This document shows positions 1 to 64,000 of a stretch of DNA of 64,000 nucleotides, piece after piece. How positions within the stretch are numbered: position 1 is the first letter of the stretch; every line of letters starts with the position of its first letter. The DNA is from an uncultured Ignavibacteria bacterium (GTDB lineage: Bacteria; Bacteroidota; Ignavibacteria; Tepidaquicellales; OLB5). The DNA lies in NCBI GenBank assembly GCA_937873695.1, contig CALMYL010000006.1, forward strand, positions 225,185 through 289,184, read 5' to 3'. The notes beneath the pieces were generated by a model. The model saw nothing but the letters and a program-made list of their open reading frames with translations. It did no database searches and was not told the DNA's origin. The position numbers and the translations under genes are program-made.

Positions 1-2
1 TA

Positions 3-1019
3 GATTACTTTCTTGGGAAAAAGAAAATCTCAAAAAACACTCACTTAATTGCTTCAGAAGAAAATAGATCTAAAGCTGAAAAACTAAGGAAGGAAATCGA
101 AAATTTATTGAAAGAGCAACATGAATCAGAAAAAGATCTTGGCAATATAATATCTAAAGAAACAACTTTGAATAAAGCTATAACAATGTTTGCTGATACT
201 TATGTTGTTGGAAGATCCCAATCTCATGTTGAAAACTTTGATTATGTTATGAGACGATTTAAATCAATAGTTTCTGGAAATACAAATGTTAAAGATTTAA
301 AACCAGAACATGTAACACAGTTCGTTTTACAAATGAAAAGAGAATTATCCCAGGCTACACAGGTGACATATTTTCAGTATTTGGCTAGCTTCTTAACATA
401 TCTTAAGGAAAATGAATTTATTACTGATGTCCCAATAGGCAAGGGAATAAGACCTAAAAAAGCAATTAAGAACATTATTAGCTTTGATCCAAACGATTTA
501 AGTCGGATATTAGATGAAGCTAAGAAACGGGATATTAGATATTTTCATGCATTTATGATGTTCTTATTAACTGGTCAACGGCCTGGTGATGTATTAAGGT
601 TACAGGTTCGTGACATAGATTTTCATCGAAAAATTATGTATTTTCGTGTTTCTAAGACAGCAAGCGAGTTCAAATTTCCTATTTATGGTAATTTTGAGGG
701 ATTTTTGAGAGAGGAATTGAAATTATCGGAAAACTCTGAAAAAGATGCTTATCTGTTTCCAGGTTTAACTGTAGGAGCTGTTGGAAAGGCCTTTAGGAAG
801 ATTAAGAAGGTATTAGGGCTCAGTAGAAAGCATTATTATACTCTCAAAACATTCCGCAAAAACTTTGCTACGGATATGAGTAAGATGGGAATGACGATTC
901 AGGAAGTTCAAGCTTTGCTGGACCATAAAAGTCCATCTACAACTTTAAGGTATTATGCTGATGTCAGAGCAGAGGAGCTTTTGAAGAAAATTGACAAGCT
1001 CCAGTCAGATAATTGCTGA
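3..1019 (+). CDS. Tyrosine recombinase/integrase, 5'-truncated by window edge
   Basis: A site-specific DNA recombinase of the phage integrase family that cuts and rejoins DNA through a catalytic tyrosine. The frame is open to the left edge, so the gene starts upstream; a TTG at 108 is only an internal codon. The order is a charged N-terminal stretch, a SAM-like core-binding domain (about 55-145 of the visible protein) and the catalytic domain. Visible catalytic residues are Arg in TGQRPGDVLRL, Arg in KTFRKNFAT, His in LLDHKS and the nucleophile Tyr in RYYADV. The usual HxxR histidine is a lysine here (KTFR). The gene points at tRNA-Pro, 90 bp downstream, a common attachment site for such enzymes. 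Family call is secure; which element it belongs to is not visible. Confidence 0.92.
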   Translation, partial: DYFLGKKKISKNTHLIASEENRSKAEKLRKEIENLLKEQHESEKDLGNIISKETTLNKAITMFADTYVVGRSQSHVENFDYVMRRFKSIVSGNTNVKDLKPEHVTQFVLQMKRELSQATQVTYFQYLASFLTYLKENEFITDVPIGKGIRPKKAIKNIISFDPNDLSRILDEAKKRDIRYFHAFMMFLLTGQRPGDVLRLQVRDIDFHRKIMYFRVSKTASEFKFPIYGNFEGFLREELKLSENSEKDAYLFPGLTVGAVGKAFRKIKKVLGLSRKHYYTLKTFRKNFATDMSKMGMTIQEVQALLDHKSPSTTLRYYADVRAEELLKKIDKLQSDNC

Positions 1020-1108
1020 CATTTTTGCTGACAAATTTGCTGACACTTTTTTAGTAAATAATAGCCCGGAAAAACCGAGATTCCGGGCTAAAATCAAAAG
1101 AAATTTTT

Positions 1109-1182
1109 CGGGGTGTGGCTCAGCCCGGTAGAGCGCCTGGTTCGGGACTAGGAGGCCGGAGGTTCGAATCCTCTCACCCCGA
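1109..1182 (+). tRNA. tRNA-Pro (anticodon CGG)
   Basis: A 74-nt cloverleaf. The 7-bp acceptor stem pairs CGGGGTG with CACCCCG and the discriminator base is A. The anticodon loop TTCGGGA places CGG at 34-36, reading proline CCG codons. The T-arm holds GGTTCGAATCC. No CCA is encoded. It lies 90 bp after the integrase and is followed by its own terminator. Confidence 0.95.
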
Positions 1183-1198
1183 CTTAAGTAACAATAAT

Positions 1199-1233
1199 GG
1201 CTCAGAAGTAGCATTTTTCTGAGCCATTTTTTT
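1199..1233 (+). terminator. Rho-independent terminator of tRNA-Pro
   Basis: A 9-bp stem (GGCTCAGAA with TTCTGAGCC) is followed by a run of seven T, 17 nt after the tRNA end. Confidence 0.85.
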
Positions 1234-1246
1234 AATTTTTTGAGAA

Positions 1247-1295
1247 CCGGAGGTTCTCCCGAAGGGACTCCCTTGGAGGAATCCTCTCACCCCGA
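1247..1295 (+). pseudogene. Truncated tRNA-Pro 3' end split by a hairpin insert
   Basis: The last 28 bases of tRNA-Pro are repeated here in two blocks: CCGGAGGTTC (1247-1256) and GAATCCTCTCACCCCGA (1279-1295). The blocks are contiguous in the intact tRNA. Between them sits a 22-bp palindromic insert (1257-1278, core CCGAAGG-GACT-CCCTTGG) of the kind found elsewhere in the window. A second terminator resembling that of the intact tRNA follows. The copy has no 5' half, so it cannot be a working tRNA. It may be an old attachment-site duplication or a partial gene duplication. Confidence 0.8.
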
Positions 1296-1305
1296 CTTTT
1301 TTCTT

Positions 1306-1338
1306 AAGCTCAGAAGTTATTTCTTCTGAGCTTTTTTT
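1306..1338 (+). terminator. Terminator after the truncated tRNA copy
   Basis: An 11-bp stem AAGCTCAGAAG/CTTCTGAGCTT is followed by a T run. Its GCTCAGAAG...TTCTGAGC core matches the first tRNA terminator, so the duplication covered the terminator too. Confidence 0.8.
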
Positions 1339-1402
1339 ATGAAATGCGGATAAATTACTTAATGAATGTTTAGGCATAAAGGTCAGTATTGCAGTGATAA
1401 AA

Positions 1403-1435
1403 AAAGCTTTGTCCGTCAGACAAAGCTTTTAGTGA
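1403..1435 (-). terminator. Terminator of the 44-residue microprotein gene
   Basis: The 11-bp stem AAAGCTTTGTC/GACAAAGCTTT ends in a T run on the minus strand. It lies about 30 bp after the stop of the small membrane protein gene. Confidence 0.75.
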
Positions 1436-1457
1436 AAAAAAGTATGTTAAAACACTC

Positions 1458-1592
1458 TTAACCGAAAACCATTCCGATTACGATAATGGCAAGCATTAAA
1501 AATATCGTTGTTCCAATATATATATTACTGCTTTTTTTTACCAGTGTCATTTGGTGATCTGTCTGCTGCCTGTTGATTTGTTCTGTGTTCAT
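1458..1592 (-). CDS. Small single-helix membrane protein A (44 aa)
   Basis: Not recognised as a named family. A polar N-terminal segment of about 25 residues (MNTEQINRQQ...) is followed by one predicted transmembrane helix ending IIVIGMVFG at the very C-terminus. The chosen ATG has a purine-rich GGGAGA 10-12 bases upstream, and the protein then starts MNT like its neighbour. An upstream in-frame ATG would give 70 residues, but that extension is not shared. The neighbouring 1810-1914 gene ends in a near-identical KK.SN...IIIIGMIFG pattern, so the two are tandem paralogues on the same strand. Residence in the inner membrane is inferred; the function is unknown. Confidence 0.65.
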   Translation of the reverse strand: MNTEQINRQQTDHQMTLVKKSSNIYIGTTIFLMLAIIVIGMVFG

Positions 1593-1744
1593 TTCCTGAA
1601 ATCTCCCTGGAGTTTTAATATTTTTATTTTCTTTCATGAACAAATTACTACTCATGCCCGTTAAGGACAATCACCTTAACCCGTTATATTCTTTTTATTT
1701 GCTTTAATTGAAGTATGATAGGGCGTTTGTTCTTCTGGTTTAAT

Positions 1745-1784
1745 GAATTCTGCTGCCCTGTTTCAGACAGCAGAATTCGTTTTT
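1745..1784. terminator. Strong hairpin between the two microprotein genes
   Basis: An 11-bp perfect stem GAATTCTGCTG/CAGCAGAATTC with a 12-nt loop, followed by GTTTTT on the plus strand. It lies between the stop of microprotein B and the start of microprotein A. It could end or attenuate transcription; the minus-strand side lacks a clear T run. Confidence 0.5.
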
Positions 1785-1809
1785 GCCGGATACATGCTTT
1801 CACAATTTC

Positions 1810-1914
1810 TCAGCCGAAGATCATGCCGATAATTATGATCACAAGAAAAATTGTCAATGTTCCGGCGATGAAGACATTGCTTCTTTTTTTGAATGCTGTA
1901 ATGTCAGTGTTCAT
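1810..1914 (-). CDS. Small single-helix membrane protein B (34 aa)
   Basis: A 34-residue reading frame starting MNTDITAFKKRSN. Residues 14-34 form one strongly hydrophobic helix ending IIIIGMIFG at the stop. An AGAGGTG Shine-Dalgarno-like sequence lies 7 bases before the ATG. Its match to the neighbouring 44-residue protein (MNT start, KK-SN before the helix, GM.FG end) is the main reason to believe both are real, since chance frames would not share this. The two lie 217 bp apart on the same strand with a hairpin between. The function is unknown; small tail-anchored-like proteins of this kind are often stress or complex-stabilising subunits, but nothing here shows that. Confidence 0.6.
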   Translation of the reverse strand: MNTDITAFKKRSNVFIAGTLTIFLVIIIIGMIFG

Positions 1915-2113
1915 AATTTCACCTCTATGGAAGTAAAGGTTGTCAAGTTTTATTTCAAATACAATACTAAAATACTGCAAAAGTTAGCGGATGTAAATAA
2001 CGATACGGGTTATACTTTTTTATGTTTTACTAAACCACAGAGTTAACAGTTCTCTCCACTTTCAAAAGATATTCGTCAGCAAAATTTATGATAACTCGCC
2101 CGGGAATAAAACA

Positions 2114-2140
2114 AAGGAGAACATTTTGTTCTCCTCTGAA
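2114..2140 (-). terminator. Terminator of kgd
   Basis: The GGAGAACA/TGTTCTCC hairpin with a T-rich tail on the minus strand lies 25 bp after the kgd stop codon. Confidence 0.75.
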
Positions 2141-2160
2141 AAGTAATGATCTGATAAAAA

Positions 2161-5100
2161 TTACTTTATATCTACTATCTTCTTTATTTCAGAAAAGGCT
2201 TCATCCAGCAGCCTTTTTTGTGTTTGATTGAATATTGAGTGCGATCCGGGCGCAGGAGCCGGACTTTCATCCCTGCTTACGCCGTAAAGTATCATTTTGC
2301 TGCCAAGCTCCCGCAAATCCCGCTTTAGCCTGTATGACATGAATATCAATGCTCCCATATTGTGTGGCTCTTCCTGAGTCCATAATACTTCAGTGGCATT
2401 TTCGTAAGTCTTAAGTACTGCTTTTATTTCTGCAGAAGGATAGGGGTAGTATCTTTCTATTCTGATTATTGCCGTATCTGTAATATCGTTTTCTTTTCTG
2501 TGTTTAGCCAGGTCATAATAGAACTTGCCGCTAGTTAAAATAATTCTTTTTACTTCAGATTTGTTTATAACGTGTTCATCGTCTATAACAAGCTCATACT
2601 TTCCTCCGGCAAATGCGCTCTTCGGAGATCTTGCCTCCGGCAGACGCAGCAGACTCTTGGGCGTCATTACTATAAGCGGCCTCCGGTTATTGTATTTGCC
2701 CTGCGATCTCAGCAGGTAGTAATATTGAGCGGGTGTTGAGGGGTTACAAATGGTCATATTATCGTCAGCGCAAAGCGTCAAAAATCTCTCAAGTCTTGCG
2801 CTGGAGTGTTCAGGACCCTGACCTTCCTGGCCGTGCGGAAGCAAAAGTACCATATTGCTTGGCAAATTCCATTTATCATGTGATGCCGCGATGAAGTTAT
2901 CTATTATCACCTGTCCCGCATTTGCAAAATCACCAAACTGTGCTTCCCACAATACAAGCGAAAGAGGGTCAGCGGTGCTGTAACCGAACTCAAATCCCAA
3001 AACCGCCGCTTCAGAAAGCAAACTGTCCAGCGGCTCGATCTGTGCATAATCAGGGGCTATATTGTTATGAGGAATGATTTCTTTTTCAGTTTCCATATCA
3101 GTAAGCACAATGTGTCTCTGCGAAAACGTGCCTCTTGCGCTGTCCTGTCCGCTCAATCTGACTGGAATGCCTTCCAAAAGCAGAGTACCAAACGCCAAAG
3201 CTTCGGCAAAAGACCAGTCAACAAGCACATCTCCGGTCAGAAATTCCCGACGGTTTTCTATGAATTTCTTCAGCTTTGGGTGAAGATGAAAATCTTCAGG
3301 AAGTGTAGTTATAATATCCACTACCTTATTCAGCTCTTCCATTGTGATCTTAGGAAGCTGGTTTGATCTAAGAACACTAACCTGTTCATCTGTAAGTCTT
3401 ATTGGCGTATCTGATTTGAATACCATCTCGCGTTCGTGTGCCTTGGTATATCCTTTATCCATGATCTCATAGATCTTCTCTTCCATACCCTTAACATCAT
3501 CGGCAGTTACTATCTTTTCATTCAGAAGTTTATTCTGGTATATATTTTTCACCGTGGGGTGATTCCTGATTGCTTTATATAATACAGGCTGGGTAAATGC
3601 CGGTTCATCTGACTCATTGTGGCCCAGTCGCCTGAAACTATAAACATCAATTACTACATCTTTATGGAACATCATCCTGTAATCGTATGCAAGTTTTGTA
3701 ACAAGCATAGTGGCCTCAGGGTCATCACCGTTTACATGAAAAATCGGAGCCTGAACCATTTTTGCCACATCCGATGCGTAAACAGTCGAGCGGGCGTCTA
3801 CCGGGGCTGTTGTAAAACCTATCTGGTTATTTATTATCACATGAATAGTACCACCGGTGCTGTAACCTCTCAGCTGCGATAGATTCAGCGTTTCGGCCAC
3901 AATTCCCTCACCGGCTATAGCCGCATCACCATGTATAAGAACCGAAATATATTTATCCCGTTCTGTATCATTCATCATGGTTTGTTTTGCGCGCACTATC
4001 CCTTCAACTACCGGATTAACAAACTCAAGATGACTGGGGTTTGATGCGACAGAAACATTGATATCATCACCGTAAATTGTTTCGTAAACACCTGAAGCGC
4101 CCAAATGGTACTTTACATCTCCGGAGCCTTCAACGGAATCAGCGTCTGTAATATCTTCAAATTCTGAAAATATTTCCTGCAGATTTTTGCCGATAATATT
4201 AGCAAGTACATTAAGTCTTCCGCGGTGAGCCATGCCAAGAACCAGCTCATCAACCTTATCAGCCCCCGCGAGCCCAAGAAGGTAATCTAGTACCGGAATT
4301 ATCGTTTCTGATCCTTCCAGAGAGAACCGTTTATGACCGATGTATTTCTTATCTACAAACTTCTCAAAATTTTCTGCCTGTATAAGTTTATACAGTATAT
4401 GTTTTTTCTCATCGTTGGTAAATGAAGGCTGGTTCTTAATTGGCTCCATTCTGTCCTGAAGCCAGATCCTTTCCTGCGGGTCCTGTATATGCATATACTC
4501 TACGCCTATATTCTCACAGTAGGTCTTCTGCACTATATCAAGTATATCCCGAAGTGTTGCCGTTCTTAGACCGGCGAGTCTTGGTGTGATAAACTGCCTG
4601 TCATAATCCCACACCGTAAAACCGTAAGTATTAGGGTCAAGCTCCGGGTGATATTTGGCTATAGGTTTCAAAGGATCAAGGTTCGCAAGCAAGTGTCCGC
4701 GTACCCTGTACATATTTATCAATTGGATAGCTTTTGCCTGTTTTTCTATCTCCTCCAGGTTATCTATGCCGTCAAAATTTTCGGGGTTGTTATCAAGTTT
4801 CCATACAACAGGCTTCACCGGCATCTTTAGATCGCTGAAAATATTCTCATAAAAGGATTCTTCGCCGATGAGAAGTTTGTGCATTTTCTGCAGGAACATC
4901 CCGGATTCTGCGCCCTGGATTATTCTGTGGTCATATGTACTGGTTATGTTCATTACCTTGCTTATGCCAAGCATTGTAATGATATCTTTTGTAACAGCCT
5001 GGTACTCTGCGGGATAGTCAAGCGCTCCGGTAGCAATTATGGCTCCCTGACCGACCATCAGTCTTGGCTGAGATGCCGCAGTACCTATTGTTCCGGGGTT

Positions 5101-5862
5101 TGTTAATGTAATGGTCGTGCCCTGGAAATCTGAGATCTCAATTTTGCCGCTTCTTGAACGGTTAATGATATCATTGTATGAATCAAAGAATTGACGGAAA
5201 TTCATCCTGTCAGCTCCCTTTATATTGGGCACTATCAATGAACGAGAACCGTCTTTCTTTTCAAGATCTACTGCAAGACCCAAATTAACATTGTACTTTT
5301 TTATTATATGAGGATTACCCTCAATTACAGTATATGCATTGTTAAGCGCAGGTATAGATGCGATAGCTTTTATTATTGCCCAGCCTATAATATGAGTAAA
5401 TGATATCTTACCGCTGTTTGTCTTTTTGAGGTAGTTATTAATTATAAGCCTGTTCTCTTCAAGAACTTTAACGGGAATAGAACGGAACGATGTTGCGATT
5501 GGAATTGAAAGACTTGAAGTCATGTTTTCAATTATTCTTTCGCCTACACCCTTTATCTGGATTGCTTCTTCGCCTTCCTGCGGCTCAGGCATGTTGGCCG
5601 GTACTGGAGTGCTTCCGCCAGCGACGTTCCGGTCAGTTATTCCGGGGTGATCTGTACGGGATTCGCCGTTAGATAACTTGTTCTGAATAAATATTCTTCC
5701 GTTCGAAGAAATATTCAAACCAGAAAACAAGTTCTGCCAATCTTTGCCAACTGAATTCGGGTTGTTTAAATAACTTTCAAGTAACTCCATGACAAACCAT
5801 GTGTTTACGCCGAATTCAGCCAGTTTTTCACGCTGCTCTTGTGATAAATCTTCTAATTTCAT
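2161..5862 (-). CDS. kgd: Multifunctional 2-oxoglutarate metabolism enzyme (E2-E1 fusion, Kgd/SucA type)
   Basis: Catalyses thiamine-diphosphate-dependent decarboxylation of 2-oxoglutarate and carries a fused succinyltransferase domain, so it can act in the TCA cycle. The 1233 residues fall in order: a short SucA-type N-terminal segment (1-50), a Pro-rich linker, an E2 acyltransferase domain (about 95-345) with the catalytic YDHRIIQGAESG motif, then a full E1 module with HGDAAIAGEG and NNQIGFTT in the cofactor site and a C-terminal transketolase-like domain. There is no lipoyl domain. Length and domain order match the mycobacterial Kgd enzyme, which is about 1230 residues. Standalone E1 proteins are about 930 residues and lack the E2 part. 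The gene is transcribed alone, with its own terminator. Confidence 0.93.
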   Translation of the reverse strand: MKLEDLSQEQREKLAEFGVNTWFVMELLESYLNNPNSVGKDWQNLFSGLNISSNGRIFIQNKLSNGESRTDHPGITDRNVAGGSTPVPANMPEPQEGEEAIQIKGVGERIIENMTSSLSIPIATSFRSIPVKVLEENRLIINNYLKKTNSGKISFTHIIGWAIIKAIASIPALNNAYTVIEGNPHIIKKYNVNLGLAVDLEKKDGSRSLIVPNIKGADRMNFRQFFDSYNDIINRSRSGKIEISDFQGTTITLTNPGTIGTAASQPRLMVGQGAIIATGALDYPAEYQAVTKDIITMLGISKVMNITSTYDHRIIQGAESGMFLQKMHKLLIGEESFYENIFSDLKMPVKPVVWKLDNNPENFDGIDNLEEIEKQAKAIQLINMYRVRGHLLANLDPLKPIAKYHPELDPNTYGFTVWDYDRQFITPRLAGLRTATLRDILDIVQKTYCENIGVEYMHIQDPQERIWLQDRMEPIKNQPSFTNDEKKHILYKLIQAENFEKFVDKKYIGHKRFSLEGSETIIPVLDYLLGLAGADKVDELVLGMAHRGRLNVLANIIGKNLQEIFSEFEDITDADSVEGSGDVKYHLGASGVYETIYGDDINVSVASNPSHLEFVNPVVEGIVRAKQTMMNDTERDKYISVLIHGDAAIAGEGIVAETLNLSQLRGYSTGGTIHVIINNQIGFTTAPVDARSTVYASDVAKMVQAPIFHVNGDDPEATMLVTKLAYDYRMMFHKDVVIDVYSFRRLGHNESDEPAFTQPVLYKAIRNHPTVKNIYQNKLLNEKIVTADDVKGMEEKIYEIMDKGYTKAHEREMVFKSDTPIRLTDEQVSVLRSNQLPKITMEELNKVVDIITTLPEDFHLHPKLKKFIENRREFLTGDVLVDWSFAEALAFGTLLLEGIPVRLSGQDSARGTFSQRHIVLTDMETEKEIIPHNNIAPDYAQIEPLDSLLSEAAVLGFEFGYSTADPLSLVLWEAQFGDFANAGQVIIDNFIAASHDKWNLPSNMVLLLPHGQEGQGPEHSSARLERFLTLCADDNMTICNPSTPAQYYYLLRSQGKYNNRRPLIVMTPKSLLRLPEARSPKSAFAGGKYELVIDDEHVINKSEVKRIILTSGKFYYDLAKHRKENDITDTAIIRIERYYPYPSAEIKAVLKTYENATEVLWTQEEPHNMGALIFMSYRLKRDLRELGSKMILYGVSRDESPAPAPGSHSIFNQTQKRLLDEAFSEIKKIVDIK

Positions 5863-6010
5863 CTTGATCTAATTATGATAACTGCAAATTTAATTAAAAT
5901 TAAAACCAAGTTCACTTCATTATTTATAACCCGAACTGGACCGGAAAATTCCATATTTTCAGGAAATTTGAGGTCAGAAAGAAGCAGAATCTGAAGAATT
6001 CCTTACGGAA

Positions 6011-7480
6011 TTAATTAAGGGGTACCTTTATTTGGACTGTAGTACCGATGTTTTCTTCGCCTTTGATAGCCCAGATACCTCCCAGTATGAGAACTCTTTC
6101 TTTCATACCAAGTATCCCAAGCGAGGTTCCTTTTTCTATCTCAGCGGGTGTAATACCTCTGCCGTTATCAGAGATGGTAAGTATCATCCATCCGTGAACT
6201 ACAGTCATTTCTATCTGAACTTCTGTAGCGCCGGAGTGTCTTGCTGTGTTTGTAAGTGTTTCCTGGAATATCCTGAAAACGGAAATTGATTTTTCAGGGT
6301 TAAGGATTATTTCATCTTCGCAAAGCTTAGTACTGCACTTTATGCCCATTCGCTTTTCAAATTCGCCGGAATGCCATTCTATAGCTTCAGTCAGGCCAAG
6401 TTTATCGAGTATATCGGGTCTTAGTTCAGTGGCAATTTTACGTACTTTGTTGATTATATCATCAATATATAATGTTATCCTTTTAAGTTCAATTATTAAC
6501 TCATCAAGTTTCTTTGGCCGTTTTCCATCTTCGGGCTTGGATGCGTTTTTCCCCAGCATAGTAAGATCCATTTTCAGGACTGTAAGGTCCTGCCCAAGCT
6601 GGTCATGTATTTCCCGCGATATGTAGAGCCTTTCTTCTTCTCTTACTTTCTGCTGGTAGTTGGAAAGCGCTCGCAGTTTCTGGGTGGTTTCTTCCAGTTT
6701 CTGCTCGTAATTTTTTCTTTCTGTTATATCAGTGAGGATTGCCTCAATAGATACAGCTTCATTGTGCTGGTTCTTAAGAACAACACTCCTCTGGTTGATC
6801 CATATCTTCTTACCGTTTTTATGAACTATCATATACTCAAATGGTATAGGTGTCTTGGCATCCTGTATCATCTTCAGTGTAAAGATATACTGCTCTTTCC
6901 ATTCAGGGTCAACTATACTTTCAAGCAGTCCGGGTTTTTCATAATACTCCTTGGGTGAATAGCCGGTAAGCTTAACAGCCGAACTATTCACATAATTGTA
7001 TGTCCGGGTCCCCAGGTCCTGGCTGAATATCATATCAGGGGCATTTTCGGAAAGACGAAAATATTTTTCTTCAGCATCTTTAAGTCTTATTTCTACATCG
7101 CGTCTGTACATGGCCGAATTGATTGCGGTACCCAGATCCCTGTCATCCAGAGGTTTTGTTATGTATCCATAAGGATTGGTGCCTTTTGTCTTTTCTATGG
7201 TGTCTTCATCCTGGTGCGCAGTAATATAAACTACCGGTATGCTGAAACGGTCATTGATTATTTTGGCTGCTTCTATTCCGTCCATTTCACCTTTCAGGGT
7301 AATATCCATCAAAACCATATCCGGCTTCTCTTTTTCAGCCGCAATTAACGCATCTTCACCTTTGGCTACGCTGCCAATTGACTCATGTCCTATCCTTTTC
7401 AGGGTTGATTCTATATCTTTTGCGATGATCTTCTCATCTTCAACAACTAATACCCTGGCTTTTTTAAAAATTAAATTCAT
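6011..7480 (-). CDS. Hybrid histidine kinase: receiver - PAS - HisKA_3 - HATPase
   Basis: A soluble signalling protein of 489 residues with no membrane segment. Residues 1-125 are a response-regulator receiver domain with VVEDEKIIAKD and the phospho-acceptor Asp in VLMDITLKGEMDG. A PAS domain follows (about 140-260), then a NarL/DesK-type dimerisation domain with the phosphorylatable His in SREIHDQLGQD, and a HATPase domain with N-box TNTARHSG and G-box DNGRG. The receiver lies ahead of the kinase. The start codon is 20 bp past the stop of the large kinase gene, so the two form an operon. A phosphorelay from the large kinase to this receiver is plausible but inferred. A downstream DNA-binding regulator is not next door. 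Confidence 0.9.
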   Translation of the reverse strand: MNLIFKKARVLVVEDEKIIAKDIESTLKRIGHESIGSVAKGEDALIAAEKEKPDMVLMDITLKGEMDGIEAAKIINDRFSIPVVYITAHQDEDTIEKTKGTNPYGYITKPLDDRDLGTAINSAMYRRDVEIRLKDAEEKYFRLSENAPDMIFSQDLGTRTYNYVNSSAVKLTGYSPKEYYEKPGLLESIVDPEWKEQYIFTLKMIQDAKTPIPFEYMIVHKNGKKIWINQRSVVLKNQHNEAVSIEAILTDITERKNYEQKLEETTQKLRALSNYQQKVREEERLYISREIHDQLGQDLTVLKMDLTMLGKNASKPEDGKRPKKLDELIIELKRITLYIDDIINKVRKIATELRPDILDKLGLTEAIEWHSGEFEKRMGIKCSTKLCEDEIILNPEKSISVFRIFQETLTNTARHSGATEVQIEMTVVHGWMILTISDNGRGITPAEIEKGTSLGILGMKERVLILGGIWAIKGEENIGTTVQIKVPLN

Positions 7481-7500
7481 AATGTTGATCTTTAGATTAT

Positions 7501-10500
7501 TTATTGATCTGCATTCTGGTCGAAAAATGTTATTGTTATCTTTGTACCGTTATTTGATTCTGCTGAAATGTCGCCTTCCAATTGTTCTGTCAGTGTTTTT
7601 ACAAGCTCCATTCCAAGAGTTGTGTTATTTTCAAAACTGATAACATCAGCGCCTTTCCCGTCATCCTCTATTACCAGTGTGTACTTACCGGTAACCTCCC
7701 GGAAAAGTTTTACCGTCAATGTGCCGATGCTGTAATCAGGGAAGGCATGTTTGATTGAGTTTGTTACTAGCTCGTTCACTATCAGTCCGCAGGGCAGCGC
7801 TGTATCAATCCCGAAATAGATGTCTTCAACTTCTACTTTTAGAGCAACTCTCGAAAAGCTTATATCGTAGGCAAAGAAAAGATAGTTGCAGAGATCTTCC
7901 AGGTACTCCCTGAAATCTATGCGGGAAAGGTCTTTTGTTCTGTAAAGCTGCTGGTGGATAAGTGCCATTGATTTTACTCTTTGTTCACTCATCTTCAGAT
8001 AACCAATGGCGGCCTTATCTGTAATGCTGTCAGATTGAAGTCTAAGCAAACTTGATACTACCTGCAGATTATTTTTTACCCTGTGATGTATTTCTTTGAG
8101 AATAAGTTCTTTTTCATTCAGCGATTTCAGGAGTTCATTATTTATCCTCTTTATATCAGTAATATCCTGCAATGTACCCTGCAGACCCGTTAGGTTCCCT
8201 TCTTTATCAAAAACAGGTTCACCTACGATCTTTACATTCCTTATTTCACCTTCCGGAGTAATAATTCTGTCTTCGTTTTCATAGGAGGTCTTATTTTCTA
8301 TCGCGTATTTTATTTTGGTTATTGCAGTTTCTTTGTCATCCGGGTGGATGTGCGACATACCTTCATCAAAATAGAAGAATTCAGGCTCATTTTTAAGCCC
8401 GAGTATTCTGTATAATTCACTGGAGTTATAGAGTTTGTTCTCTTTAACATTGTACATCCAGCTTCCTAAGCGGGCTATTCTTTGGGCATTTTCAAGGTGA
8501 CCCCTTATCTGCCTCAATTCTTCTTCCTTCTTGATCCTCTCTGATATTTCTTTCTGCGCCCTGTTGTATAATTCTGCATTCGCAGCAGCTACAGAAAGAT
8601 GAACTGATATTGATTCCAGTATCTTGAGGTCGTATTCTGTGTATGCATTCTTTCTGAAGCTGAATACGGATATTACGCCAATTACGTTCTTCCCGATCTT
8701 CATGGGAATATACATAGCTGAATTTACAACCGGGTCTTTGGGGTCAATTTCTCTTTTTGATTCCATGTAACTGATAACTTTACCGTTCTCATCAATATAG
8801 TACTTATCTTCACGGTTTTCTATCACTTCATTAAAATTATTAACTATCAATGAACTGCCGCTCATAATTACTTCTGCCTGGGTGCCTTTATAGTTTTTAC
8901 CAATTTGAAGCGGCGGAAAGTTCTTCGGATCATGCTTGGCGTTTTCTACCCAGGCTGCCTTACAGATGATCTTTTCTGATTGCCTGTTATACTCTGATAT
9001 TATCATTGAATCGCAGTTGATCACTTCGGCTACTTTTCTGTATAATATATCGTAAATTTCCTGAAGGTCCAGGGTGCTGAGAAGCTCTCTGCCGGCGCTG
9101 TAAAGAAGGGTGATCTCTTTGTTCCTCAGAGCCAGTTCTTCCCTGGCTTTTTGTTTCTCGGCAATTTCCGTCTGCGCCTGCTTGTACAATGATGCATTAA
9201 ACGTCGCCGCTGAGATCGGGCTGGCAAGTGATTCAAGCAGTTTAAGGTTAGAGGAATTGTAAGCATTTTTTGTATAACTAAGAAGCTGGATAACCCCGAT
9301 AGTTTTGCCAACATGCCTCATCGGAACAACTATTGCAGATCTGTACTTTGGTTTTCTTTCTTTAATGAGTTTGTCATCTGTATATCTTAAAGCAGTTACT
9401 GTTTTGTTATAGTATTCAGCGTAATTTTCTATCAAAAGTGAATTACCCGTTCTGATAACTTCACTCTGAATACCGCGTCCTTCCGGCGCCAGCGGGATAA
9501 GCGGGAATATATTGATATCCGGTTTTACACCGTCTGCCCAAACAGAAAGTATTTTTATGTTTTTGGCCTGTTCGTTATAAGCCGAAATTATCATAGAATC
9601 GCAGGGGATCTTGGCAGATATTATCTTATAGGTATTATCGTAAACGCTTTCAATTTCAAGCGATCCTGAAAGAACCTGCTGGGCATCATATAGTATCTGA
9701 AGCTCTTCGGTTTTTGCCTGCAGCTCTTTTTCAGCCACTTGTTTTTCATTCAGTTCGTTCTGCAGTTTGTTATGCAGCTGCGCGTTGATAATTGATACTG
9801 CAATATGCGATGCCAGCGATTCCATTACTTTTAAAGCGTTCTCCGAAAATCCGCTTTTGCTGTAATTAAGAAGCTGAAGCGTCCCTATCGCTCTTTTTTC
9901 ATAGATCAAAGGTATTATCATTGCGGCTTCAGCTACATCAAAGGAATCATCCTTTTCATAAGCTACTTTTCCGTTATCTTTAACATAAAACCTGGCGCCG
10001 TTACTTTTGATGTAATCTCTGTAATTATCAATTATTCTGGTTTTGTTTGAAATAAGCACGCTGCTTTGCAGCCCTTTTCCCGAGCGGTCAAATTTTATGG
10101 AAGGCAGCTCTTTGGTATCTATCTCTTTTCCATTTGTGAAAAGTCCGGTTAGGATTATGTTTTCTTTCTTTTCATCCAGAACAGATATCCCGATATCGCA
10201 TTCAGGAAATGAGCTGCTTATTATTCTGAATATTTTCCCGTTAAGTTCATCAGCGGTCAGCGCCCCGGTTATATCTTTAGAAATTTCATAAATGTTTGAA
10301 ATTTCGATCGACGTCTTCAGTAATTCAGATTCTGTTTGTTTTCTGAATTTTATTTCATTATGTGCCTGTTGGTAAAGCACGGCATTGGATGCTGAAACCG
10401 CTATTTGCGCGGCCAATGATTCGATAATTTTTACGTCACTTTCTGTATAAACGTTCTCTTTAAGGCTCTTTACCTGCAATACGCCAATAACTTTGTTTTT

Positions 10501-12261
10501 AAGTTTCAGCGGGGCTACTATCGCTGATCTTTCGGATAGGTTCTTATTATTTGGTTCATCATTTACTGTACCATCCGGTTTGTAATAGAACTTCACTTTT
10601 GAGCGGGAAACATCTTTCTGAAATTCAGGAAGTAATTCCGGTTTGCCGGTTTTTATGACCCTGCTTTGTATGCCTTTTCCTGAAAAATTTGCGGGCACAG
10701 GAGGAAAAGCTGATACATTAAGCCGTTTTCTTCCTATCCAGGCTGCCTGGCAGGTTATCAAGTTGCTTTGTTTGTCGTATCCCGATATTACCATAGAGTC
10801 ACACGGCATTATCTTCCTGATGATGCTGTATATACTATTATAGATCTTATCCGGATCAAGGGTTTTTGAAAGTTCCCGGCCGGCACGGTACAGCTCACTG
10901 ATCTCACGGTTACGTTTTATTAATGCAGCTTCAGATCTTAACCTCTCCGTAATATCGTTGGAAAGGATCAATACAGCTTCATGTCCTGCAAAATTCAATG
11001 GAGTCCGTGTGATCTCTACATCTATCAATTCACCTGATTTCTTTTTGTGTTTCCATACACCCGCAAAAAATGCTCTTTTCTGTTTGTTCTCTTTTATGAT
11101 CTCCTTTCGGTATCTCAAATACCTTCTGATCTCTTTTTCAGGGCGGAAATCCGTGAGTTTCAGGTTCAAAAATTCAGATTCTGAATACCCGTAATGCTTT
11201 ATTGCTGAGTTGTTTACCGCAAGAATCTTCATGCTTTCAAAATCAAAGATCCACATAGGAAGGGGATTGCTGTAGAAAAGCACTCTGTACTGCTCCTCAC
11301 TTTTTTTAAGCAGTATTTCATTGGTTTTTCTCGCCGTGATATCAGAGATGTTACCTATTATGCATTCAGCTTTTCCTGACTTTCCGTACATGACCGCCTG
11401 GTCATCTGCAACCCATATTTGATCTTTGCCGTTTTTTGTGAAGGGATACTCAAACCTGAAGTTTTTTTTCTTTTTGCCGGTTGAATTTTTGAGCAGTTTG
11501 TAATGTGCGCGTATTTTTTTACGGTATTCTTTTTCCAGCAAAGGTGTAATTACATTATAGCGGTGCTTTATAAATGTTTCCGGCGATATTCCCAGTATCC
11601 TCTTAATTGAGGGGCTGATATAATTGTATCTCCGGTTCCTGAAATCGTACTCATATATTGCGTTCTGATTGTTGTTAAGAAGTATACTGTATTTATGTTC
11701 ACTTTCTTTCAGCAGCTTTTCATAAAGGTGAATCTCAGTGTTATCTATCAGGTATCCAAGAAGATATTCATTATTAAGTAATTCTACCTTTTCTGTTGAA
11801 ATGATCAGGTTCTTTAAATTTCCCTTATGCGAAATAATATCAAGGCTGAAAGAACCGAACTTATTTTTTCTGTATTTCTTAAGGATTTTCTTTTTCTGCA
11901 ATTCATCTGCCCAAAAACCAAGTTTAACAGGATCATTACCAATTACTTCTTCTTTTTTGCATTCAAACAGTTTCAAAAATGCGCGGTTAACTTCAATGTA
12001 TTTGCTGGTGTTCAGGTCAAGAAGAGCTTTTGCTACGGGGCTGGAATGAAAGGACTTAAAGAAGGCTTTATGCTTTTTCCGGGCAAGCCCCGGTAATCTC
12101 TTTTTCAATTCCGTTTTAACATGAGGAACATTATTCTCAAAAGACTTAACACGAACATTCTTTACCTCGACATTCTTTTTACGAACATTTTTAACCGGAG
12201 AGTTTCTGGTTTTGGTCCTGCTGTCGGTCTGCTTTTCTTCTTCGGATAACTCTTTTCTCAT
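7501..12261 (-). CDS. Giant sensor histidine kinase: 3 PAS - 4 GAF - PAS - HisKA_2 - HATPase
   Basis: A cytoplasmic sensor kinase of 1586 residues without transmembrane segments. After a basic N-terminal tail (1-60) come three PAS domains (about 65-445), four tandem GAF domains (about 450-1245), a fourth PAS domain, a HisKA_2 dimerisation domain with phospho-acceptor His in KEIHHRVKNNLQ, and a HATPase domain with LIVNELVTNSIKHAF and EDDGKGAD. Each GAF unit begins with a similar lead-in (E(I/L)..LY.A...L..(T/S)L) and a PCDSMIIS-like strand, so they arose by internal duplication. Coiled linkers of the ELYNRAQKEISER type join them. It is cotranscribed with the receiver-PAS kinase. The ligands are unknown. 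Confidence 0.92.
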   Translation of the reverse strand: MRKELSEEEKQTDSRTKTRNSPVKNVRKKNVEVKNVRVKSFENNVPHVKTELKKRLPGLARKKHKAFFKSFHSSPVAKALLDLNTSKYIEVNRAFLKLFECKKEEVIGNDPVKLGFWADELQKKKILKKYRKNKFGSFSLDIISHKGNLKNLIISTEKVELLNNEYLLGYLIDNTEIHLYEKLLKESEHKYSILLNNNQNAIYEYDFRNRRYNYISPSIKRILGISPETFIKHRYNVITPLLEKEYRKKIRAHYKLLKNSTGKKKKNFRFEYPFTKNGKDQIWVADDQAVMYGKSGKAECIIGNISDITARKTNEILLKKSEEQYRVLFYSNPLPMWIFDFESMKILAVNNSAIKHYGYSESEFLNLKLTDFRPEKEIRRYLRYRKEIIKENKQKRAFFAGVWKHKKKSGELIDVEITRTPLNFAGHEAVLILSNDITERLRSEAALIKRNREISELYRAGRELSKTLDPDKIYNSIYSIIRKIMPCDSMVISGYDKQSNLITCQAAWIGRKRLNVSAFPPVPANFSGKGIQSRVIKTGKPELLPEFQKDVSRSKVKFYYKPDGTVNDEPNNKNLSERSAIVAPLKLKNKVIGVLQVKSLKENVYTESDVKIIESLAAQIAVSASNAVLYQQAHNEIKFRKQTESELLKTSIEISNIYEISKDITGALTADELNGKIFRIISSSFPECDIGISVLDEKKENIILTGLFTNGKEIDTKELPSIKFDRSGKGLQSSVLISNKTRIIDNYRDYIKSNGARFYVKDNGKVAYEKDDSFDVAEAAMIIPLIYEKRAIGTLQLLNYSKSGFSENALKVMESLASHIAVSIINAQLHNKLQNELNEKQVAEKELQAKTEELQILYDAQQVLSGSLEIESVYDNTYKIISAKIPCDSMIISAYNEQAKNIKILSVWADGVKPDINIFPLIPLAPEGRGIQSEVIRTGNSLLIENYAEYYNKTVTALRYTDDKLIKERKPKYRSAIVVPMRHVGKTIGVIQLLSYTKNAYNSSNLKLLESLASPISAATFNASLYKQAQTEIAEKQKAREELALRNKEITLLYSAGRELLSTLDLQEIYDILYRKVAEVINCDSMIISEYNRQSEKIICKAAWVENAKHDPKNFPPLQIGKNYKGTQAEVIMSGSSLIVNNFNEVIENREDKYYIDENGKVISYMESKREIDPKDPVVNSAMYIPMKIGKNVIGVISVFSFRKNAYTEYDLKILESISVHLSVAAANAELYNRAQKEISERIKKEEELRQIRGHLENAQRIARLGSWMYNVKENKLYNSSELYRILGLKNEPEFFYFDEGMSHIHPDDKETAITKIKYAIENKTSYENEDRIITPEGEIRNVKIVGEPVFDKEGNLTGLQGTLQDITDIKRINNELLKSLNEKELILKEIHHRVKNNLQVVSSLLRLQSDSITDKAAIGYLKMSEQRVKSMALIHQQLYRTKDLSRIDFREYLEDLCNYLFFAYDISFSRVALKVEVEDIYFGIDTALPCGLIVNELVTNSIKHAFPDYSIGTLTVKLFREVTGKYTLVIEDDGKGADVISFENNTTLGMELVKTLTEQLEGDISAESNNGTKITITFFDQNADQ

Positions 12262-12451
12262 TAAAAAATGGAAATAAAATTATTGCATGTATGTACTAGT
12301 GCTTGCTCTTTTTTATCAGGATGGAATTGCAGCATTACAATATCTATATGTTAATATAGCGGTTTGAAAGCAAATTTCATATAATTAAATTAACTACAAA
12401 CTAACCTGCTTATTTTATTGATAGTTAGTAGTTTATTGATTAATTTGCACC

Positions 12452-12904
12452 ATGGAAAATATAATAATCGGCGCTGATCACAGAGGTTTTAACCTTAAGG
12501 AAAAACTCAAAGTATTGCTTTCAAAAAAATACAATGTTATTGATGTTGGCACTAGTTCAGAAGACCCCGCTGACTATCCTGATATTGCTGAGGCTTTGGC
12601 AAAAGCAATTCAGGGCGGAGCGGGGTCCAAAGGAATAATAATTTGCGGAAGCGGTGTTGGCGCTTGTGTTGCCGCCAACAAGTTCAGGGGTATCCGCGCA
12701 GGTATCTGCCACGACGCGTTTTCGGCGCACCAGGGTGTTGAAGATGATGACATGAATGTTATTTGCCTCGGAGGCGGAATAGTAGGTGAGTCGCTTGCCG
12801 TTGAAGTTATTAACACTTTTCTTAACGCGAAATTTAAGCCGGAAGAAAGATATGTAAGAAGGCTTGAAAAAGTGAAGAAGATAGAAGACAGCCAGCGGAA
12901 TTGA
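12452..12904 (+). CDS. rpiB: Ribose-5-phosphate isomerase B
   Basis: Interconverts ribose 5-phosphate and ribulose 5-phosphate in the pentose phosphate pathway, in the cytoplasm. The 150-residue length is usual for RpiB. The protein shows the family start IIIGADHRGFNLKEKL, the active-site cysteine in IIICGSGVGACVAANK and the HDAFSAHQG..DDMNVICLGGG segment. It is divergent from the giant kinase gene, with 190 bp between them. A TTAATTTG sequence close to the Bacteroidota -7 element lies about 10 bases before the ATG, so the leader would be very short. Confidence 0.95.
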   Translation: MENIIIGADHRGFNLKEKLKVLLSKKYNVIDVGTSSEDPADYPDIAEALAKAIQGGAGSKGIIICGSGVGACVAANKFRGIRAGICHDAFSAHQGVEDDDMNVICLGGGIVGESLAVEVINTFLNAKFKPEERYVRRLEKVKKIEDSQRN

Positions 12905-12919
12905 AATAGTTTTTTGAAC

Positions 12920-13531
12920 TCAAAACTTAAATTCGCGTTTTACGTTCATTGCCCTTTCAAGTATTTCAAGATATGCCCTCCGGGATATTTCTATGGCCCC
13001 GAATTTTTCGAAGTGAGAGGTCATCATCTGTATATCAAACAAAATGTATTTATTGCTTCTAAGCAGTTCATATAACTTCACAACGCATACCTTAGAAGCA
13101 TTATTTTCTTTGTAGAACATCGACTCCCCGAAAAACGCGCCCTTATAAGCAACACCGTACAATCCGCCTGCAAGTTTACCATCCTTCCATGCTTCCACTG
13201 AATGAGCATATCCCCTGTAGTGCAGTTCTGTATATGCTGTCATTATCAGCCTGTTTATCCATGTGCTGTCCCTTCTTGAGCATTCATAGATAACTTTTTC
13301 AAATGCAGTATCAATTCTCAGCTCAAACGTATTTTTGTTAATCACCTGCTTCAGTGATCTCGAAATCTTAATTGAGCTTGAACTCAGCTCAATTGGCATA
13401 ATTGCGCGCGGCGAAGCTTCAAACCAGGCAATGGAGTTTTCATCTTCTCCCATAGGGAAAATGCCCATGGCGTAACCGTTTATTACCTGGTGCCAGTGCA
13501 AAGTGTCGTATCTGTTCTTAATGGAGCGCAA
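12920..13531 (-). CDS. aat: Leucyl/phenylalanyl-tRNA-protein transferase
   Basis: Adds Leu or Phe from charged tRNA to proteins with N-terminal Arg or Lys, marking them for ClpS-ClpAP degradation. The 203 residues contain the family signatures NGYAMGIFPMGED, FEASPRAIMPIE, SVEAW.DGKLAGGLYGV, GESMF and DIQM.TSHFEKFGA. The start lies 5 bp after the clpS stop, so the two genes are an operon, and the adaptor that reads the resulting N-degron is made from the same message. It converges on rpiB, 15 bp away. Confidence 0.95.
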   Translation of the reverse strand: MRSIKNRYDTLHWHQVINGYAMGIFPMGEDENSIAWFEASPRAIMPIELSSSSIKISRSLKQVINKNTFELRIDTAFEKVIYECSRRDSTWINRLIMTAYTELHYRGYAHSVEAWKDGKLAGGLYGVAYKGAFFGESMFYKENNASKVCVVKLYELLRSNKYILFDIQMMTSHFEKFGAIEISRRAYLEILERAMNVKREFKF

Positions 13532-13536
13532 GGTTA

Positions 13537-13818
13537 TTAGGCGTTTACTTCAATAGATGTCCGCAGGGCTATCTCTTCCAGTACAGATTGCACCGACAGG
13601 CACTTTTCCAATTCGCCGGAAATAACAGCGGCCCTGCCTTTGTTATGCGCTTCAAGTGTGATTGATTCAGCCCTGTCATATCCATAACCTGTTGCCAGCA
13701 TCAGCTGGTTTATAACTTCGTCAAAATCATGATGCGCGTCATTGAACAATATCAGTGTAAAACCCTGCGTTGTTGTATCAATATCTGTTGGAGATGTTAT
13801 TTCTTCTGTTTGCTGCAT
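13537..13818 (-). CDS. clpS: ATP-dependent Clp protease adaptor ClpS
   Basis: Binds N-degron substrates and delivers them to the Clp protease chaperone. The 93-residue protein has a flexible N-terminal tail followed by the ClpS core FTLILFNDAHHDFDEVI, the helix with LMLATGYGYDRAE and the E.HN.GRA.V..G segment. The core holds the Asn-Asp and His residues that bind the free alpha-amino group in characterised ClpS proteins. It is the first gene of the clpS-aat pair; no clpA is visible nearby. Confidence 0.95.
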   Translation of the reverse strand: MQQTEEITSPTDIDTTTQGFTLILFNDAHHDFDEVINQLMLATGYGYDRAESITLEAHNKGRAAVISGELEKCLSVQSVLEEIALRTSIEVNA

Positions 13819-13955
13819 TGATTTATTATTGTTGAATGTTGAGGATCAAATTCTTCCCCGAATTCCGAAGTTTCCCATTATTGATTATTCAGCTGATTCT
13901 TTGAAGCTGCCGCTGCTTTTAAATCCGCAATTCAAAAATCCGCATTCCGCAATAT

Positions 13956-15557
13956 TTATGAATTCCACTCTTCGTTCTCATAATCATATGACGAAGAGGA
14001 ATCTCTGCGGGTTGCTTTATTGAAAAGCATAGCTCCCACCATATCTTTGTACGATACACCGTCATCCAGCTCATCTTTAGCTATTTTTGAATTGTTATGC
14101 AGCCCGTCCAGCATAAATTCCATCAGTGAGGCAAGTTCATATTCATTTTCAATGGTTTTTATGTGATTTCTTACTGCTTTTTCCAGCCCTTCAACTCTCA
14201 TTAAGGTATTAAAATATTCTTCAAATTTCATATCATCATTAAGCTCTATATAATTCCCGTCTTCAAACCAACCTATCACATCCTGGTAAGGTTCCGCGGC
14301 AGTATTTCCCTGGTCTGCCTTTGGAATATCTTTCCTGGACTGCTCGCTTTTCTGGAATGCATTTGATGCCGGCGTTTTTGTTTTTCTCTTAAGCGGGTCA
14401 GGGAAATACTTCCTGAAAACTTCCCTGATGCTTTTGCCCAGCAGGGCTTTGCTGACTTTCACGGGACCTTCCTGCTCGCCTTCAAATACAAGCTCAATTT
14501 TTCCCGTCATTCCCGGAAGTACTGCACCAAGATCTGTAATGCGCGGGAAGATTATCTTCTCGTCGTTTATTATTGATCTTCTTTCGGCATTGCTCACAAG
14601 ATTTTCCATCGCAGAAATTGTCATTCTTGCGCTTACCCCAGATTTCTGCTCAACAAACTCACTTCTCCGGGCTTCATGAGCCGCTGATTCAATTATTTCT
14701 TTCATGTAATAAGGTATTATTACATCTTTATCATGATGTCTTTTTATCCAGCTCTGTGATTCAGTAATTTTAATACCATCTTCAACGCTTTTGGGGTAGT
14801 GGGTTATTATCTGTGAATCAATTCTGTCTTTAAGCGGAGTGATAATATTTCCGCGGTTTGTGTAATCTTCAGGGTTAGCGGTATATACAATAAATACATC
14901 CAACGGGAATCGTATATTAAAACCGCGTATCTGTATATCGCGCTCCTGCATTATATTAAGCAATCCAACCTGTATCCTTGGCTGCAGGTCAGGTAATTCG
15001 TTTATTGCAAAGATCCCCCTGTTGGTCCTTGGTACAATTCCAAAATGGATCGCTCCTTCATGTGAATAATGCAGCCGCTGCGTAGCGGCTTTGATGGGAT
15101 CAATATCACCAATCAAATCAGCTATTGTAACATCCGGAGTCGCCAGTTTCTCTCCAAAACGGCGCTCTCTGCCTATCCACTCAATTTCAGTTTTATCGCC
15201 GTTTGCTTCAACAGTATCCACCGCAAACTTCGAAATAGGGAAGTATGGATTGTCATTAATTTCAGACCCTTTAATTATCGGGATAAACTCATCAAGCAGG
15301 TCAACCAGCATTCTTGCCATTTTGGTCTTTGCCTGTCCCCTTAAACCCAGAAATATAACATCATGCTTTGCAAGAATGGCATTTATCACCTGCGGAATTA
15401 CAGTTTTTTCATAACCGATTATTCCGGGAAATATCTCTTCTTTATTGCGGAGTTTTTTAACCAGATTTTTTCTTAATTCATCTTTAACTGCAAGTACTTC
15501 ATAACCGGCATTCTTTAGCTCGCCAACTGTTTTCGGCAGATCAACTGTCTTCGTCAT
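13956..15557 (-). CDS. AAA+ ATPase of the magnesium-chelatase/MoxR group
   Basis: A 533-residue cytoplasmic ATPase. Residues 30-330 form an AAA module with a Walker A-like GLRGQAKTKM (Ala instead of the second conserved Gly), an AINELPDLQ Walker B region, a sensor-1-like VYTANPEDYTNRG and an arginine-finger region TPLKDRID. The AAA lid follows (about 290-385), then a low-complexity linker (380-420) and a helical C-terminal domain of unknown role. Full-length proteins with this DNA-like start (ELKNAGYEV) occur in Bacteroidota and are annotated as magnesium chelatase-like. No chlorophyll gene or VWA partner is adjacent, so a MoxR-like assembly or chaperone role is more likely than Mg insertion. 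The next gene, clpS, is 137 bp away. Confidence 0.8.
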   Translation of the reverse strand: MTKTVDLPKTVGELKNAGYEVLAVKDELRKNLVKKLRNKEEIFPGIIGYEKTVIPQVINAILAKHDVIFLGLRGQAKTKMARMLVDLLDEFIPIIKGSEINDNPYFPISKFAVDTVEANGDKTEIEWIGRERRFGEKLATPDVTIADLIGDIDPIKAATQRLHYSHEGAIHFGIVPRTNRGIFAINELPDLQPRIQVGLLNIMQERDIQIRGFNIRFPLDVFIVYTANPEDYTNRGNIITPLKDRIDSQIITHYPKSVEDGIKITESQSWIKRHHDKDVIIPYYMKEIIESAAHEARRSEFVEQKSGVSARMTISAMENLVSNAERRSIINDEKIIFPRITDLGAVLPGMTGKIELVFEGEQEGPVKVSKALLGKSIREVFRKYFPDPLKRKTKTPASNAFQKSEQSRKDIPKADQGNTAAEPYQDVIGWFEDGNYIELNDDMKFEEYFNTLMRVEGLEKAVRNHIKTIENEYELASLMEFMLDGLHNNSKIAKDELDDGVSYKDMVGAMLFNKATRRDSSSSYDYENEEWNS

Positions 15558-15700
15558 TAAATAGTTTTCTTTCTTTGTGTAATTTTCAAAAATTAGCTAA
15601 ATAAATAATGTAAATCAATTTCATAAAAATTAACAGAATTGACAAATATTGATTTTAATTGCCATTGCAGGGTATTCGGTTTATGGCGCATATCAATAAC

Positions 15701-15730
15701 AAAAGAGGAAGATGTAATCTTCCCCTTTTT
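15701..15730 (-). terminator. Terminator of the CBS gene
   Basis: The 7-bp stem GGAAGAT/ATCTTCC has a 3-nt loop and T-rich flanks on both strands, just after the CBS protein stop codon. Confidence 0.7.
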
Positions 15731-15752
15731 GGTACCTGTTTTGAGAAATTGT

Positions 15753-16184
15753 TTATTTATAATAATAAATATATGAATTCAGGTTTTCTATTTCCTGTTT
15801 CTTTTCTTCAGCGTCTTCTGCCATCAGGTCACGCATTGATACTACACCTATAAGCTTCTCTCCATCCCTGACGGGCATATGCCTGATATTTTCCTGCTTC
15901 ATTATGTTCATGCAGTCGTTATAAGAGTCATGAGCTTCCATAAGTATAACACCCCGGGTCATTACATCATCAACCTTAGTGTTTTCCATATCAAGCCGTT
16001 TGGCGGCGCACCTTACCATCAGGTCCCTTTCGGAAAAAATACCCTTAAGTTTTCCTCCGTCATCCAGTACAGGAACGGCACCAATGTTGTTTTTTGCCAT
16101 CTCTCCAACAACTTCATAAACTGTCATTCCAGTATTTACATAGAACATTTCCTTTTGCGAGCAAATATCACGAAGTGATTTCAT
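15753..16184 (-). CDS. Tandem CBS domain protein
   Basis: A small soluble protein of 143 residues made of two CBS domains (about 8-65 and 72-128), a fold that usually binds adenosyl ligands and senses energy state. The pattern NNIGAVPVLDD...GIFSERDLM is the first repeat and NIRHMPVRDGEKLIGVVSMRDLM the second. No other domain is fused. A clear AAGGAG ribosome-binding site lies 6 bases before the ATG, stronger than at most neighbouring genes. It has its own terminator and so is probably monocistronic. Confidence 0.9.
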   Translation of the reverse strand: MKSLRDICSQKEMFYVNTGMTVYEVVGEMAKNNIGAVPVLDDGGKLKGIFSERDLMVRCAAKRLDMENTKVDDVMTRGVILMEAHDSYNDCMNIMKQENIRHMPVRDGEKLIGVVSMRDLMAEDAEEKKQEIENLNSYIYYYK

Positions 16185-16392
16185 ATGTTACTCCTTTCCG
16201 GCCGGTTTGTAATATAGACCCTGAAAAAAAGTTTGACTTACCTGATTTGGATTGTACTAAAGATAACAATTATTGTGGCGTAATGCAACTTTAAATATTT
16301 AACATTCAGGAGGTGTCAAAGTTCTGTTTATCAAAAAAACGTGATTTTTACAGTTTTCTTAAAGGTCAGGTGGCGTTGATTTATGGCGCTTT

Positions 16393-16608
16393 TCAGTCTT
16401 CAAGTTCTTCACAGTAGAAGTTCATTCCGGCAAGTGTCTTTTCAATTGAGCGCGGTGATATCCCGGCTGCTTCAATTCTCAGAATGTTTTCGTTGTCCTC
16501 AAGGTCAAAGCTCCATCTGTATATTCCCTTAATGCTGTTTAAATGCGGTGCTATATTTTCAATATGCTCTGTACTTTCTACACCTGTTCTGAATACAAGA
16601 ATTTCCAT
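16393..16608 (-). CDS. Small ferredoxin-like (HMA-like) protein without metal cysteines
   Basis: A 71-residue protein with the beta-alpha-beta pattern of heavy-metal-associated domains: MEILVFRTGV, a helix, IYRWSFDLED.., ILRIEAAG, a helix, FYCEELED. The CxxC metal site is absent, so copper binding is not supported. It is the last gene of the ECF-sigma operon, 17 bp after the two-helix membrane protein. It may be a regulatory or protein-binding ACT/HMA-like module; the function is unknown. Confidence 0.65.
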   Translation of the reverse strand: MEILVFRTGVESTEHIENIAPHLNSIKGIYRWSFDLEDNENILRIEAAGISPRSIEKTLAGMNFYCEELED

Positions 16609-16625
16609 TTGTGCGAAGTTAAATA

Positions 16626-17015
16626 TTATTTCTTTTCTTCTTTTGGTTCTGCCTTAGCGGCACTGCTTTCGCAGTTATCGTCGGTAAATGTGAATACGAA
16701 CCGGCTGTTGCATTTGTTTTTAAATTTTTCTTTCTCTTCCGGAGTCATAGCGTCATATTTTGCCCGAAGCTTTTTCTTCCACATTTCATCCGGGTAGCTG
16801 TGGGGCCTTCTGCCTAAACCTCTGCCCATTGAACCGAAGAGTATTTTTGCCAGAAGGAGAAGTCCGGCAGATTGCCAGTAATTCAGCAATGGTCCGTTAA
16901 AAATTGACGGAATAAGTGCATTCCATAAAAGCATTACTACAACACTGGTGATTGCCAGTATAAGTATCATTTTAAGTAAAAACAGGGGACCCCTGATAAA
17001 TTTTCTGTGTTTCAT
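16626..17015 (-). CDS. Two-helix membrane protein of the ECF-sigma operon
   Basis: A 129-residue protein with two hydrophobic segments (about 12-33 and 45-62), then a basic, charged cytoplasmic-like C-terminal half (MTPEEKEKFKNKCNSR). It lies 38 bp after the sigma factor gene, a usual place for an anti-sigma factor. It has no recognisable zinc-binding HxxxCxxC motif, so an anti-sigma role is inferred from position only. The tail resembles the helical MTPEE(K/R) segments of small periplasmic or metal-stress proteins. Confidence 0.6.
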   Translation of the reverse strand: MKHRKFIRGPLFLLKMILILAITSVVVMLLWNALIPSIFNGPLLNYWQSAGLLLLAKILFGSMGRGLGRRPHSYPDEMWKKKLRAKYDAMTPEEKEKFKNKCNSRFVFTFTDDNCESSAAKAEPKEEKK

Positions 17016-17053
17016 AATGTTACCTGTATAATATTCTTTTTAAATTCTTTAAC

Positions 17054-17671
17054 TTAAGCCTGTGATGTTATCTCATCATAAAGCTCTTTTAATTCTTCCC
17101 GCAGGTATAGCTCTGCGTAACGCTTTCTTGAAAGCAAAGTGTTAATTCCAACACCGGTTAACTCAGATATCTCCCTGAAGCCTTTTCCTTCAAACTCATG
17201 CATAATAAATACTTCTCGCTGCTTTTCGGGTAAGTTATTAAGCAGCTCTTCAAGCATTGGCCAGAACTCCTGCCTGTTGAACTCAACATCCTGGTTCTGT
17301 GTATCTTCAAAGCTCAGGTCTTCAATTCTGTAGGAATTGTTCATCTCATCATCAAAAACAGATTCATTCATCTTATCAAGCGATACGGGTTTTATTTTCC
17401 TGTACCAGTCTATTATTTTATTTGATGCAGCTTTAAAAAGCCAGGAAGCTGTTTTTTCTATCGGGTCCTCACGCATCGTCTTTGTAAACTGATAGAAAAC
17501 ATCCTGAAGAATATCTTCCGCGTCAGACTCTGCTGCGACTCTGCGTCTAATGAACCCAAGCAGTCTTGGGCTCTCTTTTTCGATAACTTCCTTCAGACGG
17601 GAGTTTTGTTGTTCAAGCTTCTCTTTCAAATTAAGATCTTTACCTGTCTCCCGTGCAACTGCAATTTCCAT
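17054..17671 (-). CDS. ECF-type RNA polymerase sigma factor
   Basis: A sigma-70 family factor of 205 residues that redirects RNA polymerase to a specific regulon. Region 2 (about 35-100) includes LLGFIRRRVAAESDAEDILQD, and ASWLFKAASNKIIDWYRK covers region 2.4. Region 4 (about 140-195) includes LLNNLPEKQREVFIMHE and the helix-turn-helix GFREISELTGVGINTLLSR. There is no region 3, as in ECF factors. It leads an operon with a two-helix membrane protein and a small HMA-like protein. An AT-rich near-palindromic stretch at about 17735-17760 upstream may hold its promoter. Confidence 0.9.
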   Translation of the reverse strand: MEIAVARETGKDLNLKEKLEQQNSRLKEVIEKESPRLLGFIRRRVAAESDAEDILQDVFYQFTKTMREDPIEKTASWLFKAASNKIIDWYRKIKPVSLDKMNESVFDDEMNNSYRIEDLSFEDTQNQDVEFNRQEFWPMLEELLNNLPEKQREVFIMHEFEGKGFREISELTGVGINTLLSRKRYAELYLREELKELYDEITSQA

Positions 17672-17857
17672 TTAAGACTTCTGAATTTAAAATAAACATT
17701 CCTGCTTTATGATTGTTCAGACGGTTATTGTTTAGTTATATTTTATAATATAGAATATTAAATATCACCGAAAAATTCAATATTTTATTGAATAATTATT
17801 TCCTTTTTAATGATAGTGAACTGCAATTAAATTTGTACCAATTTAAAATTACTTTTT

Positions 17858-18865
17858 TTGCAGGAAAACTCACAATATTACAGGTTTGAAACCCCTCAAA
17901 TGGAACCCGCCCGGCAGGTAAAAAAGAAAAAGAAATTCGGTCCATGGCTTTACATTGTAATGTTTGCTGCAACTTGTATTACTACAGTTATGGGCGGCGT
18001 TTACTGGATGGGGAGAGATCCTTATGATATAAGCAATTTTCAGCTGGGCATAACTTATGCATCGTTGGTAATTCTGTTTTTGACCTTTCATGAATTCGGG
18101 CACTATTTCGCGGCTAAGTTTCATAAAATTGATACAACTTTGCCTTTGTACATTCCCATGCCAATGCCCGACATGCTGAACCCGTTCGGGACAATGGGCG
18201 CGGTCATTAAGATCAGAGAGCCGATCAAAACCAGGAAAGCGCTTTTTGATATTGGCATTGCCGGACCCATTGCCGGATTTGTTGTTGCCGTGTCTTCTCT
18301 GGTATATGGTTTAATGACACTCCCTTCGATCGATTACCTGTATTCAATACACCCCGAGTATGTTTCAGGCGGCCTGCCGCCGGTAAACGGGATCACTTTT
18401 GCCAATACTCTGCTCTATTCTGTGTTAACAAAAATTCTGCCATTGCCTCAAAACGCTTTTCTGCCGCCAATGAATGAAATATATCATTACCCGTTTTTAT
18501 GCGCAGGATGGTTCGGATTGTTTGTAACATCACTTAACCTAATGCCTATTGGACAGCTTGACGGGGGGCATATTTCTTATGCTCTGCTGGGAAACAAACA
18601 CAAACTTGTCGCCCGGTTCTTCTTCGGGCTGCTGATTTTGATGTCTGCAATAGGCGGCCTAAATGAATTGGGCTGGCTGAACTGGTATGATTATGGTTCG
18701 CTAATGTGGGTAATTTGGGTTGTGCTGCTTATATTCCTGATCAAGATAGATCACCCGCCGTTCTATGACACCACGCCACTTGGAGCCGGCAGGAAACTGC
18801 TTGGAGGTTTTGCATTCATAATGTTCATTTGTTCTTTTACTCCTGCGCCTATTAATGTATTCTGA
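17858..18865 (+). CDS. Site-2-protease family (M50) membrane metallopeptidase
   Basis: An intramembrane zinc protease of 335 residues with about seven hydrophobic segments. The zinc site HEFGHYFAAKF is in the second segment and the third ligand Asp is in NLMPIGQLDGGH. The core FGTMGAVIKIREP and GPIAGF segments are typical of the family. The start is uncertain: a TTG at 17858 gives the full frame, and an ATG at 17899 would remove 14 residues. A TAAATTTG sequence resembling a -7 element lies about 22 bases upstream of the TTG. The substrate is not known. Confidence 0.88.
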   Translation: MQENSQYYRFETPQMEPARQVKKKKKFGPWLYIVMFAATCITTVMGGVYWMGRDPYDISNFQLGITYASLVILFLTFHEFGHYFAAKFHKIDTTLPLYIPMPMPDMLNPFGTMGAVIKIREPIKTRKALFDIGIAGPIAGFVVAVSSLVYGLMTLPSIDYLYSIHPEYVSGGLPPVNGITFANTLLYSVLTKILPLPQNAFLPPMNEIYHYPFLCAGWFGLFVTSLNLMPIGQLDGGHISYALLGNKHKLVARFFFGLLILMSAIGGLNELGWLNWYDYGSLMWVIWVVLLIFLIKIDHPPFYDTTPLGAGRKLLGGFAFIMFICSFTPAPINVF

Positions 18866-18903
18866 TCGATCCGAAAGGGATTGTTATCTGTGCAGCATTT
18901 GTA

Positions 18904-19407
18904 TTATGGGGCTTCTACCAGCTTCATGTTTTCTGAATTCAGGAACCAGCCAAACTTTCCTTTCCCAGAAGCAGGATCATATTTTATCTTGCATACACTT
19001 GCGTTCTTAAAGTTGAGCTGAAGGTCCTTTACCGGGTTATCTTTGATAAGGTTAAGCGAAAATGAATTTACATCTGGGGCGTGGCCAAATACCGCTATGC
19101 TGTTATGATGCGAGTGTCTTTTTATCAGCTGCGCGAACCGGCTGAATGTATTGCCTCCAATAAGCTCTATGGCTGTTTTAATCTCATCATCATACTTCAG
19201 CACTGATGCAAACACTTCAGCCGTTTGCACAGCCCGTACCAGGGGACTGGAAAGTATACTATCAAACCGTATCTTCATATCCTTAAGCCGCTGCGCTACT
19301 ATTCTGCAGTGGTTTCTGCCATGAATTGTCAGATACCTGTAACTTTCCTCAACAATTTCATTGTCAAGATCTGCTGCTACACCGTGCCGTATTATATAAA
19401 TATCCAT
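18904..19407 (-). CDS. SixA-like phosphohistidine phosphatase
   Basis: A histidine-phosphatase-superfamily enzyme of 167 residues. The catalytic RHG motif is at IYIIRHGVA, and the second catalytic histidine is in IAVFGHAPDVN. SILSSPLVRAVQTAEVF carries the conserved Arg. The size fits SixA, which removes phosphate from phosphohistidine on signalling proteins. The ATG abuts the mtaB stop codon, so the gene is translated from the mtaB message; the functional link is not obvious. Confidence 0.85.
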   Translation of the reverse strand: MDIYIIRHGVAADLDNEIVEESYRYLTIHGRNHCRIVAQRLKDMKIRFDSILSSPLVRAVQTAEVFASVLKYDDEIKTAIELIGGNTFSRFAQLIKRHSHHNSIAVFGHAPDVNSFSLNLIKDNPVKDLQLNFKNASVCKIKYDPASGKGKFGWFLNSENMKLVEAP

Positions 19408-20715
19408 CTACAGTATTTTTCCTTCAGCAAACAAATAATTATCAGCTGTTTCAATCTCAAAATCCTTAATAGTGTTCTCCAGTGAAATGCTGTGCTTTGT
19501 TCTTACTTTAATATAATTATCAGTAAAACCATATATATATTCATCCGGTTTAGCTGTTTCAAAAAGCACTTTGTGTTTATTTCCCGCATTTTTTCTGTAA
19601 AACAATAAACGCTTTTTGTTAGAAAGCTCCCGTAAGATCCCGCTTCGTTCCTTTCTGGCGCTCATATCAACCCTTCCCGGGAGTGTTACCGCGAAAGTAT
19701 TTCTGCGTTCCGAATAAGTAAAAACATGCAGGTAGCTTACCTGCAGTTCTTCAAGAAAATCAAACGTGTTTTCAAACCTGTCATCTGTTTCTCCCGGGAA
19801 GCCAATTATTACATCAACCCCTATTCCAACACCGGGAATGCTGCGGTTGAGTTTTTCTATGAGGTTTTCGTAAAAATCTCTGTTATATCTTCGTCTCATT
19901 AATTTCAGTGTTTCCGGGTCGCCGCTTTGAAGAGGAATATGAAAATGGCTGCATAATTTGACCGATGAGCCTGCAAGTTGGATGATATCATCGTTCAAAA
20001 GGTTTGGTTCAATTGAACTTATCCTTATTCTTGGTATATCCAGTTTTTCAAGTTCGCAAAGCACATCATACAGATTGTTTACCCCGGGAGTACCGTTTTG
20101 GTAATTATAGTCCCCGGTATTCACGCCTGTAAGCACTATCTCTTTATAACCTGCGTCAATCAGTTTTTCAGCGTTTTCAATTACCCTGTTCATTGCAAGA
20201 CTTCTCGATTTTCCGCGCGCCAGCGGTATGGTACAGAATGAACAATTGTAATCGCAGCCGTCCTGTATTTTCAGGAATGCGCGCGTTCTTGATTCAACAT
20301 CGCTTGAATAAGCGTAATCAAGATTCGTAATTTCCTCAGTCGGTGAAGTAAATACGCATGAAAGCTCTTTCTTTTCAAAACCGTTAACATAATCAAACAG
20401 TTTGAATTTTTCATTTGAGCCAAGGACAAGATCAACCCCGTGGATTTCTGCAATTTCATTTGGCTGCAATTGCGCGTAACACCCTGTTACTATTATGTAA
20501 GTATCAGGATTCTTATTTAGCACACTCCTTATTATCTGCCTGCATTCTTTATCAGCATTATCCGTAACGCTGCACGTATTCAGCACAAAAATATCGGATT
20601 TTTCACCGTAATCCTTCAATTCAAATCCATTACTGTTGAATTTGCCTGCCAGAGTCGATGTTTCGGAGTAATTGAGTTTACAGCCCAATGTATGTAATGA
20701 TACAGATTTACCCAT
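19408..20715 (-). CDS. mtaB: tRNA (N6-threonylcarbamoyladenosine(37)-C2)-methylthiotransferase MtaB
   Basis: A radical-SAM enzyme that converts t6A37 to ms2t6A37 in tRNAs reading ANN codons. The 435-residue protein has the N-terminal MTTase domain with cysteines in TLGCKLN, NTCSVT and VTGCYAQL, then the radical-SAM cluster CDYNCSFCTIPLARG (CxxxCxxC) around 150-160. A C-terminal segment (about 365-435) fits a TRAM-like RNA-binding region. MtaB is distinguished from MiaB by the start SLHTLGCKLNYSET. It heads the mtaB-sixA pair. Confidence 0.93.
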   Translation of the reverse strand: MGKSVSLHTLGCKLNYSETSTLAGKFNSNGFELKDYGEKSDIFVLNTCSVTDNADKECRQIIRSVLNKNPDTYIIVTGCYAQLQPNEIAEIHGVDLVLGSNEKFKLFDYVNGFEKKELSCVFTSPTEEITNLDYAYSSDVESRTRAFLKIQDGCDYNCSFCTIPLARGKSRSLAMNRVIENAEKLIDAGYKEIVLTGVNTGDYNYQNGTPGVNNLYDVLCELEKLDIPRIRISSIEPNLLNDDIIQLAGSSVKLCSHFHIPLQSGDPETLKLMRRRYNRDFYENLIEKLNRSIPGVGIGVDVIIGFPGETDDRFENTFDFLEELQVSYLHVFTYSERRNTFAVTLPGRVDMSARKERSGILRELSNKKRLLFYRKNAGNKHKVLFETAKPDEYIYGFTDNYIKVRTKHSISLENTIKDFEIETADNYLFAEGKIL

Positions 20716-20901
20716 TATACAAAGTTACTAACAAATTGGTACATATTTAATGGAATTTTATTGTCAGGATTTACAATTATAGTGTATATTGTTTAAATTT
20801 ATTGCAGTTTTACTGTAATTTAGCTGATTAAATGAAAGAAATTTCAACATTTTTACTGGTTTTTGTACTGAATTTTTCTGCCCTCTCTGAAGAGATAAAA
20901 A
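20716..20901. other. AT-rich spacer, nothing recognised
   Basis: An intergenic stretch without a recognisable gene. A 29-codon frame from the ATG at 20832 starts like a signal peptide (MKEISTFLLVFVLNF) but stops quickly and runs into the relic described next. Confidence 0.4.
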
Positions 20902-21033
20902 CCATTTGCTTCAGATGGTGATACAAACCCCGGGAAGGTCATCATTTCTAATATAATCGTCGGCTCAGGAAATAAAATTGCTTTAAAAATGGCAAGAGGC
21001 GGGGGTTTTGCAATAATGATGAAAAGGAAGTAA
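20902..21033 (+). pseudogene. Possible C-terminal relic of a secreted glycoside hydrolase
   Basis: A 44-codon frame, stop at 21031, reading PFASDGDTNPGKVIIS...ALKMARGGGFAIMM. The ending ALKMA.GGGFAI resembles the C-terminal beta-domain of GH97-type alpha-glucosidases. The frame is blocked upstream by a stop codon and there is no start or catalytic part. It is either a degraded gene end or chance. Confidence is low. Confidence 0.25.
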
Positions 21034-21079
21034 CCGGCTTGACCCATCTGTATAAACCAGGCAGAATATACACTTCGGG

Positions 21080-22558
21080 TTAATCATGCCTTAGCTTGCT
21101 TACCACCCACTTATGCAGATCGAAATATTCAAATGCGTTCTTTTCATATTTTTCGTTTTTAAGCCTGGCAAGTTTAGTTTCCAGTTTACTGAAGTTATAA
21201 TTCAGGTCATCATCATTTTTAACATTCTGCAGCTTCAGAATAAAATCAATTATCAGCTGTTCCGTTTTAAATAGTTTTTCATGTTTGAACAAATAGCGGT
21301 ATATCCTTACAAGCAGGTATTTCAGAAGTTCGTAATTCTTCAGTTCAAAATGTATTACCAGGTTCAGTATCCTGCTGTAAGTTTCATAATCTGCTCTTTT
21401 TGCCAGCAGCGGATGTGACATCAGTCTGTTACATGCATCAAGAGCTTTCAGGTAATTTTTTTCTTCGATCCGGCAGACTAATATATAATACAGAATTGAA
21501 AGTTCAGTATCTATCTGCAGTTTATCCTTATATGTCACTAGCAAATTTTCCAGTGAAGGAATAAGTTTTGATGCTTTCTGAATTTCACCTTTCTTCAGGA
21601 ATATTCTGAAATTAAGGTACCCTTTGTAAATATCAAAATCTTCAAGGTTATATTTATCCTTTAGCAGCATATTTTCTATTTCATTAAGGTATTTTACCGC
21701 TTCATCAGTCCTGTTCAGGTTTATACAGCATTCCGCAAGCGAGAACAATATATCAGTGGGATAGTGCAGAAGAAAGTTTTTAAACGGATGTGGATTATTA
21801 ATAACTATGCTGTACCTGTTTAATAATGCTTCATAAGTTGCTTCACTATCCGCTTTTATTCCGGATGAAATTTCCTTGACACGGTAATATGCTTCCAAAG
21901 CGCGTATGCTTTGCGGTTTTTCGGGCGAGCTCATTATGCCCCCGGAAGATAGCTTATCAAGTATTGCTGTTTGTGCGGAATCCCTCGTTAGCCCGAAATA
22001 CCTGTAATTGTTCAGAAGTGTGCCGGCAAGCCTGCTGTATTCAAATACTTCGGTGATCTTCTTTGCTGCTTTTTTTACTTCTTTCATTATTTCATCTGAT
22101 TTCTGCTTATGGATCATTTCTTTCGGGATAATTATTTTTTCCATATCCAGTATCTGGATCAGGTATCCGTATCTTTCATGTGTATGTGCGAACTGCTTAG
22201 CTTTTACAATTGCCCTGAAGTATTTCTTGTACAGCGCCTTGTTAAATAGTATCCTGCATTCTGCTATCATTGCGTGCAGTTTCCCGTCAACTGTGGATGA
22301 ATATCCATACGCTGTGAGTGCTTTCATCAGCAGGTTATACAGGTTCTTTTTGTTGAATGCAAAATTATTTATGAACTTTTCATTTTTATACCTGCTTTTA
22401 AATTTTTTCTCATCGTATTCATTTTGTTTTTCCAGCGCTTTAAAAAGGGAAACATATATTTTACTGCCGCTTTGCAGCTTAGAGCTTATGATGAAATATC
22501 TTTTCTCACTTTTGCTCATTGAGCTTATCAGCTCAAACAGGTCATTTGATAGCCTCAT
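21080..22558 (-). CDS. Large helical protein of unknown function
   Basis: A 492-residue cytoplasmic protein, rich in Lys, Leu and Tyr, with no signal peptide or membrane segment. From about residue 200 it shows degenerate TPR-like helical pairs (LAECCINLNRTDEAVKYLN, LNFRIFLKKGEIQKASKLIP, YLKALDACNRLMSH). The N-terminus has a conserved-looking SSMSKSEKRYF segment, similar to N-termini seen in other Bacteroidota TPR-like proteins. No catalytic motif is visible. It is divergent from the FG-GAP protein gene, with 168 bp of very AT-rich sequence between. A scaffold role is a guess from the helical repeats. Confidence 0.75.
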   Translation of the reverse strand: MRLSNDLFELISSMSKSEKRYFIISSKLQSGSKIYVSLFKALEKQNEYDEKKFKSRYKNEKFINNFAFNKKNLYNLLMKALTAYGYSSTVDGKLHAMIAECRILFNKALYKKYFRAIVKAKQFAHTHERYGYLIQILDMEKIIIPKEMIHKQKSDEIMKEVKKAAKKITEVFEYSRLAGTLLNNYRYFGLTRDSAQTAILDKLSSGGIMSSPEKPQSIRALEAYYRVKEISSGIKADSEATYEALLNRYSIVINNPHPFKNFLLHYPTDILFSLAECCINLNRTDEAVKYLNEIENMLLKDKYNLEDFDIYKGYLNFRIFLKKGEIQKASKLIPSLENLLVTYKDKLQIDTELSILYYILVCRIEEKNYLKALDACNRLMSHPLLAKRADYETYSRILNLVIHFELKNYELLKYLLVRIYRYLFKHEKLFKTEQLIIDFILKLQNVKNDDDLNYNFSKLETKLARLKNEKYEKNAFEYFDLHKWVVSKLRHD

Positions 22559-22726
22559 AGAAATCTAATATAGTGTGATAATATTATTTAATATCAGCAA
22601 AATATGAAATAAAATATGCAATACAAGTGCAAATAGGACTCTAATATATATGCCATTTTCGGTTTTGAGAGTTTTATGCCCTATATATATATTAAATGAT
22701 ATTATTAATTAATCAAAATTCAATTT

Positions 22727-24550
22727 ATGAAAATATTCAATAGTGTAAATGCCCTTCGGCTCATATTTTTTGTTTTAATGCCGGTTTTACTTTGTTTTGC
22801 CGGTGAAAAATTATTTACGCAAACGTTTACTAAAATTACATCAGGATCATTTGTTAATGATGGCGGCGCATCCAGAAGCGTGAATTTTATAGATTATGAT
22901 AACGATGGCGATCTTGACCTGTACGTTAGCAACGGCAAAAGATTTGGACAGCGAAGCTTCCTGTATCAAAATAACGGCGGAAACTTCACAAGAGTATACA
23001 ACACCGGACCCGTGAACGACAGTCTGCCGTTTGACGGCTCCAGCTGGGGTGATTTTAACAACGACGGGCTGCTGGATTTCTGTACCGTAACATGGTATGA
23101 TTCCGTAAGCGTGCTTTACAAAAATGAGGGCGGCGGTAATTTTACTTTCATGGCAAACTCTCCCGTTATATCCAACCGCGGATTTTCTGAAACCTGCAGC
23201 TGGGGAGATTACGATAGTGACGGTCTGTTGGATCTTATTGTTACCAACAGCAGGTCAAGCAACTCACGCAACAGGCTGTATAAAAATACAGGTAACGGAA
23301 ATTTTATAAGCGTTGATTCAGGTGCAATTTATAACAGCATCGGACTGCTTTCCAGGGGTGCGAACTGGGTAGATATTGATAATGACCGTGATATTGATCT
23401 TTTTATTGCAAATGAATCAGGCGCCGTTGATTACATGTACAAAAATAACGGCGGGGGATATTTCACAAGTGTTACCGGTATTGCGCCAACAACAAGCGGC
23501 GGAATTTCATGGAGCTCAAGCTGGGGAGATTATGATAATGATGGAGATCTTGACCTGTTTGTAACCAACTCAGAAAATCAAAAGAATTTTCTTTTCCGGA
23601 ATGACGGCAATTTTACATTTACACGGATACTCAATGACCCTATAGTAAATGAAAACGGATACTTTGCATGCTCAGGCTGGGGTGACTATGATAATGACGG
23701 CGATCTTGATATGTATGTTACACAGGCTTACGGGCCGCCGAACGTTCCGCTGGTTAATCACTTATACAAAAATCTTCTGGTTGAAACCGGTAACCCGGCA
23801 TTTGAAAAGATCACCGATGGTGAAGTCGTTAATGACCTGGGATATTCCTACGGATTTGCATGGGCTGACTGGGATGCTGATGGCGATCTGGATCTGTTTA
23901 CAGCCAATACCTATGGAGAAAATCAGAATAATTATGCCTATTTAAATAATGGAAACACAAATAAATGGATCATCATAAAACTATCCGGGGCAAGTGCAAC
24001 TAATTTCTCTCCTATTGCGTCTAAAGTTAAAGTAAGGGCAGTTCTGAACGGGAATCCCGTGTGGCTGGTAAGAACAGTTGATGGACAATCCGGTTATTGC
24101 GGGCAGAATATGGACCTGCACTTTGGCTTGGGCAACACTGCCGTTATTGACAGCATCATTGTAGAGTGGTCTTCAGGCAGCACAGAAGTTTACGCAGGTG
24201 TGCAGGTAAATCAGATAATCCGTATTGTGCAGGGTTCCGGTATTATTGGAATTGAAAACAACGGAACTGAACTCCCTGAAGGTTTTAAACTGGAACAAAA
24301 TTATCCCAATCCTTTCAATCCTGCAACAAATATCAGATTCTCAATCCCTAATATGCTGAGTAACAGGGATATAAGTTTAACAATTTATAATATACTTGGC
24401 ATCAAGGTTGCCCTGCTAGCCTCAGGAAAATACCCCGCCGGCGTTCATGAAGCTGTCTGGGATGCTTCGGAAAGTCCAAGCGGAATATATTTTTATAAAT
24501 TGCTAAGTGAGAATTTATCAATAACTAAGAAAATGGTGCTTGTAAAATGA
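22727..24550 (+). CDS. Secreted FG-GAP/VCBS repeat protein with UnbV-like domain and sorting domain
   Basis: An exported 607-residue protein. A signal peptide (about 1-30) is followed by seven FG-GAP repeats, visible as repeated DYDNDGDLDLYV and SWGDY motifs that form a calcium-binding beta-propeller. An ASPIC/UnbV-like domain (about 405-495) includes VRTVDGQSGYCGQNM...LHFGLG. The C-terminal sorting domain (from about 525) reads NYPNPFNPATN...LTIYNILGIKV...SGIYFYKLLSE...KKMVLVK. The sorting domain implies export by a type IX-like system and surface attachment. The gene is monocistronic. It is adhesin-like in architecture; the ligand is unknown. Confidence 0.92.
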   Translation: MKIFNSVNALRLIFFVLMPVLLCFAGEKLFTQTFTKITSGSFVNDGGASRSVNFIDYDNDGDLDLYVSNGKRFGQRSFLYQNNGGNFTRVYNTGPVNDSLPFDGSSWGDFNNDGLLDFCTVTWYDSVSVLYKNEGGGNFTFMANSPVISNRGFSETCSWGDYDSDGLLDLIVTNSRSSNSRNRLYKNTGNGNFISVDSGAIYNSIGLLSRGANWVDIDNDRDIDLFIANESGAVDYMYKNNGGGYFTSVTGIAPTTSGGISWSSSWGDYDNDGDLDLFVTNSENQKNFLFRNDGNFTFTRILNDPIVNENGYFACSGWGDYDNDGDLDMYVTQAYGPPNVPLVNHLYKNLLVETGNPAFEKITDGEVVNDLGYSYGFAWADWDADGDLDLFTANTYGENQNNYAYLNNGNTNKWIIIKLSGASATNFSPIASKVKVRAVLNGNPVWLVRTVDGQSGYCGQNMDLHFGLGNTAVIDSIIVEWSSGSTEVYAGVQVNQIIRIVQGSGIIGIENNGTELPEGFKLEQNYPNPFNPATNIRFSIPNMLSNRDISLTIYNILGIKVALLASGKYPAGVHEAVWDASESPSGIYFYKLLSENLSITKKMVLVK

Positions 24551-24634
24551 TTAAAAAATGTGCAGAATTTGGAAGGAATCGCAATTAAACCATTCCGAAA
24601 CTACTATCATCATAAATATACATAAGCAGTTATA

Positions 24635-24664
24635 TTGTTTATTATATAAAAATTTATATCTTTG
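24635..24664 (+). promoter_or_regulatory. Bacteroidota-type promoter
   Basis: TTG (24635-24637), 19 bp, then TATCTTTG (24657-24664) is a near-perfect match to the Bacteroidota housekeeping consensus. The predicted start is near 24672, about 490 bp ahead of the 25161 gene, so it drives a long leader or a separate small transcript. Confidence 0.7.
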
Positions 24665-24837
24665 TAACAGCGATAATTGAAAAATTGATAAGTACAGATA
24701 TTTCTATAAATCAGCTGAGATTTTTATGATTCCCGGAAGTCACAACCTCAAAACAGTAGTGTCAAAGGGTTTATTCTGTGAGAATGAAGGTACCGGGGCA
24801 TCAATGATTAAAAAACAAATTATTAACTAAACCTTTT

Positions 24838-24930
24838 ATGAAACAGGAGCATCAAAAGGGAAATTCAGAACTGTTAAAAAGTGATTCATTTCTAAACAGA
24901 CTCGGAATTTCTCCTTCTGGAAAAGAATGA
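24838..24930 (+). CDS. Candidate 30-residue leader peptide
   Basis: A short frame MKQEHQKGNSELLKSDSF... of 30 residues, charged and hydrophilic, in the transcript predicted from the 24657 promoter. There is no clear ribosome-binding site, but Bacteroidota often lack one. Its stop codon ends exactly where the first stem of the structured region begins. The function is unknown; it may be a chance frame. Confidence 0.3.
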   Translation: MKQEHQKGNSELLKSDSFLNRLGISPSGKE

Positions 24931-25083
24931 AAGAGCAGTGCGATTGGGCGACGCTTGTTTTGAGGGCTCAAGCGTGTAGGCGGCTTAGTTAAAAGTAGGC
25001 TGCTGCCTGTCTCTAAAAGTGTTAACCTGTATTTGACCCATAGGCAATATTTTTTGAGGCAGGCATCGCACAGGCTCTTTTAT
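24930..25083 (+). ncRNA. Structured RNA candidate (three-way junction, about 150 nt)
   Basis: A closing stem pairs AAAGAG (24930-24935) with CTCTTT (25075-25080), then after an asymmetric bulge TGCGAT (24939-24944) with ATCGCA (25065-25070). Inside are a 7-bp hairpin ACGCTTG/CAAGCGT (24951-24957 with 24969-24975) and a 9-bp helix GCCTGTCTC/GAGGCAGGC (25005-25013 with 25056-25064), which would stack on the closing stem. The 3' side ends in a short T run. The long nested pairing is unlikely by chance. It matches none of the tmRNA, SRP, RNase P, TPP or cobalamin motifs I know; a 6S-like RNA or a riboswitch for the next gene remains possible. Confidence 0.45.
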
Positions 25084-25160
25084 ATTACTCCGGAAATCTT
25101 CCTGTTAAAAAAGCAATTTTCAATAAATAATAATTTCTTAAAAGGTTTAATTTTAGATTA

Positions 25161-27266
25161 ATGACAAAAGTTTTTACAAAAACTATTCTGATCCTGTTAT
25201 TTCTTTTCCCCGTGCCGGTATCGCTGCTGGCGCAGGCGGGAAATGAAATTGCAGGCGATGATAAAACCTCTCCAAAGGAAAGCTCTGCATTAAAAATTGA
25301 TGGTAAAATTACTGATAATGAATGGAAAGGCGCTAAAGTTTTTACTGATTTTTATATGATGATACCTAAATCAGAAAAAAAAGATTATGACAGCACCATT
25401 GCATATATAAAACAGGATAAGGACGCGATCTATATCGCAATAAAGTACTGGCCGCGCGGAAAGATAATCAAACAATCTCTCACCAGGGATAGAAGCACTG
25501 ATGAAGAAAATGAATTCTTTATTCTGCTTGACCTGGAAAACAAAAATAAAAATGGATATGTGTTTGTTGTAAGTTTCCTGAATAACCAGCGGGATGCGAT
25601 CGTGTATAACCAGACCAACCAGTCATATGAATGGGACTGGCAATGGGAAAACAAGGTTACAATATTTAAAGAAGCTAAAAACGGTCAGCCCGGTTACTGT
25701 GAAATGGAAATTAAGATCCCGGTTGACCGACTGCAGAACAAGAACAAAAAGCAAATTGGCATCGATCTGCAGCTCTTTTCTTATACGCCTGACGGCAATT
25801 ATACATGGTATGCGCTTACTCCAAACAGTGAGCTGCTGAATCTTAAAAGCACCTATAAATTAGATCTAAGCACACCTTTTGATGAAAAACTGAATTTGCG
25901 TTTTAATCTTACTCCGTTTATTGTCGGAAGAAGTTTTAACAATGATACTGCAAGATTCAGGTTCGGAGGCGAGTTTGCCGTCAGTCTGGATAAACATAAA
26001 CTGAAAAGTACTATTTTCACTGATGAGTCAACACTGGAGGCTGACCCGTTCAGATTCGCATTTTACGGCAGACCGATCTTTCTTCAGGAAAAACGGCCGT
26101 TTTTCAGTAAGGATCTGGATATTTACAGAACACCGGTAAACCTGTTCTATTCCAGGGCTATAGATAAAATCCAATACGGATTCAATTATACATACCGCAG
26201 CGATAAGTTTAAGATGGGTGCGCTCTACGTTCAGGATACTTTGCCCACGGCTCCAAACTCAATCCGCAGGTTTGCTGTTGCAAGACCCAACTTCAATTTC
26301 CCTGATTTTAATATTGGGGGATTGTTTATGTATAATACCAATGAACTTGATACTTCCAAAGAGCAGATGGTAAGTGTTGACAGTAAGATAAACCTGCCGT
26401 CAAGATTCAGGCTCATTACACAGTTTGCGCGAAGTTTTCGCAGTTTTGATAATATTAACAGAACTGATAATTCTGAAAGATCAAATAGCGGCAATATGTA
26501 TAATGCGTATTTGTACTTTGAGCAGAACAGCAACGGCGGTCCATACATGGATGCCGGTTACACCAGGTATGATTCAAATTTCAGCGCAACTACATTGTTC
26601 AACAATTACGGCAACAATTACGATGAACTGAATGTTAGCGGCGGTTACCAGTTTGTTAATAATAATAAGTACTTCAGCAATATTAATGTAAGTGCGGGAT
26701 ATTACAGGTCACATGAATTTTCAGAAGGATTTAACTATCAAAACGGGGTTTTTGGGAATTTATACTACAAAGTTACAGGCTGGCTGAGCTTTTTCCACAG
26801 CCTCAATTTTGACAGGCCAAATGACAGGGATGATAACGGCTCTATCATTACGCAAAATAACATTTTGACGGAACATAACTTTAAAGTTGTGTTCGGCAAC
26901 AATTCATTTTCAGCCGGATTCTATGGCGGAAGATATTTTGGAGATAAATTGCTGAATCCGTATGCTTCCGTTGATCTTGCATTTTTCGGTAAATTCAGGC
27001 TTGGAGCGAACTATAATTATATTAAGCAGGGTGATAATTTTGATCAGTCGATCTATAACATCAAACTTGATTACAAGGTTATGGATAAACTGTTCCTGAG
27101 AGCCTATTACCAGAGAGATACTCATAACAAAAGAGCTCTGCTGAACACGATGCTGCAATATGAATTCTTCGGCGGCAGCAGTGTATATTTGGTATTGAAT
27201 CTCGATGGCGACAGGCTGGAATATACAAGGCGATATTTTAAGGTCAGTTATGAATTTAATTTTTAG
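25161..27266 (+). CDS. Secreted CBM9-like domain plus outer-membrane beta-barrel-like protein
   Basis: A 701-residue exported protein with a signal peptide (about 1-26). Residues 40-230 resemble the carbohydrate-binding family 9 fold (LKIDGKITDNEWKGA...DKDAIYIAIKYW...ENEFFILLDLENKNKNGYVF). The rest (about 240-701) is rich in amphipathic beta strands, ends ...RRYFKVSYEFNF with a terminal Phe, and resembles the DUF5916 outer-membrane barrel. This pairing is common in Bacteroidota and is thought to act in outer-membrane glycan handling; no substrate is visible here. It follows the structured RNA candidate by 78 bp. It carries no C-terminal sorting domain, as expected for a barrel. Confidence 0.85.
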   Translation: MTKVFTKTILILLFLFPVPVSLLAQAGNEIAGDDKTSPKESSALKIDGKITDNEWKGAKVFTDFYMMIPKSEKKDYDSTIAYIKQDKDAIYIAIKYWPRGKIIKQSLTRDRSTDEENEFFILLDLENKNKNGYVFVVSFLNNQRDAIVYNQTNQSYEWDWQWENKVTIFKEAKNGQPGYCEMEIKIPVDRLQNKNKKQIGIDLQLFSYTPDGNYTWYALTPNSELLNLKSTYKLDLSTPFDEKLNLRFNLTPFIVGRSFNNDTARFRFGGEFAVSLDKHKLKSTIFTDESTLEADPFRFAFYGRPIFLQEKRPFFSKDLDIYRTPVNLFYSRAIDKIQYGFNYTYRSDKFKMGALYVQDTLPTAPNSIRRFAVARPNFNFPDFNIGGLFMYNTNELDTSKEQMVSVDSKINLPSRFRLITQFARSFRSFDNINRTDNSERSNSGNMYNAYLYFEQNSNGGPYMDAGYTRYDSNFSATTLFNNYGNNYDELNVSGGYQFVNNNKYFSNINVSAGYYRSHEFSEGFNYQNGVFGNLYYKVTGWLSFFHSLNFDRPNDRDDNGSIITQNNILTEHNFKVVFGNNSFSAGFYGGRYFGDKLLNPYASVDLAFFGKFRLGANYNYIKQGDNFDQSIYNIKLDYKVMDKLFLRAYYQRDTHNKRALLNTMLQYEFFGGSSVYLVLNLDGDRLEYTRRYFKVSYEFNF

Positions 27267-27327
27267 TTCATAAATATAAAATAAGTTTTAATTAACATTC
27301 TTTTCCATAAATTTAAAATGAACAGCT

Positions 27328-27684
27328 ATGCAAAAAGTTCTCTTAGCAGCAATTATCTTTGCCCTTCATAGCTTCATATTCGGGTCTTTTTTACAATCCG
27401 GGGAAATGTACGCGGAACCCCAGAAGCTTAAATATGAATATAAGATCGAAACGGATCTTACTGTTGAAAAATTTTCAGATGTATTCTGTAAACGACTGAG
27501 TACCAAACATAAATGGGAAAGGATCGGCAGCGATGTTACCGCTGATGAAACTTATACAAGCCGGTTTAAATTCAGGGATGAAAATGCGCATTCATGGGAG
27601 TGCGAAGTGAGGATACAGCAGGATAAAAGTGATACACGGAAAATGGATGTTGTAATGACCATGGATCCAAAACTGGAAAGCTGA
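27328..27684 (+). CDS. Small exported protein of unknown function
   Basis: A 118-residue protein with an N-terminal signal peptide (about 1-30, hydrophobic LLAAIIFALHSFIFGSF). The mature part is hydrophilic with alternating strands and many charged residues (KLKYEYKIETDLTVEKFSD...CEVRIQQDK). No cysteine pair or catalytic motif is obvious. It follows the CBM9/barrel gene by 61 bp and is closed by a strong terminator, so both are probably on one message. Function unknown. Confidence 0.7.
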   Translation: MQKVLLAAIIFALHSFIFGSFLQSGEMYAEPQKLKYEYKIETDLTVEKFSDVFCKRLSTKHKWERIGSDVTADETYTSRFKFRDENAHSWECEVRIQQDKSDTRKMDVVMTMDPKLES

Positions 27685-27720
27685 TTTTATTTTAAGTTTT
27701 CATATTTATTTCCGCCTCAG

Positions 27721-27750
27721 GCCGCCCTGTAATACAGGGCGGCTTTTTTT
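27721..27750 (+). terminator. Strong rho-independent terminator
   Basis: A 10-bp perfect stem GCCGCCCTGT/ACAGGGCGGC with a 3-nt loop, followed by seven T. Confidence 0.92.
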
Positions 27751-27808
27751 ATGATATGTAAGCAACAATTCCTCAGAATTTTAAATCTTTAATTGCTATT
27801 TTGCGTTT

Positions 27809-28906
27809 ATGGCAGCTAAATTTTTGAAGAAAGAACTATCCTTTCTGCTTGCGCTTATTACAATAGGTGCATTAGCGGCTTTTGGCGCGCACCCTATGAT
27901 AAAAGAATCACTGTTGATTGAAGCTACTTTATTTCTTGTGGTTTTTACAGTAATAATATATGCTGCTTTAGGTGTTGTTCATCACGCCGAGCTTCTTGCT
28001 TATAAATTCGGGGAACCTTACGGTACTATGATACTGACCCTGTCAGCCGTAACAGTGGAAATAATCATGATAGTATCTATGATGACACATGGGGATGCTG
28101 ACCCGGAGATCGCAAGAGATACGATATTCTCAACACTTATGATCCTGCTCAACGGCTTAACCGGGCTCATTATGCTTATAGGCGGCCTCAAGTATGGCGA
28201 GCAGAAATACAATATTAAAAGTACAAACTCCTTCTTTTCTATGATATTCGGCATTGTCGGTGTCGGGTTATTTCTTCCGCTTGTTATTCCTGAAGTAAGC
28301 TACGGTATGTACGAAATTTTCCTTGTTATAATATGCCTTCTGCTTTATATATTCTTCCTCAGAATGCAATCGAAGGAGCATAACTACTACTTTAAATTCG
28401 AAGGCGCAAAGAAAAATATATCCGGAGAACATGAACACCTCCCAGCAAAGAAAAATATAAGTACTTTTTATAATTTTATAATGCTTGCTGCAACAATAGC
28501 TGCTATATCGATCCTTGCTGAAAGCCTTTCGGTTTTTGTAGATGATGGCATTGAAAAGCTGCATATGCCTGCCGCGGCAGCGGGACTGATAATTGCGATA
28601 ATTATCGTATCACCCGAAGGTCTTACGGCTATCAGGGCGGGACTGCATGATGATATGCAGCGCGTCATAAATATCTCGCTTGGCTCAATGCTTTCAACAG
28701 TAAGCTTAACCATTCCCGCAGTACTCATCGTCGGGCTGCTCATAAGCCAGGATGTAATGCTTGGTCTCACTCCGCTTCAGTCTGTTATGGTGATCGTTTC
28801 ACTTCTTGTGGGCATTCTCAGCTGCAAGGATGGTGAGTCGAATGCACTTCAGGGATTCATACATTTTATTCTTTTTATTACATTTGTATTCCTTATTTTC
28901 GTTTAA
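27809..28906 (+). CDS. chaA: Ca2+/H+ antiporter ChaA-like
   Basis: A cation/proton exchanger of 365 residues with about ten transmembrane segments. The two family alpha-repeats are present: GTMILTLSAVTVEIIMI (about 75) and SPEGLTAIRAGL...NISLGSMLSTVSLTIPA (about 270). An acidic/histidine loop (MTHGDADPEIARD, GEHEHLPAKK) lies between helices. Length matches ChaA, and it removes calcium or sodium from the cytoplasm. CapA follows after 12 bp, so the two may be cotranscribed. Confidence 0.85.
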   Translation: MAAKFLKKELSFLLALITIGALAAFGAHPMIKESLLIEATLFLVVFTVIIYAALGVVHHAELLAYKFGEPYGTMILTLSAVTVEIIMIVSMMTHGDADPEIARDTIFSTLMILLNGLTGLIMLIGGLKYGEQKYNIKSTNSFFSMIFGIVGVGLFLPLVIPEVSYGMYEIFLVIICLLLYIFFLRMQSKEHNYYFKFEGAKKNISGEHEHLPAKKNISTFYNFIMLAATIAAISILAESLSVFVDDGIEKLHMPAAAAGLIIAIIIVSPEGLTAIRAGLHDDMQRVINISLGSMLSTVSLTIPAVLIVGLLISQDVMLGLTPLQSVMVIVSLLVGILSCKDGESNALQGFIHFILFITFVFLIFV

Positions 28907-28918
28907 ATATTAATTGTC

Positions 28919-29977
28919 GTGCTGAAAATATTCATACTGTTATTACTGCTTTCGGGTTACGCAAAATGTGATTCGCTTAGCATACTTTTTTTGGGTGATA
29001 CACACTTTGGAGATAATTACCAGTATGATCCCAAATTCAACAGGGGAGTGAACATTATAAATGAGTACGGTTATGATTATTTTTTCGAAAATGTGAAAAA
29101 AATTCTCCTTACATCAGATATTTCATTCTGTAATCTTGAAACACCGCTTACAAAAACACTCGCGCCGGTAAGCATTAAAAAACCGTATCTGCACTGGTCT
29201 GATCCTGTGAATACCATAGAATACTTAAGTAAGTATAATATTAAAAATGTCAGTCTTGGGAATAACCATGTGTTTGATCAGGGTATCACAGGATTTACTG
29301 AGACAATTTCATCACTCCAGATTGCGGGAATGTATTATTTCGGCGCTGGCAAAAATTCTGATGAAGCCTTAAAGCCCTTGGTTATTGACGAAAATGGTGT
29401 AAAATTGGTGATTTTCAGTGGATTTGAATACCGCGCAAGCTATGATACTTTGTATAACTTCTACGCGGATTCAATTAAAGCCGGAGTTAATAAGCTTGAT
29501 ATAATTAATATGAATGAACAGATATTGAATTGCAGAAAAAAATTTCCCAAAGCTAAGATCATAATTTACCCTCACTGGGGAAGCAATTATAAGCAGGTTA
29601 ATAATAGGCAAATTGCGTTTGCCCATAGCTGGATAGATGCCGGCGCTGATATAATCATCGGTCACGGCGCCCATACGGTACAGCAAATTGAAAAGTATAA
29701 TGGTAAGTGGATAATTTATAATATCGGAAATTTTATTTTCAACGCCCCAGGCCGTTACAGAACAACCGGGGCCAAGCCATACGGCCTGATGGCGATGCTG
29801 GTAATTGAAAAAGGTAAAGATAAAATATTTCTATACCCGTTATTTACAAATAATAAAACAAATGATTATCAGGTAAGAGAATTAAATAATGAAGAATTCA
29901 CGGAACTTGAAGAATTCCTTCTGAAAGGAAAATTTATATATTCCGTTTATGAAAATGAATGCTTTGAGCTTAAATAG
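28919..29977 (+). CDS. CapA-family metallophosphatase-fold protein
   Basis: A 352-residue protein of the PGA_cap/CapA family, linked to poly-gamma-glutamate capsule anchoring or to unknown phosphoesterase roles. It begins with a GTG start and a short hydrophobic leader (LKIFILLLLLSGYAKC), so export or lipoprotein processing at Cys17 is possible. The fold motifs are FLGDTHFGDN, CNLETPL, SLGNNHVFDQG, IIYPHWGSNY, GADIIIGHGAHTVQ and YNIGNFIF, which supply the His and Asp metal ligands. It follows chaA. No capB or capC is near, so capsule synthesis is not implied. Confidence 0.82.
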   Translation: MLKIFILLLLLSGYAKCDSLSILFLGDTHFGDNYQYDPKFNRGVNIINEYGYDYFFENVKKILLTSDISFCNLETPLTKTLAPVSIKKPYLHWSDPVNTIEYLSKYNIKNVSLGNNHVFDQGITGFTETISSLQIAGMYYFGAGKNSDEALKPLVIDENGVKLVIFSGFEYRASYDTLYNFYADSIKAGVNKLDIINMNEQILNCRKKFPKAKIIIYPHWGSNYKQVNNRQIAFAHSWIDAGADIIIGHGAHTVQQIEKYNGKWIIYNIGNFIFNAPGRYRTTGAKPYGLMAMLVIEKGKDKIFLYPLFTNNKTNDYQVRELNNEEFTELEEFLLKGKFIYSVYENECFELK

Positions 29978-29978
29978 A

Positions 29979-30545
29979 TCACTTATCCCTTAAGATAGTA
30001 AAACTTATTGTATTCGAAACCAGTTCGCCTTCCCATGCCTTGATGAATTCTTTGCTTGTGAAATCTGTGTACCTGCCCTTTACGAGGAAATAATTTTCAT
30101 CTTTGGTTAATTTATTGCGGTATGTCAAATTGAACTTCCAGTCACCCCACGGCGGAGCGCTGCGGCACGGCCAGAAAATATCAAACTCGCCTTCATAAAC
30201 CAATGAATCATTCGGCGCAACCTTAACAAATGAGCTGTATTGATTATATTTGAAGTATCTTTCCACCTTTTCACCGTTAATTTCGATCGGCTCCAAGCGG
30301 AAACAATGACTATATCCTTTATAACCATCACCTATAAAAGTAAGCTCAAAGAACGGCTCGAATTTTATCAGTATGGAATCAGCCGTGTTGTTATGCAATG
30401 TATAATTCAAAATTATTGGATCGGTATTTTCATTAAGAGAATAAATTTTTTGATACTCAGATTTATTCGCTGAAATACTTACTGTTACATCCTGTGAGAG
30501 AATGTTCATTGTTAAACCTATCAGTACTATTATGATCGTTTTCAT
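29979..30545 (-). CDS. Exported beta-rich protein of unknown function
   Basis: A 188-residue protein with a signal peptide (about 1-18, IIIVLIGLTMNILSQD). The mature part has the pattern of an Ig-like beta sandwich (VTVSISANKSEYQ..., PIILNYTLHNNTADSILIKF, YEGEFDIFWPC). Two cysteines may pair. It converges with the CapA-like gene, stops 2 bp apart. An AGAGGT sequence precedes the ATG. Not recognised. Confidence 0.65.
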   Translation of the reverse strand: MKTIIIVLIGLTMNILSQDVTVSISANKSEYQKIYSLNENTDPIILNYTLHNNTADSILIKFEPFFELTFIGDGYKGYSHCFRLEPIEINGEKVERYFKYNQYSSFVKVAPNDSLVYEGEFDIFWPCRSAPPWGDWKFNLTYRNKLTKDENYFLVKGRYTDFTSKEFIKAWEGELVSNTISFTILRDK

Positions 30546-30547
30546 TT

Positions 30548-31492
30548 TTACCTCTGTGATATTATGAATTTTCGGATGTTCACGCAGGTATCTTCAATCA
30601 TAGCTTTTACCGCTTGAGCGGTATGGGCTGATTTATGCGGTGACATTATAACATTCGGCAATTCCCAAAACGAAAAATTTGCGGGCATTACAGGATCTTC
30701 GCTTTTCCCCGGGTATTTGTACCAAACGTCTATTGCCGCTCCAGCCAAAGTGCCATCCTTTAATCCGTTATACATCGCTTCTTCCTGAATTGTTTCACCC
30801 CTTCCCACAGTAATTATGTACTTTCCCTTCATTTTGGCGATTTTTTCAGCATTTATAATGTGTTTTGTTTCCGGATTCAGGGGTAAAACGTTAAAAATTA
30901 CGTCACTTTTTGCTATTACTTCATCAATATTATTCGATATCTCATCCGCAAGATCATTATTATCTAGATCTAAATTCCGCTTAAAACCAATTATGAAACA
31001 ATCAAAAGCCTTCAGATATTTTGCTATGTACTTTCCAATGTGCCCGTAACCGAGTATCCCGATATTTTTTCTTCTTATGGAAGTCCACATATCATCTGCT
31101 TCTTTCGTGCGGTTCCATTTACCTTTTTTAAGGTCATCCTGAAATTCACTTACTTTACCCAGCAGCGCAAGCGCAAGTGCAACGGCATGCTCAGCAACAA
31201 ACGGAGCGTTTGCGTGAGTATTATACAGCTTAATATTCTTTTTATTTATAATATCTAACGGAAAATTATTCAATCCGGTAAAAGGAACAATTACAGCTTT
31301 AAGTTTTTCCGCAGATTCAATTTCTTCTGCCGTAAGCCTACCGGCTATAACTGCATCTGTACTTTCCAGTTCACTAATGCGTTTTTCTGGATTGTCATTA
31401 ATTCTGAATTCCACTTCGGGAAATTCTTCCTTTAGCTTATTTAAAAGCGCGTTCCAATCTTCGCTAAGTCTGCTTAAAAATAATATTTTCAT
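30548..31492 (-). CDS. D-isomer-specific 2-hydroxyacid dehydrogenase
   Basis: An NAD-dependent dehydrogenase of 314 residues. Residues 130-250 are the Rossmann domain with NIGILGYGHIGKYIAKYLKAF (GxGxxG) and NVLPLNPETKHII. The catalytic Arg is in ITVGRGETIQEEA and the His in SPHKSAHTAQA. I placed the start at 31492 (MKILFLSRLSED). An earlier ATG adds 12 residues read from a dispersed CACAGAGGCACAG repeat, so it is unlikely to be real. The substrate is not predictable. Confidence 0.88.
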   Translation of the reverse strand: MKILFLSRLSEDWNALLNKLKEEFPEVEFRINDNPEKRISELESTDAVIAGRLTAEEIESAEKLKAVIVPFTGLNNFPLDIINKKNIKLYNTHANAPFVAEHAVALALALLGKVSEFQDDLKKGKWNRTKEADDMWTSIRRKNIGILGYGHIGKYIAKYLKAFDCFIIGFKRNLDLDNNDLADEISNNIDEVIAKSDVIFNVLPLNPETKHIINAEKIAKMKGKYIITVGRGETIQEEAMYNGLKDGTLAGAAIDVWYKYPGKSEDPVMPANFSFWELPNVIMSPHKSAHTAQAVKAMIEDTCVNIRKFIISQR

Positions 31493-31494
31493 AT

Positions 31495-31534
31495 TTCTCA
31501 ATTGACTAACACAGAGGCACAGAAACACAGAGCC
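31495..31534. repeat. CACAGAGGCACAG-type dispersed repeat
   Basis: The motif CTAACACAGAGGCACAG followed by AAACACAGAG, one of several short repeats with the AACACAGAGGCA core in this window (also 32008-32028 inverted and 32537-32548). Confidence 0.6.
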
Positions 31535-31945
31535 TTATTGTTTTGGTAAATCCGAAAATGCAGGTGTAACATAAGAAACAATTTGGTCCTTAATTACTTC
31601 AGAATAAAAATTAATAAGCAGCCCTTTTGGTTTATTTGTTAACTTCAAATATGTGTGCAGCTGTGCTTTATGAACAGGCAGAATTGCTTCCACAGTTTTT
31701 AATTCAACAATGATAGTATCTTCAACTAATATATCCAATATTAAATTAGAATTCAGAATTTTCTTCTTATACTTAATGGGAACCAGCATCTGGCTTTTTA
31801 CACTTAGACCTGTGGTAATTAACTCATCTATCAAACATGTTTCATAAACAGTTTCAAGTAAACCCGGACCCAGTTCCTTATGAACTTCAATAGCGCAGCC
31901 AATAATTTTATAAGAAAGGTCATTAATACTTTTTTGTGTCATCAT
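31535..31945 (-). CDS. GxxExxY protein (PD-(D/E)XK nuclease-like fold)
   Basis: A 136-residue protein of the GxxExxY family, with G-LLETVYE around residues 27-33, VELKTVEAI with the Asp/Glu-Lys triad of the PD-(D/E)XK fold, and LHTYLKLTNKPKGLLINF. These proteins are widespread in Bacteroidota and lie among repeats; the role is unproven. It sits in a repeat-rich segment with DUF427 next door. Confidence 0.9.
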   Translation of the reverse strand: MMTQKSINDLSYKIIGCAIEVHKELGPGLLETVYETCLIDELITTGLSVKSQMLVPIKYKKKILNSNLILDILVEDTIIVELKTVEAILPVHKAQLHTYLKLTNKPKGLLINFYSEVIKDQIVSYVTPAFSDLPKQ

Positions 31946-31972
31946 TATAATATTTGTTTAAGTTTATTAATA

Positions 31973-32028
31973 TTATCTCTCTGTGCTTCCGCCTGACTTT
32001 CGCTTTTTGAAAGTTGCCTCCGTGTTAG
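31973..32028 (-). repeat. Left arm of inverted repeat flanking the DUF427 gene
   Basis: On the minus strand this reads TAACACGGAGGCAACTTTC...AAAGTCAGGCGGAAGCACAGAG. The same words occur on the plus strand at 32537-32618, so the two copies flank the gene in opposite orientation. Confidence 0.6.
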
Positions 32029-32036
32029 TCTGCTTC

Positions 32037-32525
32037 TCACCAGTTCTCAGAACCTTCTTCGCCTTTAAACGGACCCACAATATTCTTCGTTATCCACCCG
32101 CCGTAAAATTTACCGGGCTGCGGAATTACAAGCTCATCATTCACATAACACTCATCCATCTTCTGGGCGTAAAACGCCATATGATCTTGCAGTTTACGGA
32201 ATGCCGGCACGGGATTTGGATAGTACCAGCATGCATATCTAACCTGTTTGCCGCCGGCATTCAAATGATAATAACTTGCCTCACCCTTCCACTCGCAAAA
32301 TGAATGATTATCTGCCTTCTCAAGCAGTTCCATTTTAACATCCTCCGGCGGCAGGTAATAAACCGGCGGGTGTGAAGTTTCAAGCACACGTTTGGCATTT
32401 GTTGTATCTGCAATAACTATGCCGCCACAGATTATTTTTATCCTTCCGTTAAAATCTTCTATTCGGGGAGGCCTTGGGTAATCCCACACACTTTCTTCGC
32501 CGTCTTTTGGTTTAATTGGTTTCAT
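32037..32525 (-). CDS. DUF427 domain protein
   Basis: A 162-residue protein with a core DUF427 domain: RIKIICGGIVIADTTNAKRVLETSHPPVYYLPPEDV, then FCEWKGEASYYHL and CWYYPNPVPAF. I chose the start at 32525 (MKPIKPK), because the longer frame reads into the inverted repeat arm (MESCLCVRKK). No enzyme activity is established for the family. It is bounded by oppositely oriented repeat arms, so it may have been moved as a unit. Confidence 0.85.
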   Translation of the reverse strand: MKPIKPKDGEESVWDYPRPPRIEDFNGRIKIICGGIVIADTTNAKRVLETSHPPVYYLPPEDVKMELLEKADNHSFCEWKGEASYYHLNAGGKQVRYACWYYPNPVPAFRKLQDHMAFYAQKMDECYVNDELVIPQPGKFYGGWITKNIVGPFKGEEGSENW

Positions 32526-32536
32526 AATTTTTTTTC

Positions 32537-32618
32537 TAACACAGAGGCAACTTTCCAAAAACGCTACGCCTTAAAATCGCGTAGCGGGAGGAAGGAAAGT
32601 CAGGCTAAAGCACAGAGC
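32537..32618 (+). repeat. Right arm of inverted repeat with hairpin insert
   Basis: TAACACAGAGGCAACTTTC...AAAGTCAGGCTAAAGCACAGAG mirrors the arm at 31973-32028. It is interrupted by a hairpin (about 32560-32595) CTACGC...GCGTAG and the word GGAGGAAGG, which also occurs at 37012-37030. Confidence 0.6.
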
Positions 32619-32692
32619 TTTTATTTGTGCTTAACAATTCAACAGCTCAAATTGTAAATAATACAAAGTTAAGTTGTATGTTTATCATTAGA

Positions 32693-32756
32693 TAGCCCAC
32701 GACTTCAGTCGTGGGACCAATAAAGTTATAACATTTAAAACCGTTTCAACGGTTTT
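32693..32756. repeat. CCCACGAC palindromic intergenic repeat
   Basis: A perfect palindrome CCCACGACT-TC-AGTCGTGGG (32696-32715), followed by a 22-nt spacer and a second palindrome AAAACCGTT...AACGGTTTT. A relative lies at 40087-40135 with a different stem, so this is a dispersed family. Confidence 0.7.
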
Positions 32757-32813
32757 AAAAAAAAGATCTCTTTCTTTGAAATTCTACGCCGTGTTAGAGA
32801 ATTACATACAAAA

Positions 32814-32836
32814 AAAGGCAGAATATATCTGCCTTT
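32814..32836 (-). terminator. Terminator of apaG
   Basis: The stem AAAGGCAGA/TCTGCCTTT with a T run on the minus strand lies 20 bp after the apaG stop. Confidence 0.85.
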
Positions 32837-32856
32837 CCAAAGAATTTTTTAACTTA

Positions 32857-33270
32857 TTATGCCAGCACTTCATCACTAACAAGATAAAACCTCTCGATGT
32901 TCGCCTCGAACTTACTGCCGTCTTCCCGCATCATGGTATAACTGCCTTCCATTGTGCCCCAGTTTGTGTTAATTGGGCAGTGGCTGGAATATTCAAACGA
33001 TTCGCCTGCTTCAAGCAGAGGGGTATAGCCAACAACACCGGGTCCATCAACCCTTTCCTGGTCACCTTCTGCGTTAATTATCAGCCAGTGACGCGAAAGC
33101 AGTTTTACTTTTGCCGTGCCAAGGTTGGTTATTATGACCCTGTAGGTGAAAGAAAAGCGGCTGACCTCCGGGCTGGATTGCTCCGGGATGTATTCAGGAA
33201 ATACCTGAATTCGAACCATTTCTGTGGTGGTATCAGATCCTATCTGATGGATTGCGGTAGAATTTTGCAT
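32857..33270 (-). CDS. apaG: ApaG (Co2+/Mg2+ efflux-associated protein)
   Basis: A small immunoglobulin-like protein. The 137-residue form starting MQNSTAIHQI is given; an ATG 15 bases upstream (33285) would add five residues. The fold residues RVIITNLG..KVKLLSRHWLI, the loop DGPGVVGYTPLLEAGESF and the C-terminal MEGSYTMM match ApaG, which is conserved in many bacteria and associated with cobalt resistance and phosphate-related signalling. It has its own terminator. Confidence 0.88.
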   Translation of the reverse strand: MQNSTAIHQIGSDTTTEMVRIQVFPEYIPEQSSPEVSRFSFTYRVIITNLGTAKVKLLSRHWLIINAEGDQERVDGPGVVGYTPLLEAGESFEYSSHCPINTNWGTMEGSYTMMREDGSKFEANIERFYLVSDEVLA

Positions 33271-33352
33271 GTGTAATTTTAACACAATATTTAGATATAA
33301 TCAATGAGTTTATAATGAGTGACAAATTTTTGGATAAAACAGGAATACAAAA

Positions 33353-33375
33353 AAACCCCTCTTTTGGAGGGGTTT
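33353..33375 (-). terminator. Terminator of the Ycf48-like secreted protein gene
   Basis: A stem AAACCCCTC/GAGGGGTTT with T run on the minus strand, directly downstream of the gene. Confidence 0.9.
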
Positions 33376-33394
33376 AGATCAATCTACTATATAT

Positions 33395-34651
33395 TTATTT
33401 TATCAAAACCATCTTCTTAACATCCTTATACACACCAGCCTCAATAGAGTAGAAATATATACCGCTTGCAAGCTTTGAACCATCAAAGCTTACTGAATAA
33501 CTGCCTGCGTTCCCGTATTCATTATTAACCAATTCAGCTACAACCTGACCAACGGCGTTATATACTCTTAATATAACAAAAGTATTTTGCGGCAGGTCAA
33601 ATTTGATTTCAGTTGAGGGATTAAATGGATTTGGATAGTTTTGTGAAAGGTTAAATTCATTGGGTGTTAAATTGCTTAACAGTTCAATTCCAACAAACTG
33701 CCCTCCTGTTGTAGTTTTAAATATCTGTCCACCGCCGCCAACAACCCAGCCTGTTGTATCATTTATAAAATTAATATCATTTCTAAAGCCCCCGCCAGTT
33801 ATTACCTGCTGATACCAGTTAAATCCCCCGTTCGTGGATTTATAAATATAACCATTTGTGCCGCCTGCGTAGCCCGTTATCAAGTTCGTAAAAAATACCG
33901 AATAGTTTCGATTACCGCTTGGGTATTGTATTCTTGCAATACTATCCCATGTATTCCCAAAATTTGTTGTTTTGAATACAAGCTTGCCCAATCCAGAATT
34001 ATCACCTTCTCCAATTGTCCATCCAACATCTCCAACAAAACTAAGCCTGTATAAGTTAGGAGCGTCCATCAATAATGGAAGTAATACCTGGTTCCAGGTT
34101 ACACCACCGTCTGTTGACTTCATTGTTAGAGCACCGTCACCGCATAAAACGCCCGTTAATGAATTTTTAAAATAAATATCCCATAAAAAGGTAAATATTG
34201 TATGAGTAGAATCAAATGAATTTCCGCCATTTGTTGTTCGCAGAATGTAATTGCTCTTTAATATCCATCCTGTATTCTGATCTAAAAAATATACTTTCCT
34301 GAAAGTAGGTACCGGGGTAGGCTCGCTTCTTATTATCTGCCAGTTGTTTCCGCCATTGGTGCTCTTTAATATCGTATTCCACCAGCCTACACACCAAACC
34401 AGGTTCTGGTCAACTGCATCAATACCTTCAAGCCTGTTTGTTACTCCGGAGGTCTGCAGCACCCAGTTAACACCGCCATTGGTAGTTTTTACAATTACAC
34501 CGTTATCACCGCAAGCCCAGCCTGTATTTTCATTCACAAAATCAATATCAAGCAGGCTGGTGCCTACTCCGCTTGTTTGCTGTATCCATTGGCAATTGGC
34601 GAAATTGTGTGATAATGAAATGGCGAGTATTATGTAAATTACTTTTATCAT
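33395..34651 (-). CDS. Secreted Ycf48-like BNR-repeat propeller with sorting domain
   Basis: A 418-residue exported protein. A signal peptide (about 1-20) precedes six or seven BNR-type repeats with GWACGDNGVIVKTTNGG and similar KSTDGG and KTTNFG words, forming a beta-propeller (about 20-320). The C-terminal sorting domain starts at about 335 (NYPNPFNPSTEIKF...YNAVGQVVAEL...SGIYFYSIEAG...KKMVLIK). Such proteins are usually surface or extracellular. The resemblance to photosystem assembly factor Ycf48 lies in the propeller alone. The function is unknown. Confidence 0.9.
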   Translation of the reverse strand: MIKVIYIILAISLSHNFANCQWIQQTSGVGTSLLDIDFVNENTGWACGDNGVIVKTTNGGVNWVLQTSGVTNRLEGIDAVDQNLVWCVGWWNTILKSTNGGNNWQIIRSEPTPVPTFRKVYFLDQNTGWILKSNYILRTTNGGNSFDSTHTIFTFLWDIYFKNSLTGVLCGDGALTMKSTDGGVTWNQVLLPLLMDAPNLYRLSFVGDVGWTIGEGDNSGLGKLVFKTTNFGNTWDSIARIQYPSGNRNYSVFFTNLITGYAGGTNGYIYKSTNGGFNWYQQVITGGGFRNDINFINDTTGWVVGGGGQIFKTTTGGQFVGIELLSNLTPNEFNLSQNYPNPFNPSTEIKFDLPQNTFVILRVYNAVGQVVAELVNNEYGNAGSYSVSFDGSKLASGIYFYSIEAGVYKDVKKMVLIK

Positions 34652-35040
34652 AAAATCTATTTATTAATAATGACTTATGTTTATAACAAAAAAAGGACTG
34701 CCCCATTTTATGGGGTAGTCCTCTACACGCGCGTTTTTAAATATAGCAATATTTACATTTACAAAAAACATAATATTATCCATTTATATTCTTAACTTAG
34801 AAAACAACAAATAGCCCACATTATAAAACTATGTGAAGCTGCTCACCAATAGAACTATAAGTTATTTGTTAAATTTTTTGGTACTGTTACAAAAAATAAT
34901 ATTTTATATAATCACCGATGCAAAGGTGGTTATGGGTAGTCTTGAAAATTTTTCTATAATTTCGTCCGTAAAAAAAAAAAAAATGATTTCAAATGCAAGG
35001 GTAATTGTTGGTCATAGCCTTAATACGGTAAAAAGCAAAG
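34652..35040. other. AT-rich intergenic stretch, 389 bp
   Basis: No convincing gene. It holds the minus-strand terminator at 34690-34717 and a run of 14 A (34970-34983). Short frames here look like chance. Confidence 0.5.
34690..34717 (-). terminator. Strong terminator far downstream of the ABC exporter
   Basis: A 12-13-bp stem AGGACTGCCCCAT/ATGGGGTAGTCCT with a T run on the minus strand. It lies about 325 bp after the exporter stop, so the message has a long 3' tail or a small RNA precedes it. Confidence 0.85.
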
Positions 35041-36843
35041 TTACTTTACCGCTTCCTTAACCTTCATGTCTGGTGCCGCCGGCAAACCATTGCCCTCCCG
35101 CCTGTGGCGTTCGCCTATCTGCTGGCGCCACATTGCGTAATAAAGCCCCTTCATTTCAAGCAGTTCCTCATGTCTGCCTTCTTCTACCATGCTGCCTTTT
35201 TCAAGAACATAGATTCTATCGGCATGCATAATTGTCGATAGCCTGTGTGCTATCAGTATTGTGATATGATCAGTCCTTGCTGATACATCGCGAATTGTCT
35301 GGCTTATCTCTTCTTCGGTCAGTGAATCAAGCGCGGAAGTTGCCTCATCAAATACTAACAGCCTTGGCTTCCTCAACAGCGCGCGCGCTATGGATAGGCG
35401 CTGCTTCTCACCACCCGAAACCTTTACGCCGCCTTCGCCTATAACCGTATCAATGCCCTTATCGGCACGCGCTAAAAGATTCTGGCAAGCCGCTTTATTC
35501 AGCGCGTCAAGAATATCTGCATCAGTTGCATTCGGATTCACAAATAACAGATTTTCCTTTATCGTACCCGCAAACAACTGTGTATCCTGTGTTACAAATC
35601 CAATTTGATTGCGCAGGTTATCAAACTCAATTTCCTTGCCCGGCACACCGTTGTAATATACAGTGCCGCTTTGCGGCGTGTATAAACCAACCAGTAATTT
35701 TACCAGCGTAGTTTTGCCCGCACCCGAGGGACCCACAAACGCAACGGTCTGCCCCACACTTGTTTTAAATGAAATATCCTCAAGCGCATGGGTTGATGCG
35801 CTTTGATGTTTGAATGTTACGTTTTCAAACTCAAATGTTTCAATCTTACCAATTGAAACGGGCTTCTCCGGTTTTTTCTCAAGCGGCGTTTCTATGATAT
35901 CCTTAAAGTTATTCAGTGATACTTCGGTTTCTCTGTAAACATTAATTATGTTGCCAAGCTCCTGCAGGGGACCGAAGATAAAAAATGAATATATATAAAG
36001 TGAAAAGAACTCACCCGCTGTTATTACCCGCGAAAAAATCAGGTACATCATCAAAAACAGAATTGACGTCCTTAGGAAATTTACAATTGTACCCTGTATA
36101 AAGCTAAGGCTTCTTACAAATCTTACTTTTTTAAGCTCTAAAGCCAAGATCTTTTCCGTGGTCGTGTTTAGTCTGTTTATTTCCTGACCGGCTAAGCCCA
36201 GACTCTTAACAAGCTCAATATTCCTCAATGATTCCGTTGTTGTTCCCGCAAGCGCAGTTGTTTCACCGACAATTTTTTTCTGTATGACCTTAATTTTTTT
36301 GCTGAGCTTTGAGCTGATAAATGCTATCAGCGGAGCGGTTAACGCGTATACAGGGAATATCACCCAATGAATTGAAAATGAATATATCGTCACAAATATT
36401 AGACCAATGAGCGTTGTATAAACTATGTTTATTGAAAGGGCTATGAGCTTTTCGACATCTGTTCTTACCTTTTGCAATACACCCAAAGTCTCGCCGCTGC
36501 GTTTATCTTCAAATACCTGGTAGGGCAGCTCAAGCGAGTGTTTTATGCCATCGGCGTACATTTTTGCCCCAAGCTTCTGGGTTATCAAATTAATATAATA
36601 ATCCTGGAAGTTCTTGGCTACCCTTGATACAAACGCCGCGCCTATGCCGAGCCCAAGAAGGAGTCCGACCCCCTTAAAGAACTGCTCCGAGGTGTATTTA
36701 TCGAATTTTGTGGCATAATCATCAATAATGTACCTTACTATCAGCGGGTCCATCATAGAAAACATCTGGTTTATGGCTGCCAAAACGAGGGCAAGGATTA
36801 TAAATCCGCGGTAATTTTTGAGATACGAAAGAAGTAATTTCAT
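35041..36843 (-). CDS. ABC exporter (MsbA/LmrA type half-transporter)
   Basis: A membrane exporter fused to its ATPase, 600 residues. Residues 1-310 hold six transmembrane helices. Residues 330-575 are the ATPase, with Walker A GPSGAGKTTL, Q-loop FVTQDTQLFAG, signature VSGGEKQRLSIARALL, Walker B LLVFDEATSALDS and switch His in LIAHRLS. It probably works as a homodimer exporting lipid, peptide or drug; the substrate cannot be told. No partner half-transporter is adjacent, which favours a homodimer. Confidence 0.93.
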   Translation of the reverse strand: MKLLLSYLKNYRGFIILALVLAAINQMFSMMDPLIVRYIIDDYATKFDKYTSEQFFKGVGLLLGLGIGAAFVSRVAKNFQDYYINLITQKLGAKMYADGIKHSLELPYQVFEDKRSGETLGVLQKVRTDVEKLIALSINIVYTTLIGLIFVTIYSFSIHWVIFPVYALTAPLIAFISSKLSKKIKVIQKKIVGETTALAGTTTESLRNIELVKSLGLAGQEINRLNTTTEKILALELKKVRFVRSLSFIQGTIVNFLRTSILFLMMYLIFSRVITAGEFFSLYIYSFFIFGPLQELGNIINVYRETEVSLNNFKDIIETPLEKKPEKPVSIGKIETFEFENVTFKHQSASTHALEDISFKTSVGQTVAFVGPSGAGKTTLVKLLVGLYTPQSGTVYYNGVPGKEIEFDNLRNQIGFVTQDTQLFAGTIKENLLFVNPNATDADILDALNKAACQNLLARADKGIDTVIGEGGVKVSGGEKQRLSIARALLRKPRLLVFDEATSALDSLTEEEISQTIRDVSARTDHITILIAHRLSTIMHADRIYVLEKGSMVEEGRHEELLEMKGLYYAMWRQQIGERHRREGNGLPAAPDMKVKEAVK

Positions 36844-36940
36844 CTAAATTTGGTTAGGCTGCAATTTTAACTAAATTATTTTAACTAAAAAAGGTATTAC
36901 ACATTAATCTCTCCATGATAACAGATCATGGAATATTGGC

Positions 36941-37038
36941 TCCCCTCTCCCTCTCCCGAAGGGACTCCTTTGGAGTGGGAGAGGGGTCAGGGGGTGAGGG
37001 CTACGCCTTACTCCGTGTTAACGGAGGAAGGTGAGGTC
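36941..37038. repeat. Nested palindromic repeat upstream of HU
   Basis: Outer arms CCCCTCTCCC and GGGAGAGGGG flank a hairpin CCGAAGG-GACT-CCTTTGG (36956-36973). The tail GGGGGTGAGGG contains a second hairpin insert, CTCCGT-GTTA-ACGGAG (37011-37026) in GCTACGCCTTA...GGAGGAAGG. Related copies are at 39063-39123 and 1257-1278. Confidence 0.7.
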
Positions 37039-37088
37039 TACAATGCATAAGACGTAATTAACTATTTTTTATTTTGTTAAGAATTAGT

Positions 37089-37096
37089 TATCTTTG
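37089..37096 (+). promoter_or_regulatory. TATCTTTG -7 element of the HU gene
   Basis: A perfect TAnnTTTG about 45 bp ahead of the HU start. A matching TTG at the normal distance is not clear. Confidence 0.5.
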
Positions 37097-37141
37097 TAGA
37101 ACTTCCAATAAATAATTAATAACAATTTAACTTTCAATCAA

Positions 37142-37420
37142 ATGACAAGAGAAGAAATTATTGCAAAAATGGCAGAAGATGCAGATACTACAAAAGTAGC
37201 TGCTAAAGCCGCATTAGATTCATTCATAGGCTGTGTTACAAAGACGCTTAAAAAAGGCGGAAAAGTATCACTTGTAGGCTTTGGAACATTTTCAGTTTCA
37301 AAAAGAGCTGCAAGACAGGGCAGAAACCCGCAGACAGGCGCAACAATCAACATTGCTGCAAGAAAAGTTGCCAAGTTCAAAGCCGGTAAAGGACTTTCAG
37401 ATACAGTTAACGGCAGATAA
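37142..37420 (+). CDS. HU-family DNA-binding protein
   Basis: A nucleoid protein of 92 residues that bends DNA. It starts MTREEIIAKMAEDADTTKVAAKAAL and has the DNA-binding arm KVSLVGFGTFSVSKRAARQGRNPQTGATINIAARKVAKFKAGKGLSD, matching HupB-like proteins in length and sequence. It has its own -7 element upstream and terminator downstream, so it is monocistronic. The gene name is not assigned because HU and IHF-like paralogues cannot be told apart here. Confidence 0.95.
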   Translation: MTREEIIAKMAEDADTTKVAAKAALDSFIGCVTKTLKKGGKVSLVGFGTFSVSKRAARQGRNPQTGATINIAARKVAKFKAGKGLSDTVNGR

Positions 37421-37440
37421 TTTTATCTATTGTTGATGAG

Positions 37441-37466
37441 AAAAGGACGGCATGCCGTCCTTTTTT
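37441..37466 (+). terminator. Terminator of the HU gene
   Basis: The perfect palindrome AAAAGGACGGCATGCCGTCC with a T run after it, 21 bp past the stop. Confidence 0.92.
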
Positions 37467-37507
37467 GTTTTACTCAAAAACTCTCTCAGGTGACCAATCA
37501 AATACTT

Positions 37508-37639
37508 CTACATATCCCTGAAGCTCGCGCTTGCTATCAGCAGCTTAACGGTCATGTATATAACAACAATTGTTGAAAGCACCAAAAACCAGATCAGCGC
37601 TTTAGAAACCAGGCTTGTTTTTTTAACTGATTCATCCAT
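37508..37639 (-). CDS. 43-residue single-helix membrane protein
   Basis: A short frame MDESVKKTSLVSKALIWFLVLSTIVVIYMTVKLL... of 43 residues. A charged N-terminus is followed by one strong hydrophobic helix (about 13-36) and a short polar tail. It begins 18 bp after the lipoprotein gene stop on the same strand. Bacteroidota often lack Shine-Dalgarno sequences, as here. It may be translated from the lipoprotein message. Function unknown. Confidence 0.5.
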   Translation of the reverse strand: MDESVKKTSLVSKALIWFLVLSTIVVIYMTVKLLIASASFRDM

Positions 37640-37657
37640 AATGAAAATAGTATTAAG

Positions 37658-38212
37658 TTATTGATCAAGTTTAATTGAAATTACTTTCTCCGGTTTACCA
37701 ATAAAATCACCGGGTTCACCATCTTCTGTAGTTGTTTCACCAATTTCCCTTTTCATCACAATAATTTCATTATCTTTTTGAATTGCCCAGTAATCTATTC
37801 CCGTTCCAGCCCACCATCCGCGTGTTGCAATAATGGCATCAGCGGGAATTTCATATGATTTGTAATCTGATACAGGCATTTCACTGAAGCTGTAATACTC
37901 CTTGGCAATAAAATGTTTTTTGCCGTTCACAATTATATTCACATCGTTTATTGGAGTATCATATTCACCCGTGCCGACTCGTTTGAACTCCCACTTCAGC
38001 TCAGGTTTGCCGGGCTTAGTGTTTTCAGTCTTACCTGTTGAACCTGTTTCATCCTTCTTCTGCGTTGAGCTGTTTCCCGTTTCCTGTTTGCTATCCTGTG
38101 TTGTTGTGGTTTTTTCCTTTTCGCTTATTGTGGTTTTATCTGACTTTCCGCAGGCAATTAATATTGTTGATAAAACAACAAGCGCGGTTAAAAATTTAGT
38201 TTTGTTAAGCAT
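37658..38212 (-). CDS. Putative lipoprotein
   Basis: A 184-residue lipoprotein. The signal peptide ends in the lipobox LIACG, with the lipidated Cys at about 21. A long Ser/Thr/Lys linker (about 22-70) leads to a beta-rich domain (about 70-184: WEFKRVGTGEYDTPINDVNIIVNGKKHF). It is probably attached to the inner face of the outer membrane or exposed. Not recognised beyond that. A small membrane protein gene follows 18 bp downstream. Confidence 0.75.
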   Translation of the reverse strand: MLNKTKFLTALVVLSTILIACGKSDKTTISEKEKTTTTQDSKQETGNSSTQKKDETGSTGKTENTKPGKPELKWEFKRVGTGEYDTPINDVNIIVNGKKHFIAKEYYSFSEMPVSDYKSYEIPADAIIATRGWWAGTGIDYWAIQKDNEIIVMKREIGETTTEDGEPGDFIGKPEKVISIKLDQ

Positions 38213-38236
38213 TGTAAATTTTTTTTAATGATATAA

Positions 38237-38944
38237 TTATTTCCCCATTACAAATATTACCGGCTCTTTGCCTAGTGTAATGTTCTTACTTCTTAACTCC
38301 TCAATTGTCCCGGTTATTATCTCTTCAGTTTCCATTGTCAGGTTTTTTGAAATTGAAAGAATAATATCACCGGGTGAGTTACTCAGAATATCGACAAGCA
38401 GTTTATCGTTACGGTGTGGGGCTTCTATAAATATCTGTGTCTGACCTTCCTGCTTGATTTTGCTGCCAAGTCCTTTAATTTTCTTCGCCCTTGCGTTTTT
38501 ATCAATAGGCAGGTAACCTATGAAAGCAAAATTTTGCCCGCTTACCCCTGATGCCATTAACGCGAGCAGAATCGAAGATGGTCCGCTTAAGGGCACAACC
38601 TGTATCCCTTTTTGATGCGCCATTTTAACAATTACACTTCCCGGGTCAGCAATACACGGCAGCCCCGCTTCGGAAATGAGCCCCGTATCATTACCTTCAT
38701 CAGCTGCATCAAGGTAGGTTGTTATATCTGATTCCTTACTTTTTGCATTCAGCACATAAAAAGTAAGCTCGCGCAGCGGCTTATTGATCCCCGCAAGTTT
38801 CAGGAACTTAGCCGCAGTCTGAATGTTCTCTACTATATAGTGATCTATTGTATTAATTACCTCTTTGATATACGGCGGAATGACTCTGCCGAGATCATCG
38901 CTGCCCAGAGAATTGGGTATTAAATACAGTTTTCCTTTTTGCAT
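38237..38944 (-). CDS. RsmI-like tetrapyrrole-methylase-family methyltransferase
   Basis: A SAM-dependent methyltransferase of the RsmI group, 235 residues. It shows GLISEAGLPCIADPGSVIVK, VVPLSGPSSILLALMASG and IFIEAPHRNDKLL, the family motifs. RsmI proper 2'-O-methylates C1402 of 16S rRNA and is longer; this is the shorter Bacteroidota variant, whose target has not been shown. It is first in the group with the lipoprotein, 24 bp upstream. Confidence 0.85.
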   Translation of the reverse strand: MQKGKLYLIPNSLGSDDLGRVIPPYIKEVINTIDHYIVENIQTAAKFLKLAGINKPLRELTFYVLNAKSKESDITTYLDAADEGNDTGLISEAGLPCIADPGSVIVKMAHQKGIQVVPLSGPSSILLALMASGVSGQNFAFIGYLPIDKNARAKKIKGLGSKIKQEGQTQIFIEAPHRNDKLLVDILSNSPGDIILSISKNLTMETEEIITGTIEELRSKNITLGKEPVIFVMGK

Positions 38945-39062
38945 TATAGAATTTGCTGTGTTAAAGTATATTTGCGGATTAATTGATTATAAAATTTTCT
39001 CTCCTTAAAACAGGAGTGAGTACAATACATTATTTATCCATTAACATAAAATATCGAATTTT

Positions 39063-39123
39063 CTCCCCCCTCTCCTCTTCCCGAAGGGACTCCTTTGGAG
39101 TAGGAGAGGGGCTGGGGGCGAGG
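39063..39123. repeat. Nested palindromic repeat, second copy
   Basis: CCCCCCTCTCCTCTTC, hairpin CCGAAGG-GACT-CCTTTGG (39081-39098), GAGTAGGAGAGGGGCTGGGGGCGAGG. The same architecture as the 36941 copy. Confidence 0.7.
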
Positions 39124-39131
39124 TCAACAAC

Positions 39132-39971
39132 ATGAATCTACTTATCTATATTATCTCATTTTTCAGTTTCTTTGCATGCAATGATACTGAATTGAAGCAA
39201 AATCTCAAAAATAATGAGGTAAATAAAACAAATTATGAGCAAAATAAAAAGGTAAAGAGTTCTGATAGCTTAAAGAACGTTCCCGAAGGTTTAAAAAGAC
39301 TCCTCAAGGCGTACCCTGATTTCCTTAAATCAGCCGATGAAAATAACTTATATTGGCATGATGGCACTGTTATGCAGTGGGATGACGGCATTACAGGCAA
39401 AAGCCACGATGAAAAGCTCGATAACCCCGACCTTGAAGATATGATGTCACAAAAATATACCAAAGGGGCTGATTGGGATTCACCCCCCGCGGAAGATTTT
39501 GAGCCCGGCAGGGTGAGGTATGAGCCCTTCTTCACAAAAATGTATGGCTCTTCATCAGGTGAAGTGCAGAATAACCTGGTGAGCGTTAAATGGCTGCCAT
39601 CAATTTGCGGATGTACAATACAGTTCAACAACATCAACGGCGCAGCGGATAAAATGCGCGAAGTATCAGAGGAAATTGAAGCGACACTTGGGGCAGAATA
39701 CCACAAGTACGTAAGCAAAACCGCAGGGACCTTCAACTGGCGCAAAATTGCGGGCACAAACCGCATCAGCACGCATGCCTTCGGCACTGCGATTGATATC
39801 AATACAAAGTACAGCAATTACTGGCAGTGGGATGGCAATATGACATGGAAGAATCAGATACCGATTGAAATAGTCGAGATATTTGAAAAACACGGCTTCA
39901 TCTGGGGCGGCAAGTGGTATCACTACGATACCATGCATTTTGAATACAGACCTGAACTGCTTGTGGATTGA
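39132..39971 (+). CDS. M15-family peptidase, lipoprotein
   Basis: A peptidoglycan hydrolase candidate of 279 residues. A short signal (MNLLIYIISFFSFFAC) ends in a lipobox-like Cys at about 16. The M15 domain is at the C-terminus (about 180-275): zinc ligands His and Asp in STHAFGTAIDINTKYSNYW and His in DTMHFEYRPELL, with GFIWGGKW. This matches D-alanyl-D-alanine carboxypeptidase or endolysin-like M15C proteins. The N-terminal half (about 30-170) is not recognised. It begins 9 bp after a palindromic repeat, so the start codon is very close to it. Confidence 0.85.
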   Translation: MNLLIYIISFFSFFACNDTELKQNLKNNEVNKTNYEQNKKVKSSDSLKNVPEGLKRLLKAYPDFLKSADENNLYWHDGTVMQWDDGITGKSHDEKLDNPDLEDMMSQKYTKGADWDSPPAEDFEPGRVRYEPFFTKMYGSSSGEVQNNLVSVKWLPSICGCTIQFNNINGAADKMREVSEEIEATLGAEYHKYVSKTAGTFNWRKIAGTNRISTHAFGTAIDINTKYSNYWQWDGNMTWKNQIPIEIVEIFEKHGFIWGGKWYHYDTMHFEYRPELLVD

Positions 39972-40086
39972 TCTTTAGTCCATTCCCGCGAAAGCGGGAA
40001 TCTATATTATTTTCAGGAGCAAAGATCTTACTGATTAACCAAGGAGATGTTTTTAAAATGCTACCGTCATGAATTATTTTGTATTG

Positions 40087-40165
40087 CCACGACCTTCAGG
40101 TCGTGGATCCAATGAACTAAATTATAAGGGACTTTCTCCAACGGAGTGCCTTCGGCAAGCCCCAG
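40087..40165. repeat. CCACGACC palindromic repeat with hairpin insert
   Basis: CCACGACCTTCAGGTCGTGG (40087-40106), then AATGAACTAAATTATAA, then a CTCC...GGAG/TGCCTTCGGCA double hairpin. Related to the repeat at 32693. Confidence 0.6.
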
Positions 40166-40177
40166 TTTAATAAAAAT

Positions 40178-40861
40178 TTAATTCCCCTCCAAAAATCCCA
40201 GGAACTTCCGCTTCGCAACAGGAAGTATTGTTTGCTGATATGAAAAATTCAGCTCGGTATCCAGCATATATATTATCTGGTTAATTATGTCATCCGATAT
40301 CATGTAATTCCGCAATATTTCATTGGGTATTGTTATCAGCTTCATCTCACGGTTACCCACTTCTTTAGTCTTTAATATTTTATACAGATTCCGGCTGTAC
40401 TTAATTATCCTCAGCAGCCTATCCCTGTTATCAGGCAGGATAAAATACCCTTCGGTGTTATGTTTCGTCATAATTCCAATTGATTCTATCTTAATGCTCT
40501 CATCCACAAAATCATAAATAGCCTTGCCCTGCTCCATAACGCGGTTAAAGTGCGCAAATGCCCAGTGCATAAGCTCAAAGCTTTTTTCAAGCTCATTGTT
40601 AATGAGCATCATCTTCTCATCCATTTCTTCTTCACTAATGGCATCGGTATATTCTTTATTGAATATCCTGTTATGGTTCTTCATAATATCGCCCAGCTGC
40701 ATGTATATATTAATTAACATCTGGTAAGTGGGGTAAAGCCTTGTTTCGTTGAATTCCTTTTCGCAGAATTTGAATTTATTCAGCAAAAGGTATTTAGAGC
40801 TTTCAAGATCATTTATGCCGGTAAAATCTTTAATGGTGATGTCAATTAATTTGTTATCCAT
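40178..40861 (-). CDS. Helical protein of unknown function
   Basis: A 227-residue soluble protein, mostly helical and rich in Asn, Ile, Glu and Lys, with no signal peptide. No motif is recognised. Sequence words such as ELMHWAFAHFNRVMEQG suggest a helical bundle. It is monocistronic between a repeat and the 41083 gene. Function unknown. Confidence 0.65.
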   Translation of the reverse strand: MDNKLIDITIKDFTGINDLESSKYLLLNKFKFCEKEFNETRLYPTYQMLINIYMQLGDIMKNHNRIFNKEYTDAISEEEMDEKMMLINNELEKSFELMHWAFAHFNRVMEQGKAIYDFVDESIKIESIGIMTKHNTEGYFILPDNRDRLLRIIKYSRNLYKILKTKEVGNREMKLITIPNEILRNYMISDDIINQIIYMLDTELNFSYQQTILPVAKRKFLGFLEGN

Positions 40862-41041
40862 ATTATTGGTAGTTTAGTTAACAAAAAATAAATGACTGCC
40901 TTTTAAAAAGCTGTGACCGTTAAAAAGTGTTACCTGTATATTTCTATTGTATATCTCCTTAGTGTAATTTTAATGAAGTTTTCAGCATTTGTCAAGGGCA
41001 TAATTAAAAATAGAATTGAAACTTTAATTCAATTTAGTTTG

Positions 41042-41068
41042 TATTTGTTAATTAAATATTCTAACTTT
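41042..41068 (+). promoter_or_regulatory. Promoter of the 69-residue gene
   Basis: A TTG, 20 bp, then TAACTTTG fits the Bacteroidota consensus; the gene starts 15 bp later. Confidence 0.5.
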
Positions 41069-41082
41069 GGTTTTATTAAGGT

Positions 41083-41292
41083 ATGACTAAAAAAGAGAAA
41101 ACAATTAGGGGCATTGGCTTAAGCTTTGATTTCATAAGAGAAATCATTAAAGATCCCAAAATTATCGAATCAATTCCTGACAATACCAATATTGATTTTA
41201 TTGAAAAGGATTTTACGAAAATTGAAAAGGTAAAGCCTGGAAAGACTAAATATTTTAAAGTAAAATCTGTGTTTGAAAAAGTTTCAAACTAA
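41083..41292 (+). CDS. Small charged protein of unknown function (69 aa)
   Basis: A 69-residue basic protein (MTKKEKTIRGIGLSFDFIREIIKDPKIIESIPDNTN...) with helical and extended stretches. No domain is recognised; the start is well placed after a promoter. It overlaps the uvrC stop by 4 bp, convergently. It resembles small antitoxin-like or phage-like proteins in size only. Function unknown. Confidence 0.6.
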   Translation: MTKKEKTIRGIGLSFDFIREIIKDPKIIESIPDNTNIDFIEKDFTKIEKVKPGKTKYFKVKSVFEKVSN

Positions 41293-43256
41293 CTCTCAAC
41301 CCACTCCTTAATTCTCTCAGCAGCTTTTTTACCGGCACGTTTTGCAAACTCATCGTAATCATTCTTTACCATTATTTTAATATTATCAACTGAGCCGAAC
41401 TCTTTCAGTAATTTTTGCGCTGTGGTTTTGCCGATACCTTTGATATCTTCCAATTCACTTCGCAGAGTGCGCTTATCGCGCAGCGAGCGGTGGAAAGTTA
41501 TCGCGAACCTGTGCGCTTCATCGCGGACGCGCTGAAGCAGCTTAATGCCGCTTGATGTTTTGGGTATCGACTGCGCCTCATGAGCCCCCGGCAGAAATAC
41601 TTCCTCCAGCCTTTTTGCAAGTCCGATAATATTAAGATCACTCAAACCAATATCACCCAGCACCTTCACGGCGCTTGATAGCTGCCCCTTGCCGCCATCA
41701 ATAACGATGAGATCCGGCATTGTGTCAAAGCTCATATCTGCCGGTGCTTCGCCATCCGGCAAATTGCTTTCGTGGGTTTGAGGTGATTCAGCAATTTTCT
41801 TCTCCGCCAGCTTCCTGAACCTTCTGAAAATAACCTCGCGCATTGAGGCAAAGTCGTCGGGTCTGCCGACTTCGTTCAGGGCACTTTGTATCTTGAACTT
41901 GCGAAAATCACTTTTCTTCGGCCTGCCATCCATAAAGACAACCATCGATGCCACAGTATCGGTGCCCTGGATATTGGAGATATCGTAGCATTCAATTCTG
42001 CGGGGAAGTTTTGTAAGCCTGAGATCACGTTTTAACGATGTAACAGAGTTCGGTATGAACTCTCGCTTTAAGCGCTGAAGCTTCAGCTCATCAAGCATAT
42101 ATCTTGCATTGGCTTTAACCATTGCAAGCAGCTGCACTTTTTCGCCGCGTTTGGGAATTTTGAAATCAACTTTCTTGCCGAAATTTTTTATGAACCACTC
42201 ACTGAATGCTTCAATGCTGTTCTCGCCGGTATCGGCATCCTCCGGTAAATGAATTTCATCGGGAATAAATGAGTTCTCGCTGTAATACCTGAATATCACA
42301 TTCTCCAGAATTTCACCGGGCTCCTTATCTTCAACGGTATCTATGTAATAATGCCGTTTGCCTATTACTTTGCCATCACGGATGTTGAGTATCATAGCGC
42401 ATGCATCATCTTCTTCCTTCACAAAATTTATTATATCCTTATCCAGAAAATCTTCAGATACAATTTTTTGTTTTTCTGTATATACGGTCAGTGATTCGAT
42501 CCTGTTCCTTATAAGCGCGGCTTCTTCAAACTTTTCGTTCATTGCGGCATCGCGCATTTTTGCCTCAAGCTCTTTTATCAGCGAAGCGGTTTTGCCATGC
42601 AGTACCTTTTCAATCTCACCCGTCATTTCATTATACTTCGCCTGCGATACAAGTCCTTCGCATGGTCCCTCGCATTTGTGTATGTGATACTCCAGGCAAA
42701 CCTTGAACTTCTTTTTCTCAATTGCTTCCTGGGTTATATTCAGGCTGCATGTTCTGATCATAAAAAGCTCGCGCAGCATTTTGAGCGAAAATTTCATATT
42801 GCCAACATCGGTATAGGGACCGAAATACTTCGAACCATCATTGCGCCTTTTGCGCGTTGGGAAAACTCTCGGATATGGCTCATTGGTAATTACAATGTAG
42901 GGGAAAGACTTATCATCTTTAAGATTAACATTATATCGCGGCTTAAGCTGCTTTATCATGTTCATCTCTAGTATAAGTGACTCCACTTCGCTATCGGTAT
43001 TGATAATTTCCACATCACGGATAAGGGATATCATTTTTGTTAAACGCGGACCCACCGGCTTCGCCATAAAATATGAGCGCACACGGTTGCGGAGATTCTT
43101 AGCCTTGCCAACATAAATTATCTTCCCGTTCTTATCCTTAAACTGGTAAATCCCCGGGGTTGATGGCAGATTGCCAAGCTTTATATCCAGCGGATTTCTT
43201 GGAGCATCAATTGTTGTATTTTCCTGGATTGTATTTTCGGTGTTTTCTTCCGGCAT
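41289..43256 (-). CDS. uvrC: Excinuclease ABC subunit C
   Basis: The nuclease of nucleotide excision repair, cutting on both sides of a lesion after UvrB loading. The 655 residues contain GIY-YIG endonuclease at the N-terminus (TPGIYQFKD..GKIIYVGKAKNLRNRVRSYF), a UVR segment (about 200-240), the RNase H-like endonuclease domain (ECYDISNIQGT, VFMDG, DGGKGQ) and paired helix-hairpin-helix motifs at the C-terminus (IKGIGKTTAQKLLKEFGS). Length is usual for UvrC. Confidence 0.95.
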   Translation of the reverse strand: MPEENTENTIQENTTIDAPRNPLDIKLGNLPSTPGIYQFKDKNGKIIYVGKAKNLRNRVRSYFMAKPVGPRLTKMISLIRDVEIINTDSEVESLILEMNMIKQLKPRYNVNLKDDKSFPYIVITNEPYPRVFPTRKRRNDGSKYFGPYTDVGNMKFSLKMLRELFMIRTCSLNITQEAIEKKKFKVCLEYHIHKCEGPCEGLVSQAKYNEMTGEIEKVLHGKTASLIKELEAKMRDAAMNEKFEEAALIRNRIESLTVYTEKQKIVSEDFLDKDIINFVKEEDDACAMILNIRDGKVIGKRHYYIDTVEDKEPGEILENVIFRYYSENSFIPDEIHLPEDADTGENSIEAFSEWFIKNFGKKVDFKIPKRGEKVQLLAMVKANARYMLDELKLQRLKREFIPNSVTSLKRDLRLTKLPRRIECYDISNIQGTDTVASMVVFMDGRPKKSDFRKFKIQSALNEVGRPDDFASMREVIFRRFRKLAEKKIAESPQTHESNLPDGEAPADMSFDTMPDLIVIDGGKGQLSSAVKVLGDIGLSDLNIIGLAKRLEEVFLPGAHEAQSIPKTSSGIKLLQRVRDEAHRFAITFHRSLRDKRTLRSELEDIKGIGKTTAQKLLKEFGSVDNIKIMVKNDYDEFAKRAGKKAAERIKEWVES

Positions 43257-43411
43257 CAGTTTTAATAATAGTAAAGATTGTTAATTAGTTCGAAATTTTA
43301 AAGTCTAATTTATGTCAAAAATTTATAAAATTATCTCATTGTAAATCATATAATTACAGAAATATTTTCCCAGCAAATCTTGACAAACTCAATTTCATAT
43401 ATTAAATTGCA

Positions 43412-43454
43412 TTCAATTATTAAACGATGTTCAATATATAAACGAGGTTTACAT
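43412..43454 (+). promoter_or_regulatory. Operator-like repeats upstream of TetR
   Basis: Two abutting 18-bp words TTCAATTATTAAACGATG and TTCAATATATAAACGAGG (14 of 18 match) are followed by an imperfect inverted repeat ATATAAAC-GAG-GTTTACAT (43436-43454), three bases before the TTG start. Position and symmetry suggest autorepression by the TetR protein. Confidence 0.5.
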
Positions 43455-43457
43455 AAA

Positions 43458-44075
43458 TTGGGAACAGAAGATAGAAAAGAACGCGAAAAAGAGCAAATGC
43501 GGCAGCTTATCATCAAGACTGCCATGCAGTTATTTATTGAAAAGGGTATGGATAATGTTTCAATCCGCGCCATTGCTGAAAAGATAGAATACTCACCCGG
43601 TTCAATTTATTCATACTTTAAAGATAAGGGTGAGATCATTCACGCTATTCATACCGAAGGATTTGAAAAATTGTATGCGCTTCAAAAGACGCTTGATGGC
43701 GTCGAAAATCCCGTGGATAAGCTTGCGCAGATGGGCAGGCTTTACATGAAGTTCGCCCTGGAAAACAGGGACTATTACGACCTTATGTTCATAGCAAAAG
43801 GTGTTGCCGAAAAAATTACCGAAAAGCAGGAGTGGGAGGTTGGCAACCGTTCATACGATTACCTCCGTGAAACGGTTAAAGCATGCATTGAGCAGGGCTA
43901 CATCAACGATCCAAATGTTGATGCCGTGACTTTCGGTATATGGGGATTCGTACACGGAATGGCGGCTTTAATTATCCGCGGCAGGTGTGCAATGATGCCC
44001 GAAGAATTCGTTGAACAAACAGTAAACGGCAGTTTGAATTTTATGTACACACACTTGATTACAAATAACAAATAG
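43458..44075 (+). CDS. TetR/AcrR-family transcriptional regulator
   Basis: A ligand-responsive repressor of 205 residues. The N-terminal helix-turn-helix is at about 25-65 (IIKTAMQLFIEKGMDNVSIRAIAEKIEYSPGSIYSYFKDKGEI). The C-terminal domain (about 70-205) contains a TetR_C-like segment with DYYDLMFIA and GIWGFVHGMAALIIRGR. I use the TTG at 43458 (LGTEDRKER), because the longer frame reads through the operator-like repeats. The next three genes are on the same strand, so this may control DUF4188, the epimerase and the TonB receptor. Confidence 0.85.
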   Translation: MGTEDRKEREKEQMRQLIIKTAMQLFIEKGMDNVSIRAIAEKIEYSPGSIYSYFKDKGEIIHAIHTEGFEKLYALQKTLDGVENPVDKLAQMGRLYMKFALENRDYYDLMFIAKGVAEKITEKQEWEVGNRSYDYLRETVKACIEQGYINDPNVDAVTFGIWGFVHGMAALIIRGRCAMMPEEFVEQTVNGSLNFMYTHLITNNK

Positions 44076-44099
44076 TCTGCCTTCGGCAGATTTCGCTTT

Positions 44100-44170
44100 A
44101 CTTCGTAAAGCTCAATAAATACCAATTATTAAGTCCCCTCCTTACCAAGGAGGGGATTTAGGGGAGGTCT
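44100..44170. repeat. CCCCTCC palindromic repeat and CTTTAC-CGTAAAG hairpin
   Basis: CTTTAC-TTC-GTAAAG (near 44097-44111) and CCCCTCCTTACCAAGGAGGGG (44133-44153) then ATTTAGGGGAGG. A second CTTTAC..GTAAAG copy is at 44723-44737. Confidence 0.5.
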
Positions 44171-44176
44171 GAGAAC

Positions 44177-44653
44177 ATGGCACAAATAATCAAAGGAAGA
44201 AAATTCGCGAATGTACAGGGAGACTTTGTTGTATTCCTTATAGGAATGAGAGTCAACAACTGGTTAATGATACACAAATGGTTTCCTGTTGCAATGGCTA
44301 TGCCAAAGATGATAAAGGAGCTGTATAAAAATCAATTAAGCGGATTTATGGGCGAGAATAGCTGGTTTGGCAGAACAACAATATCCGTGCAGTACTGGAA
44401 ATCATTCGAACATCTTGAAGCATATGCGAAGAATAAAGATATGGAACACTTCCCCGCATGGAAAGCCTTCAACCTGAAGGCAAGGCAAAGTGGTGTGGTG
44501 GGAGTGTGGCATGAAACATACAAAATCTCACAGGGCAGCTACGAAAATATATATGTAAATATGCCTCTCTTTGGATTAGGTAAAGCAGGTTCCGTGAATG
44601 AAGCTGTCGGTAAAAATGAACACGCAGCCGGAAGAATTAACAATGAGCAATGA
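44177..44653 (+). CDS. DUF4188 protein
   Basis: A 158-residue protein of the DUF4188 family, with FAVQGDFVVFLIGMRVNNW-like start (FANVQGDFVVFLIGMRVNNW), WFGRTTISVQYWKSFEHLEAYAKN and GVWHETY motifs of the dimeric alpha/beta-barrel (ABM-like) fold. Some relatives are fused to monooxygenase-like domains; no activity is proven. It follows TetR by 101 bp across a palindromic repeat. Confidence 0.85.
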   Translation: MAQIIKGRKFANVQGDFVVFLIGMRVNNWLMIHKWFPVAMAMPKMIKELYKNQLSGFMGENSWFGRTTISVQYWKSFEHLEAYAKNKDMEHFPAWKAFNLKARQSGVVGVWHETYKISQGSYENIYVNMPLFGLGKAGSVNEAVGKNEHAAGRINNEQ

Positions 44654-44705
44654 GCAATGAGCAATTAACAATGAGCAATGAAAAATAAACAATGAATAAT
44701 GAGTA
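44637..44705. repeat. CAATGAG short tandem repeat
   Basis: A degenerate array of AACAATGAGCAATGAG words straddles the DUF4188 stop codon and runs on for 50 bp. Confidence 0.6.
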
Positions 44706-44783
44706 TTCCTTAAGCAAATTTCGCTTTACTCCGTAAAGATTAATAATAATCAACTAACAAAATACAAAAAGAATAATAATAGC

Positions 44784-45713
44784 ATGCAGACGATATTAGG
44801 TTCGACCGGAATAATAGGTAAAACACTCGCAAAAGAGCTTGCGCAGTATACGGATAAAATAAGGCTCGTCAGCCGCGATCCAAAAAAAGTAAATCCGGGC
44901 GATGAGCTAGTTAAAGCTGAACTCCTGAACAGAGAGCAGGTAATAAATGCTGTTAAAGGTTCTGAGATTGTCTACCTCACCGCCGGTCTGAAGTATGATA
45001 CAAAAATATGGCAGACTCAGTGGCCCGTTATTATGCAGAACGTTATTGATGCCTGCAAAGCCTCCGGAAGTAAACTTGTATTCTTTGATAATGTATACGC
45101 CTACGGCAGGGTGAAGGGATGGATGACCGAAGAGACACCATATAACCCCGTAAGCAAAAAGGGTGAAGTAAGAAAACACATAGCAGAAATTCTGATGAAT
45201 GAAGTTAAGCAGGGCAGCATAAATGCTATGATCGTCAGAGCCGCCGATTTTTACGGTATTGATACACTTGCAGTGATAACGGAGACTGTATTCAAAAACT
45301 TTGCAGCCGGCAAAAAAGCGCAGTGGCTTATCAGCGATAAATTCAGGCATTCATTTACATACGCTGCTGAAGCAGCCAAAGCCACTGCAATGCTAGGCAA
45401 TACACCGGATGCTTTCAAACAGGTTTGGCACCTGCCAACAGATAAAAATGCTTTGACGGGCAAGGAAATTATTCCATTGATAGCATGTGAATTTGGTATA
45501 GAGCCCAAGTACATGAATGTCCCCAAATGGATGCTTCGCATCATTGGTTTGTTTAATGCTAATATTAGAGAATCGATCGAAATGCTTTATCAAAACGATA
45601 GTGATTATCTCTTTTCATCCGATAAGTTTGAAAAAGCTTTTGATCTTAAACCAACTCCTTACGCAGCCGGTATAAAAGAAACTGTATTTGAAATGAAAAA
45701 AAGTAATTCTTAA
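44784..45713 (+). CDS. NAD-dependent epimerase/dehydratase family protein
   Basis: An extended SDR-type oxidoreductase of 309 residues. It begins with MQTILGSTGIIGKTLAKEL, a variant of the GxxGxxG dinucleotide site, and has a catalytic-region YGRVKGWMTEETPYNP. The last third (about 230-300) contains AFKQVWHLPTDKNALTGKE and is helical. A reductase or isomerase role is likely; the substrate is unknown. It lies between DUF4188 and the TonB receptor in the TetR-headed cluster. Confidence 0.85.
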   Translation: MQTILGSTGIIGKTLAKELAQYTDKIRLVSRDPKKVNPGDELVKAELLNREQVINAVKGSEIVYLTAGLKYDTKIWQTQWPVIMQNVIDACKASGSKLVFFDNVYAYGRVKGWMTEETPYNPVSKKGEVRKHIAEILMNEVKQGSINAMIVRAADFYGIDTLAVITETVFKNFAAGKKAQWLISDKFRHSFTYAAEAAKATAMLGNTPDAFKQVWHLPTDKNALTGKEIIPLIACEFGIEPKYMNVPKWMLRIIGLFNANIRESIEMLYQNDSDYLFSSDKFEKAFDLKPTPYAAGIKETVFEMKKSNS

Positions 45714-45727
45714 AATTTAATAAAACT

Positions 45728-48013
45728 ATGATAAGAGTATTTTTGCTCCTGTTGATATTTTCAGTTGATGCATTTGCTCAGGAAAAGGGCACCATAAACG
45801 GCAAAGTTACCGATAAGGAAACAACAAATCCGGTAACTGAAGCCACAGTTACCGTAGTTAACACATCATTCAAAACTGTAACAGATGCCGGGGGTAATTT
45901 CCGGTTTGCCGGCATACCGCTTGGCACATACGAAATCAAAGTCACCTGCCTTGGATATGAAGCATTCATTCATACCGATGTTGTTGTAAATTCTTCAAGG
46001 CCCGCAGATGTTCAAATTGAACTGCTGCTTTCAAATATCACCACAGAACAAATTGATGTTGAAGGCAAGTACTTCCAGAAAAATACCGATGTAAGTACAA
46101 GCAGCTACAGCCTTGATTTTGAAGAAGTTCGCCGCGCTCCCGGCGCAGTTGAAGATATTTCCAGAATGGTGCAGATAATGCCGGGTGTATCACCCGCAAA
46201 CGACCAGCGCAACGATCTTATTGTGCGCGGCGGCTCACCCGCTGAAAACCTTACCATGATAGACGGCATTGAAATTCCGAATGTCAACCATTTCCCCACG
46301 CAGGGCTCATCCAGCGGACCCATTGGAATGATAAACGTGAAGTTCATTGATGATGTAAATTTTTCAACGGGCGGATTTTCAGCGCGCTACGGAGATAAGC
46401 TTTCTTCTGTAATGGATATCAAATTCCGTGAGGGATACAACAAAAGTTTTCTGAGCGATATAAATCTATCAACCGCAGGTTTTGGAGGTATTTTTGAAGG
46501 ACCATTATTCACAAAGAAAGGATCGTTCATATTTTCCGTCAGGAAAAGCTACCTGAACCTTATCAAGGGCGCAATAAGACTTGCTGCTGTGCCTGATTAC
46601 TGGGATTTTAATCTTAAGACAGTTTACAATATTGATAAAAATACAAAAATATCGTTTGTGGGAATTGGCGGACTGGACAAGATAAGTTTTGAAGGTGAAT
46701 CGCCGGAAATAAGCGATGATAATCCGTACGGAAAAGCCAAAGGAGACCAGCAGCAGTTCACAGCAGGTTTCAACCTTAAGAAACTTTTCAAAAAAGGTTT
46801 CTGGCAGACTGTTCTTGCCAATTCATCCGCATTCCTGAATTATACTAATTATGATCTGAGAACAGATGAACTTGTGTTCAAATACGATTCATATGAAAGC
46901 GATTTTAATCTTAAGAGTGAAGTTTTCTACCAGCTGAACAAGTCAAACAATATTATAATTGGCGCCACAGCACGATACATAAAATTCAGCAATCAAACTT
47001 TCTACGCTGCAGATACAACAGCTTTTGGTGACCCGATACCCGAGGCAAATATTGATGTAAAAGATAATTATTATAAAGCATCCGGATTCGCGCAGTACAC
47101 TCTTAAGCTGCCGGGAAACAGGGTAATATTAAATGCCGGCGCAAGGGTTGATTATTTTTCAGGCATCAAAAAAAATATCACTGCATCACCAAGGTTTGGT
47201 GTAAGTTATACTTTGTTTGCAAACACCACTCTAAGCGCATCTACTGGAATTTATTACCAGTCACCTGAATATATCTGGCTGACTTCCGATCCCCGCAACG
47301 AGAACCTGAAGTTCATACAGGCAAATCATTTTGTCGTTGGTATCGAGCATCTCTTTTCCCCTGAACTGCGGCTATCAATAGAAGCGTATTACAAAGATTA
47401 CAAAAATTACCCTGTCAGCACGGTAATTCCCACATATGTGCTCATAAGCGGTGGAACGGAAAACGGTCCGAACCTGATGTTCGGCGAAGCGGTCAGCGAA
47501 GGCAAAGGAATTTCACGGGGAATTGATTTCTCTCTGCACAAAAAGCTTACAGGCAACGGATTTTACGGTATGATAAACTACTCCCTTAGCGATAGCAGGG
47601 TTACGGCACTCGTTGGCGGTGAGAGACCCGGCAGCTTTGATTACAGGCATAATTTGACAATTATTGCGGGTTACCAGTTAACCAACGACTGGCTGGTTGG
47701 GCTGAAATTCCGCTACACAACAGGCAGACCCTATACGCCGTTTGATATAAATGCCTCAACGGTTGTTGGCAGGGGAGTTAGTGATTTTAATAATTTCAAC
47801 GGCTCCCGCTATAAAGATTACAACAGGCTGGACCTTAGGGTGGATAAAAAATGGAATTTCAAAAATCTCAGTATTGTGACGTATATTGAACTGCAGAATA
47901 CATTCAACACCGAAAATGTCTATTCATACTTCTGGAATGAATATAAAAACGAGCAGGGCACTATCTACCAATGGAAATTCCTGCCCGTAGGCGGCTTCAG
48001 TATCCAGTTCTAA
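45728..48013 (+). CDS. TonB-dependent outer-membrane receptor
   Basis: A 761-residue outer-membrane transporter. A signal peptide (1-18, ending AFAQ) is followed by a carboxypeptidase-regulatory-like domain (20-100: TINGKVTDKETTNPVTEATVTVVNTSFKT), a plug domain (about 110-215: RMVQIMPGVSP..DLIVRGGSPAENLTMIDG) and a beta-barrel ending in Phe (WKFLPVGGFSIQF). It imports a substrate using TonB energy. No SusD partner is adjacent. It ends the TetR-headed cluster, 14 bp after the epimerase, so it is probably cotranscribed. Confidence 0.92.
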   Translation: MIRVFLLLLIFSVDAFAQEKGTINGKVTDKETTNPVTEATVTVVNTSFKTVTDAGGNFRFAGIPLGTYEIKVTCLGYEAFIHTDVVVNSSRPADVQIELLLSNITTEQIDVEGKYFQKNTDVSTSSYSLDFEEVRRAPGAVEDISRMVQIMPGVSPANDQRNDLIVRGGSPAENLTMIDGIEIPNVNHFPTQGSSSGPIGMINVKFIDDVNFSTGGFSARYGDKLSSVMDIKFREGYNKSFLSDINLSTAGFGGIFEGPLFTKKGSFIFSVRKSYLNLIKGAIRLAAVPDYWDFNLKTVYNIDKNTKISFVGIGGLDKISFEGESPEISDDNPYGKAKGDQQQFTAGFNLKKLFKKGFWQTVLANSSAFLNYTNYDLRTDELVFKYDSYESDFNLKSEVFYQLNKSNNIIIGATARYIKFSNQTFYAADTTAFGDPIPEANIDVKDNYYKASGFAQYTLKLPGNRVILNAGARVDYFSGIKKNITASPRFGVSYTLFANTTLSASTGIYYQSPEYIWLTSDPRNENLKFIQANHFVVGIEHLFSPELRLSIEAYYKDYKNYPVSTVIPTYVLISGGTENGPNLMFGEAVSEGKGISRGIDFSLHKKLTGNGFYGMINYSLSDSRVTALVGGERPGSFDYRHNLTIIAGYQLTNDWLVGLKFRYTTGRPYTPFDINASTVVGRGVSDFNNFNGSRYKDYNRLDLRVDKKWNFKNLSIVTYIELQNTFNTENVYSYFWNEYKNEQGTIYQWKFLPVGGFSIQF

Positions 48014-48235
48014 AGAAATTACTCATAGGGTGAGATTAATCGTAAAGCGGCCGATTCATGTCATCTGATGAGTTTAGTTTTGGGAATAAACCATGCCGGT
48101 TTCATTTTTACTTTCTATGATTGGTTTTCCCTGATATTTAGTAGTAACAATTACTATCCAAACATGCTGATTTTGGCCTGTTTTCATCATTTATTTTACC
48201 CGCTTCCCAATTATAAGACTCTGTTCGTAGTGGAT
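48014..48235. other. Intergenic stretch before hydrolase 1
   Basis: The TonB gene end is followed by about 220 bp with no gene. I see no terminator. The regulatory block described next begins at 48236. Confidence 0.4.
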
Positions 48236-48393
48236 TCACGTTAGAACATTTCGGGTTCAGCCTTATACAGTGATAACATTAAATATTCGGTTTAAATGGT
48301 AATTTCATTTATACTGCACTATGCCGATTGTTTTAGGGTTCACCCGCCGGCTATATTTGTATCACTAATTCGGTAGGGAAAATTGTAGCAGAG
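48236..48393 (+). promoter_or_regulatory. Conserved regulatory block A (hydrolase 1)
   Basis: CACGTTAGAACATTTCGGG, TTATACAGTGA, then TTG (48328-48330), 21 bp, TATATTTG (48352-48359), and leader CACTAATTCGGTAGGGAAAA...AGCAGA. Blocks B, C and D repeat these words upstream of three other secreted genes. Confidence 0.75.
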
Positions 48394-48447
48394 AAGATTT
48401 TTAAATCAACTAATTTAAAAAACTCCTCAGAAAGGAAATCTACAAAG

Positions 48448-50499
48448 ATGAATGCTATAACTTCCCAGTTCAGTAAGAAGCAATTGATCAGTTTATTATC
48501 AGGGCTTCTTTTTTTATTTGTTACAGTTTACACAACAACAGCCCAGGTAAACATTCCGGGCGGCATCAATTCATGGAAACCAAATTACTTACCCGGCGTA
48601 CCCGGAGATAATCCTTACACCGCAGTTAAAACCGATTTTACGATCACAATGAGAGACGGTATAGTTATTGACTGTCTTAAATGGATACCCGATGCACCGG
48701 CACCCGCAGGCGGATGGCCGACAGTTATCATGGTTCACGGCTACGGCGATCATAAAGGCACATTATCTGAATTCTGCCGCCAGCAGGCTGAGTATGGTTA
48801 CTACACCATGACATTCAGCGTTCGCGGTCAGGGTTTATCAGGCGGACTTTCAAACCTCATCAGCAGAACAGAAGCAATGGATCTGCAGGAAATAGTGAAT
48901 TTCGTAAGAAATGATACTGCCAGCGGCGTTGGCAGGGATAAAATACTTATCATGGGCGGCTCCCAGGGCGGCGCTTTACCGCTTATGGCTGCATCAATGC
49001 CCGGCGGCCTTAATGTTAAGGCAATTATCAATTCCGTTGCTCCTCCAAACTTCGCATCAAGCTGGATAGAGAACGGCTGCGTAAAAATGACATTATTATG
49101 GACAGTTGAATATACCCCGGATACAGCAAGATATAACGGACAGGTTAACCGTATGTCTGACTGGATCTACGCTGAAAACAAACAGTACTGGGATAGCCTT
49201 GCATACTGGCTTCCAAGAGACAGAGATTTTACATCAATACTGCAGAACAATACAGTACCGCTTTTGGTTGAAGCCTCATGGCAGGATAAGTTCTTTAACT
49301 CCGATGGCTGGCTCCAGAACATTCACCTTGTAAACTCACCAATGTCATCATACATGGGCGCAGTTCAGGGGCATGGCGGTGAACACTCATTAACCGAAGA
49401 CCAGTGGCACATGGATTGGTTCAATAACTTCTTCTTCCAGAATTTATGGGGAATGCAGACAAATATTTTCACAATTGATAAATACCAGTATGCTTCAACT
49501 ACTGCACCCGTTGGTACCAACGCATGGACCTTTGTTCATGACAGCTCAAGCACTCTTCTTAAGAACATTTCAGCCAACACAAGGCTTTATTTTAACAGCA
49601 ATCGCAGACTCAGAACAACAGCAAATCATAACTGGTTTCTTCCGGATGTTGATATCCTGAATAATGATGTAAGGAATAATTACACAATTCAGGAGGCTGT
49701 TTATGAAGAGTTCACAGGCACAGAGTTTAACGCTAACTTTAAAATAGATAACAACATATACGAAACAACCGCATTAACTTCAGATGTTGAAATGACAGGT
49801 ACACCTTCAATTAAGATTGATTACATTTCAACCGCAAAACCGTTCGTTCAGTTCAACTTCCAGGTTTATGAAGTATTCCCGAACGGTACATCAAGATTTG
49901 TAACCAGGCTTAACTACGAAGACAGGAACAACAATTATAACTTCCTTCCGTCAAGAAAACAGGTTACTTTCCGCGGCCAGGGACATTCACACATCTTCAA
50001 AGCAGGCAGCAAGATAAGGATCAACATGACAAATCTTGACAGGACCACTGAAGACGCTGCATTCTTCGGAACAAATCCGTTCGTACTGCCTTCAATGAAA
50101 CGCGGCAACAGCATTATGCTGCTCACAAATAATTTTTACATAGATCTTCCGATAGTTGCCGCAGGCAGCAACAGGCCAAACGGTGAAGGTTTATTTGCTG
50201 ATGATAACGGTGTTGTATCAGAAAACAATGTACCGAACAAATTCGAGCTTCAGCAGAACTACCCGAATCCGTTCAACCCCAATACTGTTATCAGTTATTC
50301 AATTGCCAAAGCAGAAAATGTTCAGATAAAAATTTACGATATGCTTGGCAAAGAAGTACAGACGCTTGTTAACGAAGTTAAAAACCCCGGTTCTTATAAT
50401 GTTATGTTCAATGCTCAGAACCTTTCAAGCGGTGTGTATTTCTACAGACTGACTGCAGGAAGCTTCACAGACATCAAGAAAATGACATTAGTGAAATAA
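48448..50499 (+). CDS. Secreted S15/CocE-type alpha/beta hydrolase 1 with sorting domain
   Basis: An exported serine hydrolase of 683 residues. A signal peptide (about 1-32, ends TTTAQ) is followed by the hydrolase domain (about 65-350): VMVHGYGDHKG-like oxyanion loop, nucleophile Ser in MGGSQGGALP, Asp in EASWQDKFFNSDG and His in GAVQGHGGEHS. A jelly-roll-like C-terminal domain (about 370-580) resembles the X-Pro dipeptidyl-peptidase PepX_C domain. The sorting domain (from about 600) has NYPNPFNPNTVISY and SGVYFYRLTAG. It is close to the two paralogues at 53839 and 56393. Peptidase or esterase substrate is unknown. A microprotein gene follows. Confidence 0.93.
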   Translation: MNAITSQFSKKQLISLLSGLLFLFVTVYTTTAQVNIPGGINSWKPNYLPGVPGDNPYTAVKTDFTITMRDGIVIDCLKWIPDAPAPAGGWPTVIMVHGYGDHKGTLSEFCRQQAEYGYYTMTFSVRGQGLSGGLSNLISRTEAMDLQEIVNFVRNDTASGVGRDKILIMGGSQGGALPLMAASMPGGLNVKAIINSVAPPNFASSWIENGCVKMTLLWTVEYTPDTARYNGQVNRMSDWIYAENKQYWDSLAYWLPRDRDFTSILQNNTVPLLVEASWQDKFFNSDGWLQNIHLVNSPMSSYMGAVQGHGGEHSLTEDQWHMDWFNNFFFQNLWGMQTNIFTIDKYQYASTTAPVGTNAWTFVHDSSSTLLKNISANTRLYFNSNRRLRTTANHNWFLPDVDILNNDVRNNYTIQEAVYEEFTGTEFNANFKIDNNIYETTALTSDVEMTGTPSIKIDYISTAKPFVQFNFQVYEVFPNGTSRFVTRLNYEDRNNNYNFLPSRKQVTFRGQGHSHIFKAGSKIRINMTNLDRTTEDAAFFGTNPFVLPSMKRGNSIMLLTNNFYIDLPIVAAGSNRPNGEGLFADDNGVVSENNVPNKFELQQNYPNPFNPNTVISYSIAKAENVQIKIYDMLGKEVQTLVNEVKNPGSYNVMFNAQNLSSGVYFYRLTAGSFTDIKKMTLVK

Positions 50500-50678
50500 C
50501 AAAGTTATTTCACTACCTTGTTTCTAAGGTTAGTTAAATAGTTGCATTCATCGTGTTGTGGCGGGCCGGAAATTAAGGGAAGCCGGTTCGTTAAGCCGAA
50601 AGTTAAGGGGCTCATTAATTCAGAACATACAGAACATGAGCCCAATAACCTGAAAATGATTCAAAAGGAGAAGCTCAA
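50500..50678. other. Intergenic hairpin region after hydrolase 1
   Basis: GGGCTCAT (50608-50615) pairs with ATGAGCCC (50636-50643) without a T run, so it could be a processing or attenuation hairpin between the hydrolase and the microprotein. Confidence 0.45.
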
Positions 50679-50732
50679 ATGCAGTACAGGATGAAACAAC
50701 AATCAAAATTCGCAACAAAAATGCAGCAGTAA
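50679..50732 (+). CDS. Possible 17-residue basic peptide
   Basis: A frame MQYRMKQQSKFATKMQQ preceded by AAGGAG 8 bases upstream. It is very short and no homologue is visible after hydrolase 2, so it may be chance. Confidence 0.2.
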   Translation: MQYRMKQQSKFATKMQQ

Positions 50733-50801
50733 ACAGATTTACAGAAGCAGTAAAAAAGCAGATAACAAAAAAACGAAAACAATAAAGGAGAGTTTAATAA
50801 A

Positions 50802-50888
50802 ATGGAAGCAATTATAATATTAGGATTCACAATGTTCGCAGTATTACCGTTTGCGGCAGAAGGAATCAGGATCTATTTCAGCAAATAG
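50802..50888 (+). CDS. Membrane microprotein 1 (28 aa), after hydrolase 1
   Basis: A frame MEAIIILGFTMFAVLPFAAEG... of 28 residues, one hydrophobic helix then a short basic tail IRIYFSK. An AAAGGAGAG ribosome-binding sequence lies 10 bases before the ATG, clearer than for most local genes, and a terminator follows. The same layout (hydrolase, hairpin, microprotein, terminator) occurs at 53839-56256, and the two microproteins share F..LPF...G...Y plus a C-terminal basic tail. Function unknown; they could aid secretion or regulate the hydrolase. Confidence 0.6.
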   Translation: MEAIIILGFTMFAVLPFAAEGIRIYFSK

Positions 50889-50968
50889 GTCACATTGCAG
50901 ATAATGCTGTTACCCCCTGCTCGGGGGATATGAAAAAAAATTATCCCCAGGCAAGTAAACAGCTTCAG

Positions 50969-50999
50969 AACCCGGTCTTTAAACAGGCCGGGTTTTTTT
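50969..50999 (+). terminator. Terminator after microprotein 1
   Basis: AACCCGG/CCGGGTT stem with T run. Confidence 0.8.
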
Positions 51000-51375
51000 A
51001 TGTGATGTATGCCACAAATACCCCTTCATTAGCCCCTATTAAGCATATTTTGGTCAAATTTAAGGTTTTATGCCATTACTGAGCTTGTTTCAATGCTTAA
51101 AAGCAGTTGATCTTCAGTTATGGCTGTACTAGGGAGATTCGGTGATATGCCTGTAACCTTCGACTCGAAATCATGCGTGATAGTATCAGAAAAGGCGTGA
51201 GGGTATACATTTCGGCCTGGATTTAAATCAATAAAACCCTCAAAAATCTTCCAAAAACACCATTTCTCACAAATTTCGGCTACCGTAAATACCCCTATTA
51301 TGTGTAGGGATATCGGTTAAAATCCCCTGCGGGATTTCATCATTTTGGCATAAAGTGAATGGGCTAAAAGCCCCT
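51000..51375. other. Intergenic stretch with a palindromic repeat
   Basis: No gene seen. A short palindrome-rich element TGTAGGG...CCCTGCGGG...GGGCTAAAAGCCC...CCCTACA spans about 51300-51377 and resembles dispersed repeats. Confidence 0.4.
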
Positions 51376-51500
51376 ACAGTGAATTGCTGATTCATTCGGT
51401 TTGCGGGGTAATTCCGTATTTACTTAGGTTTACGATTGTTTTAGGGTCTCCCCAAATGCTATATTTGTATCACTAATCGGTAGGGAAAATTGATAGCAGA
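51376..51500 (+). promoter_or_regulatory. Conserved regulatory block B (small secreted protein 1)
   Basis: ACAGTGAATT, TTTACTTAGGTTTACGATTG, TTG (51436-51438), 21 bp, TATATTTG (51460-51467), then CACTAATCGGTAGGGAAAAT...AGCAGA. The upstream CACGTTAGA word of A, C and D is not seen. Confidence 0.75.
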
Positions 51501-51545
51501 AGAGATTATTAAATAAATAAACTTTCTTCTAAGGGGACAATTAAA

Positions 51546-51959
51546 ATGAAAGCTATCAACACTCAAAACCGCACATCAATGAAGCAAATGGTTATTTTAT
51601 CATTTATGCTTCTTTTTTTATGCTCAGCATCAGCTAACGCATCAGATAATACCGCAAAGAACCCGGTAGTTCAGAAAACAACAGTAAGCACAACATTAAC
51701 AGCAACCGAGCTTAACAGCGAAATGCTGACAGTTGAAAACACAATGATCTTCAGTTTTTCAATTCAGAAGACTGATTATGTAAGATTTTCGATATTTAAC
51801 GCAAAAGGCCAGGAAATCAACATTATGGTTGATGACATAATGAACTCCGGCGACTTCAGCGCAGATCTGGGTCAGTTGAATCTTGAAGCAGGCACATATT
51901 ACTACCGTTTGGTAGTTGGCACTAGCAAAGAGATAAGAAAACTCAACGTTATTTATTAA
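51546..51959 (+). CDS. Small secreted sorting-domain-like protein 1 (137 aa)
   Basis: An exported protein that consists of a signal peptide (about 1-35), a Thr-rich linker (about 36-65) and one module (about 70-137) with the strand pattern of a C-terminal sorting domain: MIFSFSIQKTDYVRFSIFNAKGQEI...DFSADLGQL...GTYYYRLVVG...IRKLNVIY. The NPFNP segment typical of the domain is missing. It has no catalytic or binding part. It is a paralogue of the 52423 gene and is controlled by the same regulatory block as the hydrolases. It could be a free surface-anchor or decoy module. Confidence 0.8.
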   Translation: MKAINTQNRTSMKQMVILSFMLLFLCSASANASDNTAKNPVVQKTTVSTTLTATELNSEMLTVENTMIFSFSIQKTDYVRFSIFNAKGQEINIMVDDIMNSGDFSADLGQLNLEAGTYYYRLVVGTSKEIRKLNVIY

Positions 51960-52019
51960 GATCCCCGGTTTTTTTGCGATTTTGCAGGATATCTTTCATT
52001 TGAATTACATTAAACCCAT

Positions 52020-52050
52020 AACCCCTGTTTTACAGGGGTTTTTTATTTTT
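52020..52050 (+). terminator. Terminator after small secreted protein 1
   Basis: AACCCCTGT/ACAGGGGTT with a T run. Confidence 0.9.
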
Positions 52051-52230
52051 CACTATTACGAAACCTGCCAGATCTAAAAGACCTGGCAGGTTTATGGCAT
52101 AGTTCTGATCTGCTGCTTGTCAAAATCGCAGCTATTCAAAAACCTTCTAGCGATAATTTTACCCTCACTAGCGATAAGTTTCCATCAAATAACGCATAAT
52201 TATCAATTGTTTGAATTCTTTACTACCGAT

Positions 52231-52385
52231 ATCACGTTAGATAATTTGGGAGATAGAGCATACAGTGATTAGTGGAAAATGTAGGTTATGGCGGTAATTA
52301 CACATTTACTTAGGTTTACGATTGTATTAGGGTTAGCCCGAAGGCTATATTTGTGTACTAATTCGTAGGGAAAGAAGCAGGAGAA
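52231..52385 (+). promoter_or_regulatory. Conserved regulatory block C (small secreted protein 2)
   Basis: TATCACGTTAGA...ATACAGTGA...TTTACTTAGGTTTACGATTG, TTG (52322-52324), 21 bp, TATATTTG (52346-52353), then ACTAATTCGTAGGGAAAGA...GCAGGAG. Confidence 0.75.
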
Positions 52386-52422
52386 GAATATAATTATACT
52401 CCAAATAATGATTATTGGTCAA

Positions 52423-52836
52423 ATGAAATCAATCAGATCCCAAATTCAGGTAATCAGGCAATTGAAAGCGGCTCTTTCAATTATGCTTCTTTTTTTGCTG
52501 GCTGAAAGCTCAGTTTTAGCAGGTGATATTGATAACCGCGCAGCCGGCGCATATGAGATGCTTGGCGCCCTAACAAGTGAAGAGATCTCAGCCGCGGGCA
52601 ATCTATCCGTTGCGGCTAATACTCTTTTCAGCTTTTCTATACCGCAGAATGAATATGTCAGATTTACCGTGTATGATACAAAAGGAAAAGAAATTGCCGT
52701 GCTGATAAATGATTTCAAAAGAGCAGGTGATTTTTCAGCTGACCTGAACAAAGCAAAACTTACCAAAGGCACATACTACTACCGCCTGGTTGTTGGCAAG
52801 TACAGAGAAATAAGAAGGCTTGATATAATAAAGTAA
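52423..52836 (+). CDS. Small secreted sorting-domain-like protein 2 (137 aa)
   Basis: A paralogue of the 51546 protein: a signal peptide (about 1-33, IMLLFLLAESSVLAG), a short linker, and the module FSFSIPQNEYVRFTVYDTKGKEI...GDFSADLNK...GTYYYRLVVGKYREIRRLDIIK. I place the start at 52423 (MKSIRSQI), because its sister and the hydrolases also begin MKAI or MNAI; the upstream ATG at 52408 would add five residues. It is exactly the same length as its paralogue. It has its own regulatory block and terminator. Confidence 0.8.
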   Translation: MKSIRSQIQVIRQLKAALSIMLLFLLAESSVLAGDIDNRAAGAYEMLGALTSEEISAAGNLSVAANTLFSFSIPQNEYVRFTVYDTKGKEIAVLINDFKRAGDFSADLNKAKLTKGTYYYRLVVGKYREIRRLDIIK

Positions 52837-52860
52837 CTATCACCACATCACAAAAAGTGT

Positions 52861-52894
52861 AACCCCTGTTTATGAAAATAAGCAGGGGTTTTTT
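52861..52894 (+). terminator. Terminator after small secreted protein 2
   Basis: AACCCCTG/CAGGGGTT with a T run, similar to the one after its paralogue. Confidence 0.85.
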
Positions 52895-53050
52895 GTTATG
52901 GTATGGGGTCAGCTCGACGGGGCGAATTACTGCCTTACGTATCTGTTCTTAGATTTCAGCTTCGGAGGAGCTGCATATTGATTTTTCTTGTCTACCCTAA
53001 CAATTACATTCCGCAAAGTCTTCAATCCCGCTTAAGCAGAAACATGGGAC

Positions 53051-53215
53051 TGCTCCGAAGGTCCGAAGGACTCCTTTGGAGAGTCCCTTCGGGACAAAAA
53101 GCGCAGAAAACGAGAGACTCTGTGGGGACGTAAAAAATTGCAAAAATACCCCCTCTCAATCTCCCCCTGCTGGGGGGAGAAGAGCCCGCCTTGGGCGGGC
53201 GAAGTAGGGGTAATT
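53051..53215. repeat. Palindromic repeats with CCGAAGG hairpin
   Basis: CTCCGAAGG-TCCGAAGGACTCCTTTGGA-GAGTCCCTTCGGGAC (53053-53095) nests two copies of the hairpin word. A CTCCCCCTGCTGGGGGGAG and GCCCGCC-TTG-GGCGGGC element follows at about 53160-53200. Confidence 0.6.
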
Positions 53216-53276
53216 GCAGCTCAGTAGTCACGGTTAATACTTTTGTTGATTACATACATAAAATACACAAAAATGC

Positions 53277-53496
53277 ATTCTCACTATGAATATTCATAAT
53301 GAGAATTTTCACGTTTCTAAAGTGCTGAAATATCAATCCATTCTCACTATGATTCTCACGCAGAAACCATTCTCAACATGAATATATTCATAATGAGAAA
53401 ACAAGAAATAAGAAAAACGGGCAGTAATCGCGAAATACTGCTCCCAAATCCCGCAAAAAAAAATATCGTTTTCATAGTGAGAATCATAGTGAGAAA
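53277..53496. repeat. Eight-copy TTCTCACTATGA motif array
   Basis: Copies at 53278, 53340, 53352 (partial) and 53369 on the plus strand, and 53293, 53387, 53471 and 53484 on the minus strand, all matching TTCTCA(C/T/A)TATGAA closely. Several copies form inverted pairs (ATTCTCACTATGAATATTCATAATGAGAAT). Two more-separated groups flank an unrelated spacer. It lies between block C's gene and block D. Confidence 0.75.
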
Positions 53497-53637
53497 GTTC
53501 AGGTAATCTAAGCTATTTAAACTGCCCTGATCCGGTGCTAATTGCTGCAAAAACCAAGATAGTAAACATATATAAATCAATGAATAATGAAAAATCCTTT
53601 AAATTCATCAAAATTTTCACCTTCATAGCTCACCCTA

Positions 53638-53793
53638 TCACGTTAGAAAATATCGGGCTACCGTTATACAGTGAATCAAGGATTTATTAGGTTATGAGGG
53701 TAATTACATATTTACTTACACTTACGATTGTATTAGGGTCTTGCCGTGGGCTATATTTGTAACATACTAATTCGTAGGGAATGCGATAGCAGA
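53638..53793 (+). promoter_or_regulatory. Conserved regulatory block D (hydrolase 2)
   Basis: TATCACGTTAGAAAATATCGGG...TTATACAGTGAATC...GGTAATTACATATTTACTTA, TTG (53728-53730), 21 bp, TATATTTG (53752-53759), then ACTAATTCGTAGGGAA...AGCAGA. Confidence 0.75.
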
Positions 53794-53838
53794 CAGATTA
53801 TTTTATTAACTAATCTATCTGAAAGGATATCTATTAAG

Positions 53839-55872
53839 ATGAATGCTATCAAAACCCACAGTACCAGGAGACTTTTGATGATTTGCTTATCAATGGCTCT
53901 TTTTTTTATGACCTACACTGAGGTTACTTTTACCCAGCAAAAGGTTATGAATAAACCAAAAAACCTTAACACATGGACTCCATCCTTTTTACTGCCCAGC
54001 ACCACAAGCGATGCTAATTTAGTAGTAACACGCACTGATTTCACAATAACAATGCGGGACGGCGTTATAATCGACTGTTTAAAGTACGTTCCCGAAGGAA
54101 CACCGCCTGCAGGCGGCTGGAATACTGTTATTATGCATCACGGCTACGGCGATCACAAAGAAACACTCGCTGATTTCTGCCGTGCGCAGGCTGAGTATGG
54201 TTATTATACTATGACATTCAGCGTTCGCGGCCAGGGACTCTCAGGCGGCTTATCAAACCTCATAAGCACAATTGAAGCTGACGACCTGATCGAAATAGTT
54301 AACTGGATAAAACGTGATTCAGTTAACGGCTCAAATCCTTCAAAGATCCTAATCATGGGCGGTTCACAGGGCGGCGCAGTTCCTATGATAGCTGCTACAA
54401 GAGGCATGCAGGTTGCTGCTATTATCAATTCAGTTGCTCCCCCTGATTTTGCATCAAGCTGGATAGAGAACGGCTGCGCTAAAATGTCATTATTATGGAC
54501 AATTGAATATACACCTGATACAGCAAGATATAATGCTCAGGTTGACAGGATGTCAGACTGGATCTACGCTGATACCAAACCGTATTGGGATAGCTTAAAA
54601 CACTATATGCCTATTGGCAGAGATTTTGTAACAGGTCTTAACAGTATTACCACACCTCTGTTAATAGAAGCAGCATGGCAGGATAAATTCTTCAACGCGG
54701 ATGGCTGGATTCTGAATATTGATAAAATCTCAAATGCTCCGATGTCTTCATATCTGGGTGCAGTTAGAGGTCACGGTTCAGATATATCATTGACTGAAGA
54801 TGTTTGGCATATGGATTGGTTCAACAATTTCTTCTTCCAGACACTATGGGGAATGCAGACACCGATATTTGACCAGGCTAAATACCAGTATGCTTCAACA
54901 CATTTTCCGGTTGTAAACAACCAGTATTTTTCATTCACACATGATAGTTCACATACGCTTTTAAGAACGTCATCTGTTCCGATGAAACTTTACCTTAACA
55001 AGAACGGCGTTTTAAAAACAACAGTTCAGTCAGGCAGTAATACTGTAACATTAAAGAACAGAATTACAAACGGCTATACTTTACAGCAGGCAGTAAATGA
55101 TGAGTTTACCGGAACAAACTTCCAGAGTAAGTTCAAAAAAGATTCAGTTAAGTTCACATCTGCATCATTAACAGCTCCGCTTGAGTGGACCGGTACACCA
55201 GTTGTAAGGCTTGATTATAAATCAGCAGCACAGACATTCTGCCAGTTCAACTACCAGATATATGAAGTATTGGCAAGCGGCGAAAGAAGATTCATAAACC
55301 GCGCGAATTTTACAGACAGGAATTACACAAAGGGTCAGAGAAGACAGGTAACATTCCGCGGTCAGGCTCATTCACACTTATTCCAGGCAGGAAGCAAGAT
55401 CCAGATAATCATCACAAATCTTGATAAAGCGCATACAGATGTTGAGTTTTTCGGAACAAATCCGTTTGTGCTTCCTACAATGAAAAACGGCGACCACACT
55501 GTATATTTAAGCAGCAATTCATATGTTGAACTGCCGATAATTACAAATGCAGGCGCAAGATTTGATCTCGCTTTCGAAGAAGATAGATCAGAGAAGAATA
55601 CCAATCCGTATTCATTCAGCCTGTCACAGAATTTCCCCAACCCGTTCAACCCAAGCACAATGGTCCAGTACACACTGGCAGAAGCGCAGAACGTTGAGCT
55701 TAAGATCTATGATCTTTTGGGAAGAGAAGTACAGACATTAGTTAACACAGCACAAAACCCCGGTTCGTACAATGTTATGTTCAATGCTCAGAACCTTTCA
55801 AGCGGTGTTTATTTCTATAAACTTACCGCAGGAAGCTTTACAGACATTAAGAAAATGACTTTGGTAAAATAA
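53839..55872 (+). CDS. Secreted S15/CocE-type alpha/beta hydrolase 2 with sorting domain
   Basis: A close paralogue of hydrolase 1, 677 residues from MNAIKTHSTRR. I use this start because hydrolase 1 also begins MNAI and an AAAGGA sequence precedes it; the longer frame (53746) reads into the leader. Signal peptide (about 1-30), hydrolase domain with HGYGDHKET, Ser in MGGSQGGAVP, Asp in AAWQDKFFNADG and His in RGHGSDIS, then a jelly-roll-like domain and sorting domain (NFPNPFNPSTMVQY, SGVYFYKLTAG). Hydrolases 1 and 2 share their last 30 residues almost unchanged. A microprotein gene follows. Confidence 0.92.
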   Translation: MNAIKTHSTRRLLMICLSMALFFMTYTEVTFTQQKVMNKPKNLNTWTPSFLLPSTTSDANLVVTRTDFTITMRDGVIIDCLKYVPEGTPPAGGWNTVIMHHGYGDHKETLADFCRAQAEYGYYTMTFSVRGQGLSGGLSNLISTIEADDLIEIVNWIKRDSVNGSNPSKILIMGGSQGGAVPMIAATRGMQVAAIINSVAPPDFASSWIENGCAKMSLLWTIEYTPDTARYNAQVDRMSDWIYADTKPYWDSLKHYMPIGRDFVTGLNSITTPLLIEAAWQDKFFNADGWILNIDKISNAPMSSYLGAVRGHGSDISLTEDVWHMDWFNNFFFQTLWGMQTPIFDQAKYQYASTHFPVVNNQYFSFTHDSSHTLLRTSSVPMKLYLNKNGVLKTTVQSGSNTVTLKNRITNGYTLQQAVNDEFTGTNFQSKFKKDSVKFTSASLTAPLEWTGTPVVRLDYKSAAQTFCQFNYQIYEVLASGERRFINRANFTDRNYTKGQRRQVTFRGQAHSHLFQAGSKIQIIITNLDKAHTDVEFFGTNPFVLPTMKNGDHTVYLSSNSYVELPIITNAGARFDLAFEEDRSEKNTNPYSFSLSQNFPNPFNPSTMVQYTLAEAQNVELKIYDLLGREVQTLVNTAQNPGSYNVMFNAQNLSSGVYFYKLTAGSFTDIKKMTLVK

Positions 55873-55920
55873 TCCATCGTTTCTGAACAGGCAGCAGCCG
55901 GGATGTTTAAGCAGTTTATA

Positions 55921-55963
55921 CAGCAGGGATAATTTAGAGATAAATTAGGGGATATCCCTGCTG
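55921..55963 (+). other. Hairpin between hydrolase 2 and microprotein 2
   Basis: An 11-bp perfect stem CAGCAGGGATA/TATCCCTGCTG without a T run, in the same position as the hairpin after hydrolase 1. Confidence 0.6.
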
Positions 55964-56038
55964 ATCTGAAAAGAGAGAACGAAGCAGCATGAGGAATGAT
56001 TCAACAGAGAACATGAAATTAACACAGGAGAATTAAAA

Positions 56039-56140
56039 ATGTCACTTTTAGTATTGCCGGTAATTTTTGTATTCCTTTTATTACCGTTTGTAATTTTAGG
56101 ATACCTTTTTTACAGCAATAAACAGATCCGCAAAGCATGA
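56039..56140 (+). CDS. Membrane microprotein 2 (33 aa), after hydrolase 2
   Basis: A frame MSLLVLPVIFVFLLLPFVILG... of 33 residues, one hydrophobic helix then the basic tail YSNKQIRKA. An ACAGGAG sequence lies 8 bases before the ATG. It matches microprotein 1 in position, size and the FxxLPFxxxG...Y(S/F) words, which is better evidence than either frame alone. A terminator follows. Function unknown. Confidence 0.6.
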   Translation: MSLLVLPVIFVFLLLPFVILGYLFYSNKQIRKA

Positions 56141-56220
56141 TACAAAATCGGATCGGATGCAAAATATACAAATGATCTGATTTTTTAATTAGAATCAGAA
56201 ATTACTGAAAAATACTGAAT

Positions 56221-56256
56221 TAACCCCGCATTCATTTTGCGGGGTTAATTTCGTTT
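56221..56256 (+). terminator. Terminator after microprotein 2
   Basis: TAACCCCGCA/TGCGGGGTTA with a T-rich tail. Confidence 0.8.
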
Positions 56257-56392
56257 TATAGAGTTATTATATCAATGGTGAATAGAGAGTAAGTACAGTT
56301 AATTCAGGTGCATCTTTGACTTTTATTATTGTATTGGAACAAAAAGGCATAATAGTTAAATTTATGTATTATATATTAGCAGGGAATACAAA

Positions 56393-58363
56393 ATGAGATC
56401 AGCCAGATTTACAATATTGGCTGTGGTTGTCATTATCCTTTTTACAGGATTAAGCAGCTCACAGCAGAAAAGAGCAAGGGATAGTTACGAATTCTTAAAG
56501 CTTCTCCCCAAATACTCCAATTCAGATGCATTGCCGGTTACAAGGGTGGATTTTACCGTTACTTTACGTGACGGCACTATATTAGACGCTCTGAAATTTA
56601 TACCTCAGGGCACGCCGCCTGCGGGTGGCTGGCCGACCGTTGTTTTTGTACACGGGTATGGCGATAACAAAGAAACCCTTGCGGGTTTCGCGGCTGCACA
56701 GGCTGAGTATGGCTACTATACCACAACTTTCAGCATGCGCGGGCAGGGGCACTCAACCGGACTTTCAAATCTTATTTCAACCACCGAGGCGCAGGATATG
56801 ATAGAGTTTATTGATTTTATCAAACAGGATACGAAAAGCGGCATCAATCCAAACAATATCCTGGTAATGGGCGGTTCGCAGGGCGGGCTGGTTCCCTTTA
56901 TGGCTTGCACAATGGGTATGAATGTAAGGACCATTATCTCAGCGCTTGCGCCCCCGAATTTTGCATCAAGCTGGATAGAGAACGGATGTATTAAAATGAC
57001 TTTGTTGTGGACAGTAGAATATACTCCTGATACCGCAAGATATACCCCGCAGGTTGCAAGAATGAGCGACTGGATCTATGCTTCTGCAAAACAATACTGG
57101 GATAGCCTTGCATTCTATTTACCGCAGAACAGGGATTTTATGACGGGTATAGCTGACAATAGGGTACCCCTGATAATGGAAGGCTCATGGCAGGATAAGT
57201 TCTTTAATGCTTCCGGTATTATGAAAGCATCTGAACTGAATACCGGGTCAACACTCAGGCTGTATCTCGGTGCAGTGCAGGGTCACGGCGGTGATAATTC
57301 ACCAACCGAAGATACATGGCATATGCAGTTCTTTAACGACTGGTTCTATTACTGGCTTTTTCCGTACAACGGCACAAAGCTGCCGCAGGCAAATTTTGAT
57401 TATGCTTCTACGCAGTATCCTGTAAATGGTTTGTACTGGAGCTTTAAGCATGACAGCTCAAAGGTCGCGCTGCAGAATATCACCACACCATACAGGCTTT
57501 ATTTCAATACCAATAACAGGCTTACAACAACAGCCGGAACTAATAACAGCAGACGTGTTTCCATAAGGAATCGTGTTACAGGCGGGCTCACAATGCAGGA
57601 AGCGGTGAATGAAGAATTTACCGGTACAACTTTCACTTCAAAATTCAAGAAGAATTCAGTATCGTTTACAAGCGCAGCGCTCACCTCAGATAAAAAGTGG
57701 CTTGGCACTCCCAAAGTGAATCTTGATTATTTATCAACAGCGTCAACTTTCACGCAGTATAATTTCCAGGTTCTCGAGGTAATGCCAAACGGCAAAGAGA
57801 AGCTTATCAACAGGATTAATTACACTGACAGGAACTATACGGCCAGCAGCAGAAGGACAAAGAATTTTGAAGGGCAGGCTCATTCGCATATTTTTAAAAC
57901 AGGCAATAAGATCAAAATAATTATTACAAATCTTGATACCCACGCGGATGACGCATGGTTTTTGGGTACAAATCCGTTTGTACTGCCGGTGCTTAATAAC
58001 GGGTACAATTATGTATATTTGAATAATAATTCATACATTGATCTGCCGCTGGTAAATGCAGTGAACGAAATTTCAGATAACACAGGTGTTAATTCACCGT
58101 ATACGTTTTCGCTAAGTCAGAATTATCCAAATCCCTTTAACCCTGTAACAATGATAAATTATAGTATACCCCAAAAAGGATTAGTTACAATAAAAGTGTA
58201 TGATGTTACAGGAAAGCTGGTTAAAACTTTAGTTAACGAAACAATGGAAGCCGGCAGCAGTTCAGTTTTGTTTGATGCTTCATCACTTTCCAGCGGGGTT
58301 TATTTCTATAATATAGTTTCCGGCAGTTATACTGATACGAAGAAAATGATTCTGGTTAAATAA
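56393..58363 (+). CDS. Secreted S15/CocE-type alpha/beta hydrolase 3 with sorting domain
   Basis: The third paralogue, 656 residues: signal peptide (about 1-24), hydrolase domain with VHGYGDNKET, Ser in MGGSQGGLVP, Asp in EGSWQDKFFNASG and His in GAVQGHGGDNS, jelly-roll-like domain, and sorting domain (NYPNPFNPVTMINY, SGVYFYNIVSG). It lacks regulatory block A-D and has no microprotein after it, so it is regulated differently. The three genes are a tandem expansion of one ancestor. Confidence 0.92.
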   Translation: MRSARFTILAVVVIILFTGLSSSQQKRARDSYEFLKLLPKYSNSDALPVTRVDFTVTLRDGTILDALKFIPQGTPPAGGWPTVVFVHGYGDNKETLAGFAAAQAEYGYYTTTFSMRGQGHSTGLSNLISTTEAQDMIEFIDFIKQDTKSGINPNNILVMGGSQGGLVPFMACTMGMNVRTIISALAPPNFASSWIENGCIKMTLLWTVEYTPDTARYTPQVARMSDWIYASAKQYWDSLAFYLPQNRDFMTGIADNRVPLIMEGSWQDKFFNASGIMKASELNTGSTLRLYLGAVQGHGGDNSPTEDTWHMQFFNDWFYYWLFPYNGTKLPQANFDYASTQYPVNGLYWSFKHDSSKVALQNITTPYRLYFNTNNRLTTTAGTNNSRRVSIRNRVTGGLTMQEAVNEEFTGTTFTSKFKKNSVSFTSAALTSDKKWLGTPKVNLDYLSTASTFTQYNFQVLEVMPNGKEKLINRINYTDRNYTASSRRTKNFEGQAHSHIFKTGNKIKIIITNLDTHADDAWFLGTNPFVLPVLNNGYNYVYLNNNSYIDLPLVNAVNEISDNTGVNSPYTFSLSQNYPNPFNPVTMINYSIPQKGLVTIKVYDVTGKLVKTLVNETMEAGSSSVLFDASSLSSGVYFYNIVSGSYTDTKKMILVK

Positions 58364-58387
58364 CATTAGATAATTCGGATTCATTTC

Positions 58388-58415
58388 AGAGCGGGTTTAT
58401 AACCCGCTCTTGATT
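58388..58415 (+). terminator. Terminator-like hairpin after hydrolase 3
   Basis: AGAGCGGGTT/AACCCGCTCT with a short T-rich tail, ending just before the next ATG. Confidence 0.65.
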
Positions 58416-58416
58416 T

Positions 58417-58719
58417 ATGAAATCAGCATTTAACATGGAAAAATTAAGCGAGCAGCAGATTACGGATGCATTAAAAACATTGCCGGGCTGGTATTTTTCA
58501 GATGGCTCAATAAAAAAAATATTTAAAACAGTGAGTTTTCCGGCAACAATGGGATTTGTTGCCGCCGCCGGCGGTTTTTGCCAGAGAAGAAATCACCACC
58601 CTGATTATATTCTTATGAAATTCAGGGAAATAGAAGTATCGTTTTCAACTCACTCCGCCGGGGGAATAACTCAGAAAGATATAGAAATCGCATCAGATCT
58701 TGAGAAAATTCCGTTATAA
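58417..58719 (+). CDS. Pterin-4a-carbinolamine dehydratase
   Basis: Dehydrates 4a-hydroxytetrahydropterin to recycle the pterin cofactor of aromatic amino-acid hydroxylases. The 100-residue protein has the fold pattern WYFSDGSIKKIFKTVSF..., the catalytic RRNHHPDYI and VSFSTHSAGGIT, ending in a short helix. A later in-frame ATG at 58435 would remove six residues. No phenylalanine hydroxylase is visible in the window. Confidence 0.88.
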   Translation: MKSAFNMEKLSEQQITDALKTLPGWYFSDGSIKKIFKTVSFPATMGFVAAAGGFCQRRNHHPDYILMKFREIEVSFSTHSAGGITQKDIEIASDLEKIPL

Positions 58720-58800
58720 CGGGCATATTTTACAGAATGTTGCAAATTTTCTCACTTTTATTATTTTTATTTTTAATATAAGTTGCTTAAATTAGCTGAA

Positions 58801-59115
58801 ATGAGTAATTCAAGGATCGAAAACCTGAGAGCTATACTGGCGGCAGACCCGCAGGATACATTTGCAAGGTATGCTTTGGGTCTTGAGTATCTTTCTGTGA
58901 ATGATGTAGATTCCGCAAAAGATATGTTCGAAGAGACTAATGTATTGGATCCTAATTATGTTGCGGCGTATTACCAGCTGGGGAAAACGTACGAAAAACT
59001 GGGTGAAGATGAAAAAGCAAGAAAAGTCTACGAAAAGGGTATATACGTAGCCGCTTCGCAAAGTGATGAACATACCAAGAGCGAGCTTGAGCAGGCATTA
59101 AGCGAATTAATGTAA
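58801..59115 (+). CDS. TPR-repeat protein
   Basis: A small protein of 104 residues with tetratricopeptide pairs ARYALGLEYLSVNDVDSAKDMFEE and VAAYYQLGKTYEKLGEDEKARKVYEK. I use the ATG at 58801; a TTG 18 bases earlier would add six residues. It probably mediates protein contacts. It is 119 bp ahead of the PorZ-like gene. Confidence 0.8.
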   Translation: MSNSRIENLRAILAADPQDTFARYALGLEYLSVNDVDSAKDMFEETNVLDPNYVAAYYQLGKTYEKLGEDEKARKVYEKGIYVAASQSDEHTKSELEQALSELM

Positions 59116-59234
59116 CAAAATATAGAACTTCTTTTAATATTACTTTGATCACACTGAATTCAATTCCAATCAAAAATAAAACCAGATCTGAAATATAGAT
59201 TATACCTCTACACATTCTCTAACTTAACTTTAAA

Positions 59235-61544
59235 ATGATGCTGAAAAAACTCGTTGTATTAACAGCTCTGTTTGTAATTAGCGCTTCACTGTTTTCACAG
59301 AATTCCACAGGCGGATGGAATATTTATACTTCATTAAGAGAGGTGAAAGGGATTTCCCTGGGAGGTGATCAGGTTTGGGCGGCTTCATCTGGCGGTTTGT
59401 TTAATTTTGATCCCAATAATTTTTCAAATATAAAAAAGTACACATCTCTTGATGGACTTGGCTCCAATGAGCTGACTGCTGTAACGGCCGGCAGTAATAA
59501 TAGTGTGTGGGTAGGCGCTTTTGATGGTTCCATAAGTGTACTTAATGCCGGTGACGGCTCTTGGAGGCAGATAACCGATATATATAACTCAACCGAGCCA
59601 TCCAAAAGGATAAATGCCTTTTATGAATATAATAATCTGATGTTCTTTGCCACGGAGTTTTGTATTGTGAAATTCAATATCCCGCAGTTCCAGTTTGTTG
59701 ACCAGCCTTATACGAGGTATGGCAATTTGATTTCACCCTCACCGGTATATGATATAATGGTGGTTAACGATACGTTGTGGGCAGCTACAAAGAACGGTAT
59801 TGCTTATGCTAATATTAACAATAACCTTCCCATAGCATCTAACTGGTTAACTTTTACAACGGGGAATTCAGTGCTTAAGAATGACAAGGCGAACAGTGTT
59901 GTTTATTTTGATTCCAGAGTTTTTATTGGAACTGACAGCGGTATGGTCTTTTTTCAGAACGGTACATTAAGTACGTTCGCCCCGATGTTCAACGGAAATC
60001 CTCTCATGGACCCTGTATCCAAAGTAACAGTATCAGGCAGCACAATGTATTTTTCTGTTTTTTCATATAACGGAAATGAAAGAACAAATTTCAGATTATT
60101 CAAGGTTAGTCTATCAAATATCAATAATGCTGAGCTTATTGAGACTGGTACAGATGTAAACTCATTGAAAGTAAACTCCGCGGGTGATCTGCTGATAGGT
60201 ACACAGAATAATGGCGTAAATGTTTACAGGAATAATTCCGGAAATTACGTTATTCCTAACGGACCATTTTCAAACCTTCAATCAAGCTTGACAGTAGATG
60301 GCTCCAGCAGATTGTGGTCAGTTTCCGGATCGCTGGGTGACTGGACTCCAAGATCAGGTATATATGAACTTAGCGGTGACTCATGGACTAATTTCACTTA
60401 TAGTTCAAATCCGGTTATTGGTAATGGCTGCTGCGGTTGGGTTAATGTTTATCCAGATAGACTTGGCAATATGTGGGTGGCAGGCTGGGGCAACGGGTTG
60501 CTCAAAATCAACGGGAATGATATTACCAGGTATGATGAAACCAATTCAGTACTTGCATTTGCGGGAGGAGCTGGTTTTGTATTAACATATGGTCTTGATG
60601 AAGATAATTCAGGGAATCTTTGGGTGCTGAATAATTTTGTACAGAACAGCATTGTTAATTTCACTCAGCAAGTTTCTTATCCCGCACCTGTTGGAAATAC
60701 TGCGGCATTCTTTACAACGCTGGCAATTGATAATTTTAACACAAAATGGATGACATTGCATCCCATTGAAGGCGGTGTGAGAGGGCTGATGTATTTCAAT
60801 GAAGGTACATCTCCAACTGGCGCACTTATTAATTACTCACAGCTTGGTACCGATGTTGGACAGGTAAACCAGGTTGTTACAGATAAGAACGGTGAAGTTT
60901 GGGTAGCCACAAATAACGGTGTTATAGTGATACCCAATCCGGAACAGGTTATTAATAACCCCGGATCAGTACCAACGCTGTTCAAAATGAGGATCATAGA
61001 AAATGGAATAAGTACGCCTTTGACAGAAAATGTTCTTTCAATTGCGGTTGACGCTTTGAACAATAAATGGCTTGGTACAATTTCTGACGGCGTTTTATAT
61101 GTATCGCCGGATGGCTCTACCCTGCTTGCAAGATATAATACATTGAACTCACCTTTGATCGATAATAAGATCTTATCGATTGCTGTTGATAATGAAACAG
61201 GTACTGCATATTTCGGAAGTGAAAAAGGTATTGTCTCATATAAAACCATAGCCGTTAATCCGCTGGAGGAGTGCGACAAGATCAAAGCCGGCCCGAATCC
61301 GTTTATAGTGCCTTCAGGGGTTACATTGAAAATAGACGGCCTTGTTGCAGAATCTACAGTTAAGATCCTTAGTATCAGCGGAGTGCTTGTAGCAGAATTT
61401 GAAACACCCGGCGGCAGGATAGCTGAATGGGACGGTAAAGACCTGAATGGCAATTATGTTTCAAGCGGTATATATATTATTGCAGGATATAATAAAGATG
61501 CCAGCAAGGTTTGTACCGGTAAAATTGCAATTGTAAGAAATTAA
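59235..61544 (+). CDS. PorZ-like secreted beta-propeller with C-terminal Ig-like sorting domain
   Basis: A 769-residue exported protein. A signal peptide (about 1-20) is followed by repeated two-component-regulator-propeller words (VWAASSGGLFNFD, VWVGAFDGSI, LWAATKNGIAYA, KWLGTISDGVLYV), forming two propellers, and a FlgD/CTD-like Ig domain at the end (about 690-769: NPFIVPSGVTLKIDGL...WDGKDLNGNYVSSGIYIIAGY). In length and layout it resembles PorZ, a surface component of the type IX secretion system attaching anionic LPS. The repeat-only similarity leaves other propeller proteins possible. Confidence 0.75.
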   Translation: MMLKKLVVLTALFVISASLFSQNSTGGWNIYTSLREVKGISLGGDQVWAASSGGLFNFDPNNFSNIKKYTSLDGLGSNELTAVTAGSNNSVWVGAFDGSISVLNAGDGSWRQITDIYNSTEPSKRINAFYEYNNLMFFATEFCIVKFNIPQFQFVDQPYTRYGNLISPSPVYDIMVVNDTLWAATKNGIAYANINNNLPIASNWLTFTTGNSVLKNDKANSVVYFDSRVFIGTDSGMVFFQNGTLSTFAPMFNGNPLMDPVSKVTVSGSTMYFSVFSYNGNERTNFRLFKVSLSNINNAELIETGTDVNSLKVNSAGDLLIGTQNNGVNVYRNNSGNYVIPNGPFSNLQSSLTVDGSSRLWSVSGSLGDWTPRSGIYELSGDSWTNFTYSSNPVIGNGCCGWVNVYPDRLGNMWVAGWGNGLLKINGNDITRYDETNSVLAFAGGAGFVLTYGLDEDNSGNLWVLNNFVQNSIVNFTQQVSYPAPVGNTAAFFTTLAIDNFNTKWMTLHPIEGGVRGLMYFNEGTSPTGALINYSQLGTDVGQVNQVVTDKNGEVWVATNNGVIVIPNPEQVINNPGSVPTLFKMRIIENGISTPLTENVLSIAVDALNNKWLGTISDGVLYVSPDGSTLLARYNTLNSPLIDNKILSIAVDNETGTAYFGSEKGIVSYKTIAVNPLEECDKIKAGPNPFIVPSGVTLKIDGLVAESTVKILSISGVLVAEFETPGGRIAEWDGKDLNGNYVSSGIYIIAGYNKDASKVCTGKIAIVRN

Positions 61545-61550
61545 ACTGCT

Positions 61551-62315
61551 ATGCTTGTAATACCCGTAATAGATATACAAAACGGCAGATCAGTTAGAAT
61601 GGTCGAAGGGCTTGAAGATAAGACGGTATATTATTCCGAAAGCCCTTTGAATATGGCGCGGCTATTCCGCAAGGAAAACGCCAAAGTTATTCATATCTCC
61701 GATCTTGACGGCGCTGTTTCGGGTAAACGCAAAAATTATGAACTGATAAAGGAAATCACTGAAACAGTCGGCGTGCCCATACAGCTTGGCGGCGGTATAA
61801 GGACTTTTGAGATCGCCAACCAGTTGATACGTGAACTGGGTGTTTACAGAATTGTTATAGGAACTTCTGCAATTGATAACATTGATCTTATTAAAAAGCT
61901 CATTGATGAATTCGGAAAAAGCAAGGTCGCAATTAGTGTTGATGTAAGGAACGGTTTTCTTGTGAAAGATGGGTGGGGTAATGATACAAATATTCATGCA
62001 CTTGAATTCGCATTGGGAATGAAAAAACTTGGTGTAGAAAGAATAATCTATCAGGATGTTGCAAGAGTTGGCACTCTTACCGGACCCGATACAGAGGGGC
62101 TTAAACAAATTGCTTTTGAGACCGGATTAAAAGTCACAGCAGCCGGTGGCATTTCCAGTTACCAGGACCTTTTGAAGATTCAGGAACTCGAAAAATTCGG
62201 AGTTGATTCAGTTATGATGAGCCGAGCCCTTTATGAAAATAAATTCCCATGCCAGGCTATCTGGCGCGAACAGGAAAAAATCGATACATCACTTGAATTG
62301 CCGAGGGTAAAATAA
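61551..62315 (+). CDS. hisA: HisA-type ProFAR isomerase
   Basis: Catalyses isomerisation of ProFAR in histidine synthesis. The 254-residue TIM barrel shows IPVIDIQNGRSVRMVEG at the start with the catalytic Asp, IQLGGGIRTFE and TAAGGISSYQDLL phosphate-binding loops. It starts 7 bp after the propeller gene stop, but other his genes are not adjacent. The variant C-terminus (NKFPCQAIWREQEKIDTS) is typical of Ignavibacteria and Chlorobi HisA. Confidence 0.85.
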   Translation: MLVIPVIDIQNGRSVRMVEGLEDKTVYYSESPLNMARLFRKENAKVIHISDLDGAVSGKRKNYELIKEITETVGVPIQLGGGIRTFEIANQLIRELGVYRIVIGTSAIDNIDLIKKLIDEFGKSKVAISVDVRNGFLVKDGWGNDTNIHALEFALGMKKLGVERIIYQDVARVGTLTGPDTEGLKQIAFETGLKVTAAGGISSYQDLLKIQELEKFGVDSVMMSRALYENKFPCQAIWREQEKIDTSLELPRVK

Positions 62316-62374
62316 ACAAATTGATGTAAAATTTAGAACCGTCTTTGCACCTGTTAAACATTCTTTAAAACCCT

Positions 62375-62382
62375 TATCTTTG
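62375..62382 (+). promoter_or_regulatory. TATCTTTG -7 element of hutU
   Basis: A perfect TAnnTTTG, with the ATG 23 bp later. Confidence 0.45.
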
Positions 62383-62404
62383 TACCTTAATCCTGTTAAT
62401 TACT

Positions 62405-64000
62405 ATGTCAAAACGAATAATAAAAGCTCCAACCGGCTCAGAACTTTCCTGCAAAAACTGGATATCAGAGGCCGCTATGCGTATGTTAATGAACAATTTA
62501 GATCCCGATGTAGCTGAACGCCCGGATGACCTTGTTGTATATGGCGGTGGCGGCAAAGCCGCAAGGAATTGGGAATGTTACGATGCAATTATAGATTCAC
62601 TCAAAAAGTTAAATGATGATGAAACCCTGCTGGTTCAATCGGGTAAACCGGTTGCTGTATTTAAGACCCATACGAACGCTCCCAAAGTTATAATATCAAA
62701 TGCTCAGCTTGTGCCTGCCTGGGCTAACTGGGATGAATTCCGCAGGCTTGATGCGCTAGGACTCACAATGTACGGACAAATGACTGCAGGCTCATGGATA
62801 TATATTGGCTCACAGGGTATTCTGCAGGGGACATACGAAACTTTCGCGGCTTGCGCTGATAAACATTTTAACAGTGATCTCTCCGGCAGATTTATTCTTA
62901 CAGCTGGTTTAGGGGGAATGGGCGGAGCACAGCCGCTTGCGGCTACTATGAACGGTGCAGTGATTCTTGGAATTGATGTTGATAAAACGAGGATACAAAA
63001 AAGAATTGATACTGGTTACTGCGATGTTATAACAGAAGATATTGATGAAGCTATAAAACTTGTGGAGGAAGCTAAGAAGAATAAAGAAGCTAAATCCATT
63101 GGACTTGTTGGCAATGCAGGCGATGTTTTGCCCGAGTTATTGAAAAGAAATATTATTCCTGATATTGTAACTGATCAGACTTCAGCTCATGATATGCTGA
63201 ACGGTTATGTACCTATGGGAATGACATTTGAAGAAGCACTGGAACTCAGAAAATCTGATCCGGATAAATATATTAAGCTCTCACGTGATACAGTTGTTGT
63301 TCATTGTAAGGCAATGCATGATTTCCTGAAAAAAGGCTCTATTGTGTTTGATTACGGTAACAATATCCGGGGCGAAGCATTAAACCATGGTTTCAAAGAG
63401 GCATTTGATATCCCCGGCTTTGTGCCTGAATACATCAGACCGCTTTTCTGTGATGGCAAAGGACCTTTCCGCTGGGCTGCTTTAAGCGGTGACCCGAATG
63501 ATATATTCGTTACCGATGAATATGTTCTCAAAACATTCCCTGAAAATAAAGCGCTTGCAAGATGGATAAAAAAAGCGCAGGAAAAAGTTCACTTCCAGGG
63601 GCTGCCTGCTAGAATCTGCTGGCTTGGTTATGGTGAACGTGCTAAAATGGGTAAGATATTCAATGAACTTGTTCGCAATGGGAAAGTGAAAGCGCCAATC
63701 GTAATCGGGCGCGACCATCTTGATTGCGGCAGCGTTGCCTCACCAAACCGTGAAACCGAAAAAATGAAGGATGGCAGTGACGCAATTGCAGACTGGCCGA
63801 TCCTTAACTTTGCATTAAATGCAGTAGGCGGCGCAAGCTGGGTATCTTTGCATCACGGCGGTGGCGTGGGTATAGGGCTATCTATCCACAGCGGAATGGT
63901 TGTGGTTGCTGATGGAACCAAAGAAGCCGAAGAACGATTGGAAAGAGTGTTAACATATGACCCGGGAATGGGTATAGTACGCCATGCGGATGCAGGCTAT
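62405..64000 (+). CDS. hutU: Urocanate hydratase, 3'-truncated by window edge
   Basis: Converts urocanate to imidazolone propionate in histidine degradation, using tightly bound NAD. The visible 532 residues include [36 protein letters not shown] (NAD-binding), the [13 protein letters not shown] segment and the active-site region [20 protein letters not shown]. The complete enzyme is about 555 residues, so only the end is missing. It sits beside hisA, the opposite branch of histidine metabolism. Confidence 0.95.

Follow-up and report, generated by a model that had tools for sequence, protein, structure and literature searches.

Four genes for secreted proteins begin behind similar blocks of DNA in the window (the whole 64,000-nucleotide stretch of an Ignavibacteria genome that was analysed), and the locus raises the question of what these blocks do. 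A sequence-only reading had proposed one regulator or a leader element for two hydrolases and two sorting-domain-only proteins. Our best reading, drawn from sequence comparison, is that the blocks include a new structured mRNA leader, which likely acts on translation and serves a small group of genes for cargo of the type IX secretion system (T9SS).

Four blocks precede sorting-domain genes

The four blocks are real (Table 1). TACAGTGA and TATATTTG occur in 4/4, and TTG lies 21 bp from TATATTTG in all four, as the sequence-only reading had it. Its other words hold in part: CACGTTAGA is present in 3/4 blocks (A, C and D; absent from B), GGTTTACGATTG is exact in B and C and inexact in A and D, ACTAATTCGGTAGGGAAAA is exact in A, one T short in B and reads TTCGTAGGGAA in C and D, and AGCAGA, found in A, B and D, is AGCAGG in C. 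Hydrolase 3 (56393), said to lack the block, indeed gave no profile match. The element has two layers: on the upstream side of the -7 box (TAnnTTTG) the DNA is conserved, and on its downstream side lies a leader, which is the new part.

Table 1. Blocks, leaders and genes, in positions of the window
Feature	Positions	Strand	Description
Whole block A	48236-48452	+	start codon at end
Whole block B	51352-51550	+	start codon at end
Whole block C	52232-52427	+	start codon at end
Whole block D	53638-53843	+	start codon at end
Block A, conserved upstream DNA	48236..48359	+	TACAGTGA 48266-48273; TTG 48328-48330; 21 bp; -7 box TATATTTG 48352-48359
Block B, conserved upstream DNA	51352..51467	+	TACAGTGA 51375-51382; TTG 51436-51438; TATATTTG 51460-51467; without CACGTTAGA
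Block C, conserved upstream DNA	52232..52353	+	TACAGTGA 52261-52268; TTG 52322-52324; TATATTTG 52346-52353
Block D, conserved upstream DNA	53638..53759	+	TACAGTGA 53667-53674; TTG 53728-53730; TATATTTG 53752-53759
Leader A, predicted RNA start to codon 7	48364..48466	+	unconstrained fold and covariation
Leader A, P1a	48376-48380 with 48462-48466	+	GGGAA with TTCCC
Leader A, P1b	48383-48389 with 48454-48460	+	TTGTAGC with GCTATAA
Leader A, others		+	hairpin P2 48391-48428; SD 48429-48436; start-codon hairpin P3 48438-48449
Leader B	51472..51559	+	P1b of 8 bp, TTGATAGC 51490-51497 with GCTATCAA 51552-51559; hairpin P2 in between
Leader C, degenerate	52357..52422	+	GTAGGGAA and AGCAGG words present; no leader-codon helix P1b
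Leader D	53764..53857	+	P1a, GGG 53777-53779 with CCC 53855-53857
Leader D, P1b	53785-53790 with 53845-53850	+	GATAGC with GCTATC
Leader D, others		+	SD 53821-53827; start-codon hairpin 53828-53841
Gene A	48448..50499	+	683 aa, alpha/beta hydrolase (S15/CocE-like) and T9SS sorting domain
Gene B	51546..51959	+	137 aa, signal peptide and sorting-domain-like sandwich only; TIGR04183 23.4 bits (cut-off 23), structure model
Gene C	52423..52836	+	137 aa (142 aa from upstream ATG), signal peptide and sorting-domain-like part only; TIGR04183 23.5 bits (cut-off 23)
Gene D	53839..55872	+	677 aa, alpha/beta hydrolase and T9SS sorting domain

Distribution of the element

We searched with a sequence-only profile built from the four window blocks. 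In the 3.78 Mb genome of origin, six places matched at E<=0.01: the four window blocks (E 2.5e-39 to 3.4e-44, low values that are expected because the profile was built from them) and two on another contig (E 4.0e-7 and 1.7e-4), both directly upstream of sorting-domain genes. Two more matches were weak and partial (E 0.048 and 4.1). In the pair on the other contig the leader words are present and the upstream block is degenerate. The element is not confined to the four genes first described. Of the 39 genomes searched (the genome of origin included), 17 match at E<=0.01; every genome of the genus has the block, which also recurs in two sister genera, and the best value outside the genome of origin is 8e-42. 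The blocks are beyond chance and do not occur at an equal rate before housekeeping genes.

Under stricter filters, by which weak matches are lost, a class-wide search with profile R2 matched 15/391 genomes, every one from the family to which the window belongs, and a phylum-wide search with profile R3 matched 2/395, both of the genus. An R2 match on contig C17 (E 5.9) precedes unrelated genes and was dismissed as chance. A strict promoter-plus-leader pattern gave 14 stretches among named species genomes, all titled Ignavibacteria bacterium or Chlorobi bacterium OLB5, and phage records held no match to block D. A short word pattern also matches contigs C9 and C11 of the genome of origin.

The 17 genomes hold 57 profile matches, 51 of them followed by an ORF of 80 aa or more; 50/51 of these ORFs have a complete C terminus, where inspection by eye shows a sorting-domain-like tail. 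The alignment of R1 matches used 55/57, leaving out G024 and G028 (no downstream ORF), and leader counts leave out G003:C114 (contig end). In the genome of origin, 6/6 leader genes exceed the cut-off of TIGR04183 (type A sorting domain), B and C barely. Among the 50 Foldseek matches listed for the S protein were generic Ig-like folds (TMq <=0.43) and no T9SS entry. The structured leader is combined with a strong SD (at least 5 nt), which stands before 21/21 H and 15/19 S genes and otherwise before 5/28 window genes. We rejected a general T9SS-cargo leader, because at least 150 sorting-domain matches in the genome stand against six leaders (E<=0.05). What emerges is a defined RNA element, on six genes of this genome and in 13/13 genomes of the genus.

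Promoter and upstream DNA

The arrangement TTG-N21-TAnnTTTG, that of a Bacteroidota sigma-A promoter, is present in 44/44 H, S and X matches and in 7/10 E and F matches. We take TTG to be the upstream promoter box. TAnnTTTG is the Bacteroidota -7 box (PMC9723704). The housekeeping promoter resembles the blocks in having this box with TTG 21 bp upstream; the blocks differ in adding TTAGGG between the boxes and about 70 conserved bp upstream. Conservation of the region upstream of the -7 box is genus-wide (TACAGTGA in 40/44, GTAATT in 42/44 and CGATTGT in 40/44), and the region is degenerate in the two distant members, those on the other contig. This conservation across the genus makes the proposed single regulator plausible. 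The proposed leader element is supported as a structured RNA by covariation, and it extends into coding sequence.

Leader letters and early codons change together

In the gene that follows, codons 3-5 (M-N/K-A-I) are the complement of the leader letters that precede AGA in TAGCAGA. This predicted helix, P1b, has at least 5 bp in 38/44 H, S and X leaders and at least 8 bp in 10/44; it is absent from 6/44, among them window C, which retains the promoter and leader words. The aligned sequences show the leader letters and codons 3-5 changing together, as pairing in P1b would require. A leader-by-gene swap test gave 15.39 for P1b versus 13.14+-0.28 (0/200), and its covariation was 0.256 versus 0.137+-0.015 (0/300 row-swaps). 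In permutation tests, which do not fully remove kinship between genomes, a leader base co-varied with codon 4 at its third, mostly silent base (22/35 Watson-Crick versus 10.5 expected, 0/20,000 permutations), and P1b still gave 74/105 versus 62.2 (0/5,000) when permutation was confined to within four paralogue classes. The next codon after codon 4 also tracks the leader letter. The codon positions involved are mostly silent, so that a clean compensatory test is possible. Alignment A6 comprises 35/43 H, S and X leaders; of the rows left out, P1b is absent from window C, three S and one H, and present in two S and one H. No leader-codon helix was found in E and F leaders (11.9 versus 12.3 swapped), nor does it show in the two distant members.

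The letters flanking the start codon likewise change together, as expected of a start-codon hairpin, P3. Its covariation was 0.168 versus 0.112+-0.013 (0/300 row-swaps), and its mean stem in 42 leaders was 4.29 bp versus 2.81 shuffled and 3.54 swapped. Also well suggested by the sequences are hairpin P2 and P1a, a GGG/CCC extension formed with codons 5-7. On the plain alignment P2 was no better than row-swaps (39/300); it exceeded them on the model-fitted alignment, which is biased towards the structure. In P1a there is too little variation for covariation testing. On a MAFFT alignment not fitted to structure, all helices together were 83.2% paired, with covariation 0.191 versus 0.138+-0.008 (0/500). 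RNAalifold gave no pairs on the MAFFT or the model-fitted alignment, probably because loop lengths vary, and helix support was then obtained by naming structures and counting pairs. Alignment A4 comprises 43/51 leaders, window C and seven other S rows being left out. Compensatory changes, which mark a structured cis-acting mRNA leader, were found for P1b and P3, and for P2 on the fitted alignment only.

Unconstrained folding returned P1 for A, B and D. Folding-energy z values were modest (A -2.38, B -3.52, D -0.79, C +0.88), and other window genes have folds as good or predicted leader-codon pairing as large. The AUG of S leaders is predicted to be mostly unpaired (0.58). A 5' motif pairs with the AUG region in the folds of 4/4 F leaders, which is not general.

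A predicted junction around the start codon

We propose, with a probability of roughly 0.6, that the structured leader pairs with the opening codons of the gene behind it, closes a junction and likely sets translation of the T9SS set. A likely promoter region would be joined to a leader that starts about 5 nt after TAnnTTTG, judging from the position of the -7 box, and that pairs as RNA with its gene's first codons. P1b, P2 and P3 are predicted to meet in a three-way junction that encloses the AUG and the predicted ribosome-binding site, and for this reason the leader would likely set translation of T9SS sorting-domain proteins. The closed form may limit initiation at the unusually strong SD, and some signal (a protein, a metabolite, ribosome traffic or secretion state) may open or close the fold. 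The conserved upstream DNA may bind one transcription factor; together with the shared leader, this would place hydrolases and sorting-domain-only proteins under both control layers.

A further-reaching version is tentative, and we hold it at somewhat below even odds: the leader would be a new regulatory RNA class that includes signal-peptide codons, in which a junction with codons 3-7 senses a ligand, a protein or secretion state and switches translation of the T9SS set, and it would be the RNA rather than the protein that dictates M-N/K-A-I. RNA structure can, on this account, give rise to a conserved signal-peptide start.

Alternative explanations

A constitutive mRNA stabiliser, whose folded 5' end slows decay and senses nothing, is an unlikely account of the leader. 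Stabilising 5' UTR stem-loops are known on the abundant surface-protein mRNAs ompA and slpA, and most of the present leaders have a hairpin near the predicted 5' end as well; the strong SD and the exported products also fit a stabiliser. The difference is that here the start codon and codons 3-5 take part in co-varying helices, and these two best-supported helices are not needed for stability alone. It is a little less probable still that the DNA alone matters, with one transcription regulator acting upstream of the -7 box and leaders alike because the genes were duplicated with their 5' ends. Conservation of the upstream words over the genus and the location of H and S genes in one cluster fit such a history; the joint variation of leader and codons, within paralogue classes too, does not, nor does the sister-genus genome G014, which matches the profile from the middle onward only and yet has a P1b of 9 bp with different letters.

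We consider it very improbable that the early codons are conserved for the sake of the protein, as the signal-peptide start M-N/K-A-I, and match the leader by coincidence. These N-terminal words do recur in H and S proteins, but the leader letter is tracked by codon 4 at its third base and by the codon after it, two S2 proteins (G005 and G011) retain GCTAT two codons later, and E and F proteins are exported too, yet lack the word. Least probable of all is an RNA thermometer, in which the start-codon hairpin melts with temperature: the AUG does lie within a short A/U-rich hairpin in many leaders, but the mean accessibility predicted for the AUG goes from 0.33 at 10 C to no more than 0.47 at 55 C while P1b stays at 0.81-0.82, so that no marked SD/AUG opening was found in these computations. 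CsrA control was rejected, with CsrA in 0/21 genomes (the genome of origin included) and in 3/14 known genomes in a control search.

Relation to known systems

Autogenous leaders such as that of rpsO/S15 have folds that span the start codon and first codons. The predicted leader is alike in that a structure with SD, AUG and early codons would control initiation; it differs in serving exported T9SS cargo instead of ribosomal proteins and in closing its junction by leader-codon pairing. Translational riboswitches share with it a conserved 5' structure, fixed words and an SD/AUG that can be hidden, whereas this leader was found in one bacterial family, has codons inside a helix and matches no Rfam family (thresholds relaxed to E 5 for overlap with the blocks and to E 10 around leader A).

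PorXY-SigP controls T9SS genes, and PorA is a sorting-domain protein affecting that control (PMC7712824). The likeness lies in a small T9SS-linked gene set under common control and in S proteins that carry a sorting domain as PorA does. That control, in Porphyromonas, acts on genes for T9SS parts, whereas here it would act on cargo; in contrast to PorA, the S protein has no separate N-terminal domain in its model. A search for PglZ-domain proteins found one of 523 aa as a possible PorX. If the leader senses secretion, feedback from T9SS export to cargo synthesis would become testable.

Leader blocks in the window and the genome

The four conserved upstream stretches of the window, blocks A to D, lie where the sequence-only reading had placed them, and each ends at a start codon. 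A and D stand upstream of hydrolases and B and C upstream of small sorting-domain-only proteins, in line with its count of two and two; the 21-bp TTG spacing is present in all four, and hydrolase 3 is without the element. Among the words it quoted, TACAGTGA and TATATTTG are exact in 4/4 blocks, and some others are inexact in some blocks.

We ran the suggested genome scan with a sequence-only profile of the four blocks (R1). Across the whole 3.78-Mb genome it returned the blocks and two extra matches on contig C8 (E<=0.01). The proteins behind these, E (489 aa) and F (880 aa), are large, and both exceed the T9SS sorting-domain cut-off, with no further Pfam family above cut-off. A leader model, R2, gave six members and one chance-level match in this genome, which encodes an SprA-like T9SS protein. 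Since the genome has at least 150 sorting-domain matches against six members, the leader marks a small subset.

Coordinates of features in the genome and its relatives
Feature	Location	Strand	Remark
Extra R1 matches	C8 361114-361284 and 374462-374627		
E gene	L012 3453-4919	-	contig C8; E and F leaders ~13 kb apart
F gene	L012 15624-18263	-	contig C8
Other sorting-domain gene	window 33395-34651	-	
28-aa ORF	window 50802-50888	+	between genes A and B
Repeats before block D	window 53259-53495		directly upstream of D
Hydrolase 3 start	window 56363-56395		
Short ORF in a relative	L050:10365	+	
Short ORF in a relative	L049:9041	-	
Short ORF in a relative	L056 near 7694	-	

The start of hydrolase 3 carries TTAGCAGGGAATACAAAATG, which resembles words found in E leaders. 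Before block D, CATTCTCACTATGA and its reverse complement recur as near-copies.

Distribution and gene association

R1 matched 17 of 39 genomes, our own included (E<=0.01): 13/13 of the genus, two of the same family and two of another family, the last with weak matches that have no downstream ORF. An ORF of at least 80 aa follows 51 of the 57 R1 matches; a contig end truncates one of these ORFs, and the other 50 have a sorting-domain-like C-terminal tail, judged by eye. With R2 we found the leader in 15/391 genomes of the class, all 15 from the window's family, and a model including the codon helix described below (R3) was positive in 2/395 genomes of the phylum, both of the genus. NCBI classification places OLB5 under Ignavibacteriota.

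Upstream DNA and predicted RNA start

The DNA ahead of the -7 box shows good conservation in the 44 matches before hydrolases (H), small proteins (S) and short ORFs (X): TACAGTGA occurs in 40, GTAATT in 42, CGATTGT in 40, TTAGGG in 37 and TTG-N21-TAnnTTTG in 44/44. In the 10 E/F matches this DNA is degenerate (TACAGTGA 1, GTAATT 6, CGATTGT 0, 21-bp spacing 7); TATnTTTGTA and GCAGA are each kept in 9/10. In flavobacteria, according to PMC9723704, TAnnTTTG occupies -12 to -5. By that rule, RNA is predicted to start ~5 nt past TAnnTTTG, just ahead of the conserved leader words.

A helix between leader and codons

The leader element that had been suggested appears to be a folded RNA, and the case for it is carried by covariation. 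In helix P1b, codons 3-5 (GCT ATN) are complementary to leader letters preceding the AGA of TAGCAGA, as in window block B (TTGATAGC/GCTATCAA) and relatives G003 (TACAATAGC/GCTATTGTA), G013 (TTTTTATAGC/GCTATAAAAA) and G012 (TACTTATAGC/GCTATAAGTA). Its length across the 44 H/S/X leaders is at least 5 bp in 38, 6 bp in 32, 7 bp in 21 and 8 bp in 10. The pairing score was 15.39, versus 13.14+-0.28 when leaders and genes were swapped (0/200), and covariation 0.256 versus 0.137+-0.015 (0/300). Codon 4 is mostly Ile; its third base and the leader letter facing it are Watson-Crick partners in 22/35, where 10.5 were expected (0/20,000). Among D orthologues, G-C, G-U and A-U all occur at this position. 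Permutation within the four paralogue classes left an excess of both Watson-Crick (74/105 vs 62.2; 0/5,000) and standard pairs (86 vs 75.9; 1/5,000).

A GGG/CCC-like extension over codons 5-7, P1a, is possible in 34/44 leaders, with letters that vary too little for covariation; two S2 leaders without P1b have GGGG opposite CCCC. No leader-codon helix was seen in E or F (score 11.9 vs 12.3 swapped).

Hairpins and folding

A small hairpin, P3, pairs CATCT-like letters with AGATG at the start. Its mean stem in 42 leaders is 4.29 bp, versus 2.81+-0.17 after shuffling and 3.54+-0.12 when the halves are swapped, its covariation 0.168 versus 0.112+-0.013 (0/300), and pairing is preserved in variants, for example ATCAC/GTGAT and CATTT/AAATG. 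The other hairpin, P2, comes directly after GCAGA in the majority of single-sequence folds. Its covariation reached 0.351 when the model-fitted alignment of 54 matches was used, versus 0.177 after shuffling (0/500) and 0.09-0.11 after sliding; with a plain MAFFT alignment it did not exceed row-swaps (39/300), so support for P2 comes from the fitted alignment and the folds. All helices jointly, on a plain alignment of 35, were 83.2% paired with covariation 0.191 versus 0.138+-0.008 (0/500; slid 0.06-0.11); the count of extra pair types there was not above shuffles (259/500).

Folding without constraints from the predicted RNA start to about codon 12 gave P1 in A (-23.0 kcal/mol, z -2.38), B (-19.6, z -3.52) and D (-17.3, z -0.79); C (z +0.88) and hydrolase 3 (z +0.42) lack a P1-type fold. 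Mean P1b probability was 0.93 for the H leaders (n = 21), 0.68 for S (n = 20) and 1.0 for X (n = 3), with the AUG predicted unpaired at 0.21, 0.58 and 0.37, respectively. In the folds of all four F leaders, the 5' motif has a different partner, the bases leading up to and spanning the AUG; one of these folds reaches z -5.68. Several other window genes match the leaders in low z or predicted leader-codon pairing, and folding energy alone is therefore no proof. Another sorting-domain gene (table) has an unusually well-folded start (z -4.93) with a fully paired AUG, and this region matches no leader model.

Proposed translational control

An SD-like word of at least 5 nt precedes 21/21 H and 15/19 S genes, versus 5/28 other window genes; it is mostly missing from E and F (0/5 and 1/4). 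This word would lie in the P1-closed junction, and in many leaders the AUG would fall within P3. As a rule, initiation drops when the region around it is structured (PMC6847099), and standby sites with structure can shift rates more than 100-fold (PMC3936740). The simplest reading is that the leader acts as a translational clamp, fixed or switchable. The conserved 5' words, which E and F keep too, would be candidate binding sites. CsrA was not found in the 21 genomes searched, our own included. Temperature sensing was considered and set aside, the computed response of the leaders being weak.

Structured leaders covering the AUG are a known kind. Titles and abstract openings from literature on T9SS leaders and riboswitches, Ignavibacteria promoters and noncoding RNA, and candidate structured RNAs (subscription papers outside this scope) describe no such element; as far as that search reached, the leader architecture and gene set are new.

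S protein and small ORFs

A search with the S protein gave 52 homologues, the displayed source names being Ignavibacteria or Bacteroidetes bacteria. Its model has a high-confidence seven-strand sandwich at its end, and generic Ig-like folds alone were among the PDB matches listed. In three relatives the full leader precedes ORFs only ~54-65 aa long, which resemble a signal peptide plus short tail. A conserved 28-aa ORF (MEAIIILGFTMFAVLPFAAEGIRIYFSK), often preceded by an AGGAG-like word, has 13 copies in 10 of the 17 cluster loci searched and occurs twice in tandem in two genomes.
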